The translations under genes were made by a program, and so were the position numbers. Below, in pieces: positions 1-64,000 of a DNA stretch of 64,000 bases. This DNA is from Cognatiluteimonas telluris (GTDB lineage Bacteria; Pseudomonadota; Gammaproteobacteria; Xanthomonadales; Xanthomonadaceae), in contig NZ_JAANOY010000004.1 in the NCBI RefSeq assembly GCF_011320095.1, positions 1-64,000 on the forward strand. The letters run 5' to 3'. The first letter of the stretch is position 1. Each line of letters begins with the position of its first letter. The notes beneath the pieces were generated by a model that was given only the letters and a program-made list of their open reading frames with translations, did not search any database and was not told where the DNA came from.

Positions 1-1678
1 TGCGGCGCGCCGCCGCCGGCGATGGCTCGCCCGACGCCGGTGCCGGCCGCGCGGTCGCACCGCCCCTGGCCGCCAGCGGAGCCGCCCTGCCCTGCGGACG
101 CTGCCGCAGCCAGTCGCTGTAGCCGCCGACGTATTCCCCGACGCGGCCCGGCGCGCCGTCCTGCATCGCCAGGGTCGACGTCACCACGTTGTCGAGGAAG
201 TCGCGATCGTGGCTGACCAGCAGCAGCGTGCCGGCGTACTCGCCCAGCAATTCCTCCAGCAGCTCCAGCGTTTCGACATCGAGGTCGTTGGTGGGCTCGT
301 CCATCACCAGCAGGTTGGACGGCTGCGCGAACAATCGCGCCAGCAGCAGGCGGTTGCGCTCGCCGCCCGACAGCCGCGTGATCGGCGCGCGTGCGCGTTC
401 GGGCGTGAACAGGAAATCCTGCAGGTAGCCGAGCACGTGCTTGCGGCGGCCGCCGATCTCGATGAAGTCGCGCCCCTCGGCGACGTTCTCGATCGCGTTC
501 CAGTCCTCGCGCAGCGTCGCGCGGTACTGGTCGAAGTAGGCGACCTGCAACTGGGTTCCGCTCCTGATTTCGCCCGAATCGGGGGCCAGCTCGCCCAGCA
601 GCAGCTTCAGCAGCGTGGTCTTGCCGCTGCCGTTGGGCCCGATCAGGCCGATGCGGTCGCCGCGCAGGATGGTGGTGCTGAAATCTTGCACGATCGGCTG
701 CTCGCCATGGGCGAAGGACACGTCCCGCGCTTCGATGACCTTCTTGCCGGATGCGGCGCCCTGCGCGGTTTCCATGCGCACGTTGCCGGTCTGTTCGCGC
801 CGCGCCGCACGCTCGTTGCGCATCGATTCCAGCCGCCGCACGCGGCCTTCGTCGCGGGTGCGGCGGGCCTTGATGCCCTGGCGGATCCAGACCTCCTCCT
901 GCGCCAGCAGCTTGTCGAAGCGCGCGTTCTCCTGCGCTTCGGCATTGAGCCGCTCCTCGCGCCGGCGCTGGTAGTTGGCCCAGTCGCCGGGCCAGCTGGT
1001 GACCTGGCCGCGATCGATCTCGACGATCCGCGTGGCCAGCGCGCGCAGGAAGCGGCGGTCGTGGGTGACGAAGACGAGCGCCCCGGGCCAGCTCTTGAGG
1101 AAGCCCTCCAGCCAGTCGATCGCGGCGATGTCCAGGTGGTTGGTCGGCTCGTCCAGCAGCAGCAGGTCCGGCGCGCTGACCAGTGCGCGCGCCAGCAGCA
1201 CGCGGCGCTTCATGCCACCGGACAGGCGCGCGAACGCGGCTTCACCGTCCAGCCCCAGGCGTTCGAGCACCTCGTTCACGCGCTGGTCGAGCAACCAGCC
1301 GTCGGCTTCTTCGATCTTCGCCTGCACCTGGGCCAGGGCGCGGGTATCGACCGGATCGGCATGGCTGAGGTGGTGGAACTGCGCCAGTTGCGCGCCCAGC
1401 TCGCCCAGGCCGTCGGCGACCACGTCGAACACCGCGCCGCGCGCATCGGCCGGGACCTCCTGCTCCAGCCGCGCCACGCGACGGCCGCCTTCGATCCGGA
1501 ACTGGCCATCGTCGGGCTTCAGTTCCCCGGCCAGCAGCTTGAGCAGGGTGGATTTGCCGGCGCCATTGCGCCCGATCAGGGCGATCCGCTCGCCGGGATC
1601 GATGACCAGGTCGACGTGGTCGAGCAACAGGGGGCCGCCGACGCTGTAGTCGACGTCGTGCAGGGTAAGGATCGGCAT
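1..1678 (-). CDS. uup: ABC-F family ATPase, Uup type (3' end outside window)
   Basis: This is a soluble, duplicated ATP-binding cassette protein with no membrane segments, as in the ABC-F family that acts on ribosomes or branched DNA. The first domain has Walker A GRNGAGKS at residues 36-43, a signature LSGGM near 150 and Walker B LLLLDEPTNHLD near 170. After a charged linker rich in Arg and Glu comes a second domain with GPNGSGKT near 343, LSGGE near 434 and LLMVDEPTNDLD near 456. The ATG at 1678 gives the canonical beginning MPILTLHDV. About 559 codons are visible. The frame is open at the window edge in a Pro/Ala-rich stretch, just where the Uup C-terminal coiled coil would follow. Uup is preferred over EttA or YheS because of the short linker and the extra C-terminal tail, but the diagnostic tail is not visible. 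Confidence 0.88.
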   Translation of the reverse strand, partial: MPILTLHDVDYSVGGPLLLDHVDLVIDPGERIALIGRNGAGKSTLLKLLAGELKPDDGQFRIEGGRRVARLEQEVPADARGAVFDVVADGLGELGAQLAQFHHLSHADPVDTRALAQVQAKIEEADGWLLDQRVNEVLERLGLDGEAAFARLSGGMKRRVLLARALVSAPDLLLLDEPTNHLDIAAIDWLEGFLKSWPGALVFVTHDRRFLRALATRIVEIDRGQVTSWPGDWANYQRRREERLNAEAQENARFDKLLAQEEVWIRQGIKARRTRDEGRVRRLESMRNERAARREQTGNVRMETAQGAASGKKVIEARDVSFAHGEQPIVQDFSTTILRGDRIGLIGPNGSGKTTLLKLLLGELAPDSGEIRSGTQLQVAYFDQYRATLREDWNAIENVAEGRDFIEIGGRRKHVLGYLQDFLFTPERARAPITRLSGGERNRLLLARLFAQPSNLLVMDEPTNDLDVETLELLEELLGEYAGTLLLVSHDRDFLDNVVTSTLAMQDGAPGRVGEYVGGYSDWLRQRPQGRAAPLAARGGATARPAPASGEPSPAAARR

Positions 1679-1777
1679 GTGCGTAGTTTAACTGGCACCG
1701 CGATCGCCCATTCCCGGCGCCCGCGCGCCGGTGTAGGCTCATCCTGCTGTCAGGCCACCACCAAAGCGGAGTGCGAC

Positions 1778-1879
1778 ATGAGCAAGGGCATGGACCAGAA
1801 GAAGACCGAAAAGAAGAAACCCGAAAAGTCGCTCAAGGAAAAACGGGCGGCCAAGAAGGAAAAGAAAGCCGGCAAATGA
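1778..1879 (+). CDS. 33-residue lysine-rich protein
   Basis: This tiny open frame encodes a protein that is almost half lysine and glutamate, beginning MSKGMDQKKTEKKKPEK and ending KKAGK. It is predicted to be helical or disordered, very basic and cytoplasmic. The ATG stands alone between the start of the leftward uup gene and a strong terminator, and a TAGGCT box near 1732 could be its -10 element. I do not recognise a named family. Small KEKK-rich proteins of this kind are common in Xanthomonadaceae and pseudomonads, and a similar one lies at 5090. That the last codons are part of the terminator stem supports a very short dedicated transcript. Function is unknown; binding to RNA or ribosomes is only a guess from charge. 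Confidence 0.6.
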   Translation: MSKGMDQKKTEKKKPEKSLKEKRAAKKEKKAGK

Positions 1880-1893
1880 GCCGGCTTTTTTTT
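1865..1893 (+). terminator. Rho-independent terminator overlapping the end of the lysine-rich ORF
   Basis: A perfect 9-bp stem, AAAGCCGGC (1865-1873) with GCCGGCTTT (1880-1888), encloses a 6-nt loop. The loop contains the TGA stop of the preceding ORF, and an uninterrupted run of eight T ends at 1893. The last codons of the ORF are therefore the left arm of the terminator. Confidence 0.9.
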
Positions 1894-1915
1894 GGCCACC
1901 GGTCCATTGGTTTTC

Positions 1916-1998
1916 GTAGGAGCGGCTTTAGCCGCGAGCTTTTCCGACGATTCGGGATTCTGGATTCCGGCAAGAGCTCGCGGCTGAAGCCGCTCCTA
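1916..1998. repeat. REP/BIME-like inverted repeat, copy 1
   Basis: Two inverted arms face each other: GTAGGAGCGGCTTTAGCCGC at the left and its near-complement, ending CCGCTCCTAT, at the right. About 30 unrelated bases lie between. Each arm is itself a small hairpin (GCGGCT/AGCCGC). Related elements lie at 11135 and 17641. This copy ends eight bases beyond the selO stop codon and may act as its 3' structure. Confidence 0.85.
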
Positions 1999-2006
1999 TC
2001 GGAATC

Positions 2007-3569
2007 TCAGGAACTGCAGGACAACATCGAGCAGCCGGCGCGTTCGCGTGCCCAGTCCGGGCGCCTGGCGGCGAAGGCATCGCGGCCCGGCTGGTCGTCG
2101 TACGGCCGCCGCATGACGTCGAGCAGTTCGACGATGCCGGCGTCGTCGCCCTGCTCCGCGCGGTCGATCGCCTGCTGCGCGAGGTAGTTGCGCAGCACGT
2201 AGCGGGGGTTGGCGGCATCCATCCGCGCGCGACGTGCGGACGGCGGGGTTCCGTCGCTGCGTAGCCGCGTGGCGTAACGCGCGAGCCATGCGTCGAATCC
2301 GGCACGCGTGGCCTCGCGCTTGCCGGCGTCGTAGAAGGCGTCGGCCAATGGCTCCAGCGAGGGCGCATCGATATCGATGCCCGCCAGTGCGCGGAAGAAG
2401 AGCGTCATGTCCACCTCGCCTTCGTGCAACAGCGCGTGCAGGTCCTGCATCAGCACCACGTCCGCGTCGCCGCATCCGGCCAGGCCGAGCTTGCGCGCGA
2501 CGTTGTCGCGATCGGCGGCGACGAAGGCATCGTTGAACCGCTGCAGGCCGTCGCGCAAAGGCGCCGGATCGGCGAACAGCGGCGACAGCGCATGCGCCAG
2601 CCGGGTCAGGTTCCAATAGGCGATCTTCGGCTGCCAGCCGAAACGGTAGCGCCTGCCGTGGGCATCGGTGGTGTTGGGCGTCCAGTCCGGATTGAAATCA
2701 TCGATCCAGCCGTACGGGCCGTAATCGATCGTCAATCCGAGGATGGACATGTTGTCGGTGTTCATCACCCCGTGGACGAAGCCCACCCGCATCCACTGCG
2801 CCACCATCCGCGCCGTGCGCTCGGCCACTTGCGCGAACCATTCAGCATCGCGTTGTCCGTCCGCCACCGGCAGCGCCGCAAGCTGCGGGTAATCGCGCGC
2901 GATGCAGAAGTCGACCAGTTGCCGCAGCAGCGCCGCATCGCCGCGCGAAGCCGGCAGTTCGAAATGCCCGAAGCGCAGGAACGACGGCGCCACCCGGCAC
3001 ACCACCGCGCCGGGTTCGGCGCGCGGATGGCCGTCGTAGAACATGTCGCGCACCACCGCCTCACCGGTGACGACCAGGCTCAGGGCGCGCGTGGTGGGGA
3101 CGCCGAGATGGTGCATCGCCTCGCTGCACAGGAACTCGCGCACCGACGAGCGCAGCACCGCGCGTCCGTCCGCGCTGCGCGAATACGGCGTCGGCCCGGC
3201 GCCCTTGAGCTGCAGTTCCCAGCGCGCGCCGCCAGCATCGATGGCTTCGCCCAGCGTGATCGCACGCCCGTCGCCGAGCTGGCCCGCCCAATGACCGAAC
3301 TGGTGGCCACCGTAGTTGGATGCGAACGGCTGCATGCCAGGCAGCAGCGCATTGCCGGCGAAGACCGCGGCGAACTCCGGCGACGCGACCTCGGCTTCGC
3401 TGAATCCCAGCGCCGCCGCCATGTCGCGCGAATGCGCCACCAGCCGCGGCGCGGACACGGGCTCGGGATCGACCTGCGACCACAGCGCGCCATGCACCTG
3501 GCGCAGTCGCGGGCCCGTCTCGGGGTCGGCCGGCAATTCGGCCACGAAGCGGTTGTCGAAGTGGAGCAT
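2007..3569 (-). CDS. selO: SelO-family protein AMPylase (YdiU)
   Basis: This is a pseudokinase-fold enzyme that transfers AMP from ATP to hydroxyl residues of target proteins and is linked to redox stress. The 520-residue product has the family hallmarks: [20 protein letters not shown] at residues 84-103, the Lys in QLKGAG (122), the catalytic-loop HGVMNTDN (266-273) and the metal-binding DYGP (282-285). The protein ends SCSS, the bacterial counterpart of the selenocysteine-containing C-terminus of animal SelO. The open frame continues far upstream, but ATG 3569 gives the conserved start of the domain ([12 protein letters not shown]). The upstream extension would overlap the divergent dbpA gene, so I exclude it. 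The stop codon abuts a REP-like repeat. Identity is secure; the substrates are not inferable. Confidence 0.95.
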
Positions 3570-3626
3570 TGGGGGATTGGACCACGCGCGGCGCGAAGGC
3601 GGCGACGCAGGTGCGATCATGGCGGG

Positions 3627-5018
3627 ATGACCGAGCCTGCCGCGCCACCTGAATTCACCGACCTGCCACTGGATCCGGCGCTGTTCCAGGGCCTGGACGC
3701 CCTGGGCCACGTGCGGATGACGCCGATCCAGGCGATGAGCCTGCCCGCGTTGATCGAGGGCCGCGACGTGATTGCCCAAGCCCCGACCGGCAGCGGCAAG
3801 ACCGCCGCCTTCGGGTTGGGCCTGCTGCAGCGGCTGGATCCCACGCAGACCCAACTGCAGGCGCTGGTGCTGTGCCCGACCCGCGAGCTCGCCGACCAGG
3901 TCAGCAAACACCTGCGCAAGCTCGCCACCGGGATCGCCAACCTGAAGCTGCTCACGCTCACCGGCGGCATGCCGCTGGGCCCGCAACTGGCGTCGCTGGC
4001 GCACGAACCGCATGTCGTGGTCGGTACACCGGGCCGGGTGCAGGAACTGATCGAGAAGCAGGCGCTCCACCTGCGCGGGGTGCGCACCGTGGTGCTCGAC
4101 GAAGCCGATCGGATGCTCGACATGGGCTTCGGCGAGGCGATCCGGCTGATCATCGCGCGGGCACCGAAAGCCCGGCAGACGCTGCTGTTTTCCGCGACCT
4201 GGCCCGAGGCGATCCGCGAGATCGGCCGCAAATACCAGCGCGATCCTCTGGAAGTCTCGGTCGAGAGCGCCGCCGGCCAGGCGCCGATCGAGCAGCACTT
4301 CTTCGAAGTCGACGCCGAGCAGAAACCGGCGGCGCTCGCCGGCCTGCTGCTCGAACACAACCCGGAATCGGCGGTCGTCTTCTGCAACATGCGCCGCGAC
4401 GCCGACGAGGTCGCCGGCTCGCTCGCGCACGTCGGCTTCTCGGCCGCGGCGCTGCACGGCGACATGGAGCAGCGCGACCGCGACGAGGTGTTGGTGCGCT
4501 TCGGCAACCGCAGCTGCAACGTGCTGGTCGCCAGCGACGTCGCCGCCCGCGGCCTGGACATCGAGGACCTCGCCGCCGTCGTCAATTACGAGTTGCCTAC
4601 CGATGCGGACGTCTACCTGCATCGCATCGGCCGCACCGGGCGCGCCGGCAAGGGCGGCCTGGCGCTGAGCCTGGTGGCGCCGCGCGAGATGCCACGCGCG
4701 CTGCAGCTCGAAGCGCAGCAGGGCGCGCCACTGCGCTGGAGCCGACCCACGCTGGCCAACCTGCGCAACTGCCAGGCGCCACCGGCGGCGATGGCGACGC
4801 TGCGCATCGATGCCGGGCGCACCGACAAACTGCGCCCGGGCGACATCGTCGGCGCGCTGACCGGCGACGCCGGGCTGAAGGCCGACGCGATCGGCAAGAT
4901 CGACGTCTTCGCCACCCGCAGCTACGTCGCCATCGCCCGCAGCCAGGTCGACAAGGCGCTGGCGCGGCTGCAGGCGGGGCGGATCAAGAACCGCAATTTC
5001 CGCGTCCGCAGGATCTAG
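3627..5018 (+). CDS. dbpA: ATP-dependent RNA helicase DbpA
   Basis: This DEAD-box helicase is expected to act on 23S rRNA hairpin 92 during large-subunit assembly. All core motifs are visible: the Q motif around MTPIQ (31-35), Walker A APTGSGKT (52-59), PTREL (84-88), TPGR (134-137), DEAD (158-161), SAT (189-191), and late ARGLD and HRIGRTGR. The C-terminal roughly 75 residues form the DbpA-type RNA-binding fold ([17 protein letters not shown], then IGKIDVF). At 463 residues it matches the usual DbpA size of about 460. The ATG at 3627 is chosen because the frame upstream lies opposite the start of selO. The two genes are divergent and their starts are only 57 bases apart. Confidence 0.95.
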
Positions 5019-5089
5019 CCCAGGCGGCGCAAACGGCGGCGCGACGCCCCTTGCCCTAGACTAGGCGCCACTGTTTCCGGAGATTGCCG

Positions 5090-5245
5090 ATGGCGAAGCC
5101 CAACTATTCGTTCGAAAAGCGCCAGCGCGAGATCGCCAAGAAGAAGAAGCAGGACGAGAAGGCGGCCAAGAAGCAGTCCGCCAAGGACGCCGCCAACCCG
5201 CCAGCCGAGCCGGGCCGCGACCCCGGCGCCAGCCACACGCCGTAA
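5090..5245 (+). CDS. 51-residue lysine-rich protein
   Basis: This short gene has a good ribosome binding site (GGAG, 5079-5082, seven bases before ATG). The product begins MAKPNYSFEKRQREIAKKKK, continues with alternating Lys, Ala and Asp/Glu, and ends in a Pro/Gly-rich tail. It is strongly basic, with no signal peptide or membrane segment. The SYSFEKRQRE-like head followed by a KKKK block is a pattern I associate with small conserved hypothetical proteins of Xanthomonadaceae and pseudomonads, but I know no assigned function. It sits between two DEAD-box RNA helicase genes on the same strand and resembles the 33-residue protein at 1778, which hints at an RNA- or ribosome-related role by context only. 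Confidence 0.72.
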   Translation: MAKPNYSFEKRQREIAKKKKQDEKAAKKQSAKDAANPPAEPGRDPGASHTP

Positions 5246-5414
5246 GCCGCACCGGCCAGCCGCGAGGCGGCGCCGCCTCGGAACACACCTTCGATCCATC
5301 GGGCTGGCGCCCCCGGCGCCGCTCCCGTCGCCCGTCCGTGAGCCGCCCCGGCCACGGCGCCGCGTAAACTTCCCGCTTCCCCCTTGTCCGGGATTCCCGG
5401 CCCATGAGAGTGCC

Positions 5415-7397
5415 ATGAGCGCCGACGCTGCCCCGTCCCCGTCCATCAAATTCACCGACCTCGGCCTGCCCGAGCCGCTGCTGCGCGCGCTGGCCGATGT
5501 CGGCTACGAGTCGCCCTCCCCGATCCAGGCCGCGACCATCCCGCCGCTGCTGGCCGGCCGCGACGTGCTCGGCCAGGCACAGACCGGCACCGGCAAGACC
5601 GCCGCGTTCGCGCTGCCGATCCTGGCGCGGATCGATCCGGCCCAGCACAAGCCGCAGGCGCTGGTGCTGGCGCCGACCCGCGAGCTGGCAATCCAGGTCG
5701 CCGAGGCCTTCCAGAAATACGCCAGCCACCTGCCCGGCTTCCACGTGCTGCCGATCTACGGTGGCCAGAGCTACGGGCCGCAGTTGAGCGCGCTCAAGCG
5801 CGGCGTGCATGTCGTGGTCGGCACCCCAGGACGCGTCATCGACCATCTCGAGCGCGGCTCGCTGGACCTGTCGCAGCTGCGCTGCCTGGTGCTGGACGAA
5901 GCCGACGAAATGCTGCGCATGGGCTTCATCGACGACGTCGAAACGGTGCTGAAGAAGGTGCCGTCCACGCGCCAGGTCGCCTTGTTCTCGGCCACCATGC
6001 CGTCGCAGATCCGTCGCATCGCGCAGACCTACCTGGTCGATCCGGTCGAGATCGCGATCAAGTCCAGCACCACCACCGCGACCAACATCCGCCAGCGCTA
6101 CTGGATGGTCAGCGGCGTCAACAAGCTCGACGCGCTGACGCGGATCCTGGAAGCCGAGCCCTTCGACGGCATGCTGGTGTTCTCGCGCACCAAGCTCGGC
6201 GCGCAGGAACTGGCGGAAAAACTCGCCGCGCGCGGGATGTCGGCGGCTGCGATCCACGGCGACGTCGAGCAGAAGCAGCGCGAGCGGATGGTGCAGTCGC
6301 TCAAGGATGGCCGCATCGACATCCTGGTCGCGACCGATGTCGCCGCGCGCGGGCTGGACGTCGACCGCATCAGCCACGTGCTGAATTACGACATCCCCTA
6401 CGACACCGAAAGCTACGTCCACCGCATCGGCCGCACCGGCCGTGCCGGGCGCAGCGGCGAGGCGATCCTGTTCGTCGCCCCGCGCGAACGCGGCATGCTG
6501 GGTGCGATCGAGCGCGCGACGCGGCAGAAGATCGAGCCGATGCAGCTGCCCAGCGTCGATGCGGTCAACGAGAAGCGCGTCGGCAAGTTCCTCGGCAAGA
6601 TCGGCGCGGCGCTGGAAAGCAGCGACCTGTCGGAATTCCGCGAACTGGTCGAGCGCTACGAACGCGAACACGACGTGCCGGCAGTGGATATTGCCGCCGC
6701 ACTGGCGAAGATGGTCCAGGGCAAGACGCCGTTGCTGCTGCAGGCGCCACCGGAGCCGCCGCGCTACGAGCGCGCGCCCCAACCCGGGAGCGAGCGCACC
6801 GCGCGCGGACGCATGCCGCGCGATGCGCGCGTGCATTCCGAAGCGGGCTCCGCCCGGCACGCCGATCGCCAGTTCACGCCGCCCGCGCCCGCGTCCCACC
6901 CGCCTGCGTCGCACGCGCCGCCAGCCAATCGCAATGCGGGCGAATCGTTGTTTGCCGACGACAAGCCCGCCGCGCGCCCGCGCCGCGAGGCGCCCGAGGT
7001 CGGCATGGAGACTTTCCGGATCGAAGTGGGCCACGCCCACGGCGTGCAGCCGGGCAACATCGTCGGCGCGATCGCCAACGAGGCGGACCTGGAAAGCCGC
7101 TTCATCGGCCGCATCGACATCCGCGACGACTACAGTCTCGTCGACCTGCCCGAAGGCATGCCGCGCGAAATCATGGACCTGCTGAAGAAGGTCCGCGTCG
7201 CCGGCCAGCCGCTTCGGATCCAGCGCGCCGGACCCGACGACGCCGATGCCTCGCGGGGCCGCGGCCAGCCTCCGCATGTCGCGCGCGGACCACGACCCGG
7301 CGCCGGCAAGAGCAACGCCGCTGGTCCGCGCAAGTCTGCCTTCGCCAAGCCCGGTTTTCCCAGGCGCGACAAGCCGCGCCCGCCGCGGGGCAGCTGA
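5415..7397 (+). CDS. deaD: ATP-dependent RNA helicase DeaD/CsdA
   Basis: This DEAD-box helicase of 660 residues corresponds to the cold-shock and ribosome-assembly helicase DeaD. Walker A AQTGTGKT is at 55-62, DEAD at 161-164, then SAT, ARGLDV and [11 protein letters not shown]. Beyond the helicase core it has a helical dimerisation-like region. A long low-complexity Arg/Pro/Ala/His linker follows (about 445-535), then a DbpA-like RNA-binding domain (METFRIEVGHAHGVQPGNI onward) and an Arg/Lys/Pro-rich tail, all typical of DeaD rather than SrmB or RhlE. The start at 5415 follows another ATG in a different frame at 5404. It heads a compact operon, with yaeQ starting two bases after its stop. 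The 169-base leader may carry cold-shock regulation, but no specific element is recognisable. Confidence 0.93.
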   Translation: MSADAAPSPSIKFTDLGLPEPLLRALADVGYESPSPIQAATIPPLLAGRDVLGQAQTGTGKTAAFALPILARIDPAQHKPQALVLAPTRELAIQVAEAFQKYASHLPGFHVLPIYGGQSYGPQLSALKRGVHVVVGTPGRVIDHLERGSLDLSQLRCLVLDEADEMLRMGFIDDVETVLKKVPSTRQVALFSATMPSQIRRIAQTYLVDPVEIAIKSSTTTATNIRQRYWMVSGVNKLDALTRILEAEPFDGMLVFSRTKLGAQELAEKLAARGMSAAAIHGDVEQKQRERMVQSLKDGRIDILVATDVAARGLDVDRISHVLNYDIPYDTESYVHRIGRTGRAGRSGEAILFVAPRERGMLGAIERATRQKIEPMQLPSVDAVNEKRVGKFLGKIGAALESSDLSEFRELVERYEREHDVPAVDIAAALAKMVQGKTPLLLQAPPEPPRYERAPQPGSERTARGRMPRDARVHSEAGSARHADRQFTPPAPASHPPASHAPPANRNAGESLFADDKPAARPRREAPEVGMETFRIEVGHAHGVQPGNIVGAIANEADLESRFIGRIDIRDDYSLVDLPEGMPREIMDLLKKVRVAGQPLRIQRAGPDDADASRGRGQPPHVARGPRPGAGKSNAAGPRKSAFAKPGFPRRDKPRPPRGS

Positions 7398-7399
7398 TC

Positions 7400-7957
7400 G
7401 TGGCACTCAAGGCCACCGTGTTCCGCGCCGAGTTGCAGGTCAGCGACATGGACCGGCACTACTACGCGACGCACGCACTGACGCTCGCGCGGCATCCGTC
7501 GGAAACCGACGAGCGGCTGATGGTGCGGCTGCTCGCGTTCGCGCTGTTTGCGGACGAGCGCCTGGAATTCGGGCGTGGGTTGTCCAGCGACGACGAGCCG
7601 GACCTGTGGCTGAAATCACGCAGTGGCGAGATCGAGCTGTGGATCGACCTCGGCCAGCCCGACGACTCGCGCATCCGCAAGGCCTGCGGGCGCGCGGAGC
7701 AGGTCGTCGTCATCAATTACAGCGGCCGCGCCGCCGACCTGTGGTGGGACAAGGTATCCGCCGCGGTGTCGCGCTGCGGCAACCTCACGGTGATCGACAT
7801 CGCACCGGCCACGGTGGCCTCCCTGGCCGCGCTGGCCGATCGCGGCATGCGCCTGCAATGCATGATCCAGGACGGCCAGGCCGAACTGTATTTCGAAGGC
7901 AGCAGCGTCGCGGTCGAGAAGACCGTGCGGATGGCGCCGGCCGAACGGGTGTCCTGA
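7400..7957 (+). CDS. yaeQ: YaeQ family protein
   Basis: The 185-residue product matches the YaeQ family from end to end: ALKATVFRAELQVSDMDRHYY at the start, then the conserved Asp/Glu-rich PDLW and GEIELWIDLGQPD segments (about 60-90). The fold is of the PD-(D/E)XK nuclease type. The acidic residues in EPDLWLK and ELWIDLG are in the expected places for that core, but nuclease activity has not been clearly shown for the family. The start is GTG, two bases after the deaD stop, so translation is probably coupled. E. coli YaeQ was named as a suppressor of RfaH loss, a weak link to transcription elongation. Confidence 0.92.
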   Translation: MALKATVFRAELQVSDMDRHYYATHALTLARHPSETDERLMVRLLAFALFADERLEFGRGLSSDDEPDLWLKSRSGEIELWIDLGQPDDSRIRKACGRAEQVVVINYSGRAADLWWDKVSAAVSRCGNLTVIDIAPATVASLAALADRGMRLQCMIQDGQAELYFEGSSVAVEKTVRMAPAERVS

Positions 7958-7961
7958 GCCG

Positions 7962-9158
7962 GTGGACCGCGCGGCGGCGGGGACGACCTTCGATGCGATC
8001 GTCATCGGCGGGGGTGCGGCGGGGCTGATGTGCGCGCTCACCGCCGGCCAGCGCGGACGCCGCGTGCTGGTGGTGGAACACGCCAACCGCGTCGGCAAGA
8101 AGATCCTGATGTCCGGCGGCGGGCGCTGCAATTTCACCAATACCGGCACGTCGCCTGCGAATTTCCTCTCCGCAAACCCTCACTTCTGCAAATCCGCGTT
8201 GGCGCGCTACACGCCGTGGGATTTCATTGCGATGGTCGAGCGCCACGGCATCGCGTATCACGAGAAGGAACTCGGGCAGCAGTTCTGCGACGAGTCCTCG
8301 AAGCAGATCGTGGCGATGCTGCTCGAGGAGTGCGCGCGCGCGGGCGTGCGGATCGAAACCAGCTGCAGCGTCGAGCGCGTGCAGCACGGCACGGGTGGTT
8401 TCCACCTGCACACCACGCGCGGCCTCTTCAGCGCAGCGGCGCTGGTGGTGGCCAGCGGCGGGCTGTCGATCCCGAGCATGGGCGCGAGCGGATTCGGGTA
8501 TGCGCTGGCGCGCCAGTTCGACCACGCCGTGCTGCCGACGCGCGCCGGGCTGGTGCCGCTCACGCTCAGCGGCAAGCACCAGGAGCGGCTGGCGGACCTG
8601 AGCGGCGTGGCGCTGCCGGTGCAGGCGCGTTGCAACGGCGCGGCGTTCGACAACTTCATGCTGCTCACGCACCGCGGCGTCAGCGGCCCGGCGATCCTGC
8701 AGGTGTCTTCCTACTGGCAACCGGGCGACGACCTGCGGCTGGACCTGCTGCCGGGACGCGATGCGCTGGAGACCTTGCAGCAACTGCAGGCCGAGCGGCC
8801 TGCGGCGGAACTCAAGACCGTGCTCGGCGAACTGCTGCCCAAGCGCTTCGCGCAACGCCTGTGCGAACACTGGCTGGCGAACCGGCCGATGAAGCAGTTC
8901 ACCGGCCCCCAGCTGCGCGGGATCGCCGTGCAGCTGTCCGACTGGCCGCTGGTCGCCAGCGGCACCGAGGGCTACCGCACCGCCGAAGTCACGCTGGGCG
9001 GTGTCGATACCGACCAGCTGTCGTCGACGACGATGCAATCGCGGCTGCTGCCGGGATTGTTTTTCATCGGCGAGGTCGTCGATGTCACCGGCTGGCTGGG
9101 CGGCTACAACTTCCAGTGGGCGTGGGCGTCGGGGCATGCGGCAGGGATGGCGCTGTGA
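7962..9158 (+). CDS. HI0933-family FAD-dependent oxidoreductase (YhiN-like)
   Basis: This flavoprotein of 398 residues has the dinucleotide-binding GGGAAG at 16-21, then VVEH and the family signature LMSGGGRCNFTN (49-60). A second glycine-rich ASGGLSIPSMGASGFGY and a closing FAD contact, GEVVDVTGWLGGYNFQWAWASG, are typical of the HI0933/YhiN (BaiN-like) family. Substrates are generally unknown; related gut enzymes reduce bile-acid intermediates. It starts at GTG 7962, four bases after yaeQ, and overlaps the next gene by four bases (GTGA). The neighbour downstream is a diverged member of the same superfamily, so this is a tandem pair. Confidence 0.9.
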   Translation: MDRAAAGTTFDAIVIGGGAAGLMCALTAGQRGRRVLVVEHANRVGKKILMSGGGRCNFTNTGTSPANFLSANPHFCKSALARYTPWDFIAMVERHGIAYHEKELGQQFCDESSKQIVAMLLEECARAGVRIETSCSVERVQHGTGGFHLHTTRGLFSAAALVVASGGLSIPSMGASGFGYALARQFDHAVLPTRAGLVPLTLSGKHQERLADLSGVALPVQARCNGAAFDNFMLLTHRGVSGPAILQVSSYWQPGDDLRLDLLPGRDALETLQQLQAERPAAELKTVLGELLPKRFAQRLCEHWLANRPMKQFTGPQLRGIAVQLSDWPLVASGTEGYRTAEVTLGGVDTDQLSSTTMQSRLLPGLFFIGEVVDVTGWLGGYNFQWAWASGHAAGMAL

Positions 9159-10402
9159 GCGACGCGCCCATGCCGCGGGTCGCGGTCATCGGCGGCGGCC
9201 CCGCCGGGTTGATGGCGGCCGAGACCGTGCGCGCCGCGGGCTTCGAGGTCGATCTGTTCGAGGCCAAGGGCTCGGTCGGACGCAAGTTCCTCATCGCCGG
9301 CAAGGGTGGGCTCAACCTCACCCATTCCGAAGCACGCCCCGCATTCGATGCGCGCTACGGCGCGCGCCAGGCACGGGTCGCGCGCTGGCTGGATGGATTC
9401 GACGGCGATGCGCTGCGCGGATGGGCGCGGGAGCTGGGGGTCGAGACCTACGTCGGCAGCTCGGGCCGCGTGTTCCCGATGGATCGCAAGGCGGCGCCGT
9501 TGCTGCGCGGCTGGGTGCGACGCCTGCGCGATGCCGGCGTGCGCTTCCATGTGCAGCATCGCTGGCTCGGCTGGGACGGACACGCGTTGCGCTTCGAAAC
9601 CCCTGCCGGCGACACGCGCGCCGCCGCCGATGCCGTCGTCCTGGCGCTCGGCGGTGGCAGCTGGCCGCAGCTGGGATCCGACGGCGCGTGGGTACCGATG
9701 CTGGGCGCGCATGGCGTCGACATCGCGTCGCTGCGGCCGTCCAACTGCGGCTTCGATATCGGTTGGAGCCCGCATTTCGCCGCGCGTCACGCCGGTGCGC
9801 CGTTGAAACCGGTGGTTGCGCACTGGCGCGATGCGGACGGGCGCGAGCAATCGCTGCAAGGCGAATGCGTCGTCACCGCAACGGGCATCGAAGGCAGTCT
9901 CTTCTACGCGCTATCGGCGCAGCTGCGCGATGCGATCGGCGAAGACGGCAGCGCCCTGCTCCACCTCGACCTCGCGCCAGGCCGCGACCTGCAGCGGCTC
10001 GAAGCCGCCCTGGACAAAGCGCGCGCGGGTCGTTCGCTCAGTGAGCATCTGCGTCGGCAGGCCGGCATCACCGGCGTCAAGGCTGCGCTGGTGTACGAAA
10101 TCCTCGGCCGCGATGCCGGCGACGACGTCGCGCGACTGGCGTCCATCATCAAGCGCCTGCCGCTGCGCCTGCTGCGCCCACGACCGGTGGCCGAAGCGAT
10201 CAGCAGCGCGGGTGGCGTGCGCCTGGAAGCGATGACGCCATCGCTGATGTTGTCCGCGATGCCCGGCGTGTTCTGCGCTGGCGAGATGCTGGACTGGGAA
10301 GCGCCGACCGGCGGCTACCTGCTGACCGCGTGTTTCGCCAGCGGCCGCATCGCCGGCCTGGGCGCTATCGACTGGCTCAGGGCGCATCCACCAGCGGCAT
10401 GA
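9155..10402 (+). CDS. TIGR03862-type flavoprotein, second HI0933-like gene
   Basis: This second FAD-dependent protein, 415 residues, is related to but distinct from its upstream neighbour. The nucleotide-binding GGGPAG lies at 13-18 and is followed by GRKFLIAGKGGLNLTHS, a Gly-Lys variant of the GGGRCN signature that marks the TIGR03862 branch. The C-terminus keeps the FAD loop (FCAGEMLDWEAPTGGYLL). Translation starts at GTG 9155, which shares GTGA with the upstream stop; an in-frame ATG at 9170 is the alternative. The 3' end overlaps the convergent trhO gene by 26 bases. Function is unknown. Co-translation with the first flavoprotein suggests a shared substrate or redox role. Confidence 0.88.
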   Translation: MSDAPMPRVAVIGGGPAGLMAAETVRAAGFEVDLFEAKGSVGRKFLIAGKGGLNLTHSEARPAFDARYGARQARVARWLDGFDGDALRGWARELGVETYVGSSGRVFPMDRKAAPLLRGWVRRLRDAGVRFHVQHRWLGWDGHALRFETPAGDTRAAADAVVLALGGGSWPQLGSDGAWVPMLGAHGVDIASLRPSNCGFDIGWSPHFAARHAGAPLKPVVAHWRDADGREQSLQGECVVTATGIEGSLFYALSAQLRDAIGEDGSALLHLDLAPGRDLQRLEAALDKARAGRSLSEHLRRQAGITGVKAALVYEILGRDAGDDVARLASIIKRLPLRLLRPRPVAEAISSAGGVRLEAMTPSLMLSAMPGVFCAGEMLDWEAPTGGYLLTACFASGRIAGLGAIDWLRAHPPAA

Positions 10403-11123
10403 GCGCGGGATCCAGCGCGACGCGCTCGTCGAAGACGAAGCAGCGCCCTTCGTAACCGGCACCGCCGACCTGCTCGAAGTAGCCAAGGATGCCGCCGTCC
10501 AGCTGCAGGACGTTGTCCATGCCGTCGCCCTGCAGCCACAACGCGGCCTTCTCGCAACGGATGCCACCGGTGCAGAAACTGACCACGGTGGCATCGCGCA
10601 AGGCCTCGCGATGTGGGGCGAGTGCCTCGGGCAACTCGGTGAAGTTGTCGATCGGCAGCGCCAGCGCCCCAGCGAACGTGCCGTGGGCGACTTCCTCGCG
10701 ATTGCGCGTGTCCAGCAGCACCAGCTGGCGGCCGTTGTCGTCGGCGCCGCGTTCGATCCAGCGCGCGAGCGTCCTTGGCGCCACCGTCGGTGCGCGGGCA
10801 TCCAGCGGCGAGGCGCCATCGCGGCGGAAGGCGATGATTTCCGGCTTGACCTTGGCCTTGAGCCGCGCGAACGGCTGCGCACGGCTCCAGCTTTCCTTCA
10901 CCCGGATGGAACCCAATCGGGGGTCGGCGCGCAGCGTGTCGAGGAAGCTCCGCACCTGCGGCTCGTCGCCGGCCAGGAACAGGTTGATCCCCTCGCCGGC
11001 CACCAGGATCGTGCCGCGCAGGCCCAGCGCAGCGGCTCGTCCGTGCAACGTCTCGGCCAGCGCAGCCGGCTCATCGATGCGGACGAAATGGTAGGCAGCG
11101 AGATTGAGCAGCATGCGCACCAT
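10377..11123 (-). CDS. trhO: tRNA uridine(34) hydroxylase TrhO
   Basis: This rhodanese-related protein of 248 residues (YceA/UPF0176 family) makes 5-hydroxyuridine at the wobble position of tRNAs in an oxygen-dependent reaction. The N-terminal acylphosphatase-like domain contains GTILVAGEGINLFLAG (37-52). The rhodanese domain carries the active-site CTGGIRCEKA with Cys184 and Cys190. The start is ATG 11123 or ATG 11114 (MLLNLAAYHF), with little to choose between them. The 3' end overlaps the convergent flavoprotein gene by 26 bases. A REP-like repeat lies 11 bases upstream of the start. Confidence 0.93.
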   Translation of the reverse strand: MVRMLLNLAAYHFVRIDEPAALAETLHGRAAALGLRGTILVAGEGINLFLAGDEPQVRSFLDTLRADPRLGSIRVKESWSRAQPFARLKAKVKPEIIAFRRDGASPLDARAPTVAPRTLARWIERGADDNGRQLVLLDTRNREEVAHGTFAGALALPIDNFTELPEALAPHREALRDATVVSFCTGGIRCEKAALWLQGDGMDNVLQLDGGILGYFEQVGGAGYEGRCFVFDERVALDPALMPLVDAP

Positions 11124-11134
11124 TTTAGCGTCCG

Positions 11135-11220
11135 GTAGGAGCGGCTTCAGCCGCGAGCTCTTCGAGCGCTTGCCAGCACCATTCCAGGCGAAGACCTCGC
11201 GGCTGAAGCCCCGCTCCTAC
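11135..11220. repeat. REP/BIME-like inverted repeat, copy 2
   Basis: The left arm GTAGGAGCGGCTTCAGCCGC (from 11135) is matched by an inverted right arm ending in CCGCTCCTAC at 11220. The right arm has one extra C, making CCCCGCTCC. It fills the gap between the ddaH stop and the trhO start, both on the minus strand. Confidence 0.88.
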
Positions 11221-11247
11221 GAAAAAACGGATCCGGCTTCCGATGCG

Positions 11248-12009
11248 TCAGGAATCGAAGACCAGGCTGCAGCAGGTCACCGCGCCTTCGGCTTTCTGCA
11301 GTTCCGAGATGTCGACCGGCACGACGTCGATGCCGGCATCCTCGAGCCGTCGCCGCGTGCGCGGGAAGCAGGCCGGGTGGATCACGCTGCCGCCGATGCG
11401 CAACGCGTTGGCGGCATGCGCCTCCTCCGGGTCGACTTCGATCAGGCGGTAGCCGGCGAAGAAACCCGCGTCGACCCACGCCGGCTGCACCAGCAGGACG
11501 CCATCGGCCACCTGCGTGACCGCGGATTTCAGGTGCAGGCACTCGCGCGTCGGAACCGCGACGACCTGGAAACCAAAGCGCGCAAGCAACGCACGCAGCT
11601 GTGCGATCCCATCGCTGTTGCTGCGCGCGCCATGGCCGACGTAGACCGTGCCGCCGACCACCAGCACGTCGCCACCGTCGAGCGTGCCGGGCGCCTCGAT
11701 CCGCAGCAGCGGGCGCCAGGACTGCAGCACGTCGGCGACCGACGCGCCTTCGTCCCGCCGCGACGCCGCTCCGGGGCGCGTCATGACCGCGACCTCCGGC
11801 AATACGATGGCGACATCCTCGACGAAGACCGCGTCGGGCATGTGCGCCTGCGCCGGCAGCGCGACGACGCGGCAGCCGAGCGATGCAAGGGCGTGCCGGT
11901 AGGCCTCGTGCTGGGCGACCGCGCGCTCGACATCGATGGGTTCGCGCGAGACGAAGGAGAGTTCGCAACCGGCCAGGCTCGGGCTGACATCACGGGTGAT
12001 GGCGATCAT
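11248..12009 (-). CDS. ddaH: Dimethylarginine dimethylaminohydrolase (DDAH) family
   Basis: This member of the amidinotransferase/deiminase superfamily is predicted to hydrolyse methylated arginine to citrulline plus a methylamine. Visible landmarks, numbered from ATG 12009, are DAVFVEDVA (substrate loop), the acidic residue in TLDGGDVL (Asp111), the catalytic His in CLHLKSA (159) and the nucleophilic Cys in TCCSL near the C-terminus (246). The resulting 253 residues match the roughly 254 of the Pseudomonas enzyme. A longer reading from TTG 12063 adds 18 residues of unlikely sequence. Related agmatine or arginine deiminases differ around the LDGGD loop, so DDAH is favoured but substrate choice is not proven. 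Confidence 0.85.
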   Translation of the reverse strand: MIAITRDVSPSLAGCELSFVSREPIDVERAVAQHEAYRHALASLGCRVVALPAQAHMPDAVFVEDVAIVLPEVAVMTRPGAASRRDEGASVADVLQSWRPLLRIEAPGTLDGGDVLVVGGTVYVGHGARSNSDGIAQLRALLARFGFQVVAVPTRECLHLKSAVTQVADGVLLVQPAWVDAGFFAGYRLIEVDPEEAHAANALRIGGSVIHPACFPRTRRRLEDAGIDVVPVDISELQKAEGAVTCCSLVFDS

Positions 12010-12090
12010 CGTGCCTGGCCCAGCCACGAGGAGTGGGTTGTCGGGGGCGTTTTCATCGGCCAAGCGTAGCCGAGCCGCGGTCGCCGCGCG

Positions 12091-12696
12091 CTACCAGCGG
12101 CCCGGATCGGGCCTGACCCGGAACGCGCAGCTGATCCGCGGACCCACGGGCGTGGCGAGCTTGGGAATGCCATGGTCGAAATGCAGCTGCGAGGCATGGC
12201 TCATCACCAACAGGCTGCCCGGCTCCAGGTCCAGGCGCCACGCGCGACGCTTGCCCCCGGCAACCGACGGCTGCTTCTCACGGATGTCCATCCGTCGGGC
12301 GGCGCCCAGCGAAAGCAGGACGATGGGATGGCCGGGGACGATGCCGTGCAGCTTGTCGTTGTGCGGGGCGACGCTGTCGCGGCCGTCGCGGTAGTAGTTG
12401 AGGCCGACGTGGTTGAATTCGACGCCGGTCGCCTCGCCCACGGCGCATGCCGCCTCGCGCAGCGCGTCCGGCAGCGATGGACTTGCCAGCGCGAAGCCGC
12501 CGGTCAGCCGCGGCACGTCGACGACGCGGTCGTACATCGGCCGCCGCTGGGCATGCCAGCCGACGGCGTCGCGGATCTGCTCGAACCACCGCGACGCGCA
12601 CGCGGCATCCACCGCATCGGGCAGGTAGCGGATCCCGCCCTCGGCATCCTCGGCCAGGACGCGTGGCTCGGCGGCGAACAGGGCGTTCTGCGACAT
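12091..12696 (-). CDS. alkB: AlkB-type 2-oxoglutarate/Fe(II) dioxygenase
   Basis: This non-haem iron dioxygenase of 201 residues is of the class that demethylates alkylated bases. The iron ligands are His112 and Asp114 in APHNDK and His175 in FDHGIPK. Arg187 and Arg193 in RISCAFRVR are the 2-oxoglutarate contacts. NYYRDGRDSVAPHND is the characteristic nucleotide-recognition loop. It resembles the ALKBH2/3-like bacterial group more than classical E. coli AlkB, since it lacks the longer N-terminus. It lies in a leftward run with the DDAH and methyltransferase genes, separated by gaps of 80-90 bases, so co-transcription is uncertain. An ada gene or other adaptive-response gene is not nearby. Confidence 0.9.
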   Translation of the reverse strand: MSQNALFAAEPRVLAEDAEGGIRYLPDAVDAACASRWFEQIRDAVGWHAQRRPMYDRVVDVPRLTGGFALASPSLPDALREAACAVGEATGVEFNHVGLNYYRDGRDSVAPHNDKLHGIVPGHPIVLLSLGAARRMDIREKQPSVAGGKRRAWRLDLEPGSLLVMSHASQLHFDHGIPKLATPVGPRISCAFRVRPDPGRW

Positions 12697-12787
12697 CCCG
12701 CCACTGTGGGGCTGGCGCTTCGCAGATCCTGCGATGGCCGCGCTCGCCGGCAGGCGCGTTCAGCGCGGTGTCAGCACGCTGACCGGT

Positions 12788-13621
12788 TCAGGCGGCCTTG
12801 CGTCCCGACACGACAGGCACATGCCAGACCGCGTATTGCGGCGGGGTCAGGATGGCGTCGATCATGTGGTCGAATTCGCGTCGCACCACGTCAACCTCGC
12901 GTCCGCCGGCGGTGGCCAGCGATTCGGTGTAGCCGTCGCGCCAGGCGCCGATGATGCCGGCGAAGGTTTCGCGCGCGACCCGCAGCGTGTCGACGATGAC
13001 GTAGTCGATCGCGATGCCGGAATAGCCGGCCTGCTGCAGCAGCGTCGGCGAGTGGCGGCCGATGCGGCCGTCGCAGCCGATGCTGGCGAGGAAGCCGATC
13101 GCGTCGCGGTTCCAGAAGCGGTCCGGGTCGAAGCCGTCCTCGCGCGGCAGCGCCGGGAACTGCAGCATCCCGTAATCCTCCGACAGCAGGTGCAGCCACC
13201 CACCAGGCTTGAGTACCCGGGTGATCTCGGCCAGTACCAGGCCGAAGTCCGGCACCGCCTGCGACATGTGCCGGCAGACCACCAGGTCGAGGCTGGCATC
13301 GGCGATATCGAGCGCGAAGGCGTCGCCCTGCGCGTAGGCGATGCGATCGCCGAACGCCGTGCTGTCGCGACGCGCGCGTGCGAGGTTGTTTTCGAGGATG
13401 TCGATGCCGAGCAGCGAGGCCTGCGGATAACGCTCGGCGAGGCGGCGCGTGATCTCGCCGGTGCCGCAGCCCAGGTCGAGGATGCGCAGCGCGCCGGACA
13501 GCCGGTAGCGGTCGAACAGGGCCTGCTCCTGCGGCCAGATCGCCTGCGCCTGGTGCGCCAGGTTGCGCGCCATCGACTCGTCGCCCATCTGTTCGGCCTG
13601 CGGATTGCGCTCTGACTTCAT
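12788..13621 (-). CDS. Class I SAM-dependent methyltransferase
   Basis: The 277-residue protein has a Rossmann-type methyltransferase core: motif I ILDLGCGTGE (47-56), the acidic LLGID loop, a QGDAFALD motif and a VLKPGGWLHLL post-I strand. The C-terminal third (a helical region with NRDAIGFLASIG and AGYSGIAIDY) resembles small-molecule methyltransferases of the UbiE/Methyltransf_25 type. No rRNA or tRNA recognition domain is visible. It begins 27 bases before the stop of the upstream transporter gene on the same strand, so the two may be co-expressed. The substrate is unknown. Confidence 0.82.
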   Translation of the reverse strand: MKSERNPQAEQMGDESMARNLAHQAQAIWPQEQALFDRYRLSGALRILDLGCGTGEITRRLAERYPQASLLGIDILENNLARARRDSTAFGDRIAYAQGDAFALDIADASLDLVVCRHMSQAVPDFGLVLAEITRVLKPGGWLHLLSEDYGMLQFPALPREDGFDPDRFWNRDAIGFLASIGCDGRIGRHSPTLLQQAGYSGIAIDYVIVDTLRVARETFAGIIGAWRDGYTESLATAGGREVDVVRREFDHMIDAILTPPQYAVWHVPVVSGRKAA

Positions 13622-13648
13622 CGGATGGCGTCCTGTCGTATCGAAGCG

Positions 13649-14971
13649 TCAATCATGCTCCGGCTTGACCGTGAGCAATGCGAACAAGGTCAGCAGCGCC
13701 GCGGCCGAGAGGTAATAGCCCACCGATTGCAGGCCATGCCGCGTCGCCAGCCAGGTGGCGATGTACGGCGCGACCGAGGCGCCGAGGATGCCCGACAGGT
13801 TGAAGCACAGCGACGAGCCGGTGTAGCGCACGGCGGCCGGGAACATCTGCGCCAGCAGCGTCCCGATCGGGCCGTAGGTCAGCCCGGTGAGCGTCATCCC
13901 GATCGCGAGGAAGACCAGCGCCTCGCCGGGACTGGCGGAAACGAACAACGGCGCGAAGACCAGCCCGTAAACGCCGATCGCCACCGTCGCCACCAGCATC
14001 GCGCCACGGCTGCCGATGCGCCGGGCGAGCACCGCCGACAGCGGGATCGCCCCGGCAAAGCACACCACCGCGGCCATTTCCAGCCAAAGGAACTGCTCGC
14101 GCGAATACCCCAGTCGCGACGTACCCCAGCTCATCGCGAACACCGACACCAGGTAGAACACCAGGAAGGTCGCGATCGATCCGAAAGTGCCCGCGAGCAG
14201 CGTGCGTGGATGGCGCACGAAGACCTCCCGCATCGGCAGGCGGACGCGTTGCTCGCGATCGATCACGCGTTGGAATTCCGGGGTTTCGTTGATGCGCAGC
14301 CGGATCCACAGCCCGACGGCGACCAGCACCGCGCTGCCGATGAACGGCAGGCGCCAGCCCCACGACAGGAACGCGCGGTCGTCCAGCGTCGCCGACATGA
14401 GCAGGAAGGTGCCGTTGGCGAGGAAGAACCCCAGGGGCGCGCCGAGTTGCGGAAACATCCCGAACCACGCGCGCTTTCCCGGTGGCGCGTTCTCGGTGGC
14501 CAGCAGCACGGCGCCGCCCCACTCGCCGCCCAGGCCCAGGCCCTGGCCGAGCCGGCACAAGGCCAGCAGCACCGGCGCGGGGACGCCGATGCTCGCGTAG
14601 CCCGGCAGCAGGCCGATCACCACCGTCGACACGCCCATCGTCAGCAGCGCCGCGACCAGCGTCGCCTTGCGGCCGACGCGGTCGCCGAAGTGCCCGAACA
14701 GCGCCGAGCCCACGGGACGGGCGACGAACGCCAGCGCAAAAGTCGCGAACGACTGCAGGATGGCGGTAGTCGGATCACTGCCGGGGAAAAACAGCTGCGG
14801 GAATACCAGCACCGCCGCGGTGGCGTAGCTGTAGAAGTCGAAGAACTCGATCGTGGTTCCGATCAGGCTCGCGAACAGCACCCGGCCGGTGGCGTTGGCC
14901 GGCGCCATGCCATCCGCGTTCAAACCGGCGCCTGCAATGGATTGATTGGACTTCCCCTTGTCATTCGCCAC
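13649..14971 (-). CDS. MFS transporter, metabolite:H+ symporter type
   Basis: This 12-helix major-facilitator protein has the metabolite:H+ symporter signature. It starts LFASLIGTTIEFFDFYSYA, the loop 2-3 motif GHFGDRVGRKATL is intact, and LLALCRLGQGLGLGGEWGG marks TM4. Helices continue to YYLSAAALLTLFALL at the C-terminus. Relatives move dicarboxylates, shikimate, proline/betaine or similar organic acids and zwitterions by proton symport; the substrate here cannot be read. The frame is open further upstream. I take GTG 14971 (VANDKGKS, 440 residues) as start, and ATG 14908 (MAPANATGR) is an equally sensible alternative. About 210 bases separate it from the divergent exported-protein gene. 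Confidence 0.85.
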   Translation of the reverse strand: MANDKGKSNQSIAGAGLNADGMAPANATGRVLFASLIGTTIEFFDFYSYATAAVLVFPQLFFPGSDPTTAILQSFATFALAFVARPVGSALFGHFGDRVGRKATLVAALLTMGVSTVVIGLLPGYASIGVPAPVLLALCRLGQGLGLGGEWGGAVLLATENAPPGKRAWFGMFPQLGAPLGFFLANGTFLLMSATLDDRAFLSWGWRLPFIGSAVLVAVGLWIRLRINETPEFQRVIDREQRVRLPMREVFVRHPRTLLAGTFGSIATFLVFYLVSVFAMSWGTSRLGYSREQFLWLEMAAVVCFAGAIPLSAVLARRIGSRGAMLVATVAIGVYGLVFAPLFVSASPGEALVFLAIGMTLTGLTYGPIGTLLAQMFPAAVRYTGSSLCFNLSGILGASVAPYIATWLATRHGLQSVGYYLSAAALLTLFALLTVKPEHD

Positions 14972-15182
14972 CCCGTGGTTCGTGGGCTGAACGCTTCCCC
15001 GCGCGCATCCAGCGGGCGATTCTGCCATCCGGCGCCGGCATGGCGCACGCCGCATGGCCGGATGCCTTCGACCGCCAATACGGGACATGAATGGGGCCGG
15101 CCGGACTCAGATGTCGTTAAGTCCCGCGGCCGTGTAGTGCATCCCGAGGCAGGAATCGCCTGCCCGCGACCACGAGGACGCC

Positions 15183-16532
15183 ATGAATATTTCCAGCGCA
15201 CATCGCACCGCGGTCTCGCTCGCCATCGGCGCCGCACTTGCTTTCGGCATGGGTGCGCCCGCCCTGGCGCGCGACAACCCCGGCAATCCGCATGGCCATG
15301 CAGCGGCCCACCCGGCGTCCACGGCGCAGGATGAGCGCGGGGACGCGCGCAAGGCACGCCAGCAGGCCGCGACCCGTCAGCGCGAACAGGCACAGGCGCG
15401 CGCTGATCGCGAGCGCGCCGAGCAATCGCAGGCACGCGAGCACGCGGCGCAGGCCCGGGCCGAGCGTGCGCTAGCCAACCAGCGCCAGGCCCATGAGCGT
15501 GCCCAGGCCGCTCAGGCGCGGGCCGAACGCGCACGCGCTGAGGCCAGCCAGCGACAGGCGCAGGTGCGCCGCTCACAGGCCGAGCGTGCCCGAGCCATCA
15601 CCGAGCAGGCACGCGCCCGCGACGCTGCACGACGTGCGGACAGCCAGCGTGCAGCGGCGCAGCAGCGTGCGGCCGCCGCACGCGCCACCAGCGCACGCGC
15701 CACGGCCGAGCGGGCCCGTGCAGACACGCAACGCGAGCGCGCCGAACGTGAGCGCGATGCGGTGCACGCGCCTGCCGAGCGGCATGCCGCGCAGATCCAT
15801 CATGCCGATGCCGTGCGCCTGCCTGGCACGCGGGTCTCCGAACCGCGCAAGGTCGACGCCGTGCGCGACCGGATCTACCGCGAGCAGGATCGCCAGCGCG
15901 ATCTCGACCGCGCCCGGCAGCAGCGGCTGAGCCAACAGGAGCAGCAGCGACTGGTCGAACGCCAGCGCCAGCAGGCCCAGGAGTACCACCGTCGCTTCGA
16001 AGCGCGCCAGGCACTGGAACGCCAGCACGCCGCGCGCCTGCAGCGCGAACACCGCCTGGCCCAGTACCGCTACCAGCAGCGGTACGACCAGCGCCTGCGT
16101 GAACAACGCGCGCGGATGGAATCCCGGCGCTGGAACTACGCCAACGATCCGTACTTCTACACCCCGGCCAGCTATCGCTACTCGTGGGGCGGCAACTGGT
16201 ACCAGACCAACCGCTACGGCGCCGACCTGCTGCGCCAGGCGATCAACTACGGATATGGCGAAGGCCTGCGCGCGGGCCGTGCCGATCGCATGGACCGCTG
16301 GCACGGCGATTACCGTAGTTCGTACGCCTACCAGGATGCGAACTACGGCTACGCTGGCTATTACGTGAGCCAGCCGGAATACAACTACTATTTTCGCCAG
16401 GGCTTCCAGCGCGGCTACGAGGACGGCTACTACCGCCGTGACCGGTACGGCCGCTATGACGACAACTACGACAGCGCCAACATCCTGCAGGCGGTCCTGG
16501 CCGTGATCCTGAACCTACAGCCGTTGGGCTGA
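15183..16532 (+). CDS. Exported Arg/Ala/Gln-rich helical protein with Tyr-rich tail
   Basis: The 449-residue product begins with a Sec signal peptide (hydrophobic core VSLAIGAALAFGMGAPALA, likely cut after residue 29). A His/Pro-rich linker follows. About 300 residues are then dominated by Ala, Arg, Gln and Glu in AQARAERARA-like strings, predicting a long single helix or coiled coil. From about 335 the composition switches to Tyr, Asn, Gly, Arg and Asp (YSWGGNWYQTNRYGADLLRQAINYGYGEGLRAG), ending in a short hydrophobic ILQAVLAVILNLQPLG. I know no named family for the whole. The C-terminal Tyr/Arg part resembles uncharacterised periplasmic proteins of Xanthomonadaceae. It is monocistronic: ribosome site GAGG before ATG, strong terminator after the stop. 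Confidence 0.72.
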   Translation: MNISSAHRTAVSLAIGAALAFGMGAPALARDNPGNPHGHAAAHPASTAQDERGDARKARQQAATRQREQAQARADRERAEQSQAREHAAQARAERALANQRQAHERAQAAQARAERARAEASQRQAQVRRSQAERARAITEQARARDAARRADSQRAAAQQRAAAARATSARATAERARADTQRERAERERDAVHAPAERHAAQIHHADAVRLPGTRVSEPRKVDAVRDRIYREQDRQRDLDRARQQRLSQQEQQRLVERQRQQAQEYHRRFEARQALERQHAARLQREHRLAQYRYQQRYDQRLREQRARMESRRWNYANDPYFYTPASYRYSWGGNWYQTNRYGADLLRQAINYGYGEGLRAGRADRMDRWHGDYRSSYAYQDANYGYAGYYVSQPEYNYYFRQGFQRGYEDGYYRRDRYGRYDDNYDSANILQAVLAVILNLQPLG

Positions 16533-16548
16533 TCGCTAACTCGTTACA

Positions 16549-16583
16549 ATGGCGCGCGGACCACACCCGCGCGCCATTTCTTT
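16549..16583 (+). terminator. Strong Rho-independent terminator
   Basis: A perfect 11-bp stem, ATGGCGCGCGG (16549-16559) with CCGCGCGCCAT (16567-16577), has a 7-nt loop and is followed by TTCTTT. It lies 16 bases after the stop of the exported Arg-rich protein. Confidence 0.9.
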
Positions 16584-16712
16584 ATCCGGCAGTCGCAGCG
16601 CGAGCCGCGCCCTCCTCCGCCCGCTCGACAACCGACGGCAGCCCGCAAGCTTGTCCATCCCACACCCCTCGTTCGTCCTCCCCGCCGCCGCTTCGACAGC
16701 GATCGGCCAGCC

Positions 16713-17072
16713 ATGAGCGCGGACTACAGCCACGACACGGACGATACCGACGACAGCGCCGTCAACATCGATCCCGGCGTGTCCTGCCAGGGTTGCGATG
16801 CCGTGTGCTGCCGCCTCACGGTCGTGGTGATGCCCGACGACATCGTGCCCCGGCACCTGGTTGAGCGCACCGCGAAAGGACTTGAAGTCATGGCGCGCGA
16901 CGAGGAAGGCTGGTGCGTGGCCGTCGACCATCGGCACATGCACTGCAGCATCTACGACCAGCGGCCTGCCATCTGCCGCAAGTTCGCGATGGGAAGCGAG
17001 CACTGCCGCAGTGAGCGCTCGGCATACCGGGAGCTCGTGGCTCTCGGCATTCCGCTGACGGTTGTCGGCTGA
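16713..17072 (+). CDS. YkgJ-family cysteine-cluster protein
   Basis: The 119-residue protein carries the YkgJ/UPF0153 signature: CQGCDAVCC with Cys25, 28, 32 and 33, then further Cys in GWC, MHCSIY, AICRKF and EHC. The acidic N-terminus (DTDDTDDSA) is disordered. The family probably binds a metal ion or iron-sulfur cluster; its physiological role is not established. CxxCxxxCC together with IYDQRPAICRKF is diagnostic. The start at 16713 is the first ATG ahead of the domain. A weak hairpin (TGATCG/CGATCA, 17076-17092) followed by a pyrimidine tract may end the transcript. Confidence 0.88.
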   Translation: MSADYSHDTDDTDDSAVNIDPGVSCQGCDAVCCRLTVVVMPDDIVPRHLVERTAKGLEVMARDEEGWCVAVDHRHMHCSIYDQRPAICRKFAMGSEHCRSERSAYRELVALGIPLTVVG

Positions 17073-17228
17073 GCATGATCGATCCGCGATCATCCTTCTT
17101 TTCGAAAGCGCCCCAGGGCTACGCCCCGTAGCCCGGTCAAGCGCAGCGCGCCCGGGACCGTCGCCACCGCGACCTCGATCTCGTCATCGGCGACCACGTT
17201 CCCGCGGCGGATGGCCTGGCGCGAAGCG

Positions 17229-17597
17229 CTAGTGATGCATCAACAGCAGCGGCACCAGTGCGACGAGCCCCAGCAGCGCCAGGATGGCCAACAGGGTCAA
17301 CACCACGCGCGCAGGTTCGCGGCGCAGCGTCGATGCAAACGTCTCGGCGCTGCCCTCCTGCACGGCCGTGGCGCGTTCGGCACGCGCGCGCTCGCGCCGC
17401 TGCACCTGGTAGTCCGCCATCAGCGCCTTGGCGCGCGCGAGATCCCGGTCGTGGGTCACCCAGATGCCACCGTAGGAAATCCCCCAGCGCAAAGGATGCG
17501 TCTCATAGAACTCGATGCCGTGCGTGCCGAGCATCGCCCGCACGTCCTCGACTTCATCCTCGAGCACCATCCGCAGGTTGAGCAGCAACTTGGACAT
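17229..17597 (-). CDS. DUF6164 family membrane-anchored protein
   Basis: This 122-residue protein has a soluble N-terminal domain (SKLLLNLRMVLEDEVEDVRAML, then FYETHPLRWGISYGGIWV). A basic, Arg/Ala-rich helix and one C-terminal membrane helix (VVLTLLAILALLGLVALVPLLL) follow. The N-terminal part is the conserved DUF6164 module found in gamma- and betaproteobacteria. It likely exposes this domain to the cytoplasm through a C-terminal anchor. No function is known. Its start is 44 bases from a REP-like repeat that separates it from the divergent phosphodiesterase gene. Confidence 0.82.
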   Translation of the reverse strand: MSKLLLNLRMVLEDEVEDVRAMLGTHGIEFYETHPLRWGISYGGIWVTHDRDLARAKALMADYQVQRRERARAERATAVQEGSAETFASTLRREPARVVLTLLAILALLGLVALVPLLLMHH

Positions 17598-17640
17598 GCG
17601 GCGATTCTAGCGCGGCAGCCGGGCGCCTTCCGAACCCACG

Positions 17641-17755
17641 GCAGGAGCGGCTTCAGCCGCGAGCTTTTTACGCATGCACGCCAGCGCGCCTGCCGTCACC
17701 GGCCCTGTTTGCGTTCCAGACCTTCGAAAGGGCTCGCGGCTGAAGCCGCTCCTGC
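17641..17755. repeat. REP/BIME-like inverted repeat, copy 3
   Basis: GCAGGAGCGGCTTCAGCCGC (from 17641) and an inverted partner ending GCCGCTCCTGC at 17755 enclose about 60 bases, a longer spacer than in the other two copies. Unlike the others it sits between divergent genes, inside what should be a promoter region. Confidence 0.88.
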
Positions 17756-17868
17756 CAAGGGCATGTTCGAAGCTTCCCAAAGCATGTTCGGAGGGCATGT
17801 CCACGCCGGCCCATGCACGCAGCGGCCTCACCTGCTGTTGGCGAGAATGCAGTCGAGAAGGAGAGTCC

Positions 17869-18630
17869 ATGGCCCGCTTCACCCTCCTGACGCTCAACAT
17901 CAATGGCGGCTTCGACCTGTCGCGGCGACGCTTCGTGCTGCCTGCGCTGCGCGATGCCGTTCGCGGCGTGGGAGCCGACATCGTGCTGCTGCAGGAGGTG
18001 CTGGGCCAGCACGACAGCCATGCGCGGCGCCATGGCGATTGGCCTTCGCTCGCGCAGCAGGAGTACCTCGCCCAGGCGCTATGGCCGCATAACGCCTACG
18101 CGCGCAATGCCGTGTTCGCCGAGGGCCACCAGGGCAACGCGCTGCTGTCGCGCTTCCCGATCGCGCATTGGGCCAACCACGAAGTCTCCGTCGCCGGACA
18201 CGAGCCCCGCGGCCTGATGCACGTCGCCATCGACCTGCCGGGGACCACAGCGCCTCTGCACCTGGTCAACGTGCATTTTGGATTGCACGAGTCGCATCGC
18301 CGGTTCCAGGCGGCCAGACTGTGCCGGCTCGTCGAGGACACCATCCCGGCGTCCGCACCGCTGGTGGTTGGCGGCGACTTCAACGACTGGCGCGGACGGG
18401 CGCATGGCCTGCTGCTGGCCTGCGGGTTGCAGGAAGCGTTCGAGGGCGAGCACGGCCGCCTCGCGCGCACGTTCCCGTCGCGCGCGCCGATGCTGCCGCT
18501 GGATCGTATCTATGTGCGCAACCTGCAGGTCCACTGCGCGCGCATCCTCTCGGGCAGGCCATGGTCGAAGTTGTCCGACCACGCGGGGTTGCTCGCGCAA
18601 CTGAATGCGTCGCTACCGAACGCGACATGA
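17869..18630 (+). CDS. Endonuclease/exonuclease/phosphatase (EEP) family protein
   Basis: This metal-dependent phosphodiesterase has 253 residues. The EEP catalytic pattern is complete: Asn10 in LTLNING, Glu43 in LLQEVL, His136 in VNVHFGL, Asp170 and Asn172 in GGDFNDW, and the terminal SDHAGL. It lacks a signal peptide and the DNA-binding insertions of exonuclease III, so it is closer to the small cytoplasmic EEP hydrolases seen next to cardiolipin-synthase-like genes in other bacteria. ATG 17869 has a strong ribosome site (AAGGAG). An in-frame reading from 17674 would run through the repeat and is rejected. The substrate could be a nucleic acid, phospholipid or phosphoinositide. Confidence 0.85.
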   Translation: MARFTLLTLNINGGFDLSRRRFVLPALRDAVRGVGADIVLLQEVLGQHDSHARRHGDWPSLAQQEYLAQALWPHNAYARNAVFAEGHQGNALLSRFPIAHWANHEVSVAGHEPRGLMHVAIDLPGTTAPLHLVNVHFGLHESHRRFQAARLCRLVEDTIPASAPLVVGGDFNDWRGRAHGLLLACGLQEAFEGEHGRLARTFPSRAPMLPLDRIYVRNLQVHCARILSGRPWSKLSDHAGLLAQLNASLPNAT

Positions 18631-18726
18631 AGCGGGCGCGTGCCTGCGGGCGAAAAACACACGCACGCAACGCACGTACCTGCAACCTGTGACGGTCGGT
18701 GCGTGCCGATCCAACCGGGAGACGAA

Positions 18727-19500
18727 ATGAATACGAATGACAGGCAGGACATGAACCGCGATCCGATCACGGGCGCGCCGGGTTCGCATCCCTTGGGCAC
18801 CGGCGTGGGCGCCGCGGGTGGCGTGCTGGCAGGCGCTGCGATCGGCTCGTTGTTCGGACCGATCGGCACGCTGGTCGGCGGCGCGATCGGTGCCGCCGGA
18901 GGTGGCGCGGCCGGCCATGCGGTCGCCGAGCGCGTGGATCCCACCGCCGAGTCCGAATACTGGCGCACCAATTACCAGACCCGCCCCTATTACCAGTCCA
19001 ACTTCAGTTACGACACCGACTACGCCCCGGCTTATGCCTACGGCAGCGACGCACGCAGCCGCTACGTCGGCCGGCAGTGGGACGACAGCCTGGAAAGCGA
19101 CCTGAAGACCGGCTGGGACAAGGTCAAGGCCAAGTCGCGGCTGACCTGGGACGAGGCGAAGAACGCCGTGCGCGACGCCTGGGATCGCGACGACCGCACC
19201 TATCGCACTTACGAGGCCACGGACCGCTATTACCGCGACCAGTACGCCAGCAGCGATCGTGATCCGCGCTTCGACTACGACACCGACTACAAGCCGGCGT
19301 ATCGCTACGGCACCTACGCCCGCGCCAACCAGCTCGACCGCACCTGGGACCCGAGCCTGGAGAGCGACCTCGAGCGCGGCTGGGACAGCGCCAAGGGCAC
19401 CTCGCGCATGGGCTGGCAGGAGGCCAAGGGCAGCGTCAAGGACGCGTGGCACGGCGTGGAGCGCGCGCTGCCAGGCGATGCTGACAACGACGGTCGCTGA
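18727..19500 (+). CDS. Glycine-zipper protein with duplicated YDTDY module
   Basis: The 257-residue protein begins with a polar stretch, then a glycine-zipper hydrophobic segment (24-65, repeated GxxxG). Two clear copies of a module of about 58 residues follow at 95-152 and 184-241. Each has YDTDYxPAYxYG, then SLESDL, GWD, a Lys/Ala-rich helix and VRDAW or VKDAW. The C-terminal helix of each unit resembles CsbD/YtxH-like stress proteins. A glycine zipper suggests membrane insertion or oligomerisation. There is no conventional signal peptide. ATG 18727 is preferred over the upstream start at 18640 because of the purine-rich GGGAGACGAA ahead of it. Function is unknown; a general-stress role is a guess from resemblance. 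Confidence 0.75.
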   Translation: MNTNDRQDMNRDPITGAPGSHPLGTGVGAAGGVLAGAAIGSLFGPIGTLVGGAIGAAGGGAAGHAVAERVDPTAESEYWRTNYQTRPYYQSNFSYDTDYAPAYAYGSDARSRYVGRQWDDSLESDLKTGWDKVKAKSRLTWDEAKNAVRDAWDRDDRTYRTYEATDRYYRDQYASSDRDPRFDYDTDYKPAYRYGTYARANQLDRTWDPSLESDLERGWDSAKGTSRMGWQEAKGSVKDAWHGVERALPGDADNDGR

Positions 19501-19515
19501 GATCGGGTGAGGAGC

Positions 19516-19544
19516 AAAAGAGGGCCTTCGGGCCCTCTTTTTTT
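19516..19544. terminator. Bidirectional terminator with UUCG tetraloop
   Basis: AAAAGAGGGCC (19516-19526) pairs perfectly with GGCCCTCTTTT (19531-19541) around a TTCG tetraloop, with T continuing to 19544. A-richness on the left makes it serviceable on the minus strand too. It separates the converging glycine-zipper gene and the borosin/GGDEF run. Confidence 0.92.
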
Positions 19545-19600
19545 CTATGGGCTGCCGTCTACGCGGCCGGGTCCTGGAGCAGGTGCCGGCCGGTCCCAGC

Positions 19601-21427
19601 TCAGGCCTTGGCCGTACCCATCGATGCCGACAGATTGGGGTCGACCGGCGGGGAAGGACCATGCCACGGTGCGGGTTCCCGCGTTTCGATCGGCACGTCG
19701 TGGGTGTAGGCCCTGACCCGGTTACGCCCTTCGCGCTTGGCGCGGTACAGCATCTGGTCGGCGTTTGAAATGAGCTTGTCCAGGTCGTAGCCCGAGCTCA
19801 TCGCGCAGCTGACGCCAAAACTCGCCGTGATCTTGAATGCATGCCCGCTGGGTGCGGAGGCAATGCGCGAGATCCGCACGCGGCAATCCTCCGCAATGCG
19901 CGTGGCGGCCTTGGCATCGCAACCCTGCAGCAGGATGGCGAATTCCTCACCACCCAGCCGACCGAAATAATCCATCCGTCGACACAGCTCCGAGCAGGTC
20001 TTCGCGACCTCCTTCAGCACCCAGTCGCCGGTGACGTGGCCGTAGGTGTCGTTGATCACCTTGAAGTGGTCGAGATCGAACATGATCAGCGACACCTGCT
20101 CGCCGACCTTCGCGCAATGGAGCAAGGTCTTCTCGGCCTGCGCGGTGAAATGATGTCGGTTGCAGATGCCGGTAAGCGCATCGGTCTGCGCCATGCGCCG
20201 CAGCGATACATGCAGGCGGCGGGTCTTGTAGCCCCAGTAGGCGATGACCAGCGCGAATATCGCAAAAAGCAGCATCAACTGGCGGGAGCTTTCCGCTTTC
20301 TGCTGGTCGACGCGCTGCTGCAGCTGCAGCAGGCTGTTCTGCCGGTTCAGCAATTCGATCTGCTGGTTCTTCTGCTGGTTTTCGTTGCGCACGATCTGGT
20401 AGGCGAGCTCCCGGGTCTTGACCTCGTTGAGGTAACCCTGCTCGGCCGCTGCATAGTGCTTGTAGAAGGCCAGCGCCGTTGAAAAATCCCGCCGCTTCTC
20501 CGCGACTTTGTAAAGGGTGGCATAAGCCGATACCAGCGGCGGGCTGTTGACGAGGCTGGGCGATTGGTTGATGGCGATCATTGCATTGCGTTCTGCCGCC
20601 TGCAGGTCGTCCTTGCCGAGCTGGATTTCGGCCATCAATGCGCGGATCTCAATGATGAGCCGCGAATAATGCGTCGAATTGATCTGCTCCAGGTGCGACT
20701 GGAGCATCGCAAGCGCCCTGTCGCCCTGCCCTTGGGCGATCCACTTCTTCGCCAGGGTGCCGCGGATCAGGTTGGCCATCATGACCTCGCCCTGGCTGAG
20801 GCACTGAAGGGCGGCGCTCTCCATGGGAGCATCGTCGTCCGGCAGGGTCCCCAGGTGCAGGAGCGAATCGAACTTCGTGTACGACGCGAAGCACGCGACC
20901 CGTCCTGCCAACGGCCTGTTGTTCAAGACAAGATCGGCGTAGTGGCTGCCCAGTGCATATTGGCCGAGCTGGTTGTACAGCGTGGCGGCGACGATGAGTC
21001 CCTGCTGGCGCAGGTTTGGATCGTCGACTTGGTCGATCAGCGCCAGGGTCTGGCCCAACTGCCGGAGGCCTTCGTTGAAACGGCCGTTCAGCGAGTAGGT
21101 ATTGACGACCAGGGTTCCCGCCTGGAATTTCAGGTTCACGTCGCTTGTTTCGGCAATGACCTGCTGTGCCAGCCGACTGCCTTCGTCGTACTTCCCCGAA
21201 TAAGCCAGGTCATAGGCCTGGAGGTACTGCATCTCCTGTCGCTGCCTTAGGGTCGCCTGGCCGGCTTGCCCGTTCAGCTCCGCCAGCAGCCGCTTGAACC
21301 TGGGCGGATCGGAGCTGCGGATCGCCTGCGCCTGCTTCAGAAGCGCTTCCACGGAGGCCGTGGAAGCACGACTGGAGAGCGGCGCGCACATGCACGCCAA
21401 CAGCAGCAATGGCAGGATCAGGCGCAC
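19601..21427 (-). CDS. Exported TPR-GGDEF diguanylate cyclase
   Basis: This 608-residue sensor-type enzyme has a signal peptide (RLILPLLLLACMCAPLSS) and about 320 residues of TPR-like helical repeats placed outside the membrane. A Gln-rich coiled coil (345-378), one transmembrane helix (about 380-397, LMLLFAIFALVIAYWGY) and a cytoplasmic GGDEF domain follow. The active-site motif is GGEEF near 491, with DALTG and FDLDHFKVINDTYGH intact, so it should make c-di-GMP. RRMD five residues before GGEEF is a normal inhibitory I-site. The start is GTG 21427, just 21 bases after the stop of precursor candidate A, with no gene on the other strand. It is probably the last gene of the borosin transcript, and a terminator follows at 19516-19544. 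Confidence 0.88.
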   Translation of the reverse strand: MRLILPLLLLACMCAPLSSRASTASVEALLKQAQAIRSSDPPRFKRLLAELNGQAGQATLRQRQEMQYLQAYDLAYSGKYDEGSRLAQQVIAETSDVNLKFQAGTLVVNTYSLNGRFNEGLRQLGQTLALIDQVDDPNLRQQGLIVAATLYNQLGQYALGSHYADLVLNNRPLAGRVACFASYTKFDSLLHLGTLPDDDAPMESAALQCLSQGEVMMANLIRGTLAKKWIAQGQGDRALAMLQSHLEQINSTHYSRLIIEIRALMAEIQLGKDDLQAAERNAMIAINQSPSLVNSPPLVSAYATLYKVAEKRRDFSTALAFYKHYAAAEQGYLNEVKTRELAYQIVRNENQQKNQQIELLNRQNSLLQLQQRVDQQKAESSRQLMLLFAIFALVIAYWGYKTRRLHVSLRRMAQTDALTGICNRHHFTAQAEKTLLHCAKVGEQVSLIMFDLDHFKVINDTYGHVTGDWVLKEVAKTCSELCRRMDYFGRLGGEEFAILLQGCDAKAATRIAEDCRVRISRIASAPSGHAFKITASFGVSCAMSSGYDLDKLISNADQMLYRAKREGRNRVRAYTHDVPIETREPAPWHGPSPPVDPNLSASMGTAKA

Positions 21428-21448
21428 TGCGTGGTCACCCGGTCGCGA

Positions 21449-21715
21449 TCAGGCGGCCAAGCAGAGCGATGCTTCGTCCGGCACGTCCTCGGCCGGCGAT
21501 TCCTCGTCGTCGAGAGGCTCTTCGTTCGGTGCCATGATGCCGAAGAACATGCTCGATCGGCCACCCAGCACCTGGGCGAGCGCCGCGTGGTCCCGGTTGA
21601 GCAGCGCGACGAGCTCCGCCCCCTGCACATCCAGGGTCCTGACGGCATCGCAATACTCGCTTTCGTGCATCGGGTTGCTCCCGATCGCCTCGAGAAATTG
21701 AATCGTACTCCGCAT
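21449..21715 (-). CDS. Candidate split-borosin precursor peptide A
   Basis: This 88-residue protein has no close named family. It aligns without gaps to its neighbour at 21861 (25 identical of 66 positions). Both start with a helical region (IQFLEAIGSNPM, EYCDAV), pass through ALLNRDHAALAQVLGG and reach a hydrophobic stretch (SSMFFGIMAP). This copy then has an acidic tail (NEEPLDDEESPAEDVPDEAS) ending LCLAA. The layout matches the split-borosin precursor SonA of Shewanella: a helical borosin-binding domain followed by a short hydrophobic core near the C-terminus. I infer MFFGIMA as the methylated core and the acidic tail as a follower or recognition element. ATG 21715 has AAGGGG upstream. It lies 145 bases after candidate B. 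Confidence 0.72.
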   Translation of the reverse strand: MRSTIQFLEAIGSNPMHESEYCDAVRTLDVQGAELVALLNRDHAALAQVLGGRSSMFFGIMAPNEEPLDDEESPAEDVPDEASLCLAA

Positions 21716-21860
21716 GACCATCCCCTTGATAGGTCGCTGGAAAGGCGCTTCCCAACGAAGACATTCCACGATCACCGGAGCGCTCCGGCATTGGCAGGCA
21801 GGCGTCGGATGGAAGGAACGATCAACGCGTTCCTTGTTCCGCTACCGCCCGCCGGCATTC

Positions 21861-22064
21861 CTATGCGTGCTCGTCCGCCGCCATGATGGCGAACACCATT
21901 GTCCGGGCACCATCGATTTGCGCACGCAGCGATACCTGGTCGCGATCCAGGAGTGCGCGCCGCTCTCCTTCCTCGAGATCGAAACACGCCAACGTGGCAG
22001 CGTATTCCATCGTCGTCATCGGAATTCGACCGATGGATTCCAGGCACCTGATGACGTCACTCAT
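21861..22064 (-). CDS. Candidate split-borosin precursor peptide B
   Basis: This 67-residue protein begins 11 bases after the methyltransferase stop, with a good ribosome site (GAGGGAAA). Predicted helices (VIRCLESIGRIPM, EYAATLACFDL, ERRALLDRDQVSLRAQIDG) form a binding-domain-like body. It ends in the hydrophobic TMVFAIMA followed by ADEHA. It is a clear paralogue of candidate A, sharing IxxLExIGxxPM, the LLxRD block, GxxxMxFxIMA and spacing throughout, but it lacks the acidic tail. That makes VFAIMA the likely site of backbone N-methylation. In known split borosins a small precursor of about 70 residues lies next to the methyltransferase, as here. No signal or protease site is recognisable, and maturation beyond methylation cannot be read. 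Confidence 0.78.
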   Translation of the reverse strand: MSDVIRCLESIGRIPMTTMEYAATLACFDLEEGERRALLDRDQVSLRAQIDGARTMVFAIMAADEHA

Positions 22065-22075
22065 GTTCGTTTCCC

Positions 22076-22894
22076 TCAGTGGACGGCCGGGGTTGCACCG
22101 GCCGATTGGAGGTTCCTGTCCAGCTGCGCGAGCCGCTCCAGCATTGCCTCGTTGCGTGCCATGCGCTTGGCGGGCGGAATCACCAGCGTCGTCTGCAAGC
22201 GCATGTCGGCCTCGATGATCCCAACCAGCGGCATTCGTTCCAACCGTGGCGCGTTGATCGGGAGGGTAGCAGCTTCATAGGCGACGACTTCATGCGAGGA
22301 CGGATAGTCTTCGGACAACAGCTCCACGAGTAGGCGACGGTAGTCCGGACCGGTGGCGAAGCGGCTGAGCGAGCGGTCGCCCGCGAGCCCGATCTGCCAT
22401 AGGACCAGGTAGGCCGTGGGGTCGATGCGGCGTTGGTAGAACATGAATTGGCTGGCCTCGTAGTGCTGGCAGCCGTAGGTTCCGGGGTCGACGCCCAGGT
22501 CGGCATAAAGGCAGTCCTCGGCCGAAATCCCCGGCTCCATGATGGCCTTGAAGCCTTCGGCCAGCGCGCCGGCCACAGCATGGTGGGGCACCTGCGCGAA
22601 TACCCCGGGGTGGCCGTAGAACACGCCGCAAACGCGCCGTCCGGCACGGACTTCGGCAAGCATAGCCTCGACCATCTCACGGTAGCCCTGCGTGCGTGGC
22701 CGGCCCTCGATGTAATAAGGCTGCAGGCTCCGCATGTCAGGTCGCATCTCCTTGACCCACAGCTCCACGATGGCGTCGGAGACCAGCGCGAACACGACGT
22801 CCGCCTGCTCGATATGACTGCGCGAGCGCGGGCTGAGGTGGGCGCCGAGCATCATGCCAAGCCCGACGCAGGCGAGGCTTCCCTGCTGAGTCAT
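22076..22894 (-). CDS. Split-borosin peptide backbone alpha-N-methyltransferase
   Basis: This 272-residue protein has the tetrapyrrole-methylase fold but belongs with borosin enzymes (SonM, and the methyltransferase half of OphMA) rather than with cobalamin or sirohaem biosynthesis. Landmarks in order are SLACVGLGMMLGAHLS, ADVVFALVSD, the RTQGYREMV segment supplying the Arg and Tyr of the active site, FYGHPGVFAQVPHHA, and EPGISAEDCLYADLGVDP. Then come CQHYEASQFMF and a closing VIPPAKRM. The SAEDCLxADLxxDP and GCQxxEAS blocks are typical of borosins. The enzyme would use SAM to methylate main-chain amides of a separate precursor. No core peptide is fused to its C-terminus (ends SAGATPAVH), and two small candidate precursors follow immediately. 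ATG 22894 is 29 bases after the GNAT stop. I saw no cobalamin or sirohaem gene in this window. Confidence 0.88.
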   Translation of the reverse strand: MTQQGSLACVGLGMMLGAHLSPRSRSHIEQADVVFALVSDAIVELWVKEMRPDMRSLQPYYIEGRPRTQGYREMVEAMLAEVRAGRRVCGVFYGHPGVFAQVPHHAVAGALAEGFKAIMEPGISAEDCLYADLGVDPGTYGCQHYEASQFMFYQRRIDPTAYLVLWQIGLAGDRSLSRFATGPDYRRLLVELLSEDYPSSHEVVAYEAATLPINAPRLERMPLVGIIEADMRLQTTLVIPPAKRMARNEAMLERLAQLDRNLQSAGATPAVH

Positions 22895-22923
22895 CGATCT
22901 ACCCCGGTGTGAAGGCCGTGACT

Positions 22924-23511
22924 TTATCCGCTGGCTGCGGCTTCCGCCATTGCAGGGCCCGGCTCCGGCGCCCGCCAGCGGCTTCGCGGCAGTTCCCACT
23001 CGCCTCCTTGCGGACGCTCGGGCGTTGGCGGCAGGGCGGTGTAACCCAGCCGCGTCATCATCCGGATCACGGCCGGGTTGTCGACGACCGACTGGCGGGC
23101 GCAGATCGACTGCAGCCCGAATGCGGAGAAGGCATGGTCGGCCATGCCCTGCATCGCTTCGCTGCCGATGCCGCGCCCATGCGCGGGGGCCACCAGCATG
23201 ACGCCGATCTCGGGGCGGTCTCCCGATCCGATCAGGCCCAGCAGCCCGATCGCCGCGCCGCCCTGCTTGCCATGGATGATCCAGCGTTGCGGCCGTGGCG
23301 ACTGATTGCGCAAGGCGACCTCGAAACTACGCTGAGCTGCTTCCATCGAGAGCGGCGGCGCGATGAAGCGCATGAGCTCGGCAGTGGTGTAGAGCTGGCA
23401 ATACAGCGCCGCATCGGAGCCATCGAGCGGCCGCATGCGCAGCCTCGCGGTCTCGAACTCGTCCGCAACACGGTGCACGCCCGCAATGGCAGCCACTTCA
23501 TGGGTCCTCAC
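22924..23511 (-). CDS. GNAT family N-acetyltransferase (RimJ/RimL-like)
   Basis: The 195-residue protein has the GNAT fold as in RimJ/RimL-type enzymes: FETARLRMRPL at the start, then IGLLGLIG, EIGVMLVAPAHGRGIGSEAM (the acetyl-CoA-binding motif A with a GRGIGSE pyrophosphate loop) and a VDNPAVIRMMTRLGY closing motif. Such enzymes acetylate N-termini, amino groups of small molecules or peptides. It starts at GTG 23511, overlapping the stop of the upstream diguanylate cyclase by four bases, and ends 29 bases before the borosin methyltransferase. It could therefore be an accessory peptide-modifying enzyme of that system, but it could equally be unrelated. An ATG at 23500 is out of frame. Confidence 0.85.
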   Translation of the reverse strand: MRTHEVAAIAGVHRVADEFETARLRMRPLDGSDAALYCQLYTTAELMRFIAPPLSMEAAQRSFEVALRNQSPRPQRWIIHGKQGGAAIGLLGLIGSGDRPEIGVMLVAPAHGRGIGSEAMQGMADHAFSAFGLQSICARQSVVDNPAVIRMMTRLGYTALPPTPERPQGGEWELPRSRWRAPEPGPAMAEAAASG

Positions 23512-25208
23512 TCGCCCTCCTCGGCCCGAACCACCCGGTTGCGCCCCGCCGCCTTGGCCGCATACATCGCCGCGTCCGCGCGGTGGATCAGATCGGCCGT
23601 GGACTCGTTGGGTCGCAGCGTGGCCACGCCGATGCTGACCGTCAGCCCGGTCACGGCGCCGCCCCGCGCGCCCATGGCCTGCACCTGCCGGCGCAGCCGC
23701 TCGGCGACCTGCATGGCGCGCGGGCCGTCGGTGCCGGGCAGCGAGACGACGAACTCCTCGCCACCATAGCGGCCGATCTGCTCGTGGTCGCGCAGCACGC
23801 GCCCCATCCATTGCGCCAGCGACTGCAACGCGGCATCGCCGGCTTCGTGCCCGTGCACGTCGTTGAGCTGCTTGAACTTGTCCAGGTCCAGGAACAGCAA
23901 CGACAGCGGGCGGTCGAAGCGGCGCGCCGACTCCTCCAGCTGGGCCAGGCGGTCGCTCCAGGCGCGGCGGTTCCAGACGCCGGTGAGTGGGTCGATGTCG
24001 GCCAGACGACGTGCGGCGTCGCGGTCCCGGCGCAGGGCCAGGCTGCGGTCGGCCAGGCCCAGCGACAGCACCACGGCGTCGAAGGCGCCCGCGGCGAGCG
24101 CGGCGTCGCCGCTGCCGGTCCATCCGGCAAGCAGCCCGTACAGCTGCAGGCTGCCGAGCACGGTCACCGCCAGCAGCGGAACCCAGCCCGCCAGGTAGAA
24201 CAACGCATAGCGCGAACCGCGGCATGCGGCCACGATGGCCACGCCCACGATCAGCGGGCCGCCGAGGATCAGCACCGGATTGACCAGCGCACGCACCAGC
24301 GGCGCGGCGACCGGCAGCATGCCGGCCAGCGACAACACCGCGGTACCCGCCGCATAGCCGACCAGCAGGCGACGTCCGCCCGGCGCATGGCGGCGCAGGT
24401 GCGCGAAGCGGTCGAGGAACAGGATCGCGAACACCACCGACACCGCCGTCGCCAGCCGCCCCCACTCACGCGGCGCGGCGGCGATCCAGTCCCAGCCCAG
24501 CGGGTCGTAGGCGAAGCCGCACTGGATCGACAGGATCAGCGCATAGGCCAGCACGAACACCGCATAGAAGGCGAACGTCGCGTCGCGCAGGTCGAAGGCG
24601 AACACCAGCGCCATCAGCGCCATCGCCGCCATCACCGCCAGGCAGGCCGCGGCGAAGGCCAGCCACCGTGCGTCGTCGCGCAGATAGCCATCCACCGGTT
24701 CGACCGCGAAGCTCATGGGCGCGGCGATCACGCCGCCGGAATGGATTTCCAGCAACAGGGGCCCGCCATCGCGCGGCAGGGCCGGCAGCGGGAACACCAG
24801 GCTGTCGTGCATCGGCCAGGCATCGGCGGCGTTCGCACCCAGGCGCGCCGTGCGTGGCATCGCGCCCGGCGCGTGCAGAGAGACGGCCTGCAGGCCGGGC
24901 GACCGCACCTCGAGCACGTACGCGCCGGTGGGCCACTGGCCACGTGCGGGCCGGAGCGAAACCCAACTGCCGCGGGCATCGGCGAAGACATGCAGCTGCT
25001 GCGGATCGAAGGCCTGGCCCCAGGACGCGATGACCTGCGTGTCGGGCGGCTGCGCGCTCCACCGCCCCTGCAACGCCAGGCCCGGTCCTTCCGCGGCGCG
25101 ACCCACGGGCGCGAGCACGACCCACGCCAACACCACGCACAGCGCTGCCGTGGCCAGGCGAAGCCAGTGGCGCCCGCCGGACCGGCCGGTATGTGAAGTC
25201 CCCGTCAC
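23508..25208 (-). CDS. 7TM (DISM-like) diguanylate cyclase
   Basis: The 566-residue product starts with a signal peptide (LRLATAALCVVLAWVVLAPVGRA). It has an extracytoplasmic beta-rich domain of the 7TMR-DISMED type (about 45-185), seven hydrophobic helices (about 190-390) and a cytoplasmic GGDEF domain with DPLTGVWNRRAW, FLDLDKFKQLNDVHGH and GGEEF near 480. It should make c-di-GMP in response to an external, possibly carbohydrate, ligand. The inhibitory-site position reads RDHE rather than RxxD, so product feedback may be weakened. I choose GTG 25208 (VTGTSHTGR); the longer open frame upstream overlaps the GIY-YIG gene region and lacks support. Its stop is fused with the GNAT start (GTGA). 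Confidence 0.87.
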   Translation of the reverse strand: MTGTSHTGRSGGRHWLRLATAALCVVLAWVVLAPVGRAAEGPGLALQGRWSAQPPDTQVIASWGQAFDPQQLHVFADARGSWVSLRPARGQWPTGAYVLEVRSPGLQAVSLHAPGAMPRTARLGANAADAWPMHDSLVFPLPALPRDGGPLLLEIHSGGVIAAPMSFAVEPVDGYLRDDARWLAFAAACLAVMAAMALMALVFAFDLRDATFAFYAVFVLAYALILSIQCGFAYDPLGWDWIAAAPREWGRLATAVSVVFAILFLDRFAHLRRHAPGGRRLLVGYAAGTAVLSLAGMLPVAAPLVRALVNPVLILGGPLIVGVAIVAACRGSRYALFYLAGWVPLLAVTVLGSLQLYGLLAGWTGSGDAALAAGAFDAVVLSLGLADRSLALRRDRDAARRLADIDPLTGVWNRRAWSDRLAQLEESARRFDRPLSLLFLDLDKFKQLNDVHGHEAGDAALQSLAQWMGRVLRDHEQIGRYGGEEFVVSLPGTDGPRAMQVAERLRRQVQAMGARGGAVTGLTVSIGVATLRPNESTADLIHRADAAMYAAKAAGRNRVVRAEEGE

Positions 25209-25272
25209 CGGGCAAGGGTACCGGCGTCGGATGGCGCGTGGCCACCAGGCGCGACGATTCACGGGCCGTGCG

Positions 25273-25884
25273 TTAGCGCCGTCGGTACCAGGCGAGGACT
25301 TCCGGCGACAGCCAGGCCTCCAGGTCGATGTCGAGCGCGGCATAGCCGTCCAGCGCATCGCGCACTTGGCGCGCGACGGGCGACGGGGCCGTGCCCGTCG
25401 CCGCGGAATCGAAGTCGTCCGCCGACAGCGCGGCAAGCGTCCACGCGAACAGGCGGTCGCTGCGTTCGAGCAGTTGCTTCCGCGCCCACCGCCGCAGCGG
25501 CGCATGGAGGACGTAGCCACCGGCGGCGAGCGTGCCTGCGGCCTGGTTTAGGAGGTCGTAGGCGCCCCGATACCACTCCGTGTGCCCTGCCGCCGCACGC
25601 CGGATCACCAGCGGCGCGGGGGCATTGTGTTCGGCGATGGCATGGGCCAGGCCAAGTTCCAGGTCGCGGGCGTCACGAACGGTTTCGGCCTCGACCAGGA
25701 ACGCGCGCTCCAGGTCGAAGAATCCGTGCCAGCGCGGGTGCAATGCCTGCATCCGGTCGAGCGGATCGCGCGAGAAGCCGAGCTTGAGGATGTCCTCGTA
25801 CGCGCAGGGCAGCACATACAGGTAGCAGCGCCCGCGGCTGGGCCCACGATTGCCGGGTTCGCGCGGGTCGATGCGGCCAGCCAT
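25273..25884 (-). CDS. GIY-YIG-like nuclease-family protein
   Basis: The 203-residue protein contains near its start CYLYVLPCAYEDILKLGFSRDP (20-41), followed by a conserved Arg (DRMQALHPR). This matches the two-strand core of T5orf172/MUG113-type GIY-YIG domains (YLYVL...KLGFS plus Arg), then a Glu-rich helix (DARDLELGLAHAI). The remainder is helical, with WYRGAYDLL and a Trp-rich C-terminus. It is probably a nucleic-acid nuclease or a binding protein derived from one; catalytic competence is not certain because the first strand is YVL rather than GIY. It lies 64 bases upstream of the diguanylate cyclase start on the same strand and may share its transcript, but I see no functional link. Confidence 0.65.
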   Translation of the reverse strand: MAGRIDPREPGNRGPSRGRCYLYVLPCAYEDILKLGFSRDPLDRMQALHPRWHGFFDLERAFLVEAETVRDARDLELGLAHAIAEHNAPAPLVIRRAAAGHTEWYRGAYDLLNQAAGTLAAGGYVLHAPLRRWARKQLLERSDRLFAWTLAALSADDFDSAATGTAPSPVARQVRDALDGYAALDIDLEAWLSPEVLAWYRRR

Positions 25885-25979
25885 GCCTGCAGTTTAAATC
25901 GCGGCCCCAACCAAGCTTCGCGAAGGCCCGCTGCCGACCTCACCCGGATTCACGCGCCGTCTGGCTACGCTTGCCGCAG

Positions 25980-26846
25980 ATGAAAATCGCGACCTTCAAC
26001 GTCAACGGCATCCGCTCGCGACTGGCTTCGTTGCTGCAGTGGCTGGATCGCGAGCAGCCCGACGTCGCCTGCCTGCAGGAGCTGAAGGCGCCCGATGATG
26101 CCTTCCCCATCGACGCCATCCGCGCCGCGGGGTACGGCGCGCTGTGGCATGGGCAGCGATCCTGGAACGGGGTGGCGATCCTCGCGCGCGGTGCCGAGCC
26201 GGTCGAAAGCCGGCGCGGGCTGCCTGGCGATCGCAGCGACGTGCAGAGCCGGTATCTGGAAGCCGCCGTCGATGGCGTCATCGTCGGTTGCCTGTACCTG
26301 CCCAACGGCAATCCGCAGCCCGGACCCAAGTTCGACTACAAGCTCGCCTGGTTCGAGCGGCTGATCCGGCATGCCGCGAAGCTCTACGACAGCGGCCATC
26401 CGGTCGTGCTGGCGGGCGATTACAACGTCGTGCCCACCGATGAGCTGGACATCTACAACCCGCGCTCCTGGCGCAAGGACGCACTGCTGCAGCCGGAGAG
26501 CCGGGAATGCTACGCACGCCTGCTCGACCAGGGCTGGGTCGATTCGCTGCGCGTGGCCCATCCGGACGAAAAGATCTTCACCTTTTGGGACTACTTCCGT
26601 CGCCATTGGGAAACCAACTCCGGCCTGCGCATCGATCACCTGCTGCTCAACGCCGAGTTGGCGCCTCGACTGCGTTCAGCCGGCGTCGACCGCTGGGTAC
26701 GCGATCTTCCCGGCGCCAGCGACCACGCACCGACCTGGATCGTGCTCGACAGTCCGCGTGCGAAAAAGAACAGCGCAAGCAAACGTAACTCGAAGGCCGG
26801 CAAGACTGTCGCGCCAAAGCGCCCCAGGCGGACGCGGACCGCGTAA
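25980..26846 (+). CDS. xthA: Exodeoxyribonuclease III
   Basis: This apurinic/apyrimidinic endonuclease and 3'-5' exonuclease of base excision repair has 288 residues. The catalytic set is complete: Asn7 in ATFNVNGIR, Glu34 in CLQELK, Tyr106 in CLYLPNGN, Asp147 and Asn149 in AGDYNVVP, and ASDHAP near 254. The segment WDYFRRHWETNSGLRIDHLL is the substrate-facing loop of exonuclease III. ATG 25980 gives the family start MKIATFNV; TTG 25971 would add three residues. The C-terminus carries an unusual Lys/Arg/Ser-rich tail of about 30 residues (SASKRNSKAGKTVAPKRPRR) beyond the usual end, likely extra DNA contact. Confidence 0.95.
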   Translation: MKIATFNVNGIRSRLASLLQWLDREQPDVACLQELKAPDDAFPIDAIRAAGYGALWHGQRSWNGVAILARGAEPVESRRGLPGDRSDVQSRYLEAAVDGVIVGCLYLPNGNPQPGPKFDYKLAWFERLIRHAAKLYDSGHPVVLAGDYNVVPTDELDIYNPRSWRKDALLQPESRECYARLLDQGWVDSLRVAHPDEKIFTFWDYFRRHWETNSGLRIDHLLLNAELAPRLRSAGVDRWVRDLPGASDHAPTWIVLDSPRAKKNSASKRNSKAGKTVAPKRPRRTRTA

Positions 26847-27153
26847 GCGCGGCCTCAGCTGCGAGTCCGGAGCGCCGCATGGATGTGCCCGCATCGCAAG
26901 CGCAGGCGTCGTTCGCAGACGGCTCCATGCGCGATCCCTCCGCTTGCTCGCGTGCATGCAGGCACGCGACTGTCCCGCAGACGCCTGCCAGACGCGCGAC
27001 GACGCGCATGAATGATTCAACGAGTTGATCCACGCTTAACCCGAAATGGCCGCGACACTAACGCACGCCTGCCTACAGTCGCACCCGGTCCAAGCACGCA
27101 ATGGCTGGACTGGAAGCGGCGCATTTCGCGCCAGCAATCAGGAGACGAAAACC
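26847..27153. other. Intergenic stretch with no gene seen
   Basis: Open frames here are shadows with poor composition. A decayed fragment (GCGGCCTCAGCTGCGAGTCC) just after xthA resembles one arm of the REP-like repeat. The last part must hold the KGG-gene promoter, but no confident -35/-10 pair is visible. Confidence 0.4.
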
Positions 27154-27378
27154 ATGGCCAACACGGGCAGCAACGACAGCACCAGCAACCGCGGTTTCGC
27201 AAGCATGGACGACGACAAGCAGCGCAAGATCGCACAGAAGGGCGGCGAAGCCGTCAGCCAGGATCGCGAACACATGTCCGACATCGGCCGCAAGGGTGGC
27301 GAGCACTCGCACGGTGGCGGCAACCAGGGCGGCAACCAGGGTGGCAACCGCGGCAACAACCAGGGCAGCAATCGCTGA
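27154..27378 (+). CDS. KGG-motif stress-induced protein (YciG-like)
   Basis: This 74-residue, highly hydrophilic protein has two KGG repeats, DDKQRKIAQKGGEAVSQDRE and DIGRKGGEH, like E. coli YciG and fungal Con-10. It then has a tail of GGNQGGN repeats rich in Gly, Asn and Gln. Such proteins are usually induced in stationary phase, by osmotic stress or by stress sigma factors, and are thought to be disordered protectants; no enzyme activity is known. The ribosome site GGAG (27141-27144) points to ATG 27154. A longer open frame from 27046 has unlikely sequence and is rejected. A terminator follows 26 bases after the stop. Confidence 0.88.
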   Translation: MANTGSNDSTSNRGFASMDDDKQRKIAQKGGEAVSQDREHMSDIGRKGGEHSHGGGNQGGNQGGNRGNNQGSNR

Positions 27379-27404
27379 TTCAGTGACTCGATAGCGACGC
27401 CAGG

Positions 27405-27427
27405 CGCCCGCTCCGGCGGGCGTCCTT
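27405..27427 (+). terminator. Rho-independent terminator of the KGG gene
   Basis: CGCCCGC (27405-27411) pairs with GCGGGCG (27416-27422) around TCCG. A short T/C tract (TCCTTTC) follows. Confidence 0.7.
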
Positions 27428-27594
27428 TCATCTGCGATGCTGTTTGATCATTTACCGTCCCGATCGGACAAGCCCTGCACTCGAGCGCCATTGCGTTGGA
27501 GCACGCGGCACATGCCGCGCGGGTTCAGGCCGGCGCGGTCGCAGTATGGACAGGCGAACCGGCAGCATTTCACCGCGGCGACGCCAAGCAGCCA

Positions 27595-28632
<1,038 letters not shown>

Positions 28633-28755
28633 GCCTGTTCCTGTCGTTGAACGCCGATGCACCGGCGGCGGGTGTCGTCTCGCCGGGTGGCGCGCTCGCG
28701 TCCTGCGCATTCGCATGCCTGCGTCGTGCCGTCGCGGCCAATCGTCCCGCGTTGG

Positions 28756-29733
28756 TTATTGTGCAGCCTCGTCCGGCGGCGACAGCCGCTGCCGGTGCCG
28801 CTCATCGAAGACCGCCGTGCCCAGCGCGCCGACGAAGACGATCAATCCGGCGTAATAGATCCACACCAGCGCGAGCATCAGCGCACCGGCCGAACCATAG
28901 GCCGACCCGGGGTCGGAACGCTCCAGGTACCAGCCGATCGCCTGGCGGCCCAGCAGGAACAGCACGGCCGTCGCGCCACCGCCGGCGAACGCATGCCGCC
29001 AGCCGACCCGGCGATCGGGAAGGAAGTGGTACATCAGCGCGAATCCAAGCGCGTAGATGCCTCCGGTCGCCAGCGTGGCCATCAGCGGCAGCATCCAGTC
29101 CACGCGCCCGAACGCCATCTGCAGGAAGGTATTGACCGTCATCGATACCAGCAGCAGGAATCCGATCGCGAACACCAGTCCGAACGAGAACACGCGCTTG
29201 CGCAGCCACGCCAGCACCCCTGGCAGCCGCGCGGCGTCGGTGCGGAAGATCCTGTTCAACGCATCCTGCAGCTTGGCGAAGACAGCCGTCGCGCCGACGA
29301 AGAGCAGCAGCGTGCTCCACACGCTCGCAAACGATCCCGTCCCCGGCGTGATGCGCGCATGCTCGACGATGGTCAGGGCGATCCGCTGGGCTTCCGGGCC
29401 GGCAAGCTGGCCGACCTGGTCCAGCAGCGCCTGCTGCGCGCCCGGCAGCAGCCGCGTGGCCAGCCACAGGATGATCAGCAGCAGCGGCGACAGCGACAGC
29501 ACGGCGTAGAACGCCAGCGCGGCCGACTGCGACAGCAGGTCCGCATCGATGAAGCGTCGCAGCAGCGCCATCGGCAACGCGCCGCGCGCACGCCGCACGG
29601 ACGCTTCCACCGGTGGCGCGCGCGTGGACGTGCCGCTCTGGTCGCGCGGCGCGCGCGGCTGGGTGGGATCCAGCGCCTGCCTGGCCTGCGACGCGACCTG
29701 CCTGATGCTTGAGGCGCCTGGGTGGTTGTCCAT
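28756..29733 (-). CDS. YihY/BrkB family inner-membrane protein
   Basis: The 325-residue protein has a basic, Pro/Arg-rich cytoplasmic N-terminus (about 1-55). The YihY/UPF0761 pattern of six hydrophobic helices follows: LSQSAALAFYAVLSLSPLLLIIL, a long loop, VWSTLLLFVGATAVFAKLQDALNRIF, FGLVFAIGFLLLVSM, GGIYALGFALMYHFLPDRRV, GWRHAFAGGGATAVLFLLGR and ALMLALVWIYYAGLIVFVGA. It is not a ribonuclease despite the old RNase BN name. Members may export small molecules or stabilise the envelope. The start follows MDNHPGASS at 29733; an upstream ATG at 29802 is less likely. Confidence 0.9.
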   Translation of the reverse strand: MDNHPGASSIRQVASQARQALDPTQPRAPRDQSGTSTRAPPVEASVRRARGALPMALLRRFIDADLLSQSAALAFYAVLSLSPLLLIILWLATRLLPGAQQALLDQVGQLAGPEAQRIALTIVEHARITPGTGSFASVWSTLLLFVGATAVFAKLQDALNRIFRTDAARLPGVLAWLRKRVFSFGLVFAIGFLLLVSMTVNTFLQMAFGRVDWMLPLMATLATGGIYALGFALMYHFLPDRRVGWRHAFAGGGATAVLFLLGRQAIGWYLERSDPGSAYGSAGALMLALVWIYYAGLIVFVGALGTAVFDERHRQRLSPPDEAAQ

Positions 29734-29919
29734 GGGTCCTTGGCTCGCCGGTTGGCGGGAGCGCTGCCGGGAGGGAGCGGCATGCGCCAGCGGTGCTTGC
29801 ATGCAGCGCGAGCGCGCAGCCAGTCTGCCCCCGCGACACGCCCATCAATAACGCCGATGGCGTGAAGCGGGCATCGCCTGTCGCCGCGTCAGCGCGCGCC
29901 TGCCTCGTTCGTCGCCCTG

Positions 29920-31047
29920 CTATGCCGTGCGGCGCGATTTCTTGTGCTGGTACATCGCCGCATCGGCCGCGGCCAGGATCGTCGCTGCATCCGAATGGCC
30001 GTCATGCGCGACCCAGCCAACGCTGGCGCCGATGCCGAGCTCGACCTGCTTCACACGCCGCGAGCGGCGCAGCGCGGCGATGATGTTGGCGGCGATCGCC
30101 TCGACATCGCGCTCGCCGTTGCGCAGCGACGCCAGCAACACCACGAATTCGTCGCCGCCCAGGCGCGCCACCAGGTCGGCCTCGCGCAGGCACGCGGTCA
30201 GCGTGGCGGCGGCTTCGACGAGCACCGCGTCGCCGATCGCATGGCCATGGGTATCGTTGATCGACTTGAAATCGTCCAGGTCCAGGAACAGCACGGCGAA
30301 TCCACCCGACGTGCCATCGTGCGCGGCGCAGACCTCTTCCAGCCGGGCCAGGAAATGCGCGCGGTTGGGCAGCCCGGTGAGGGCGTCGTACAACGCGGCA
30401 TCCTGGTACTCACGGGCCTTGGCGCTGGTGACCTTCAACGCCGATTCCAGCTTGGCCAGCAGCCGGGCGTTGTCGTCCAGCGCCACCTGCCGGCCGAGCG
30501 CGCCACCCAGCGCGTTGCCGATCAGCGCGACCGCCTGCGCGTCCAGTTCGTCGAACGCACGGCTGACGCTGGAACACACTTCCAGCACGCCCAGCACCTC
30601 GTCGCCAAAGCGCAACGGCGTGGCGATCAGCGAATGCAGCTGCCAACGCGAACGCGCCGTTCCGTCGATGCGCGCGTCCTCGAAGGCGATGTCGCTGTGC
30701 AGCGGCTGGTGCTGGCGCAGGCAGGCACGCGCCAGAGTCTGTCCACGCTCGAACGCCGCGCTATCGATCCCGACCATCTGCCCGCGCGCCGAAGCGATCG
30801 ACAACGCGCCATCCGCGTCCGCCATCAGCACCACGGCGCCCGTTGCACGCGTGAGTTCCATGACCGTGCGCGTCGCCTGGTCGAGGAACGATGCGGTGTC
30901 GCCGGCGTGCTCGGCGATGCGCACCAGCGCATCGACCACGCTGCGCAGGCGCAGGAATTCGCTCTTGCCACGCGCAGGCGACACCCACGCCGTCGCTCGC
31001 GGGCTCGACCTTCGCGTCGTTTCGGGGCCTGGCGTCAGTCCAATCAA
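29920..31047 (-). CDS. GAF-GGDEF diguanylate cyclase
   Basis: This soluble enzyme of about 375 residues has an N-terminal GAF domain (about 35-185; MELTRATGAVVLM, then LIATPLRFGDEVLGVLEVCS). A helical linker and a GGDEF domain with YDALTGLPNRAHF, FLDLDDFKSINDTHGH and GGDEF near 295 follow. READ five residues before it is an intact inhibitory I-site. It should synthesise c-di-GMP under control of a small ligand or redox signal bound by GAF. The start is uncertain: TTG 31047 gives the longest plausible protein, and GTG 30984 (VSPARGKSEF) is a good alternative. A plausible promoter lies at 31128-31156. The divergent neighbour is a stand-alone response regulator. Confidence 0.88.
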   Translation of the reverse strand: MIGLTPGPETTRRSSPRATAWVSPARGKSEFLRLRSVVDALVRIAEHAGDTASFLDQATRTVMELTRATGAVVLMADADGALSIASARGQMVGIDSAAFERGQTLARACLRQHQPLHSDIAFEDARIDGTARSRWQLHSLIATPLRFGDEVLGVLEVCSSVSRAFDELDAQAVALIGNALGGALGRQVALDDNARLLAKLESALKVTSAKAREYQDAALYDALTGLPNRAHFLARLEEVCAAHDGTSGGFAVLFLDLDDFKSINDTHGHAIGDAVLVEAAATLTACLREADLVARLGGDEFVVLLASLRNGERDVEAIAANIIAALRRSRRVKQVELGIGASVGWVAHDGHSDAATILAAADAAMYQHKKSRRTA

Positions 31048-31453
31048 TGCGCAATCCCACGATATGCAGTCGCATGATCGTAGGCATCGGCAGTCAAGCG
31101 ACGGTGAGCGTGCTGCGTTCAGCGAGGAATATGTTCATAAGTGTGACGCAATTCAACCTGGACATGAATGCGTGCAAGCTCCATTCAGCTGCAATCGCCG
31201 CTTCCCTGCCCCGTGGGCAAACCCGCGGTCGGATCGCTGCACCGCGCGCGGCGGCGCGTGCTCCGCCGGCTGCTGCACCGCGCGGGACGGCTGCCTTCGC
31301 CAAGCAGGCGCGGCACGGACCGTGGATCGATGCCGCTACACACGGCACCTGTCGCACGCGCCGGCAGGCGCCTGAGTTTTGCGACGCGGCTCCCACAGTG
31401 GTGGCAGGCCGCTTCATTCATCTTTCACCAGGCGGCGCACTACTGTGGCCGGC
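31048..31453. other. Divergent intergenic region
   Basis: This 406-base gap separates the GAF-GGDEF gene and the receiver gene. An AT-rich patch (31125-31160) carries a promoter candidate for the leftward gene. The rest is GC-rich with imperfect GC palindromes and open frames in both directions that have shadow-like Arg/Ala/Pro composition. No gene is supported. Confidence 0.5.
31128..31156 (-). promoter_or_regulatory. Candidate sigma-70 promoter of the GAF-GGDEF gene
   Basis: On the minus strand TTGAAT (31156-31151) and CATATT (31133-31128) are separated by 17 bases in one of the few AT-rich patches of the region. Each box matches consensus at four of six positions. This would give a leader of about 74 bases to TTG 31047. 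Confidence 0.4.
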
Positions 31454-31882
31454 ATGATCGATGCCACCGACATCCTTGGCGCGCGCATCCTGGTGGTCGA
31501 CGACGACGTCGATGCCGCCAGTACGCTGGCGCAACTGCTGGCGCTGCACGGATACAACGCCGTATCGGCCATCACCGACCCGCGCCTGGTCCGCGACATG
31601 CATCGCAGCCATGACTACGACCTCATCCTGCTCGACCTGCACATGCCAAGCATGGACGGTTTCGCGGTGATGGAGGGGCTGCGCGAGTTCGAGCGTGACG
31701 GCTACCTGCCGGTGCTGGCCATCACCGGCGAGCCCGGGCATCGCGTGCGCGCGCTGAAACTCGGCGCCAAGGATTTCCTGCGCAAGCCGGTGGACGTCGA
31801 CGAGTTGCTGCTGCGCGTGCGCAACATGATCGAGGTACGGCTGCTGTACAAGGAACGCGCGCCGGATCCGGTCACCCCCTGA
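31454..31882 (+). CDS. Single-domain response regulator (CheY-like)
   Basis: This receiver domain of 142 residues has no output domain. The acidic pocket is Asp16-Asp17 in LVVDDD, the phosphoacceptor Asp61 in LLDLHMPSMDGF, Thr91 in AITGE and Lys111 in LRKPVD, all intact. The C-terminus (LLLRVRNMIEVRLLYKE) continues alpha-5 as a short coiled helix of the type seen in c-di-GMP phosphodiesterase (RpfG-like) receivers. It may therefore be a truncated or partner-using relative of those. It is divergent from a diguanylate cyclase gene and no histidine kinase is nearby, so it would be an orphan. The stop is 11 bases from the convergent ybiI homologue. Confidence 0.88.
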   Translation: MIDATDILGARILVVDDDVDAASTLAQLLALHGYNAVSAITDPRLVRDMHRSHDYDLILLDLHMPSMDGFAVMEGLREFERDGYLPVLAITGEPGHRVRALKLGAKDFLRKPVDVDELLLRVRNMIEVRLLYKERAPDPVTP

Positions 31883-31893
31883 GGCGTCCGGCG

Positions 31894-32160
31894 TCAGCGC
31901 AGCTGGCTGTCCTTGCTGCCACGGCGGTTGTAGCCCGCGTACGCCGCCTGTTCCGCATCCCGCGCCTGCTGGCAGGCCACGCACAGCCGCACGCCCGGCA
32001 CCGCCTTGCGCCGCGCCTCCGGGATCTCGCTCTCGCATTCCTCGCAATACGCCAGGCCAGGGCCCTGCGGCATCTGGCTGCGCACGCGTTTGATGCCGTC
32101 CTTGATGGTGGCATCGATCTGGTCCTGCACCGCGCTGTCGCCCGCCCAACCCGTGGCCAC
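31894..32160 (-). CDS. ybiI: DksA/TraR-type zinc-finger protein, YbiI homologue
   Basis: This 88-residue protein is equal in length to E. coli YbiI and very similar in pattern. It opens ATGWAGDSAVQDQIDATIKD. The four zinc-ligand cysteines are C39 and C42 (CEEC) and C60 and C63 (CVAC), and it closes YAGYNRRGSKDSQLR. It lacks the long coiled coil of DksA, so RNA polymerase secondary-channel activity is not assured. GTG 32160 is chosen because it reproduces the YbiI N-terminus exactly; the open frame extends further upstream but with unrelated residues. Confidence 0.9.
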   Translation of the reverse strand: MATGWAGDSAVQDQIDATIKDGIKRVRSQMPQGPGLAYCEECESEIPEARRKAVPGVRLCVACQQARDAEQAAYAGYNRRGSKDSQLR

Positions 32161-32388
32161 GGCCTGCTCCCGGTCTCGATCCGCCGACAAGGATAAAGGG
32201 CGACGGGTGAACGTGGAACGCACGCCAGCCGCTGCCGATCCGGTCAAACCTTACTGCCCGGCTAGGGTGCCGATGCACGATCGACGTGGTGGTCGGTGGC
32301 TGGATTCATCTTGCTGACCGCGTGCATTCACGGGCCGATTGCGGCTGGCGTGCTTCATTGCGCGCCATCCCAACCACAGGAGTCACCC

Positions 32389-32640
32389 GTGGCAGACAAT
32401 GCAGACCGGCGCCTGCCGTTTCGCACACCCGGCAACGCCCTCAAGCGCGAGGTCAACGGCGCGCAGCTGGCCACCCTCAATACGCTCGAGCGCTTCGGCT
32501 GGGACATCAAGTTCATCCGCCGCACGCCCGGGGAGGCGCCACTGGTGGTGCTGCACGACCCGGACACGCGCAAATACGCCGTGCTCAAAAGCGACGGCGA
32601 ACTAGACGAGAACCCCGTGTGGGAGCGCTTCCGTTCGTAG
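32389..32640 (+). CDS. Conserved 83-residue hypothetical protein
   Basis: This small soluble protein reads VADNADRRLPFRTPGNALKR, then NTLERFGWDIKFIRR, a short strand PLVVLHDPDTRKYAVL and the end WERFRS. The pattern of alternating strand and helix with GWxIKFIRR and DPDxxKYAVL is one I associate with short conserved proteins of pseudomonads and Xanthomonadaceae without assigned function. GTG 32389 has a good ribosome site (CAGGAG, 32376-32381). A longer frame from 32296 (MAGFILLTACIHG) would give a hydrophobic start ending in a Cys, but it is out of character with the rest and lacks a ribosome site. Confidence 0.72.
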   Translation: MADNADRRLPFRTPGNALKREVNGAQLATLNTLERFGWDIKFIRRTPGEAPLVVLHDPDTRKYAVLKSDGELDENPVWERFRS

Positions 32641-33065
32641 TCCGGCAGGAGGATGCGGTTGGCTCGCAGAGGGTCGTTGGCTGGAGGCCTGCGAAGCCAC
32701 GGTCGCTGGAGCGCGGGCTTCGCCGGAATGACCGCCGGAAGCTGCGGCATCGGAAAAGGATGCGGACCCGATCAGGGGCAAGGTGCCATGTGCTTGCGAG
32801 CGCCCGAAGTGGTGGGCCCGGTCTGATCGCCACTCCCGCGCACGCCCGACTCGATCGCACCGACTGGATGGATTCGTGCGCCGATACGGCACCCTCGTCA
32901 GTCCGCCGGACCAGGCGCTGATCGAACGACGACAACGCGCCCGCCGGCCTGGGGATCGCCGTGACACCGCCGCGCCCGTGTTGGCTCCAAACTGCCGCTT
33001 CCGGCACAGGGGCGACCGGTCGGGCTTTGTTATCTTCCGGGGCTTGCCAACCGCCGGGGTCCTCC
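32641..33065. other. Intergenic stretch with no gene seen
   Basis: This gap of 425 bases precedes the large exported propeller gene. Open frames run through on both strands but read as Arg/Ser/Pro-rich shadows. A weak -10-like TATCTT (33031-33036) lies 29 bases before the ATG of the next gene. No repeat or terminator was found. Confidence 0.45.
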
Positions 33066-36000
33066 ATGCCTTGTTCGCGACTGACCGCTTCGTTGCGCTG
33101 CCTCATGTTGTGTTGCCTGTGCGTGCTGGCAGCCGCCGCATCGGCCACCGACGCCCGCTATGGCGACCTGCACTGGCGCCTGCTCGGCCCATTCCGCGGT
33201 GGCCGCGTGCTCACCGTTGCGGGCGTGCCTGGGCAGCCGCAGCACTTCTATTTCGGCGCCGTCAACGGCGGCGTGTGGGAAACCATGGACGCCGGGCGCA
33301 CGTGGCGGCCGATCTTCGACGACCAGCCGGTCGGCTCGATCGGCGCGCTCGCCGTGGCGCCATCGGATCCGCGGGTGCTCTACGTCGGCACCGGCGAAGC
33401 GGATATGCGTTCTGACATCGCGCAGGGCGATGGCATGTACCGCTCCGACGATGGTGGTGGGCACTGGACGAAGATCGGACTGGCCGATAGCCAGCAGATC
33501 GGCCGCATCCTGGTCGATCCGCGCGATGCGAAGACGGTCTTCGTCGCGGCGCTCGGACATCCCTACGGTCCCAACGCCGAGCGCGGCGTGTTCCGCTCGC
33601 ACGATGCGGGCGCGCACTGGACGCGGGTGCTCGGCAAGGGCGAGGACACCGGTGCGATCGACCTCGCCTTCGAGCCCGGCAACCCGCGGGTCGTCTACGC
33701 GGCGATGTGGCAGGCCCGGCGTACGCCATGGAACGTCTATCCGCCCGCCAGCGGCCCGGGCTCTGGCCTGTTCAAGTCCATCGACGGCGGCGATACCTGG
33801 ACGCCGGTGCGTGGCAACGGGTTTCCCGAGCACGTCGGCCGCATCGGCGTGGCGGTGGCGCCCACCCTGCCCTCGCGCGTCTATGCAATCGTCGATGGCG
33901 ACGCGGGCGGCCTGTATCGCTCCGACGACTCCGGCGCGCACTGGCACCTGGCCAGCGGCGATCCGCGGATCTGGCAGCGCGGCTGGTATTTCGGCCGGAT
34001 CACGGTGGATCCGCAGGATGCCGATCGCGTCTATGCGTTGAACACCATCGTGCTGCGTTCGGACGACGGCGGCGCGCACTTCGTCGCGCTCAAGGGCGAC
34101 GGCACCGGCGACGACTTCCACGAGCTGTGGATCGACCCGCGGGATTCGAACCGGCAGATCCTCGGCGTCGACCAGGGCGCGATCGTCACCATGAACGGTG
34201 GTCGCAGCTGGAGCAGCTGGCACAACCAGCCGACCGCGCAGATGTACCACGTCAGCACCGACAACCGGTTCCCGTATCGCGTCTACGGAGCACAGCAGGA
34301 TTCCGGCGCGGTCGCCCTGCCCAGCGCCACCAGCGGCACGGCGACGATCTCGATGGAGCAGTTCAAGGAAGTCACCGCCGGTGGCGAGGCCGGCATGATC
34401 GCGCCCGACCCGGAGGATCCGGACATCGTCTACGGCGGTGGCGTGGACAAGCTCGACCTGCGCACCGACCAGACCCACTCGGTCGACCCGACCATGATCG
34501 AACCCGACGTGATCCATCGGCGCACCTGGACGCTGCCGCTGGTATTTTCGCGACGCGACACGAAAGCGCTGTATTACGGCAACCAGAAGCTGTTCCGCAC
34601 CGACGACGGCGGCCATCACTGGACCACGATCAGCCCGGACCTCACCCGCGAAACGCCCGGCGTCCCCGCAAACCTCGATGCCGTGACCGCCGCCAACAAC
34701 CTCGGCAACGGCCCCCGGCGCGGCGTGGTCTATGCGATCGCACCCTCGCCGCTGGATGCGAAGCTGCTGTGGGTCGGCACCGATGACGGTCTCGTCTGGC
34801 GCACCAGCGACGAAGGCCGCCATTGGGCCGACGTGACGCCCAAGGCAGTGGGCGCGTGGTCCAAAGTCGGCATGATCGAGGCATCGCACTTCGATCCGCA
34901 GGTCGCCTACGCCGCGGTCGATCGCCATCGGCTAGATGACCGCAAGCCCTACATCTATCGCACCCGCGACGGCGGGAGCACCTGGCAGGCGATCGTGGCC
35001 GGCATCCGCGACGGCGACTTCGTCAATGCCGTGCGCGAGGATCCGGCGCAACGTGGCTTGTTGTACGCCGCGACCGAGCTTGGCGTGTACCTGTCCCATG
35101 ACGACGGCGACCACTGGCAGCCGCTGCAGATCAACCTGCCGCGCACGTCCGTGCGCGACATCGACGTGCACGGGAACGACGTGGTCGTGGCCACCCACGG
35201 CCGCGGCTTCTGGGTGCTGGACGATGTGTCGCCGCTGCGGCAGATGGCGCAGGACGGTGCGCGCGCCACACGCCTGTTCGCACCCGCGACCGCGATCCGG
35301 GTGCGTCCGGCCGGCTTCACCGGGACGCCGCTGCCCAAGGAAGAGCCGGCCGCGGACAACCCGCCGTTCGGCGCGCGCATCGACTACCTGCTGGACAGCG
35401 CGTCCACGGCGCCCGTGCAGCTGACGATCCGCGATTCGGCCGGCCACCTCGTGCGGCGGTACTCCAGCGACGACGCGCCGGCGAAACAGGACGTCGCCAC
35501 CGCCGGCACGGCTCCGGAATGGTTCACTACGCCCTCGACGCTCTCGACCCAGGCGGGGCTGCATCGCTTCCTCTGGCCGCTGCGCTATCCGGCGCCGCCG
35601 GCGCTGGCCAACGGCGACGCCTACGCCGATGGCGCGTGGGCGCCCCCCGGCCGCTACACGGTCGCGCTGACGGTCGACGGCAGGGCCTACACGCAGCCGT
35701 TGACCATCGCCCCGGATCCGCGCGTGTCGCTTGCCCCTGATGGCTATGCGCGGCAGTTCGCCTTCGTCCGCGACGTGCAGGCCACGCAGGCACGGCTGGC
35801 GACGGCAAAGGCACAGGCCGCGCGCCTGCATGCCGGCATCCAGGCCGCGCGCGAAGCCGCGCCGCCGGCACTGGCCGCGTCGCTGGCGTCGCTGGACGCG
35901 CAGATCGTGGCGCAGGGCGGACTGCAGGAAGCGCCCAATCCCTACAACGCGTGGTCGGCCGGCTCGCCGGGAACGCGCTCGCTCGCCTTCCTGTCGCAAT

Positions 36001-36224
36001 CGCTGGGCCGGATCGCGCAAGCCGCGGACGATGCCGACGTCGCGCCCTCGCCGGATGCACGCAGCGGCTACACCACGCTGACGCCGATCATCGAGGACGA
36101 GCTCACCCGATGGCAGGCATTGCTTTCGGGCGAACTGCCGGCGGTCAACGCGCAGTTGCGTCGTGCCGGACAGGCCGAACTGCAGGCGGACGCGGCTCCA
36201 GGCAGCACCACGCCGCAGGGCTGA
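33066..36224 (+). CDS. Exported BNR/sortilin-like beta-propeller protein
   Basis: This 1052-residue exported protein has a signal peptide rich in Leu, Cys and Ala ([18 protein letters not shown]). The body shows many BNR/Asp-box repeats (S/T-x-D-x-G-x-x-W), such as [71 protein letters not shown] and [12 protein letters not shown]. They are spread from about 45 to 740 and predict two propellers of the VPS10/sortilin or glycoside-hydrolase 74-like type. The C-terminal 300 residues contain a beta domain ([15 protein letters not shown]) and a helical region. Such proteins are annotated as glycosyl hydrolases in Xanthomonadaceae, but the catalytic residues cannot be placed, so a surface-binding or peptidase-associated role is as likely. 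Confidence 0.85.
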
Positions 36225-36307
36225 CGCCTCGAAGGCCCCGCTGGCGCCTGCCGGCCGCCAGCCCTCGCCTCGCCGATCGATGCATCCGGCATGCCTACAA
36301 TGCGCGG

Positions 36308-36964
36308 ATGCGTGATCCGACGCCCCGCGTGTTGTTGACCGGCTTCGCCCCGTTCGGCGGCGAAGTCGTCAATCCCAGCTGGGATGCGGTATCGCAACTG
36401 GACGGCGGCACGATTGCCGGCCATCGGATCGTGGCGAGGCAACTGCCGGTCGCCTTCGGAGCCTCGCTGGCGTGCCTGCGCGAATTGCTGGACGCGACGA
36501 CCCCGAACCTGGTGCTGTGCGTCGGCCAGGCGGGCGGGCGCGGAGAGGTGTCGATCGAGCGCGTCGCGATCAACATCGACGACGCCCGCATCGCCGACAA
36601 CGCCGGCGCCGCGCCCGTCGACACTCCGATCGTCGCCGACGGGCCGGCCGCTTATTTCACCACGCTCCCGATCAAGTCGATGCTCGCGGCATTGCGCGAT
36701 GCCGGGATTCCCGCCGGGATCTCGCAGAGCGCCGGCACCTATGTCTGCAACCACGTTTTCTATGGCCTGATGCACGCCTTGCACGAACGGCCGCACATCC
36801 GCGGCGGCTTCATCCATGTTCCCTATTCCCCCGAACAGGCCGCGCACCATCCAGGCGCGCCAAGCCTGCCCCTGGGGACCGTCGCCAGGGCGCTGCGCAT
36901 CGCGCTGCACGGGGCGCTGACCACCCACGAAGACCAGCGCATCGCCGCCGGTTCCGAACACTGA
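36308..36964 (+). CDS. pcp: Pyroglutamyl-peptidase I
   Basis: This cysteine peptidase of family C15 removes N-terminal pyroglutamate from peptides. The 218-residue sequence has the catalytic triad in conserved blocks: Glu84 in [14 protein letters not shown], Cys147 in [14 protein letters not shown] and His170 in [12 protein letters not shown]. It opens with the family motif [18 protein letters not shown]. It has no signal peptide and acts in the cytosol. Start ATG 36308. The following small exported-protein gene begins eight bases after its stop. Confidence 0.95.
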
Positions 36965-36972
36965 GGACCCCG

Positions 36973-37272
36973 ATGAAACCGTTCCTGCTCGCGATCTGCC
37001 TGGCCGCCGGCGCAATCGCCGCATCACCCGCGCACGCCGGACTGTTCAACCGTTCGCCGGAAAAATCAGCCGAGGAAGCCGCGCGCGCCAACATGGCCGC
37101 GGTGACGATCTGGGTCGATGCGAGCTGGGGATTCCGCCACCAGGGTGCGGCGAACGCGCTGAGCGATGCCCACCAGGCGTTCGCCACGCGCGGCTACAAA
37201 GTGGTGAGCGTCGAACCGTACATCGAGAACGGCGACCTGCAGGGCTTCTTCGTGACCTACCAGAAACCCTGA
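36973..37272 (+). CDS. Small exported protein of unknown function
   Basis: The 99-residue precursor has a clear signal peptide (KPFLLAICLAAGAIAASPAHA, cleaved after residue 22) and a mature domain of about 77 residues. It includes EEAARANMAAVTIWVDASWG, a short helix and KVVSVEPYIENGDLQGFFVTYQ, compatible with a small alpha/beta periplasmic fold. I do not recognise the family. It lies eight bases after pcp and is probably co-transcribed. Its stop is six bases from the convergent dcd gene. Confidence 0.75.
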   Translation: MKPFLLAICLAAGAIAASPAHAGLFNRSPEKSAEEAARANMAAVTIWVDASWGFRHQGAANALSDAHQAFATRGYKVVSVEPYIENGDLQGFFVTYQKP

Positions 37273-37278
37273 TCGCCG

Positions 37279-37848
37279 TCAGGTTCTCGGCAGGGTCACG
37301 CCGGTCTGGCCCTGGTACTTGCCGCCGCGATCCTTGTAGGACGTGCCGCAGACCTCGTCCGACTGGAAGAACAGCATCTGGGCGACGCCCTCGTTGGCGT
37401 AGATGCGCGCCGGCAGCGGCGTTGTGTTGCTGAATTCCAGGGTCACGTGGCCTTCCCACTCGGGTTCCAGCGGGGTCACGTTGACGATGATCCCGCAGCG
37501 CGCGTAGGTGCTCTTGCCCAGGCAGACCACCAGCGTGTCGCGGGGAATGCGGAAGAACTCGACGGTGCGCGCCAGCGCGAAGGAATTGGGCGGGATGATG
37601 CAGACGTCGGCATTGACGTCGACGAAGCTGCCGGGATCGAAGGCCTTGGGGTCGACGATGGTCGAGTTGATGTTGGTGAACACCTTGAACTCGCGCGAGC
37701 AGCGCACGTCGTAGCCGTAGCTCGAGGTGCCGTAGCTCACTATCCGGTGCCCGTCGGCGGCATGCTTGACCTGCTCGGGCTCGAACGGCTCGATCATCCC
37801 CTGCGATTGCGCCATGCGGCGGATCCAGTGGTCGCTCTTGATGCTCAT
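37279..37848 (-). CDS. dcd: dCTP deaminase
   Basis: This homotrimeric enzyme converts dCTP to dUTP for dTTP synthesis. At 189 residues it matches the E. coli protein (193). Conserved blocks are [26 protein letters not shown], the nucleotide-binding [21 protein letters not shown] and catalytic Glu138 in [17 protein letters not shown], then [12 protein letters not shown] at the end. ATG 37848 is chosen over an upstream in-frame start. The gene is leftward and follows mrp by 179 bases, an arrangement also common in pseudomonads and Xanthomonadaceae. Confidence 0.97.
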
Positions 37849-38027
37849 GCGTCGAATTCCTGCAGCCAACGGCCCAAACCGGCAATTCTACCGGGCTCGA
37901 AGGCCGCGCCGCATGGCAGGGACATCGGGCGGACACCGCCAGGCCAGCCCGGGGCGCACGGATGTGCGCCAGCGACCGTTGCCCTGCAACCAACCCGATC
38001 CGGGACAACCGTGCCCGCCGGCGCCAC

Positions 38028-39131
38028 TCAGCCGGACAACAACGCGCTGGCGATCGGCAGGCTCGCGCGTGGTCGTGCCGCCAGCCGCGCCGCCACCTCG
38101 AAGGCGAGCTGCCGGTACGCGTCCGCGGTGGGCGAATCCGGCGCCGCGGCGACGATCGGGGTACCGGCGTCGCCCTGTTCGCGTATCGCCAGCTCCAGCG
38201 GCAGGCTCCCCAGCAGCGGCACGCCGTACTGGGCGGCCAGCCCTTCGCCCCCGCCATGGCCGAACAGGTGTTCGACGTGGCCGCACTGCGTGCAGACGTG
38301 CATGGCCATGTTTTCGACGATGCCCAGCACCGGCACGTGTACCTTCTCGAACATCCTCAGCGCCTTGCGCGCGTCGAGCGTGGCGACGTCCTGCGGTGTG
38401 GTGACGACGATCGCGCCGGCCACCGGGATCTTCTGCGCCAGCGTCAGCTGGATGTCCCCGGTGCCCGGCGGAAGATCGACGATCAGGTAGTCGAGCTCGC
38501 CCCACAAAGTTTCGCCGAGCAGCTGCGTCAGCGCCGAGGTGGCCATCGGCCCGCGCCAGATCATCGGCGTGTCCTGCTCGACCATCAGGCCGATCGACAT
38601 CGCTTCGATGCCATGCGCGCGCATCGGCTCGATCGACTTGCCGTCGGGGCTGTCCGGACGGCCCGACAATCCCAGCATCATCGGCACGCTCGGTCCGTAG
38701 ACGTCCGCATCCAGCACGCCCACGCGCGCGCCCTGTGCCGACAGCGCGAGGGCAAGGTTGACCGCGGTGGTCGACTTGCCCACACCGCCCTTGCCCGAAC
38801 CGACCGCGAGGAGATTGCGCACCCGTGGCAGTGGTGACACGTTGGGCTGGACGGCGTGGGGGACGATCCGCTGGCGGACGTCGAATCCGGACAGGACGAC
38901 ACCGTCGGCGGACAGCAGGGCCGCCACCGACTGCCGCAAGTCGGCCGACCGGGCATCGTCGCAGGGGTAGCCCAGGGTGATCGAAACCACCGCGCGCTGG
39001 TCGTCGACGCCGACGCGCACGCGCGCCCCCAGGTCGCCCAGGCTCAGTCCTGGCAGCGGATGGATGCCTTCGGCAATGCGGGTTTCGAGCACGTCAGCCA
39101 AGGTCGGCACCGTTCGGAGGTAGCCGGACAT
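38028..39131 (-). CDS. apbC: Iron-sulfur cluster carrier protein Mrp/ApbC
   Basis: This P-loop ATPase carries and inserts Fe-S clusters. The 367-residue protein has an N-terminal MIP18-like domain (about 10-95) and a deviant Walker A GSGKGGVGKST (111-121). Then come DADVYGPSVP, DLPPGTGDIQLT and a CxxC (Cys280, Cys283 in VCTQC) that bridges a cluster at the dimer interface. ATG 39131 (MSGYLRTVPTL) is chosen. An upstream start at 39218 would add 29 residues not found in the family. Confidence 0.94.
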   Translation of the reverse strand: MSGYLRTVPTLADVLETRIAEGIHPLPGLSLGDLGARVRVGVDDQRAVVSITLGYPCDDARSADLRQSVAALLSADGVVLSGFDVRQRIVPHAVQPNVSPLPRVRNLLAVGSGKGGVGKSTTAVNLALALSAQGARVGVLDADVYGPSVPMMLGLSGRPDSPDGKSIEPMRAHGIEAMSIGLMVEQDTPMIWRGPMATSALTQLLGETLWGELDYLIVDLPPGTGDIQLTLAQKIPVAGAIVVTTPQDVATLDARKALRMFEKVHVPVLGIVENMAMHVCTQCGHVEHLFGHGGGEGLAAQYGVPLLGSLPLELAIREQGDAGTPIVAAAPDSPTADAYRQLAFEVAARLAARPRASLPIASALLSG

Positions 39132-39307
39132 GAAGCGGCGAAAACTTGTCGGCGTCAACTTCCGGCGCCCGGAACGCAGCAGGAAAGGGACCGCGTGGCT
39201 GGCGTCGAGCTGAACCAAGCGCCAGCGTCCGGCCCGTACGCCTGCGGATGCGGTATAAATCGGCGGCCGGACGATGCCCAGGTTCCGGACCTACCCGGAG
39301 GGGAACC

Positions 39308-39796
39308 ATGCGCTTGAAATCCACCGTACTGCTCGCCCTGCTGCCACTGGCCCTGATCACCCAGCCGGCCCTCGCCCAGGCGGTCGACCCGCCGTCGGCC
39401 CAGGCCGGCCCGGCGAACAACACGCCCGTGGGCAAATGGCGCACGATCGACGACAAGACCGGCAAGGTGAAGTCGATCGTCGAGATCTACCAGACCACGA
39501 ACGGCACGCTGGCCGGCAAGGTCGTGCAGGTGCTCAACTCGGACAAGGGTCCGCATCCGCTGTGCGACGCCTGCAAGGGCGAGAACCACAACAAGCCTGT
39601 CGAAGGCATGGTCATCGCCTGGGGGCTGCAGCATGAAGGCAGCAGCTGGGATGACGGCAGGATCCTGGACCCGCACAACGGCAAGGTGTACTCGGCGAAG
39701 ATGACGCCGATCGACGGCGGCAGGAAGCTCGAGGTGCGCGGCTACATGGGATTCTCGCTGCTTGGCCGCAGCCAGACCTGGATCCGCGAGGAGTAG
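39308..39796 (+). CDS. DUF2147 family exported protein
   Basis: The 162-residue protein has a signal peptide (STVLLALLPLALITQPALA) and a DUF2147 domain: GKWRTIDDKTGKVKSIVEIY, KVVQVLNSDKGPHPLCDACKGENHNKP, GLQHEGSSWDDGRILDPHNGKVYSAKM and GRKLEVRGYMGFSLLGRSQTW. The two cysteines in LCDAC may form a disulfide. The lipocalin-like fold suggests a periplasmic binding role, but none is proven. A TATAAA box near 39254 could serve as -10. A terminator follows the gene. Confidence 0.9.
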   Translation: MRLKSTVLLALLPLALITQPALAQAVDPPSAQAGPANNTPVGKWRTIDDKTGKVKSIVEIYQTTNGTLAGKVVQVLNSDKGPHPLCDACKGENHNKPVEGMVIAWGLQHEGSSWDDGRILDPHNGKVYSAKMTPIDGGRKLEVRGYMGFSLLGRSQTWIREE

Positions 39797-39830
39797 TCCC
39801 CGCGGCTGTTCAAGCCATGCTCGCAAACGA

Positions 39831-39858
39831 CGGCCCGGCTTTCCGGGCCGTTCGTTTT
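39831..39858 (+). terminator. Rho-independent terminator after the DUF2147 gene
   Basis: CGGCCCGG (39831-39838) pairs with CCGGGCCG (39843-39850) across a CTTT loop. TTCGTTTT follows. It lies about 35 bases past the stop codon. Confidence 0.88.
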
Positions 39859-39904
39859 CCAGCGCGGTCGGCGCCTGGGGCAAAACGACCGCCGCGGCAC
39901 CCCA

Positions 39905-39913
39905 TGCGATAAT
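39905..39913 (+). promoter_or_regulatory. Candidate extended -10 promoter of metG
   Basis: TGCGATAAT is an extended -10 (TGn plus GATAAT) 26 bases before the metG ATG. No good -35 is present, as expected for this promoter class. Confidence 0.5.
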
Positions 39914-39939
39914 CGGCGGCCATTTCCAGCGCCGTCGCC

Positions 39940-42012
39940 ATGCCCCGCACCGCCATCGTCACCTGCGCCCTGCCTTACGCCAACGGGGCACTGCACCTGG
40001 GGCACCTGGTCGGCTATGTCCAGGGCGACATCTGGACCCGCGCGCGGCGCATGGCGGGCGATACGGTGCATTTCGTGTGTGCCGACGACACCCACGGCAC
40101 GCCGATCATGCTCGCGGCCGAAAAAGCCGGGCTCGCGCCGGAAACCTACGTCGCCGGCATCCAGGCCGGGCATGAGCGTGATTTCGCCGCGTTCGGCGTC
40201 GACTTCGACCATTACGACTCGACCAACTCCGCGCGCAACCGCGTGTTGACCGAAGCCATCTACGCGCGGCTGGACAACAACGGCCACATCGGCCGCCGCA
40301 GCGTGGCCCAGTTCTACGACCCCGCCAAAGGCATGTTCCTGCCCGATCGCTACGTCAGGGGCATTTGCCCGAACTGCGGCACGCCGGACCAGTACGGCGA
40401 CAACTGCGAACAGTGCGGCGCCACCTACGCGCCCACCGACCTGAAGGAGCCGCGCTCGGTCCTGAGCGGGACCGCCCCGGAACTGCGCGAGTCGGAGCAT
40501 TTCTTCTTCGAGGTCGGCCAGTTCGAAGGCTTCCTGCGCGAGTGGTTGTCCGGCGACGTCGCCGTGCCCGGCGTCAAGGCCAAGCTACAGGAGTGGCTCG
40601 ATGGCGAAGGCGGGTTGCGCGCCTGGGATATCTCGCGCGATGCGCCCTATTTCGGTTTCGAGATCCCGGGACATCCGGGCAAGTACTTCTACGTCTGGCT
40701 CGATGCGCCCATCGGCTACCTGTCGAGCCTGCAGGTGCTGTGCGAGCAACAGGGCCTGAACGTCTTCGATTTCCTCGCCAGCGACAGCGATGCCGAACTG
40801 CACCACTTCATCGGCAAGGACATCGTCACCTTCCATGGCCTGTTCTGGCCGGCGGTGCTCCACGGCGCGGGCTTCCGCGCGCCGACGCGGCTGCACGTCA
40901 ACGGCTACCTCACCGTCGGCGGCGCGAAGATGTCCAAGTCGCGCGGCACCTTCATCATGGCGCGCGCTTACCTCGACGCCGGGCTCGAACCGGAGGCCCT
41001 GCGTTACTACTTCGCCGCCAAGTCCTCCGGCGGCGTCGACGACGTCGACCTGAACCTCTCCGACTTCGTCGCGCGGGTGAATTCGGATCTTGTCGGCAAG
41101 CTCGTCAACCTCGCCAGCCGCTGCGCCGGCTTCATCGAGAAACGCTTCGACGGGCGACTCGCGCCGGCCCTACCCGACCCCGACATGTATGGACGCTTCG
41201 TGGCCCAGCTGCCGGCGATCGTGGCCGCGTACGCACGCAACGAAGCGGCTACGGTGCTGCGCCTGGCCATGGCCCTGGCGGACGAAGCCAACCGTTATAT
41301 CGACGAGCGCAAGCCATGGGTGATCGCCCGCCAGGATGGCGCCGACGTTGAGCTCCAGGGTGTGTGCACCCAGGGCCTGAATCTGTTCCGGGTACTGGTT
41401 GGAATGCTCAAGCCGGTTCTCCCGCGCCTGGCAAGGCAGGCCGAAACCTTCCTCGATGCGCCGATCGACGACTGGCGGTCGCTGGAGACGCCGCGGCTCG
41501 GTGAGCGCATCCAGCCCTATTCGCCCCTGTTCACCCGAATCGACCCGAAGCACATCGACGCCATGATCGAAGCCAGCAAGCAATCCCTGCAGCCCAGCGA
41601 AGCCGCGACCGGCAATGCGCCTCCCGCTACGGCAGGCGCCGTCGCGCCGACGCCAGAAACCAAACCGGCCCCCGGGACGCCTGCCACAGTCACCATCGAC
41701 GATTTCGCCAGGCTCGACCTGCGCATCGCGACCGTGCTTGCCTGCGATCTGGTCGAGGGCTCCGACAAGCTGCTGCGTTTCCAGCTCGATGCGGGCGAGC
41801 TCGGGCAACGACAGGTGTTCTCCGGCATCCGCGCCAGTTACGGCGCCCCGCAGCAACTGGTCGGACGCAAGGTGGTGTTCATCGCCAATCTCGCTCCGCG
41901 CAAGATGCGCTTCGGGGTCAGCGAAGGCATGATCCTGTCGGCGGGCGGCGACGGCGGTTTGTTCCTGCTCGACGTCGATGCAGGCGCCGGACCGGGCATG
42001 CAGGTGAAATGA
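39940..42012 (+). CDS. metG: Methionyl-tRNA synthetase
   Basis: This class I synthetase of 690 residues charges tRNA-Met and is essential for translation. The signature is HLGH at 19-22 (HIGH motif). A zinc knuckle in the connecting peptide has [17 protein letters not shown] (from about 144), followed by [12 protein letters not shown]. The KMSKS loop is [10 protein letters not shown] (about 330-340). A linker rich in Pro and Ala leads to the C-terminal Trbp111-like dimerisation/tRNA-binding domain (about 588-690; [24 protein letters not shown] and [12 protein letters not shown]). The long form with a four-cysteine zinc site is that of E. coli MetG. Confidence 0.98.
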
Positions 42013-42073
42013 CCATCGACGCGGCAACCGGGCGTTCCGGCGGTTTCTGGATGCGCGCCGCAATGCGCAGCGC

Positions 42074-42496
42074 ATGCCCGCCGACCTGATCGAACGCCTC
42101 GATCGCCTGCTGCCGCAGACCCAATGCGGCCAGTGCGGTTTCGCCGGCTGTCGGCCTTATGCCGAAGCAATGGCGAGCGGACTCGCCGACATCGATCGCT
42201 GCCCGCCCGGTGGCGACCCGGGCGCGCGGGCACTGGCCCATGTGCTCGGGCTGGCGCCCAAACCCCATGACCGGACCCGCGGCGTGCACGCGCCGCCACG
42301 CGTGGCGGTGATCGTGGAAGCAGACTGCATCGGCTGCACCAAGTGCATCCAGGCCTGCCCCGTCGATGCGATCATCGGCAGCGCCAAGCACATGCACGTG
42401 GTGCTCGAGCCGCTCTGCACCGGTTGCGAGTTGTGCGTGCCGGCGTGCCCCGTGGATTGCATCGTCATGGAAGGCGGCACCGCGAAGGCACCATAG
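42074..42496 (+). CDS. RnfB-like iron-sulfur protein (orphan)
   Basis: The 140-residue protein starts with the four-cysteine module of RnfB ([14 protein letters not shown] with Cys18, 21, 26 and then Cys43). It follows with two 4Fe-4S ferredoxin motifs (Cys85, 88, 91, 95 and Cys115, 118, 121, 125). It lacks the N-terminal membrane helix of true RnfB, and no other rnf gene is adjacent. Similar orphan RnfB-like ferredoxins occur next to metG or nth in Xanthomonadaceae. It may carry electrons between soluble partners. It follows metG by 61 bases. Confidence 0.87.
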
Positions 42497-42616
42497 GCAT
42501 CAGCTTCGTGCGTCGAAGCGGCGCGCATCAGCGCCATGACGGATCGGATCCGGGGCGCGACCGGTGGCACTGCAGGATCGTCGCTGCCACCGTGCGACAG
42601 GCCGGCCGTCGTCGGC

Positions 42617-43555
42617 TCAAGGCTGGCGCGGAGTGCATGCCGAACAGATGCGCTCGACCCGGTAACCCCTGGCGCGGAGCTTTTCGACCACGCCGTCGCT
42701 GCCCAGCAGGTGCAATGCACCCACGACGACCAGCGTGTCGTCCTTGCCCGGCGCGAGGAGCCGCTGCTCGATGCGGGGGACCCATGCGTCGTTGCGCGCG
42801 ACGTCGATGCGCGCATACAGCCTGGGATATTCTCGCTTCATGTCCGCGGCCATTCCATCCCACAGTGCGGCCGCATCGCCATTGCGCCATGCGCGATGCA
42901 GCCGCTCGAGGTCGCTGGCCTGGCTGGAGGCATCCAGCGACTCGGCGAGGAACTGCACCTGCTCATCGCGATCCATGCCATCGAGGAACGCGATCTGCTG
43001 CGCGCCGGTTTCAAGGCCCGACATCGGTTTCCCATGCGCGCTGGCCTCGGCCGCGAAATGCTGGTCGAGCCCCAGTCGTGGATCAAGGCCGGCGGCGCCC
43101 ATCTGCACCATGCTGATCGCCAGGCCGACGAACCAGGGTTCGAACGCCTGCAGGGACTGCGCCGGCATGCCCATTGCCTGCAGGTTCGCGGCGTGCGCGT
43201 CTACCCAGGCTTGCAACCTGGTGGCGATCGCCGCTGGGAGCTCGTCGTCCAGCCGCGTACCGTCGGTGCGCAACGCCGCCTGGCTCATCTGCAGCGCCAG
43301 CGTCGACGATCCCATCTCATCCGGCGGGATTTCGAAAACCACGGATTCGGCGTCGTCGAACGCGGCGTCGACATCGCCCGAAAGCGGATAGTCACCCGGC
43401 TTGAGCAGGTGGAAGGAGCCAAGCAGGTAGACGCTGTTGTCGGCGTCGGACACCTTCCACAACAATGGGACCGGTGGTTCGGCTCGAACTCCCGTGGCCG
43501 CCGCTGACAACAGCACGGCGAGGACAGCCCCGGCGACCGAACGCGTCAGTCGCAT
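42617..43555 (-). CDS. TraB/GumN family exported protein
   Basis: The 312-residue protein has a signal peptide (RSVAGAVLAVLLSAAATGVRA) and the TraB/GumN fold. The first GxxH-type motif is VYLLGSFHLLKPGDYP (His49 of GSFH), with DAAFDDAESVVFEIPPDEM. The second is VGALHLLGSDGVVEKLRARGY near the C-terminus. The two Gly-His motifs are typical metal-binding sites, and relatives are proposed metalloproteases such as the Tiki family. It is named GumN after a gene beside the xanthan cluster; no polysaccharide genes are seen here. It lies 88 bases downstream of the DUF1684 lipoprotein gene. Confidence 0.85.
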   Translation of the reverse strand: MRLTRSVAGAVLAVLLSAAATGVRAEPPVPLLWKVSDADNSVYLLGSFHLLKPGDYPLSGDVDAAFDDAESVVFEIPPDEMGSSTLALQMSQAALRTDGTRLDDELPAAIATRLQAWVDAHAANLQAMGMPAQSLQAFEPWFVGLAISMVQMGAAGLDPRLGLDQHFAAEASAHGKPMSGLETGAQQIAFLDGMDRDEQVQFLAESLDASSQASDLERLHRAWRNGDAAALWDGMAADMKREYPRLYARIDVARNDAWVPRIEQRLLAPGKDDTLVVVGALHLLGSDGVVEKLRARGYRVERICSACTPRQP

Positions 43556-43643
43556 GGAACTTCCAATGCGCGGGCCTGCGGAAGACACCCCGAATCGAAT
43601 CGACATGGCTGGCTGCCTGCTCCTGCACGGACCCGGCTGGGTG

Positions 43644-44594
43644 TCATGGCCTGTGATAACCCTTTTCACCCGCCGTGATCGCCAGGTCCAGCCGGTTTTC
43701 CGGCGGCGGCAGGGGGCAGGTCGCGAATGACGTGAACGCGCACGGGGGATTGCGCGACTGGTTGAAGTCGAGCACGACATTGCCCTTCGCATCCGGCATC
43801 GGGGTATCGAGGAAACGCCCCGCTCCATAGCTGCCATGGCCGTTGGTGCGATCGGCGAACACCAGGAACAGCACGCCCTCGCCCTCATCCAGCGCTTCGA
43901 TGCGGTAGACCTTCCCGTCCTTCGAGAACTCCACCACGCCCGGATTGGACATCGCATCCATGCCGCCGATGATGTTGGCGACTTCCATGGTGCGGCCGGG
44001 CTCGTGCGGGATGAACCTTCCGGCCAGTTTCCACGCCGTGTCCGCCGGCCAGTAATCAAGGCCGGCGAAATGCACGCGGCTTGGCGCGTCGGCATGTTTC
44101 ACCCGCAGCGCCAGCCGATGGTTGCGCTCGATCACGGTCGCATGGCCCTTGCCGCCGTCGAAGCCGATCACGCTCGGGCCCGCGGGATCCTGGTCGGTGC
44201 GCAGCGGCTGCGGCCTGGTGAACGGCTGCCCGTCCACGGTCAGGGTTGCCGACGCATCCGGGACCAGCCGCGCCTGCCTGTCCTCGATCTCGATCATGCC
44301 CAGGTGCGCGGGCCCCATCGCCAACTGGATGCCGTTGCCCGGCGCGCTGCCGAGGTAATGCGCGCCCGGATCGAGCCAATGCAGTCCGATCAGGCTCGTC
44401 CAGCCTTCGGGCTGCAGCAGGTCGTTGCGGCGCTTGTCGCGCCAGGCCTGTTCGTCGTGGGCGAAGGCGGTCGCGGCAGCTTTGGCCATGGCATCGTTTC
44501 CGTCAGGGTTGGCGCCGTTGCGGTCGCAGGCCGCCAGCAGCGTTGCGCCGCCCAGCAGGGCGGCCAGGATCAGGCCGGACTTGCTTGCATTCAC
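43644..44594 (-). CDS. DUF1684 lipoprotein
   Basis: The 316-residue lipoprotein (lipobox LLAAC, Cys23) has a DUF1684 domain. Typical segments are WRDKRRNDLLQPEGWTSLIGLHWLDPG, HLGMIEIED, DYWPADTAWKLAGRFIPHEPG, NPGVVEFSKDGKVYRIEA, GSYGAGRFLDTPMP and DFNQSRNPPCAFTSFATCPLPPPENRL. The family occurs widely in Bacteria without a known reaction; the fold is beta-rich and the conserved acidic and Cys residues hint at an enzyme. GTG 44594 is one base after the mutL stop, suggesting translational coupling. The longer reading from 44663 lies inside mutL and destroys the signal peptide. Confidence 0.87.
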   Translation of the reverse strand: MNASKSGLILAALLGGATLLAACDRNGANPDGNDAMAKAAATAFAHDEQAWRDKRRNDLLQPEGWTSLIGLHWLDPGAHYLGSAPGNGIQLAMGPAHLGMIEIEDRQARLVPDASATLTVDGQPFTRPQPLRTDQDPAGPSVIGFDGGKGHATVIERNHRLALRVKHADAPSRVHFAGLDYWPADTAWKLAGRFIPHEPGRTMEVANIIGGMDAMSNPGVVEFSKDGKVYRIEALDEGEGVLFLVFADRTNGHGSYGAGRFLDTPMPDAKGNVVLDFNQSRNPPCAFTSFATCPLPPPENRLDLAITAGEKGYHRP

Positions 44595-44595
44595 G

Positions 44596-46428
44596 TCAGC
44601 GTCCTCGCAGGAACCATTTGTCGATCTCGGCCAGGCTGAAGCGCGCCCAGGTCGGGCGGCCATGATTGCATTGACCCGAGCGCAGGGTGGATTCCATCTC
44701 GCGCAGCAGTGCGTTCATCTCCGGAACGCCAAGGCGCCGATGCGCGCGCACCGCCGCATGGCAGGCCATCGTCGACAGCAACGCGTCGCGCGCTTCGGCG
44801 ATGCGGCGACTGTCGCCGTGCTCGCGCAGGTCGGCCAGCACGTCGCGCAACAGCGCATCGACATCGCCATCGGCCAGCAACGCCGGCACTCCGCGCAGCA
44901 GCAGCGACTGCGGGCCGCTGCGCGAGACTTCGAAACCAAGTTCTGCGAGCACAGCCGCCTCGCGCTCGGCCGTTTCGGCTTCGCGCTCGGACACGGACAT
45001 CGCCTGCGGGACCAGCAGCGGCTGCACGCGGACGCCGATGCCATCGTGCGCGCTCTTCAGCTTTTCGTAGCCGATGCGCTCGTGGGCGGCATGCATGTCG
45101 ACGACGATCAGGCCGTCGACGGTTTCGGCCAGGATGTAGATGCCGTGCAGCTGGGCGATGGCATGGCCCAATGGCGGCAGCGTGGCGTCGGATGATTCCG
45201 GCAACGCGGCCTCCCCCATGGCCGGCCATTGCATTGCCTGCGCTGGCGGCGAGCCATACAGGGCCGCATAGCCCGCACGCGCCTCGTCGACCGCCGCCGC
45301 GCCAGGGCGTGGCGACAGGCTCAGTGGCGTCTGCGGCATCGCCCATTGCGGCGCTGCCGCCGGAACCTGGGCCGGATGCGCGGCCGCTGCGCCTGCGCGC
45401 GTCTGCGCCAGCGCCTCCTGCAGGGTGCGATAGACGAAGTCGTGCACCAGCCGCGCATCCCGGAAACGCACCTCGTGCTTGGCCGGGTGCACGTTGACGT
45501 CGACGCCGCGCGGATCCAGTTCCAGGAACAGCACGTAGGCCGGATGCCGGCCGTGGAACAGCACGTCGGCGTAAGCCTGCCGCACGGCATGGGCGACGCT
45601 GCGATCGCGCACGCTGCGGCCGTTGACGTACAGGTACTGCTGGTCGGCGGAGGCGCGGTTGTAGACCGGCTGCGCGATCCAGCCGTGCAACCGCAACGCG
45701 ACCTGGCGCGCCTCCGGATCCTTGCCCATGGCGCGGTCGACGCGCATCGCGTTGCGTGCGAACTCCTCGCCCAGCGTTTCCAGCAGGCGCTCGGTCGATG
45801 CCGGCCTCCCCACGTCGCCGAGGTCCGCGCCGCGGTAGCGCCGCGACGGGCGGCTGTTGTGCGATACGCGTAGTTCCACGTCCGGCCGCGCCAGCGCCAG
45901 CGAGCGCAGCCACTCTTCGATGTGGCCAAGTTCGGTGCGCTCGGCGCGCAGGAACTTGCGCCGCGCCGGCACGTTGAAGAACAGGTCGCGCACTTCCACC
46001 GTGGTGCCGCGCGGATGGGCCTTCGGAGTGAGCGTTCCGATCCGGCCGCCATCGACCTCCAGGCCGGCGCCGTGCTCGCTGCCGGCATGGCGCGAATGCA
46101 GCGCGAAGCGACTGACCGATGCGATCGACGGCAGGGCTTCACCGCGGAAGCCGAGGGTCGCGACGGCCTCGAGATCGTCGAGCGAGGTGATCTTGCTGGT
46201 GGCGTGGCGCGCGATCGCCAGCGGCAGGTCGTCGGCCGGGATGCCGTTGCCATCGTCGCGGATGCGGATCAGGCGCACGCCGCCTTCTTCCAGGTCGATG
46301 TCGATGCGCCTGGCACCGGCGTCGAGCGCGTTCTCGACCAGTTCCTTGACCACGGACGCGGGCCGCTCGACGACTTCGCCGGCGGCAATCTGGTTGATCA
46401 GGGTGTCGGGAAGCTGGCGGATCGGCAC
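44596..46428 (-). CDS. mutL: DNA mismatch repair protein MutL
   Basis: This GHKL-ATPase, 610 residues, couples mismatch recognition by MutS to strand incision. The N-terminal ATPase has [39 protein letters not shown] and [11 protein letters not shown]. The C-terminal dimerisation domain contains [12 protein letters not shown] (about 441), matching the metal-binding DQHA(X)2E(X)4E endonuclease motif, and NHGRP near the end. This resembles endonuclease-active MutL of MutH-less bacteria rather than E. coli MutL. The start is GTG 46428 (normal beginning [14 protein letters not shown]). The gene is part of the nnr-tsaE-amiC-mutL order. Confidence 0.96.
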
Positions 46429-46512
46429 GAAGCAACCGGCGCCGGTTGCGGCGCCGTCAGGCGATTCAGCCGTGATGATAGCGGCGTTTGCCGCTCGCGA
46501 CCGCCAACGTGG

Positions 46513-47934
46513 TCAGCGGCTGCCGCCACCGGGCAGGCCCGCATTGCCGCCGGCATCGGCGCGCGCGGCGTACAAGGTGCCCGGCGGCGGCTGGCGGCTG
46601 AAGTACGACGTCACGCCGTCGAGGATCGCGCGCGCCAGTTGCGCCTGGTGCGCGGGATCGTTCAGGCGCCGCTCCTCGTCGGGATTGGAGATGAAGGCGG
46701 TCTCGACCAGCATCGACGGCACGTCCGGCGAACGCAGCACCACGAAGTTCGCGCGCTCGACCTCGCCCTTGTGGGTGCGGCCGATCTGCTTGAGGCCCCC
46801 CAGCACCTGTTCGGCCATGTCCTCGGACGCCTTGAGCGTGGCGCTCTGCGACAGGTCGAGCAGCACCGAGGCGAGCGTGTCGTCCTTGTCCTGCAGCTTG
46901 ACGCCACCGACGAGGTCGGCCGCATTTTCCTGGCTGGCGAGCCAGCGCGCGGCCTGCGAGGACGCGCCACGCTGCGACAGCACGAACACCGACGAGCCCG
47001 ACGCCGAGGGGCTGGTGAACGAGTCGGCATGGATCGACACGAACAGGTCGGCCTTGGCGGCGCGCGCCTTCTGGTAGCGCTGCACCAGCGGGATGAAGAC
47101 GTCGGTATCGCGGGTCAGATAGGCCTTCAGTCCCGGCGTGGCGTTGACCTGGCGCGCGAGCTCTTTCGCGACGGCCAGCGTCACCATCTTCTCGCGGGTG
47201 CCACCCGGGCCCCGGGCACCCGGATCCTGGCCGCCGTGGCCGGCGTCGATGGCGATGATCAGCGGACGCATGCCGGCGCGGCGGACGACGTCCTGCATGG
47301 TCTTGACCGGCGCATGCGCGGGCGGCGGCAGCGCGGCGGCAGGCATTGGACTGGCAGGCGGTGGGCTCACTGGCGGCTGCGTGACAGCCCGCACCGCTGC
47401 GATGGTGGGCCCGGTGGCCGCATTCGCCGCCGCGGCGGAAGGCGTCGCCCCGCTGGCCGGCGTCGTCACGGCGGGAGCGTTGGCGGTGGTGGTCGGGCTG
47501 GCCTGGGCCAGGATCGCCGCTGGCACCGCGCCATCGTCGGGCCACTCCAGCACCAGCCGCGGGCCGTCGGCACCGGGCTCGTAATGGGGCTTGAGCGGCG
47601 CGACGGCGGCGCTCAGGTCGAACACGATCCGGGTCGTGCCGGGGGCCGGCTGTCCCGAGCGGACGCCGCGGACAACGCCGGCCGCGGCCGGCAGCTTCAG
47701 GCTGGGCGGCAGCCTGGCCCCGGCGAAGTCCACCACCAGGCGATCGGGATTGGCGAGGGTGATCAGCTGGTAGCTAGCTTCGCTGTCGAGCTGCAGTTCC
47801 GCGCGGGTGCCGGTGGCACCGCTGCTGAGCTGCAAGCCGCGTAACTCGCCGGCATGCGCAAGGTTCCAGCAGATGGCGCCGAGCAGCGCCACGCCGAGCA
47901 GGAGTTGCTGGAAGCTGGTCCCCTTGACGCGCAT
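46513..47934 (-). CDS. amiC: N-acetylmuramoyl-L-alanine amidase (AmiC/AmiB type)
   Basis: This periplasmic zinc amidase splits daughter-cell peptidoglycan. The 473-residue precursor has a signal (QQLLLGVALLGAICWNLAHA), an AMIN domain (about 30-130; RLVVDFAGARLP) and an Ala/Pro/Thr-rich linker (about 140-215). A catalytic Amidase_3 domain follows (about 225-455). Zinc ligands lie in IDAGHGGQDPGA (His), GGTREKMVTLAVAKEL (Glu) and FVSIHADSF (His), with VETAFISN supplying the catalytic Glu. There is no LysM at the C-terminus, so AmiC-like rather than AmiB-like. It lies 47 bases downstream of tsaE and upstream of mutL, as in many gammaproteobacteria. Confidence 0.94.
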   Translation of the reverse strand: MRVKGTSFQQLLLGVALLGAICWNLAHAGELRGLQLSSGATGTRAELQLDSEASYQLITLANPDRLVVDFAGARLPPSLKLPAAAGVVRGVRSGQPAPGTTRIVFDLSAAVAPLKPHYEPGADGPRLVLEWPDDGAVPAAILAQASPTTTANAPAVTTPASGATPSAAAANAATGPTIAAVRAVTQPPVSPPPASPMPAAALPPPAHAPVKTMQDVVRRAGMRPLIIAIDAGHGGQDPGARGPGGTREKMVTLAVAKELARQVNATPGLKAYLTRDTDVFIPLVQRYQKARAAKADLFVSIHADSFTSPSASGSSVFVLSQRGASSQAARWLASQENAADLVGGVKLQDKDDTLASVLLDLSQSATLKASEDMAEQVLGGLKQIGRTHKGEVERANFVVLRSPDVPSMLVETAFISNPDEERRLNDPAHQAQLARAILDGVTSYFSRQPPPGTLYAARADAGGNAGLPGGGSR

Positions 47935-47980
47935 GGCCCGGATTCAAGCATCATCGTCGAGCCATTGCAACACTTTTCCC

Positions 47981-48493
47981 TTATGGATCCGTGGTCTGGG
48001 ATGACTTCCTGCCTTCGGAAGTCAGCAAGGCGTCGCAAACCCCGGTTTCGGTCATGCGCCTGACCCATGCGATCCCGACCGCGGACACCCCGAGCAGCCG
48101 GGCGCTCCGCCCCGCCCCGTCGACCGCCAGCGCGACCGCCAGATCCGGTGGCGGCAGGCCCCCTGCCCCGCGCTCGGGCCATTCGACCAGCCACAGGCTC
48201 GCACCGGCATCGTCTAGGGCGAGGAATTCCAGCTCGCGCGCGCCGGCGATCCGGTACAGGTCCAGGTGCAGCGCCTTGCCGCCGGCGGCCAGCGGGTAAT
48301 GCTCGACCAGGGTGTAGGTCGGGCTGCGGATGGCGCCGTCGACGCCCAGCGCACGCAGCCACGCGCGCGCGAGGGTCGATTTCCCCGCGCCCAGGTCGCC
48401 TTCGAGGAACACGATCGCTTCGGCCGGCTGCGTGCGCGCCAGCAAGGCGCCGAGCGCGTCGGTCGCGGCCGCGTCGTGCAGGTGCAAGTCCAT
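47981..48493 (-). CDS. tsaE: tRNA threonylcarbamoyladenosine biosynthesis ATPase TsaE
   Basis: This small P-loop ATPase regenerates the TsaBD complex that makes t6A37 in tRNAs decoding ANN codons. The family landmarks are LEGDLGAGKSTLARAWLRALG (Walker A 32-40), IRSPTYTLVEHY, LHLDLYRI and a LVEWPERG Walker B-like end. The protein is 170 residues, 10-20 longer than usual, because of a C-terminal extension (AVGIAWVRRMTETGVCDALL) of uncertain role. Its ATG overlaps the nnr stop by one base (TGATG). Confidence 0.94.
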   Translation of the reverse strand: MDLHLHDAAATDALGALLARTQPAEAIVFLEGDLGAGKSTLARAWLRALGVDGAIRSPTYTLVEHYPLAAGGKALHLDLYRIAGARELEFLALDDAGASLWLVEWPERGAGGLPPPDLAVALAVDGAGRSARLLGVSAVGIAWVRRMTETGVCDALLTSEGRKSSQTTDP

Positions 48494-49980
48494 CAGTTGG
48501 CTCCTGCCGGATTGGCGCGCCGGCGCAGTTGCGGCAGCAGGTCGGAAGGCAACAGGCCGCGCTCGCCGGCGATGGCTGCATCGTCGCCAGCGGCGCCATG
48601 CAGCAACGCGCCGCAGGCGGCGGCATCGAATGCGGACAGGCCCTGCGCGCGCAACGCGGCGACGACGCCGGTGAGCAGGTCGCCCATGCCGCCGACGGCC
48701 ATGCCGGGATTGCCGGCGGCAATCACGCAGGGCGTGCGTCCGGGCGCGGCGACGATCGTGCCGGCGCCCTTCAACACCACGACGCAACCGAAGCGCTCGA
48801 CAAGTGCGCGCGCCGCCGAATAGCGATCGGATTGCACATCGGCAATCGACGCCTGCAGTAGTCGCGCCGCTTCCCCCGGATGCGGCGTGAGTACCGTATC
48901 GGCCGGCAATCCGCGCGGCTGGCGCGCCAGCAGGTTGAGCACGTCGGCATCGAGCACCAGCGGTTTACCGCAGGCCATCGCGGCGTCCAACAACGCCGCG
49001 CCCCAGGCATCGGTACCCAATCCAGGACCGATCGCAAGCACCGTTGCGCGCTCGAACTGTGCCGCATCGATCCCGCCGGCATCATCGACGGCGCGCGCCA
49101 TCGCTTCGGGTTGCGCGGCCAGCAGTGCCGCGACGTGCGCGGCGCGGGTGGCGACGCCCACCAGCCCGGCGCCACTGCGCAGTGCCGCCTGCGCGCACAA
49201 CACGATCGCGCCGCCGCTGCCGTGGTCGCCGCCGATGCACAGCACGTGGCCGTTGCGTCCCTTGTGGCTGTCGCGTCGCCGCGGCGGCAACCAACCGCCA
49301 AGTGCATCGGCGCGGAGCGCGGACGCACATGCGTCCGGCGCGGGCAGCTCCACGCCAAGCGTGTCGGTGCACAACGCACCGCAGTAATCCAGCGCGGCGC
49401 CCGTCACCAGCCCGGGGTGGGCAGCGAGGAATTGCAGCGTCCGGGTCGCGCGTATCGCAACCCCGGCCACGTTGCCCGTTTCCGCGTCGACCCCGCTCGG
49501 GACGTCGAGCGCGAGTACCGGGCGCGAAGCCGCATTGATGGCATCGATCCAGTCGGCGACAGCGCCTTCGGGCGCGCGCGCCAAGCCGATGCCGAACACG
49601 GCATCGACGATGACATCCACCCGATCCAGACCCTCCATGGCGGCATCGATTTCGCCACCGGCGGCTTCGAACTGCGCGCAAGCACGCCGCGCCAGGTCGG
49701 TCGCCGGCGGTGCCAGCCGCACCACTCGCACCTGCCGCCCGGTCTGCAGCGCCTGGGTGGCAAGCACATAACCGTCACCACCGTTGTTGCCCGGGCCGCA
49801 GGCCACCACGATCCGCTGCGCCTGCGGCCAGCACGCCAGCAGCTGGCGCCAGGCTGCCTGGCCAGCGCGTCGCATGAGTTCGAAGCCATCGCCATGCGCG
49901 GCTGCGAATCCGCTCTCGGCACGGCGCAGGGAAGCACGGCCATGGAGGGCGATGGCGTGCGTGGGCAGGGCCGGTTCCAT
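48493..49980 (-). CDS. nnr: Bifunctional NAD(P)H-hydrate epimerase/dehydratase
   Basis: This metabolite-repair enzyme converts hydrated NAD(P)H back to the cofactor. The 495-residue protein has an N-terminal epimerase domain (about 1-215; VACGPGNNGGDGYVLA and DVPSGVDAETG) and a C-terminal ribokinase-like ADP/ATP-dependent dehydratase domain. The latter has KGRNGHVLCIGGDHGSGGA, LTPHPGEAARLL and AAGNPGMAVGGMGDLLTG. The start at ATG 49980 is only 22 bases from the divergent queG start. Immediately downstream are tsaE, amiC and mutL, the E. coli order. Confidence 0.96.
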   Translation of the reverse strand: MEPALPTHAIALHGRASLRRAESGFAAAHGDGFELMRRAGQAAWRQLLACWPQAQRIVVACGPGNNGGDGYVLATQALQTGRQVRVVRLAPPATDLARRACAQFEAAGGEIDAAMEGLDRVDVIVDAVFGIGLARAPEGAVADWIDAINAASRPVLALDVPSGVDAETGNVAGVAIRATRTLQFLAAHPGLVTGAALDYCGALCTDTLGVELPAPDACASALRADALGGWLPPRRRDSHKGRNGHVLCIGGDHGSGGAIVLCAQAALRSGAGLVGVATRAAHVAALLAAQPEAMARAVDDAGGIDAAQFERATVLAIGPGLGTDAWGAALLDAAMACGKPLVLDADVLNLLARQPRGLPADTVLTPHPGEAARLLQASIADVQSDRYSAARALVERFGCVVVLKGAGTIVAAPGRTPCVIAAGNPGMAVGGMGDLLTGVVAALRAQGLSAFDAAACGALLHGAAGDDAAIAGERGLLPSDLLPQLRRRANPAGAN

Positions 49981-49989
49981 CGCGCGATT

Positions 49990-49996
49990 CTATACT
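49990..49996. promoter_or_regulatory. Overlapping divergent -10 boxes of nnr and queG
   Basis: The 22 bases between the nnr and queG start codons contain TATACT (49991-49996) for the plus strand and TATAGA on the minus strand (49995-49990), both good -10 matches. Only 6 bases separate TATACT from the queG ATG and 9 separate TATAGA from the nnr ATG, so both messages would be leaderless or nearly so. No clear -35 elements were found. Confidence 0.45.
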
Positions 49997-50002
49997 TGGC
50001 GG

Positions 50003-51139
50003 ATGCATCCGATCGCCGCTCCCACGCCTTCCACCGCGGCCCGCACCGCCGACTACGGCGCGCTCGCGCAGCGGATCCGAACGCTTGCGCGCGAAGCCGG
50101 ATTCCAGCGTTGCGGGATCAGCGACATCGCGCTCGAGGAAGACGAAGATCACCTGCGCGACTGGCTCGCGCAGGGCCTGTACGGTTCGATGGAATGGATG
50201 GCGCGGCATGGCGACAAGCGTTCGCGGCCGCAGCAACTCGTCCCGGGCACATTGCGCGTCGTGTCGGTGGGCCTGGATTACGGACGCGATCCGGCGCAGG
50301 CCTGGGATACGCTCGCCGATGGGGAGCAGGCCTACGTCGCGCGCTATGCGCTCGGACGCGATTACCACAAGCTGATGCGCCAGCGGTTGCAGGCGCTGGC
50401 CGATCGCATCGCCGCCGAAGTGGGGCCGTTCGGCCATCGTGTCTTCGTCGATTCGGCGCCGGTGCTCGAGCGCGCATTGGCCCGTAACGCGGGACTTGGC
50501 TGGATCGGCAAGCACACCTGCCTGATCGACAAGGAGGGCGGCTCGTGGTTTTTCCTCGGCGAGATCTACCTCGACCTGCCGTTGCCGGTCGATGTACCGG
50601 CCAGCGCGCACTGCGGCACGTGCACGCGCTGCATCGACGTCTGTCCTACGCAGGCGATCACCGCGCCCAATCGGCTCGACGCACGGCGCTGCATCAGCTA
50701 CCTCACCATCGAGCATGCCGGCTCGATCGACGAGGCGCTGCGGCCGCTGATCGGCAACCGCATCTTCGGCTGCGACGATTGCCAGCTCGTGTGTCCATGG
50801 AACAAATTCGCCAAGCGTTCGGACGAGCCGGACTTCCGCGTGCGCAACGACCTGGACCGGGCGACGCTGGCCGACCTGTTCGCCTGGACCGAAGACGAGT
50901 TCCTGCAGCGCACCGAAGGCTCGGCGATCCGCCGCAGCGGCTACGAACGCTGGCTGCGCAACATCGCCATCGCGCTGGGCAATGCGCCGACGACGCCGGC
51001 GGTCATTGCGGCGCTGGAATCACGGCGCGACGATGACAACGCCGTCGTGCGCGAACATGTGGCCTGGGCGTTGTCGCGTCACGACGCGGTGGGAGGCAGC
51101 AATTGCGCGGAGTGCGGGACGTCCGCAGCCGGCGGCTGA
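50003..51139 (+). CDS. queG: Epoxyqueuosine reductase QueG
   Basis: This cobalamin-dependent iron-sulfur enzyme performs the last step of queuosine biosynthesis in tRNA. The 378-residue protein has the family core: LAREAGFQRCGISDI, EWMARHGDKRSRPQQLVPG, DYHKLMRQRLQAL and VDSAPVLERALARNAGLGWIGKHT. Two 4Fe-4S clusters are bound by CGTCTRCIDVCPTQAI and CDDCQLVCPWN. The C-terminal HEAT-like repeats bind tRNA. The start ATG 50003 is 22 bases from nnr. There is no ribosome site upstream, consistent with a leaderless message. Confidence 0.95.
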   Translation: MHPIAAPTPSTAARTADYGALAQRIRTLAREAGFQRCGISDIALEEDEDHLRDWLAQGLYGSMEWMARHGDKRSRPQQLVPGTLRVVSVGLDYGRDPAQAWDTLADGEQAYVARYALGRDYHKLMRQRLQALADRIAAEVGPFGHRVFVDSAPVLERALARNAGLGWIGKHTCLIDKEGGSWFFLGEIYLDLPLPVDVPASAHCGTCTRCIDVCPTQAITAPNRLDARRCISYLTIEHAGSIDEALRPLIGNRIFGCDDCQLVCPWNKFAKRSDEPDFRVRNDLDRATLADLFAWTEDEFLQRTEGSAIRRSGYERWLRNIAIALGNAPTTPAVIAALESRRDDDNAVVREHVAWALSRHDAVGGSNCAECGTSAAGG

Positions 51140-51423
51140 CCAGCCGGTGCGTGGCGACGGTGTCGTCGACGCGCCGCCACGCTGCCTGCGTGCTGGACGC
51201 CGTTGGATTCCCGCCTGCGCGCGAGGGACGGTGACGGCAACATCGACCGCCGCATGCGCCAGACCGTTGCGCGACATGCGCGGGCGCAGGTCAACACCGG
51301 CGCGCGCATCCGGCTTCGCGGGCCAGGGCCGCCTTGGCGAAGGAGCGCGATGCGTGATGGGCGGGCGCGAGCGCCATGCGCCCGCGAGGCGCTGGCGCTG
51401 GGGCGGCGTATCGAAGCGTGGGC

Positions 51424-51804
51424 TCAGGCCGCCTGCGCGGGAATCGACTCGTTGGTGTGCGTGAGCAGGTTGTGGCGGTCGACGTAGACCAGCGTCGGCT
51501 TGTAGGCCGCGGCTTCGGCTTCATCGCACACGCCGTACGCGCAGATGATCACCAGGTCGCCGGGCTGCGCGCGGTGTGCGGCGGCGCCGTTGACCGAGAT
51601 CACGCCGCTGCCCTCCTCGCCACGGATCGCATAGGTCACGAAGCGCTGGCCGTTGTTGACGTTGAAGATGTGTACCTGCTCGTACTCGCGGATGCCGGAG
51701 ATGTCGAGCAGCCGGCCGTCGATGGCGCAGGACCCTTCGTAATGGAGTTCGGCGTGGGTCACCGTGGCGCGGTGGATCTTGGCCTTGAGGATGTTCAGCT
51801 GCAT
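51424..51804 (-). CDS. panD: Aspartate 1-decarboxylase proenzyme
   Basis: This pyruvoyl enzyme makes beta-alanine for pantothenate. The 126-residue proenzyme contains the self-cleavage site Gly24-Ser25 in YEGSCAID, where Ser25 becomes the pyruvoyl group. [51 protein letters not shown] and [10 protein letters not shown] match the family. It follows panC in a panB-panC-panD order, with 83 bases between. A 284-base gap to queG holds no gene. Confidence 0.97.
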
Positions 51805-51887
51805 GGCGGTTCTCCGGCCGGGGCCGAAAACGAGGTGGGCGCAGTGTAGGCAGGGGTTTGCCGCACTGCAACATTGGCTTGGAAGGC

Positions 51888-52754
51888 TCAGCCGCTGGCG
51901 GAAGGTCCCTTGCCGAAGGCCAGGTTGTCGATCAGCCGCGTGCGCCCCAGGCGGGCGGCCACCAGCGCCACCCGTGGGCCCGGCCCGGCGTCGGCCGGTT
52001 CGGACAGGTCGGGCCGGCGCAGCACTGCGTAGTCGACGGCGAAGCCGGCGGCCGTGAGCCGCGCGCGCGCGGCCTGTTCGACGGCATCGCGACCGCCGCC
52101 GGCCAGCGTTTCCTGGCGCATCTGCAGCAGGACGCGGTGGATTTCCGCCGCGACCGGTCGCTCGGCGGCCGACAGGTACTGGTTGCGCGAACTCATCGCC
52201 AGCCCGTCCGCTTCGCGCAGCGTCGCGCCTGCGAGCAGTTGGATCGGGAAGGCCAGGTCGCGCACCAGGTAACGGATCACCGCCAGTTGCTGGTAGTCCT
52301 TCCGCCCGAAGACCGCGATGTCCGGCTGAACCTGGTTGAACAAGCGCGCAACGACGGTGGCCACGCCATCGAAGTGCCCCGGCCGGTGGGCGCCTTCCAG
52401 CACGGACGTCACCCCCGGTACCGACACCTGCACCGTCGCCTGCGGCCCGAACGGATACATCGTGTCCACCGAAGGCAGCCACAGCGCGTCGCAGCCCGCC
52501 GCTTCCAGCCCCGCCGCATCCGCCTCGGGCGTGCGCGGGTAGCGCTCGAAATCCTCGCCTGGACCGAACTGGGTTGGATTGACGAACACGCTGGCCACAA
52601 CGCGATCGGCGTGCTCGCGCGCCAACCTCAGCAGCGAGAAATGGCCAGCGTGCAGGTTGCCCATCGTCGGCACGAAGGCAACGCGCAGTTCCTCGCGCCG
52701 CCAGCCGGCGATGAGCGTGCGCAGGCGCGGCAGTTCGCGGATCGTTTCCATCAT
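51888..52754 (-). CDS. panC: Pantothenate synthetase
   Basis: This ATP-dependent ligase joins pantoate to beta-alanine. The 288-residue protein has [18 protein letters not shown] with the HIGH-like HAGH (35-38), [32 protein letters not shown] and the KMSKS-like [13 protein letters not shown]. The start is ATG 52754 or the adjacent ATG 52751. Spacing to panB is 17 bases, so the two are co-transcribed. Confidence 0.96.
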
Positions 52755-52771
52755 GCGTCCGATGCGCCGGA

Positions 52772-53599
<828 letters not shown>

Positions 53600-53696
53600 G
53601 GCAGCTCTCGCGGTGGGGGTGCCGATTATGCAGGTCGGCTGGCCTGCGCGTCCGGGAGGCTGCGTTTTCCCCAGCGGATCCTTGCCGAGCGCGCCG

Positions 53697-54653
53697 ATGT
53701 CGACCGATTGCCTTGGGACGCGTCCCATCCATTGTGGCGTCCTTGCCGCGGCCCTGCTGGCGTTGGCCGGCTGCGGGAACACCCGCCATTCTTCCGACGC
53801 GGTCGGGCCGCTGCTGTTGCCGCCGGGCGTGCACGCCGTCGAAGACCTGACCCGCGTGCAACTGGCCAGCCTTCCGCGCGACAGGACCTTGTTCCTGCTC
53901 CCGGTGGGCATGGTCGAAGAGCATGGTCCCCATTTGCCCGCTGGCACCGACAACGTCCAGCTCGATGCGGAGATGCAGGCGCTGCTGCCGGCGCTCGCCC
54001 AGCGCCTGCCGGGCTGGTATGTCCTGTCCCTGCCGTCGCTGCCCTACGGCGCAGACGGCGCAAACGGCCTGAGTGGCGATCCCATCGACCCGGGAACCTA
54101 CGCGCTGCAACCAGGCACGCTCAAGGCGGTGGTGCGCGATCTCGGCACCGAAATCGCGCAGAACGGCTTTCGCTGGACGTTCGTCGTCTACACCCACGGT
54201 GCGCCGGACCACGCCAAGGCGATTTTCGCTGCCTGCGACGAGGTCAGCGACAAATACCGCGTCACCATGGCCAACCTCAGCGGCACGATGTGGGCCGATC
54301 CGGCGCGGGTGAAGGAAGCCGACGCGCTGCGGGCGCGGTTCTTTACTCCGCCGCAACTGGCGCTGATGCAGCACGACTTCCATGCCGGCGCCAATGAAAC
54401 CTCGCTCATGCTCGCCGAAGCGCCCGCCCGGGTATCGCCCGCATGGCGCGGGCTGCCCGCCATTGCCGGCGACAGCATGCTCGCGATCCTGAAGCAGGTC
54501 CGTCGCACCGGCTGGGCGGGGTACATCGGGGCGCCTGCGTTTTCGAACGTGCGCTATGGACGCGAAAAACTCGCCAGCAACGTGAAGTTCGACGTTGCGC
54601 TGGTCGCCCAGGCCGTCGCCGGCGACAACCTGCGCAAGCATCCGCGCGACTGA
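53697..54653 (+). CDS. Creatininase-like lipoprotein
   Basis: The 318-residue protein has a lipobox (LALAGC, Cys26) and a creatininase-like fold. [22 protein letters not shown] holds metal ligands of the family (Glu, His76 and Asp85). [23 protein letters not shown] and [14 protein letters not shown] follow; the last is the diagnostic HAGxxETS. Other family members hydrolyse creatinine or the formamide intermediates of riboflavin/F420 pathways, or act in mycofactocin maturation, all cytoplasmically. A lipid-anchored version is less usual. Its usual second acidic/His cluster (GNGGN) is replaced by HGAPDH, so a changed substrate is likely. Start ATG 53697 has no strong ribosome site. Confidence 0.82.
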
Positions 54654-54678
54654 GCCGGTTGCCTGCCGCATCGAGCCG

Positions 54679-55230
54679 CTAACCCGGCCCGCGAACCATC
54701 CCGTCGCCTGCATCCGCTTCGTGGGCCGGTAGCGCGACGCAACCGGTGGCATCGACCCGGGCGAGCAGTGCCGCCACCTGGCCGCGGCCGGGCACCTGCA
54801 GGTCCGGCGCGATCTGCGCCAGCGGCAGCAGCACGAAGGCGCGCTGGTGCAGGTGCGGATGCGGGACGTGCAAGCCGGGTTCGTCGATCGCCTGCCCGCC
54901 GTGCAGCAACAGGTCCAGGTCCAGCGTGCGCGGGCCCCAATGCGCCGATCGGGAACGGTCGCGGCCGAAGCGACGCTCGAGCGCGAGCAAGGCGTCGAGC
55001 AGTTCGCGCGGCGGCAGGCAGGTGCCCAGCAACGCCACCGCGTTGATGAAATCCGGTTGCGCGGTGTCGCCCCAGGCCGGCGTGCGGAACAGCGACGAAC
55101 CGCGCAGCAGTTGCGTCCGCGGCAGCGACCCCAGCGCGACCATGGCCTGGCGCAGCGTGGCTTCAGGGCTGCCGCAAGGTCCGTCGAGGTTGCCGCCCAG
55201 CCCCACTGCGGCGATGACCTGCGGCGTCAT
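54679..55230 (-). CDS. folK: 2-amino-4-hydroxy-6-hydroxymethyldihydropteridine diphosphokinase
   Basis: This folate-biosynthesis kinase transfers pyrophosphate from ATP to the pterin. The 183-residue sequence has VIAAVGLGGNLDGP, SSLFRTPAWG, DFINAVALLGT and the HPPK signature GPRTLDLDLLLHG with its two Mg-binding Asp. It closes with LHVPHPHLHQRAFVLLPLAQIAPDL. ATG 55230 overlaps the pcnB stop (ATGA). Confidence 0.96.
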   Translation of the reverse strand: MTPQVIAAVGLGGNLDGPCGSPEATLRQAMVALGSLPRTQLLRGSSLFRTPAWGDTAQPDFINAVALLGTCLPPRELLDALLALERRFGRDRSRSAHWGPRTLDLDLLLHGGQAIDEPGLHVPHPHLHQRAFVLLPLAQIAPDLQVPGRGQVAALLARVDATGCVALPAHEADAGDGMVRGPG

Positions 55231-56606
55231 GCGCCGGCGGCGGCTCCGCCCCGGCGGCGACGGCGGCGACGGCGTGGCGCGGCGTCTTCGTTGCCATCAG
55301 CGGCCGATCCGGGATCGCTGTCGGTGTCGACGACGATGTCGCCCGCCGACGCCTGTGCCTCGCGCCAGAACGCGACGTCTTCGGCATGCTCGGGGGAGGC
55401 GCTCTGGCGCAGCAGCAGGAAGTCGAACGCCGCGCGGAAGCGCGGGTGCGAAAGCAGGCGCAGGACGCGCTTGCCCTGGCGCTGCGCGAACCGCGGCTGC
55501 AACAGCCAGATTTCCTGCATCGGCAGCGAAAACCGGCGAGGCAGCGCGATCGTGGACAGCTGGTGCAGCGTGACCCGGTCGGCGGCGCGGCGTTGTGCCT
55601 CGGCCGCATGCATGCCCTGCGCCTGCAATGCCATCAACGCGCGGCAGTAGGCCGGCCACAGCAGCAGCGCGAACAGGAACGCCGGCGACACCGGCTCACC
55701 CGCGGCGACGCGCGCATCGGTCCCGCGCAGGCCTTCGACCAGCATGTTGCGCAAGGCGCCACTGCGATTGGATTTCAGTGCCGAGGCGGTTTCCGGCAGC
55801 AGCGTGGCCAGCAGGCCGTGCCGCTCCAGGCCGAGGAAGCTTTCGACCGCGTGGCCCGACAGGAAGAGTTTCAGGCACTCCTCGAACAGGCGCGCCGGCG
55901 CCGCCTCGCGCAGCAAGCCGGCCAGTGGCGCGATCGGCTCGGCGGTCGCCGTTTCGATGTGAAAGCCGAGCTTGGCCGCCAGGCGCACCGCGCGCAGCAT
56001 GCGCACCGGGTCCTCGCGGTAGCGCTGCTCGGGATCGCCGATCAGCCGCAGCACGCGGTTGGAGACGTCCTCGAAACCGCCGGTGTAGTCGCGCACCGAG
56101 AAATCCTCGATGGCGTAGTACAGCGCATTGGCGGTGAAGTCGCGCCGCACCGCGTCGTCCTCGATGCTGCCGAAGACATTGTCGCGCAGCAGCCGGCCGC
56201 CTTCATGCAACTCGCGGTCGCCGCTGCCGTCGTCGACGTTGGCGCGGAAGGTGGCGACCTCGATGATCTCCCGGCCGAACACGACATGCGCCAGCCGGAA
56301 GCGGCGGCCGATCAGGCGGCAGTTGCGGAACAGCTGCCGGACTTCCTCGGGCGTGGCGCTGGTGGCGACGTCGAAATCCTTGGGATGTCCGCCGACCAGC
56401 AGGTCGCGCACCGCGCCACCGACCAGGTACGCGCCGAATCCAGCCTCGCGCAGGCGGTACAGCACGCGCAATGCATTGGGACTGATGTCCTTGCGCGAGA
56501 TGCAGTGCGCATCGCGCGGGATGGTCCGCAGGGCAGCCACCGGCGCGGCGGCGTCGGTGGCCTGGGTCGGGATTTCGGAGGATTGGGTGGGCATCGAGGG
56601 CGGCAT
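55227..56606 (-). CDS. pcnB: Polynucleotide adenylyltransferase (poly(A) polymerase I)
   Basis: This nucleotidyltransferase adds poly(A) tails to RNA, promoting decay. The class II signature is AYLVGGAVRDLLVGGHPKDFDVAT, with the catalytic Asp pair in KDFDV. FRNCRLIGRRFRLAHVVFGREIIEVATFR, RRDFTANALYY, IGDPEQRYREDPVRMLRAVRLAAKLGF and FEECLKLFLSGHAVES follow. The C-terminus ends in a run of eight Arg ([10 protein letters not shown]), a probable RNA-binding tail. The start is ATG 56606 (459 residues) or ATG 56594; neither has a clear ribosome site. The 3' end overlaps folK (ATGA). Confidence 0.94.
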   Translation of the reverse strand: MPPSMPTQSSEIPTQATDAAAPVAALRTIPRDAHCISRKDISPNALRVLYRLREAGFGAYLVGGAVRDLLVGGHPKDFDVATSATPEEVRQLFRNCRLIGRRFRLAHVVFGREIIEVATFRANVDDGSGDRELHEGGRLLRDNVFGSIEDDAVRRDFTANALYYAIEDFSVRDYTGGFEDVSNRVLRLIGDPEQRYREDPVRMLRAVRLAAKLGFHIETATAEPIAPLAGLLREAAPARLFEECLKLFLSGHAVESFLGLERHGLLATLLPETASALKSNRSGALRNMLVEGLRGTDARVAAGEPVSPAFLFALLLWPAYCRALMALQAQGMHAAEAQRRAADRVTLHQLSTIALPRRFSLPMQEIWLLQPRFAQRQGKRVLRLLSHPRFRAAFDFLLLRQSASPEHAEDVAFWREAQASAGDIVVDTDSDPGSAADGNEDAAPRRRRRRRRGGAAAGA

Positions 56607-56637
56607 GGCCGCGAGTGGCCGGAGGACGGGAATCGCG

Positions 56638-56666
56638 TTGCCTGGGGCAAACGCGGCCCATATACT
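56638..56666 (+). promoter_or_regulatory. Sigma-70 promoter of the tRNA-Glu gene
   Basis: TTGCCT (56638-56643) and TATACT (56661-56666) are separated by exactly 17 bases, an unusually good match in this GC-rich DNA. The tRNA starts 74 bases further on, leaving a leader to be removed by processing. The boxes lie just upstream of the divergent pcnB start. Confidence 0.78.
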
Positions 56667-56739
56667 AGCAAGCCTTGTGCGCTTTCCCGGCACGGGGGCC
56701 GGTCGTCCAGCCGGCGGCTCCGCATCCGCGGGGCAATCC

Positions 56740-56815
56740 GCTCCCTTCGTCTAGAGGCCCAGGACGTGGCCCTCTCAAGGCTAAAACACGGGTTCGAATC
56801 CCGTAGGGAGCGCCA
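56740..56815 (+). tRNA. tRNA-Glu, anticodon CUC
   Basis: The 76-base sequence folds as a cloverleaf. The acceptor stem GCTCCCT pairs with AGGGAGC. The D arm is GTCTAGAGGCCCAGGAC. The anticodon stem TGGCC/GGCTA has one G-U pair and the loop CTCTCAA, giving anticodon CTC at 56774-56776. The T arm is ACGGG-TTCGAAT-CCCGT, and CCA is encoded at 56813-56815. CTC reads GAG (Glu). The D and T arms match the bacterial tRNA-Glu consensus. Confidence 0.95.
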
Positions 56816-56854
56816 TCTGCGCGCGCCGTCGCCCTGTCGCGACGGCGCAATCGA

Positions 56855-56881
56855 ATCCCGGCCCGGCGCCGGGATTTTTTT
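56855..56881 (+). terminator. Terminator of the tRNA transcript
   Basis: ATCCCGGC (56855-56862) pairs with GCCGGGAT (56868-56875) across CCGGC, with seven T ending at 56881. A further GC hairpin (56823-56848, GCGCCGTCG/CGACGGCGC) lies between it and the tRNA and may be a processing structure. Confidence 0.9.
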
Positions 56882-57030
56882 GTCCGGCTGCGCGGATTGC
56901 CTGGCAGCCGATGGCCTGCCCGAGGCATCCGCGCGATGGCTCGACGATGCAGGCAACCGGCAGCGCATCGCCGAGTGGCTGGCGCCCGATGTCGCGCGCG
57001 CAGGCATTCCGGGAACGTCGCGCCAAAACG

Positions 57031-57047
57031 CGCGCTAAACTAGCGCG
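57031..57047 (+). promoter_or_regulatory. Palindrome over a possible -10 of fdxA
   Basis: CGCGCTA (57031-57037) and TAGCGCG (57041-57047) form a perfect inverted repeat with AAC between, centred on TAAACT (57036-57041), a plausible -10. The fdxA ATG is 21 bases on. It could be a regulator site or a chance GC palindrome. Confidence 0.35.
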
Positions 57048-57067
57048 TCGCGCACCGGACTCCCGCC

Positions 57068-57391
57068 ATGCCCTTCGTCGTCACCGAGAACTGCATCAAG
57101 TGCAAGTACACCGACTGCGTCGAGGTCTGCCCGGTCGACTGCTTCCACGAGGGCCCGAATTTCCTCGTGATCGACCCGGACGAATGCATCGATTGCACGT
57201 TGTGCGAACCGGAGTGCCCGATCAATGCGATCTATCCCGAGGACGACGTGCCTGCCGGGCAGGAAGCCTTCGTGGCCTTGAATGCGGAACTCGCCAAGGC
57301 CTGGCCGGTGTTGACCACTCGCAAGGACGCCCTGCCCGATGCCAAGCAATGGGAAGGCAAGCCGGACAAGCTGCCGTTGCTGGAACGTTGA
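57068..57391 (+). CDS. fdxA: Ferredoxin FdxA (7Fe-8S type)
   Basis: This small electron carrier of 107 residues binds one 3Fe-4S and one 4Fe-4S cluster. Cysteines at 9, 12, 17, 21 and 40, 43, 46, 50 lie in [20 protein letters not shown] and [36 protein letters not shown] and a helical C-terminal extension ([20 protein letters not shown]) are typical of Azotobacter-type ferredoxin I. It is monocistronic, ending at a bidirectional terminator. Confidence 0.95.
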
Positions 57392-57451
57392 GCCGGTAGG
57401 GCGGCCGTCCAGCATCGGCCCGACCTGATAACCGCGGCGGCGCGCGAACCA

Positions 57452-57477
57452 AAACGGGCGCCCTTCGGCGCCCGTTT
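57452..57477. terminator. Bidirectional terminator between fdxA and the BamC-like gene
   Basis: AAACGGGCGCC (57452-57462) pairs perfectly with GGCGCCCGTTT (57467-57477) around CTTC. The A and T ends make it usable for both converging genes. Confidence 0.88.
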
Positions 57478-57494
57478 CGCCACGCAGTCGGACT

Positions 57495-58028
57495 TCAGCC
57501 GCCGAGCGAGGTTTTCAGTGCCGCGATCAGCGCGGTCGCCGGATCGCCGCTGGCGGGCATGCCGCGCGGATCCACCGCCGAAACGTACACGCCGGCATCG
57601 ACCTTGGTGACGCGCACCAGGAAGTTCGCGCCCTGGTAGCTGACGTCGTAGGTGCCCAGCAACTGCGCCTTGCTGGCGATCGTGACGCCTTCGGTCGCCG
57701 CCAGCGCCGTGCCCACCTTGTTGAACACGTCGTCGCGTTCGCCGGCAATGGTGAAGCCGGTTGCACTGTCCTGCGCCGTTTGTGCACTGGCACCGACCGC
57801 GGAACGCAGCACCGACTGCGTGGTGTCGGCGGGCGCGTCCATCGCGCCGGCGGTATCGGGCTTGTCCAGGTCGGGCGGAACTTCCAGCGGCCGCGTCTGC
57901 GCGCTCATGTTGTAGGGATTGCCGCGGTTGAACCAATGGCACCCGGACAACCCGGCAACCACCGCGATGAGTGCCGGGATGGCAAGGACGCGCAACGTGC
58001 TCAAACCATGCATCTGGAACTGGCGCAT
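57495..58028 (-). CDS. BamC-like short lipoprotein
   Basis: The 177-residue lipoprotein has a signal ending in GLSGC (Cys30). The N-terminal mature segment HWFNRGNPYNMSAQTRPLEVPPDLDKPDT resembles the unstructured start of BamC (NlpB). A single domain of about 100 residues follows (TGFTIAGERDDVFNKVGTALA ... LLGTYDVSYQGANFLVRV). E. coli BamC has two helix-grip domains and about 340 residues, so this would be a one-domain relative. Location supports the link: it lies directly downstream of dapA, as nlpB/bamC does in E. coli. CAGGAG precedes ATG 58028. Role in outer-membrane protein assembly is inferred. Confidence 0.7.
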   Translation of the reverse strand: MRQFQMHGLSTLRVLAIPALIAVVAGLSGCHWFNRGNPYNMSAQTRPLEVPPDLDKPDTAGAMDAPADTTQSVLRSAVGASAQTAQDSATGFTIAGERDDVFNKVGTALAATEGVTIASKAQLLGTYDVSYQGANFLVRVTKVDAGVYVSAVDPRGMPASGDPATALIAALKTSLGG

Positions 58029-58046
58029 CGATTTCTCCTGCAGGGG

Positions 58047-58964
58047 TCAGGCCGCGACGGATTCGCGACTGGTGGTTTCGAGTTGGCGGATGTCGTCGGC
58101 AACGCGTGCGGCGCGCTCGGCATGGGCCGGCGACAACGGTGTCAGCGGCAGGCGCACGCCGCGGCCGATGCCCTGGCGCGACAGCAATGCCTTGATTGGA
58201 ATCGGATTGGATTCGATGCCGAGGAAGTCGAACGCGTCGCGCATGCGTGCATCCAGCGCCTGCGCCTCGTCGGACTTGCCATCGCGTGCGAGATCGCACA
58301 ACCGGCGGAAGGCGGCCGGCAGGACGTTCGATGCGACCGAAACCACGCCATCGGCGCCGGCGAACATCGCGCGCGTCGCAGTCGGATCGTCCCCGCTGAG
58401 CACCTGGAAGCCATCGCCGCGCAGCGACAACAGCGCATCCATGCGCCCGGCCTCGTTGCGCGCTTCCTTGATGCCCACGATGCGCTCGTGGGCGGCAAGC
58501 TCGGCGACGGTTTCGGGCAACAGGTCGCAACCGGTGCGGCCCGGGACGTTGTACAGCACCACCGGCAGCGCGCCGTCATCGGCCACCGCGCGATAGTGCG
58601 CGAGCAGCCCCGATGGCATCGGCCGGACATAGGGCGGCGTGACCACCAGCGCGGCATCGGCGCCCAGCGCGGCGACGCGACGGGTCTGCTCGATGGTCCT
58701 GGCGGTGCTCGACAGCCCGGTCCCGGCAAGCACCGGAATGCGGCCGGCGAAGAACTCCACGGCCGTGCGCAGCAGGGTGTCGTATTCGACGTCGTACAGC
58801 ATCGCCGCTTCGCCGGTCGAGCCGGCGACGACCACGCCCTGGGTACCGCCGTCGAGCTGCAACTGCAGCAGCCGGCGCCAGGCGTCGAGATCGAGTTCGC
58901 CGGCGGCCGTGAACGGCGTCGCCAGGGCGGTAATGCTGCCGGAAATACGCACGGTCGCGCTCAT
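58047..58964 (-). CDS. dapA: 4-hydroxy-tetrahydrodipicolinate synthase
   Basis: This class I aldolase makes the first committed intermediate of lysine and meso-diaminopimelate from pyruvate and aspartate semialdehyde. The 305-residue protein has [38 protein letters not shown] (catalytic Tyr) and [14 protein letters not shown] (Schiff-base Lys), then LSGDDPT. It starts at ATG 58964 in preference to 59021, whose extension has no family match. The arrangement (BamC-like downstream, gcvR-bcp divergent) is the E. coli order. Confidence 0.96.
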
Positions 58965-59144
58965 TGGGGGAGTGCCCGGCGGAAGGCCCGCCAGGCCGGG
59001 CCTGCAGGATGTGCAGGGCATGTAAACGCAGTCGTCATGTTACTTGCGGCTTCAAAGCAGGGGCAAGTATGCTGCCTGCGGCACCCGGATGCCGTGCACG
59101 CGTGGCGATCCGGACGCCCCAGCCCTCCTGTCGCGGACGCCGCC

Positions 59145-59714
59145 TTGACCGATCCCAGCTCCGACGCTACCCGGCCAGCACCGAACGAGAACCACCTGCT
59201 GATCAACGCGTACACGACCCACCCGCGCTCACCACTGCTGTCGGTTACCCGCCGCATCTCGGACAGCGGCTGCAACCTCGTCGACACCCGCCTGAGCACC
59301 GTCGGCCGCGACGTCTCGGTGACGGCGCTGGCGACCGGTTCCTGGGACGCGGTCGCCAAGCTCGAGGCGATGCTGACGCGGCTGGAGCGCGAGGAAGGCC
59401 TCAAGCTCGTCTGGTACCGCACCGGCCCCAAGCCGGTGCAGTCGAACCTGCTGCCCTACGTGATCGAAGTGGTCGCCGCCGACAAGCCGGGGATCCTGTT
59501 CCAGCTCGCGGATTTCTTCGACCGCCAGTCGATCACGATCGAAAGCCTGCATTGCTCCCGCTATCGCGCCATGCAGACCGGCGCGGAGATGTTCACGGCG
59601 CAAGTGACGATCGGGATCCCCGCCGACATGCACATCGCGGCGTTGCGCGATGATTTCCTCGAATTCTGCGACCACCTGAACCTCGACGCGATCATGGATC
59701 CGATGAAGTTCTGA
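59145..59714 (+). CDS. gcvR: Glycine cleavage system transcriptional repressor GcvR (ACT domains)
   Basis: The protein has two ACT domains: the first ENHLLINAYTTHPRSPLLSVTRRISDSGCNLVDTRL, the second YVIEVVAADKPGILFQLADFFDRQSITIESLHCSRYRA. Such proteins sense glycine and restrain the GcvA activator of the glycine cleavage genes. TTG 59145 gives 189 residues, nearly the E. coli length of 190; GTG 59094 is an alternative start. The long open frame reaching back opposite dapA is ignored. Its stop overlaps the bcp start by one base (TGATG), so the two are translationally coupled. Confidence 0.88.
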   Translation: MTDPSSDATRPAPNENHLLINAYTTHPRSPLLSVTRRISDSGCNLVDTRLSTVGRDVSVTALATGSWDAVAKLEAMLTRLEREEGLKLVWYRTGPKPVQSNLLPYVIEVVAADKPGILFQLADFFDRQSITIESLHCSRYRAMQTGAEMFTAQVTIGIPADMHIAALRDDFLEFCDHLNLDAIMDPMKF

Positions 59715-60184
59715 TGCTCGATACCGGCGACAAGGTTCCCGATCTCCCGCTGCATCTGTCCGGCGGCGACGAGTGCATGCTGTCGGCATATCGCGGCCGC
59801 TGGCTGGTGCTGTACTTCTATCCCAAGGACAGCACGCCTGGCTGCACGACCGAGGGGCTGGACTTCAACGCGCTGCTGCCGAAGTTCAAGCGCCTGGGCG
59901 CGACGATCATCGGCGTCTCGCGCGACTCGCTCCGCTCGCACCAGAATTTCTGCAGCAAGCAGGGATTCAAGTTCGAACTGGCCAGCGATGCCGATGAAAC
60001 CCTGTGCCGGGCCTTCGATGTGATCCGGGAAAAGAACATGTACGGGCGCAAGGTGCTCGGCATCGAACGCAGCACGTTCCTGGTCGATCCCGAGGGCGTG
60101 ATCCGCCAGTCCTGGCGGCCGGTGAAGGTGCCCGGTCACGCCCAGGCCGTGCTGGACGCCTTGAAGGCTGCGCAGACGCAGTGA
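59714..60184 (+). CDS. bcp: Peroxiredoxin Q (Bcp)
   Basis: This thiol peroxidase of 156 residues reduces peroxides. The peroxidatic Cys44 is in KDSTPGCTTEGLDF. The usual second Cys five residues later is Leu here. Cys80 (HQNFCSKQGF) is 36 residues downstream, the same spacing as the Cys47-Cys83 pair of Xylella PrxQ, so Cys80 is the likely resolving residue. FDVIREKNMYGRKVLGIERSTFLVDPEG completes the family pattern. It follows gcvR as in E. coli. Confidence 0.94.
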   Translation: MLDTGDKVPDLPLHLSGGDECMLSAYRGRWLVLYFYPKDSTPGCTTEGLDFNALLPKFKRLGATIIGVSRDSLRSHQNFCSKQGFKFELASDADETLCRAFDVIREKNMYGRKVLGIERSTFLVDPEGVIRQSWRPVKVPGHAQAVLDALKAAQTQ

Positions 60185-60268
60185 CCGACCTTCGTAATGC
60201 CCTCCCCCACTGCCCCGGTCACCCGGGCGCGGTGGTCCACTGCCGTTGTCCTACCGGAAGCCGAACGC

Positions 60269-61672
60269 ATGACGCGTAGCAAGCGCATCTATGTCCTGGA
60301 TACCAACGTGCTGATGCACGACCCGACCGCGCTGTTCAAGTTCGAGGAGCACGACGTGTTCCTGCCGATGCAGGTGATGGAGGAGCTCGACAACGCCAAG
60401 AAGGGCACCTCCGAAGCCAGCCGCAACGCGCGCCAGGTCAGCCGTTTCCTCAACGACCTGATCGAGTCGCAGGGCAGCAGCGATGTCACGGCCGGCATTC
60501 CGCTGGTCCTGCCGCACGGACTGCAGCTGCGCGGCGCGGGCGCGGCCGGGAAGCTCTACTTCCAGACCGGCAATTTCGACGCGGGCAAGCGGTTCGGCGC
60601 CGTCATCCCGGACAACCACATCCTCGGGGCGATCCTGGCGCTCAAGGAGCAGCAGCCCGATGCGTCGGTGGTGTTCGTCTCCAAGGACATCAACCTGCGG
60701 ATCAAGGCGTCGATCGCCGCGATCGTCAATGAAGACTACGAGAACGACCGCGCGCTCGACGACTTCAGCCTGCTGTTCACCGGCGCCACCGAACTGCCGG
60801 CCGATTTCTGGCAGCGCCACGGCAAGGACCTGCGCTCGTGGACCGACAAGGGGCGGACGTTCTACGAGATCTCGCGCAGCGATGGCGACGAGGAGAGCTG
60901 GCATCCGAACCAGTTCCTCTACCTGCCTGGCGATGACGAAGCCGAGCTGAAGGTGGCGCGGCTCACCGACGACAAGGTCACGCTGCAGATCGTCGACGAC
61001 TACCGGCACAGCCAGCATGCGGTGTGGGGCATCCTCGCGCGCAACCGCGAGCAGAACTTCGCGCTCAATGCGCTGATGGATCCGGAGATCGACTTCGTCA
61101 CCCTGCTCGGCACCGCAGGCACAGGCAAGACGCTGCTCGCGCTCGCCGCGGGACTGGCGCAGACGATGGACCAGCAGCGTTATCGGGAAATCATCATGAC
61201 CCGCGCGACGGTGAGCGTCGGCGAGGACATCGGTTTCCTGCCCGGAACGGAAGAGGAAAAGATGACGCCGTGGATGGGCGCGCTGACCGACAACCTCGAA
61301 GTGCTCACCCACAACCAGGAAGGCGGCAGCTGGGGCCGCGCGGCGACCAACGACCTGCTGGCGTCTCGGATCAAGATCCGCTCGATGAACTTCATGCGCG
61401 GTCGCACCTTCCTCAGCCGCTGGCTGATCCTGGACGAGGCGCAGAACCTCACGCCCAAGCAGATGAAGACGCTGATCACCCGCGCCGGCCCCGGTACCAA
61501 GATCGTGTGCCTGGGCAACGTCGAGCAGATCGATACGCCCTACCTGACCGAAACGACGTCCGGATTGACCTATGCCGTCGACCGCTTCAAGGGCTGGGCG
61601 CACAGCGCGCACATCACCCTGCGCCGGGGCGAACGCTCGCGGCTGGCGGATTACGCGTCGGAGGTCATGTAA
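60269..61672 (+). CDS. PIN-PhoH family ATPase (PhoH2-like)
   Basis: The 467-residue protein fuses a PIN ribonuclease domain (RIYVLDTNVLMHDPTALFKF with Asp11; NHILGAILAL; VVFVSKDINLRIKA) to a PhoH helicase-like ATPase. Walker A is GTAGTGKTLLALA (from about 281) and Walker B WLILDEAQNLTPKQMKTLITR (about 387). PhoH2 proteins of mycobacteria are sequence-specific RNA-unwinding nucleases. ATG 60269 (MTRSKRIYV) is preferred to the upstream ATG at 60197, which adds a Thr/Ala/Pro stretch. It follows bcp by 84 bases and may share its transcript. Confidence 0.93.
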   Translation: MTRSKRIYVLDTNVLMHDPTALFKFEEHDVFLPMQVMEELDNAKKGTSEASRNARQVSRFLNDLIESQGSSDVTAGIPLVLPHGLQLRGAGAAGKLYFQTGNFDAGKRFGAVIPDNHILGAILALKEQQPDASVVFVSKDINLRIKASIAAIVNEDYENDRALDDFSLLFTGATELPADFWQRHGKDLRSWTDKGRTFYEISRSDGDEESWHPNQFLYLPGDDEAELKVARLTDDKVTLQIVDDYRHSQHAVWGILARNREQNFALNALMDPEIDFVTLLGTAGTGKTLLALAAGLAQTMDQQRYREIIMTRATVSVGEDIGFLPGTEEEKMTPWMGALTDNLEVLTHNQEGGSWGRAATNDLLASRIKIRSMNFMRGRTFLSRWLILDEAQNLTPKQMKTLITRAGPGTKIVCLGNVEQIDTPYLTETTSGLTYAVDRFKGWAHSAHITLRRGERSRLADYASEVM

Positions 61673-61697
61673 CGCCGCAAGCGCGGACAGGTGAGTT

Positions 61698-63365
61698 TCA
61701 GGCAGGCCGGGCCGGATCCCCGTCCACATTGGCCTGGGCGTATCGCAGGGCCGCGGCCAGGTCCTTGAAGTAGCTTCCGGGGTCGTCGCGGCGGACGATC
61801 TCGGCGCGGACCAGCTTGCGCAACACGCGCAGGCTGGCGCCGCACAGCAGCACCCGCACACCGCGCCGGTGCAGGCCCTGGATCGACGATTCCAGCCGCT
61901 TGAGCCCGGTCGCATCCATGAACGGCACCCGCTCCAGCCGCAGCGCGACGAACCGCGGCGGCTCGCGCGACCAGGACAGGGCACGTTCGAGCGAATCCAC
62001 CGAGCCGAAGAAGAACGGGCCGTCGATCGAATACACAGTGATTCCCGCCGGCATCCGCTCGAGGCCGGCATCGGCCAGCTCCTGCAGCAGGCTGGCCTGC
62101 CCGTGCTCGACGACCTCCACCGCGGCACTCATCCGGCGCATGAACTGGAACATCGCCAGGATCACGCCGATGTTCACCGCCACAACCAGGTCGGTGACGA
62201 TGGTCAGGGTGAAGGTGATGGCGAGGATCGCCACGTCGGCGCGTGGCGCCAGCCGTACCAGGCGCACGAAGCGCCGCGCCTCGCTCATGTTCCAGGCGAC
62301 CACGAACAGGATCGCGGCCAGCGCGCACAAGGGCACCTTGCCCGCGTACGGCGCCAGGACCACGAGGATCAGCAGCAGCGTGATCGCATGGACCACGCCG
62401 GCCAGCGGTGCGTTGCCGCCGTTGCGGATGTTGGTGGCGGTGCGCGCGATCGCGCCGGTCGCCGCGATGCCACCGAACAGCGGCGAAACGATGTTCGCCA
62501 CGCCCTGCCCGATCAGCTCCTGGTTGGAGTCGTGGCGGGTAGCGGCCATGCCGTCGGCGACCACGGCCGACAGCAGCGATTCGATCGCGCCCAGCATGGC
62601 GATGGTGAACGCCGACGGTAGCAGGAGCAGCATCCGGTCGAATCCCGCCTGCGGCCACTGCAGTTGCGGCAGCGCGCGGGGAATTTCGCCGAAAGTTGAC
62701 GCGATCGTGGCCACACCCGGCAGGTCGAGCAGGCTGGCGGCGACCGTGGCGACGACCATCGCCAGCAGGGGTCCCGGCACCCGCGCCAGGCCGGGGATGC
62801 GCGGTCCGAGCACCGCCAGGGCGAGGCTGCCAGCGCCCAATGCCGTCGTGGCGGGATCCAGCCGCGGCAGCGACAGCAGCAGGTGCCAGGCCTTCGCGTA
62901 GAACGGCCCGGCCGCTGGGGCCGGCAGGCCGAAGAAGTATTGCCACTGCCCCACCCAGATGATCACCGCGATGCCGGCGGTGAAGCCCACGATCACCGGG
63001 TCCGGGATGAAACGGATGACGGCGCCCAGCCGGGCGACGCCCATCGCCACCAGGATGACGCCGGCCATCAGCGTGGCCAGCAGCAGGCCGCTGACGCCGA
63101 AGCGCGCGACCACACTGGCAAGGATCACGATGAAGGCGCCGGTCGGACCTGCAATCTGCACCCGCGAGCCGCCAAACAGCGACACCGCCAGGCCGGCGAC
63201 GATCGCCGTGTACAAGCCCTGCTCGGGCTTGACGCCCGAGGCGATGGCGAAGGCCATCGCCAGCGGCAGGGCGACCACGCCGACGATCGCGCCGGCGATG
63301 ACGTTGCGCATCCACTGGCGGCGCTCGAACAGGCCGGCGCGCCAGGCCTCCACGGCGGCGATCAC
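61698..63365 (-). CDS. SulP family anion transporter with STAS domain
   Basis: This 555-residue membrane protein has a SulP/SLC26 transport domain of many helices (NVIAGAIVGVVALPLAMAFAIASGVKPEQGLYTAIVAGL; VQIAGPTGAFIVILASVVARFG). An ESLLSAVVADGMAATRHDSNQEL motif and a C-terminal cytoplasmic STAS domain (about 435-540; FVALRLERVPFMDATGLKRLESSI) follow. Likely substrates are sulfate, bicarbonate or dicarboxylates; they cannot be told from sequence. It starts at GTG 63365, overlapping the stop of the XRE regulator gene (GTGA), which argues for a dedicated regulator-transporter operon. The STAS domain carries the conserved DATGL loop. Confidence 0.92.
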   Translation of the reverse strand: MIAAVEAWRAGLFERRQWMRNVIAGAIVGVVALPLAMAFAIASGVKPEQGLYTAIVAGLAVSLFGGSRVQIAGPTGAFIVILASVVARFGVSGLLLATLMAGVILVAMGVARLGAVIRFIPDPVIVGFTAGIAVIIWVGQWQYFFGLPAPAAGPFYAKAWHLLLSLPRLDPATTALGAGSLALAVLGPRIPGLARVPGPLLAMVVATVAASLLDLPGVATIASTFGEIPRALPQLQWPQAGFDRMLLLLPSAFTIAMLGAIESLLSAVVADGMAATRHDSNQELIGQGVANIVSPLFGGIAATGAIARTATNIRNGGNAPLAGVVHAITLLLILVVLAPYAGKVPLCALAAILFVVAWNMSEARRFVRLVRLAPRADVAILAITFTLTIVTDLVVAVNIGVILAMFQFMRRMSAAVEVVEHGQASLLQELADAGLERMPAGITVYSIDGPFFFGSVDSLERALSWSREPPRFVALRLERVPFMDATGLKRLESSIQGLHRRGVRVLLCGASLRVLRKLVRAEIVRRDDPGSYFKDLAAALRYAQANVDGDPARPA

Positions 63366-63619
63366 TCCTGCGCTCCGGGCTTCAGGCGCACGCCCCGTCC
63401 GCCGGCCAGGCTGATGCTGCCCTCGGCGATCAGTTCTACCCCGGCGGCATCCAGGGCCGCGACCACCTTGGTCAGCGAATCCACGATCCCGCGCACGTTG
63501 CCGCTGCTGGCTTCCATCCGCTGGATGGTCGGCAGCGAGACGCCCGCATGCTGCGCGAGGGTGCGCTGGTCCATCCCCAGCAGGGCCCTCGCGGCACGCA
63601 TCTGCGCTGAAGTGATCAT
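63362..63619 (-). CDS. XRE-family transcriptional regulator
   Basis: This 85-residue helix-turn-helix protein ([34 protein letters not shown]) is the small single-domain type, with a short C-terminal tail ([19 protein letters not shown]). ATG 63619 is chosen; an alternative 7 codons upstream (ATG 63640) would place the start inside the palindrome. It is translated just before the SulP transporter with a 4-base overlap, and a perfect palindrome lies 16 bases upstream of its start. It is probably an autoregulating repressor of both genes. Confidence 0.88.
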
Positions 63620-63634
63620 GGCCGCTCCCTGATC

Positions 63635-63654
63635 AAACATGCCTATGCATGTTT
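63635..63654. promoter_or_regulatory. Probable XRE operator (perfect palindrome)
   Basis: AAACATGC (63635-63642) and GCATGTTT (63647-63654) form a perfect 8-bp inverted repeat with CTAT between. It is AT-richer than its surroundings and lies just upstream of the XRE-SulP operon, where a repressor site is expected. The divergent thiD start is 79 bases away on the other side. Confidence 0.7.
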
Positions 63655-63733
63655 CTTACACCATAAGCGAAGCATGATACGGCAACTCCCAGTCAGGTTG
63701 TACAGTTCCGGTCCCGAACATGCGACGGCGACG

Positions 63734-64000
63734 ATGGCCCCCACGATCAGCGTCCTCACCGTCGCCGGCTCGGATTCCGGCGGTGGCGCGGGCATCCAGG
63801 CCGACCTGAAGACCTTCGCCGCCCAGGGCGTGCATGGGCTGAGCGCCATCACCGCGCTGACTGCCCAGAACACTCGCGGCGTCACCGCGATCCACGTGCC
63901 GCCGGTGTCCTTCCTGCGTGCGCAGATCGATGCCTGCTTCGACGACTTCCACATCGCCGCGGTGAAGCTGGGAATGCTGGCGACGGCGGACGTGATCCAT
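63734..64000 (+). CDS. thiD: Hydroxymethylpyrimidine/phosphomethylpyrimidine kinase (3' end outside window)
   Basis: The first 89 codons of a ribokinase-family kinase of thiamine synthesis are visible. [29 protein letters not shown] is the diagnostic N-terminal block, followed by [21 protein letters not shown] and AVKLGML. It phosphorylates HMP and then HMP-phosphate. It is divergent from the XRE-SulP operon. The rest lies beyond the window. Confidence 0.94.

What the first reader, a model, noticed from the sequence alone, without database searches (positions are those of the whole stretch)
21449..22894. A trans-acting (split) borosin RiPP system with two candidate precursors
Seen: the protein at 22076-22894 has borosin-type methyltransferase blocks (YGHPGVF, SAEDCLYADLGVDP, CQHYEASQF), no fused core at its C-terminus, and is followed directly by two small paralogous proteins. 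Known: borosins carry backbone N-methylation; split members such as Shewanella SonM/SonA act on a separate precursor. Inferred: this locus makes N-methylated peptides from two precursors. The enzyme class is described, but this two-precursor locus in a Xanthomonadaceae-type genome, tied to c-di-GMP genes, may not be.
Basis: partly seen in the sequence, partly recalled or inferred. Interest (0 to 1): 0.95.

Follow-up and report, generated by a model that had tools for sequence, protein, structure and literature searches.

The report
Methylated-peptide operon with predicted signalling receptor
This is a bacterial gene set predicted to make small peptides with methylated backbones (a known kind, split borosins), and its usual partner gene looks like a membrane receptor that could turn such a peptide into a c-di-GMP signal, which suggests a testable job for these peptides.

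Summary
Window 22076-22894 (-) encodes a SonM-type peptide backbone N-methyltransferase (phmmer E 1.4e-79 to SonM; 129 of 255 residues identical; 8 of 10 SonM functional residues checked are kept). Two paralogous small proteins follow; their family profile recovers SonA over its binding domain (E about 0.002). So this is a type IV split borosin locus. It is not rare among relatives (44 of 100 genomes, own included), and two or three precursors recur elsewhere.

The larger result lies outside the given coordinates. The next gene (19601-21427) encodes hydrophobic N-terminus, TPR domain, membrane helix and GGDEF. This TPR protein sits beside the methyltransferase in 75 of 76 named loci (the exception ends at a contig edge), for 42 of 44 methyltransferases of an overlapping second set, and in 22 of 22 Shewanella loci, including close orthologues of SonM. 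In 15 loci a histidine kinase replaces GGDEF. The TPR model resembles Rap/NprR pheromone receptors, though TPR folds are alike.

Best reading: the methylated peptide is this receptor's ligand. Identity is near certain; the receptor step is inferred. A GGDEF link is already mentioned in print (a figure legend), and four key papers could not be read.

The parts
22076..22894 (-). type IV (split) borosin alpha-N-methyltransferase, 272 aa
   Evidence: phmmer to SonM 1.4e-79 and OphMA about 5e-47; PF00590 E 1.8e-18; of ten SonM positions checked Y58, R67, Y71, Y93, F99, E146, W166, L176 are kept, Q178 is R and I234 is Q
21861..22064 (-). precursor 1, 67 aa; starts 11 bases after the methyltransferase stop
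   Evidence: paralogue of precursor 2; found by the precursor profile, of which it is itself a row, E 9.1e-17; similar by eye to the short-tailed precursor at L031:9150-9353 of a sister species
21864..21899 (-). predicted core and C-terminus of precursor 1 (MVFAIMAADEHA)
   Evidence: aligns with the hydrophobic-then-acidic core columns of 60 precursors; which residues are methylated is not known
21449..21715 (-). precursor 2, 88 aa, with acidic tail; ends 21 bases before the TPR-GGDEF gene
   Evidence: precursor profile, of which it is itself a row, E 6.5e-23; model has helices 3-13, 18-27, 33-39, 43-49 and a lower-confidence core and tail
21515..21550 (-). predicted core of precursor 2 (MFFGIMAPNEEP)
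   Evidence: alignment columns 56-67; Phe at column 58, where 45 of 60 precursors have Cys
19601..21427 (-). TPR-sensor diguanylate cyclase, 608 aa: N-terminal hydrophobic segment, TPR domain about 22-345, membrane helix about 377-402, GGDEF 413-570
   Evidence: PF00990 E 9.2e-46; model pLDDT 89.5; GGEEF and RxxD motifs read in the sequence printed; same sensor beside the enzyme in 75 of 76 named loci
22924..23496 (-). GNAT acetyltransferase, likely GTG start; the recurrent fourth gene of the set
   Evidence: PF13302 E 6.1e-22; same family on the same strand within 1.5 kb of the enzyme in 69 of 104 loci
23508..25244 (-). 7TMR-DISM GGDEF protein (start uncertain) ending 11 bases before the GNAT start; possibly co-transcribed; conservation not studied
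   Evidence: PF07695 E 5e-20 and PF00990 E 4.3e-43; spacing read; a GGDEF gene also lies upstream of the enzyme in L031
19516..19541 (.). symmetric hairpin, possible terminator about 60 bases past the GGDEF stop
   Evidence: pattern scan, 3 sites found in the region against a mean of 2.6 in shuffles, so weak

Best explanation
The locus is a type IV split borosin operon coupled to a signal receptor. Order on the minus strand: GNAT, N-methyltransferase, precursor 1, precursor 2, TPR-GGDEF. Shown by sequence: a SonM-type enzyme with its main active-site residues, two SonA-like precursors each with a leader and a short hydrophobic core before acidic residues, and a recurrent receptor-like partner. 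Inferred steps: the enzyme binds each leader and methylates backbone amides in the core; a protease not encoded in these genes cuts the core free; GNAT may acetylate the new N-terminus; the small, N-methylated, hydrophobic peptide reaches the periplasm (no exporter is among these genes, and backbone N-methylation favours passive membrane crossing); there it binds the TPR domain, and this changes GGDEF activity and c-di-GMP. It would be a modified-peptide analogue of Rap/Phr-type peptide signalling. My probabilities: borosin identity 0.95; peptide (or precursor) as receptor ligand about 0.5.
For: Enzyme; SonM residues Y58, R67, Y71, Y93 each kept in 168 of 170 aligned methyltransferases. Precursors: profile A1 recovers SonA chains at E 0.0018-0.0054 over most of the binding domain. 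Partnership: TPR-sensor gene on the same strand within 3.5 kb of the enzyme for 75 of 76 methyltransferases in the named set, 42 of 44 in a second set (of the two misses, L160 has it on the other strand), 22 of 22 Shewanella, 19 of 28 in a mixed set. Gene order can change (precursor-sensor-enzyme instead of enzyme-precursor-sensor) while the set is kept. Co-occurrence in 100 genomes by single-sequence search: both 37, enzyme only 7, sensor only 2, neither 54; for 5 of the 7 the sensor profile then found it (G011, G021, G035, G067, G088). Output swap: in 15 loci the nearest sensor carries a histidine kinase (Pfam confirmed the kinase in the 6 checked). Precursor-sensor pair without an adjacent enzyme in L118. 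Precursor-GGDEF-precursor-GGDEF tandems in L049-L051, L070, L078, L105. Receptor-like fold: TPR region matches Rap and NprR pheromone receptors, Z 23.5-25.1 over 303-316 residues. Topology: 162 of 186 sensor proteins have an N-terminal hydrophobic segment and a membrane helix before the output, 184 of 186 the helix. Two sensor cysteines are present in 137 of 137 GGDEF-linked sensors, as for a disulfide in an oxidising compartment (inference).
Against: No binding, methylation or c-di-GMP data exist here. TPR solenoids resemble one another: MalT (Z 23.7) and APPBP2 (24.0, 23.4) score like Rap, so the fold does not show peptide binding. No exporter or protease is among the genes described. Numbers of precursors and receptors do not match one to one: window 2 and 1, L031 3 and 1, L044, L057 and L060 1 and 2. 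Some related enzymes have no sensor nearby (L109, L111, L113, L153; L114 stops at a contig end), and five distant ones (32-41% identity, L129-L133) have none, so the link is not universal to split borosins. In the kinase loci other than L083 and L092 the sensor match is weaker (about 1e-18 to 1e-49) and could partly be generic TPR similarity; I ran no control of the sensor profile on unrelated TPR proteins. The precursor profile found no precursor in the kinase loci L169-L178, L180 and L181 (small ORFs there were not examined), and one for only 23 of 44 enzymes of that set. 13 of 186 sensors also have a hydrophobic stretch inside the TPR part. The co-occurrence p value ignores phylogeny. The best-scoring PDB row of the precursor profile is a repeat beta-propeller at 0.001, ahead of SonA, and the precursor Foldseek matches all have E above 1.
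Confidence: 0.55

Rival explanations
1. The borosin is an outward-acting product (antibiotic, metal-binding or surface-active peptide) and the TPR-GGDEF protein only couples its production to c-di-GMP in response to some other cue.
For: The fungal borosin omphalotin A is nematocidal (PMC11285071, passages read). L109 pairs a related enzyme and a four-core precursor with a C39-peptidase ABC exporter and no TPR gene in the stretch fetched, as for a secreted product.
Against: The sensor accompanies precursor and enzyme through order changes, duplications and output swaps, and in L118 a precursor-sensor pair stands without the enzyme; this is more expected of a ligand-receptor pair than of a general regulator.
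Confidence: 0.27
2. The methylated precursor acts inside the cell as a whole protein (not cleaved), for example as a partner of the enzyme or of another protein, and no free peptide signal exists.
For: No protease or exporter is among the genes described; the SonA binding domain alone inhibits SonM with a Ki near 4 micromolar (PMC8429565, passages read), so whole-protein complexes form.
Against: The predicted topology puts the TPR domain outside the cytoplasm, away from an unexported precursor; in five Luteimonas-type loci the leader is degenerate while the core is kept (by eye).
Confidence: 0.12
3. The enzyme is a tetrapyrrole/corrin methylase and the small ORFs are unrelated.
For: PF00590 is shared by both enzyme kinds.
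Against: SonM and OphMA score 1.4e-79 and about 5e-47 against 0.012 for precorrin-2 methylase; no NCBIfam corrin model reaches its cut-off; all 36 genomes with a precursor match have the enzyme.
Confidence: 0.02

Closest known systems
SonM-SonA type IV split borosin of Shewanella oneidensis (PDB 7ltc; PMC8429565)
   Same: enzyme family, separate precursor with a binding-domain leader, conserved active site; Shewanella loci with SonM orthologues also carry a TPR-GGDEF gene next door
   Different: two precursors; cores MVFAIMA / MFFGIMAP instead of the SonA core; GNAT gene present
Fungal fused borosins (OphMA, dbOphM)
   Same: homologous methyltransferase
   Different: no fused clasp or core; core on separate proteins
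RRNPP peptide-pheromone systems (Rap/Phr, NprR)
   Same: TPR fold of the receptor-like protein, encoded beside a small peptide-precursor gene
   Different: protein predicted to be membrane-anchored with the TPR outside; output GGDEF or histidine kinase; precursor has a SonA-like leader and is predicted to be backbone N-methylated; no sequence membership shown

Membership tests
type IV split borosin | methyltransferase homologous to SonM/OphMA rather than corrin methylases | tested here: met
type IV split borosin | precursor encoded separately from the enzyme, next to it | tested here: met
type IV split borosin | precursor with SonA-like binding domain | tested here: met
   profile A1 hits 7 SonA chain sequences at E 0.0018-0.0054 (a repeat beta-propeller ranks above them at 0.001); the single sequences did not find SonA; helical leader model; 16 of 42 Foldseek hits are borosin chains, none with E below 1
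type IV split borosin | backbone alpha-N-methylation of the core | not testable with these tools
   needs mass spectrometry
RRNPP-like peptide receptor | TPR superhelix | tested here: met
   shared with MalT and APPBP2, so not specific
RRNPP-like peptide receptor | small peptide-precursor gene next to the receptor gene | tested here: met
   that the peptide is its ligand is not shown
RRNPP-like peptide receptor | sequence membership of Rap/NprR/PlcR families | tested here: inconclusive
   Pfam at E up to 1 lists only GGDEF and TPR_19 (0.33) for the window protein; structural matches only
RRNPP-like peptide receptor | peptide binding changes output | not testable with these tools
   needs biochemistry
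active diguanylate cyclase | GG(D/E)EF active-site motif | tested here: met
   GGEEF with upstream RRMD, read in the sequence printed; activity not tested

The most novel reading that the evidence does not exclude
Gammaproteobacterial split borosins of this clade are backbone-N-methylated peptide pheromones: they leave the cell without a dedicated exporter, bind periplasmic Rap-like TPR receptors encoded next to their precursors, and set c-di-GMP (or, after output swaps, a kinase or phosphorelay). This would be an RRNPP-like peptide-sensing system of Gram-negative bacteria with a RiPP as signal, and two or three precursors per operon would be parallel signals to one receptor.
Probability: 0.38. 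Interest if true: 0.9.

Novelty: new member of a known kind. Interest (0 to 1): 0.66.

Why it matters
The 2021 SonM-SonA paper says that no type IV pathway was yet tied to a final natural product (PMC8429565, discussion passage); later work that I know only by title or recall was not readable. A receptor-like gene that stays with the enzyme and precursor through rearrangements, duplications and output swaps gives a specific, testable function, probably also in the laboratory species Shewanella oneidensis. If right, it adds a ribosomal, N-methylated peptide to the inputs of c-di-GMP signalling.

Tried and rejected
Tetrapyrrole methylase: rejected. Two-precursor state as the novelty: rejected, since it recurs. 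A double-glycine leader cut by a C39 peptidase: window precursor 2 has GG before RSS, but the family columns are mixed (G/D/Q, then A/G/V), so I dropped it. Anti-phage defence: no PADLOC hit for three of the proteins. RNA element in 19000-26500: no Rfam match at gathering score. Single-sequence PDB searches of the precursors gave only weak, unrelated hits. Foldseek of the precursor gave no E below 1. Precursors not found by profile in Luteimonas-type L062, L065, L068, L072, L073: small ORFs with a kept core and degenerate leader are there (by eye); a candidate also in L102; the core of L053 looks broken or frame-shifted; none seen in L090, which ends soon after. L120 (G086) looks like a second precursor-sensor pair without enzyme, but its contig ends about 300 bases upstream of the precursor; the whole-genome search found one enzyme in G086, on another contig, so this stays open. 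L137 has only a very weak precursor hit (2e-3). Enzyme-sensor distance correlation r 0.76 was not corrected for species relatedness and is not used as evidence. Paper searches were set so loosely that they say nothing on borosins and GGDEF. PDB rows absent are not evidence of absence.

Rows left out and overlaps: A1 holds 60 precursors (2 from the window, 58 of the 74 listed; the rest left out by hand). A2 holds 31 TPR-GGDEF proteins chosen by hand. One search used the first enzyme of each locus only. One search left out pairs with short matches (154 pairs kept). L031 and G008 are one locus. The Shewanella set was 22 regions chosen by hand from the matches. The sets must therefore not be added up. 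The named set came from six peptide patterns taken from the window enzyme, so it is biased towards close relatives. L127 has both a GGDEF-bearing and a kinase-bearing sensor and is not among the 15.

Full report
Observation. The 272-aa protein at 22076-22894 (-) is a SonM relative: phmmer against the PDB gives 1.4e-79 for SonM, about 5e-47 for OphMA and 0.012 for the best corrin enzyme. In a direct alignment 129 of 255 SonM residues are identical. Of ten SonM positions that I checked because the SonM paper discusses them (PMC8429565; passages and one part of one section read), eight are kept (Y58, R67, Y71, Y93, F99, E146, W166, L176) and two are not (Q178 is R, I234 is Q). NCBIfam shows only hits far below cut-off. 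The two small proteins are paralogues.

Precursors. A profile of 60 precursors (A1) finds seven SonA chain sequences of the PDB at E 0.0018-0.0054, aligned over most of the borosin binding domain. The other four rows are three repeat beta-propellers, one of which ranks first at 0.001 without any single stretch passing, and a designed cage. The AlphaFold2 model of precursor 2 has four confident helices within residues 1-50 and a lower-confidence core and tail. Foldseek hits all have E above 1, but 16 of 42 are borosin chains. The core columns read mainly hydrophobic residues, then P/A twice, then acidic residues; 45 of 60 have Cys at column 58, where window precursor 2 has Phe. Thirteen of 60, among them both window precursors and all three of the sister species L031, have no Cys in columns 50-65. 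A relative in L109 (also L027) carries four tandem copies of this core (SCLVFTPEE, YFCWVATPEE, YFCAVNTPEL, YFCGVLTPEE), which supports this reading of the core.

Spread. In 100 related genomes (own included) the enzyme occurs in 44, the precursor in 36, all of them with the enzyme, and the sensor part of the downstream GGDEF protein in 39, of which 37 have the enzyme. In the window's genus 2 of 9 genomes have the enzyme (G000, G008). Over the whole class it is uncommon: 9 of 369 genomes (own included) at E 1e-20 or better. The named scan gave 76 loci, from Lysobacter, Luteimonas, Pseudoxanthomonas, Vulcaniibacterium, Silanimonas, Dyella, Rheinheimera, Shewanella, Steroidobacter, Alkalimonas and others.

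The partner gene. The gene after precursor 2 (19601-21427) encodes a hydrophobic N-terminus, a helical region, a membrane helix and a GGDEF domain. Pfam hardly sees TPRs (TPR_19 E 0.33), but the model (pLDDT 89.5) aligns to TPR superhelices. I built a profile of this sensor region from the fetched loci and annotated them. Same-strand sensor within 3.5 kb: 75 of 76 enzymes in the named set, where the exception L045 ends at a contig edge; 42 of 44 enzymes in 40 regions from one other family, the misses being L153 and L160 (L160 has the sensor on the other strand); 22 of 22 in Shewanella (in L197 the contig ends inside the sensor gene, in L190 the GGDEF part is split over two frames); 19 of 28 in a mixed set, the misses being five distant enzymes (L129-L133), L109, L111, L113 and L114 (contig end). 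In the other direction, 43 of 53 sensor hits in the 100 relatives lie within 6 kb of an enzyme hit. The single-sequence sensor search found one copy in the window's genome, while the GGDEF family gave 33 matches there, so it is this sensor, not GGDEF at large, that goes with the enzyme. A precursor was found by profile for 70 of 76, 23 of 44, 17 of 22 and 12 of 28 enzymes in the same sets, and a GNAT for 63, 17, 7 and 6.

Rearrangement, duplication, swap. Layout A is enzyme-precursor-sensor; in layout B the nearest sensor is upstream of the enzyme (10 of 154 pairs). In L118 a precursor-sensor pair stands alone, about 87 kb from the genome's enzyme, which has its own precursor and sensor (L119). 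Rheinheimera and similar loci (L049-L051, L070, L105) and Dyella (L078) have precursor-GGDEF-precursor-GGDEF tandems. In 15 loci the nearest sensor carries a histidine kinase; Pfam confirms HisKA and HATPase in the 6 checked, with receiver domains in 5. In L083 and L092 the sensor is close to the GGDEF type (E about 1e-99); in the others it is more distant (about 1e-18 to 1e-49), and generic TPR similarity is not excluded. Cys179 and Cys209 of the window sensor are present in 137 of 137 GGDEF-linked sensors; among the 16 kinase-linked ones only 2 have Cys at each place. Keeping and losing both fits a disulfide, hence an oxidising compartment (inference).

Prototype. The published type IV example seems to belong to the same set. 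52 of 60 genomes of the genus of G583 (Shewanella salipaludis) have a SonM match. In L185 and L186 the enzyme is 99% and 98% identical to SonM and is followed by a SonA-like precursor (profile E 3e-3; L185 protein printed) and a TPR-GGDEF gene. Seven genomes examined carry a second, GNAT-bearing copy of the set (L198-L204).

Receptor reading. In the second-look structural comparison, 10 of the 50 rows align to the TPR part; 7 of these are pheromone receptors (four Rap Phi3T entries, the Rap-CSF complex 4gyo, RapF, NprR; Z 23.5-25.1, 303-316 residues, rmsd 4.0-4.6), the others APPBP2 (two) and MalT. This is suggestive only, as TPR superhelices look alike. By simple hydropathy thresholds, 162 of 186 sensor proteins have both an N-terminal hydrophobic segment and a membrane helix before the output; 13 of 186 also have a hydrophobic stretch inside the TPR part. 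So the TPR domain is probably outside the inner membrane, and a cytoplasmic precursor would have to be cut and exported. No exporter is among these genes; N-methylated hydrophobic peptides can cross membranes passively (general knowledge), and a GNAT of the kind found in 69 of 104 loci could cap the new N-terminus. These are inferences.

Literature. 'borosin' occurs in 32 held papers (30 listed); none holds 'diguanylate'; one holds 'GGDEF'. That one, PMC11395268 (outline, introduction, discussion, legends, references and found passages read), names a 'GGDEF-sequence-containing domain' in the legend of its figure of borosin architectures, so some GGDEF link is already in print; the figure was not visible and the sections read say nothing on its function. 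Of the review PMC11285071 I saw passages, of PMC10885120 one passage of its reference list. Imani 2022, Cho 2022, Crone 2023 and Lee 2024 are not held. I recall, without having read it here, that Lee 2024 reports shewasin A as a protease of a borosin precursor. I therefore claim no priority for the neighbourhood, and only that searches showed no statement of the receptor idea.

Verdict. A type IV split borosin locus with two precursors: a new member of a known kind. The observation of most value is the recurrent TPR receptor-like partner with swappable output, which turns the open function of these peptides into a direct test.

Noticed in passing
L109:4851-5336 and 6531-8681 (same genome as L027): A related enzyme has a precursor with four tandem cores and, past the enzyme, a C39-peptidase ABC exporter, with no TPR-GGDEF gene in the 14 kb fetched: possibly a secreted multi-core variant.
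   Followed up: partly
L062, L065, L068, L072, L073 between enzyme and GGDEF gene: Luteimonas-type precursors keep the core (for example MACLIMTPDGGETEP) but have lost much of the leader pattern; how the enzyme recognises them is unclear.
   Followed up: partly
L131, L132: Distant enzymes have a small ORF upstream (L131:5727-5942; L132:3486-3737) and, by eye, a transporter-like membrane protein ORF downstream: a different borosin neighbourhood.
   Followed up: no
L046:9426-9854, L054:9470-9898: Two precursors (a Steroidobacter MAG and Povalibacter) carry a long lysine-rich tail after the acidic segment.
   Followed up: no
window 23508-25244: A second GGDEF protein (7TMR-DISM) ends 11 bases before the GNAT gene and may belong to the same transcript.
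   Followed up: partly
L143, L161, L169: Loci with two methyltransferase genes close together; L143 also has three GNAT genes in a row beyond the second one.
   Followed up: no
window 25971-26846 (+) and 27595-28716 (-): ORFs in the list that by eye look like an exonuclease III and a luciferase-like monooxygenase; ordinary neighbours, not searched.
   Followed up: no
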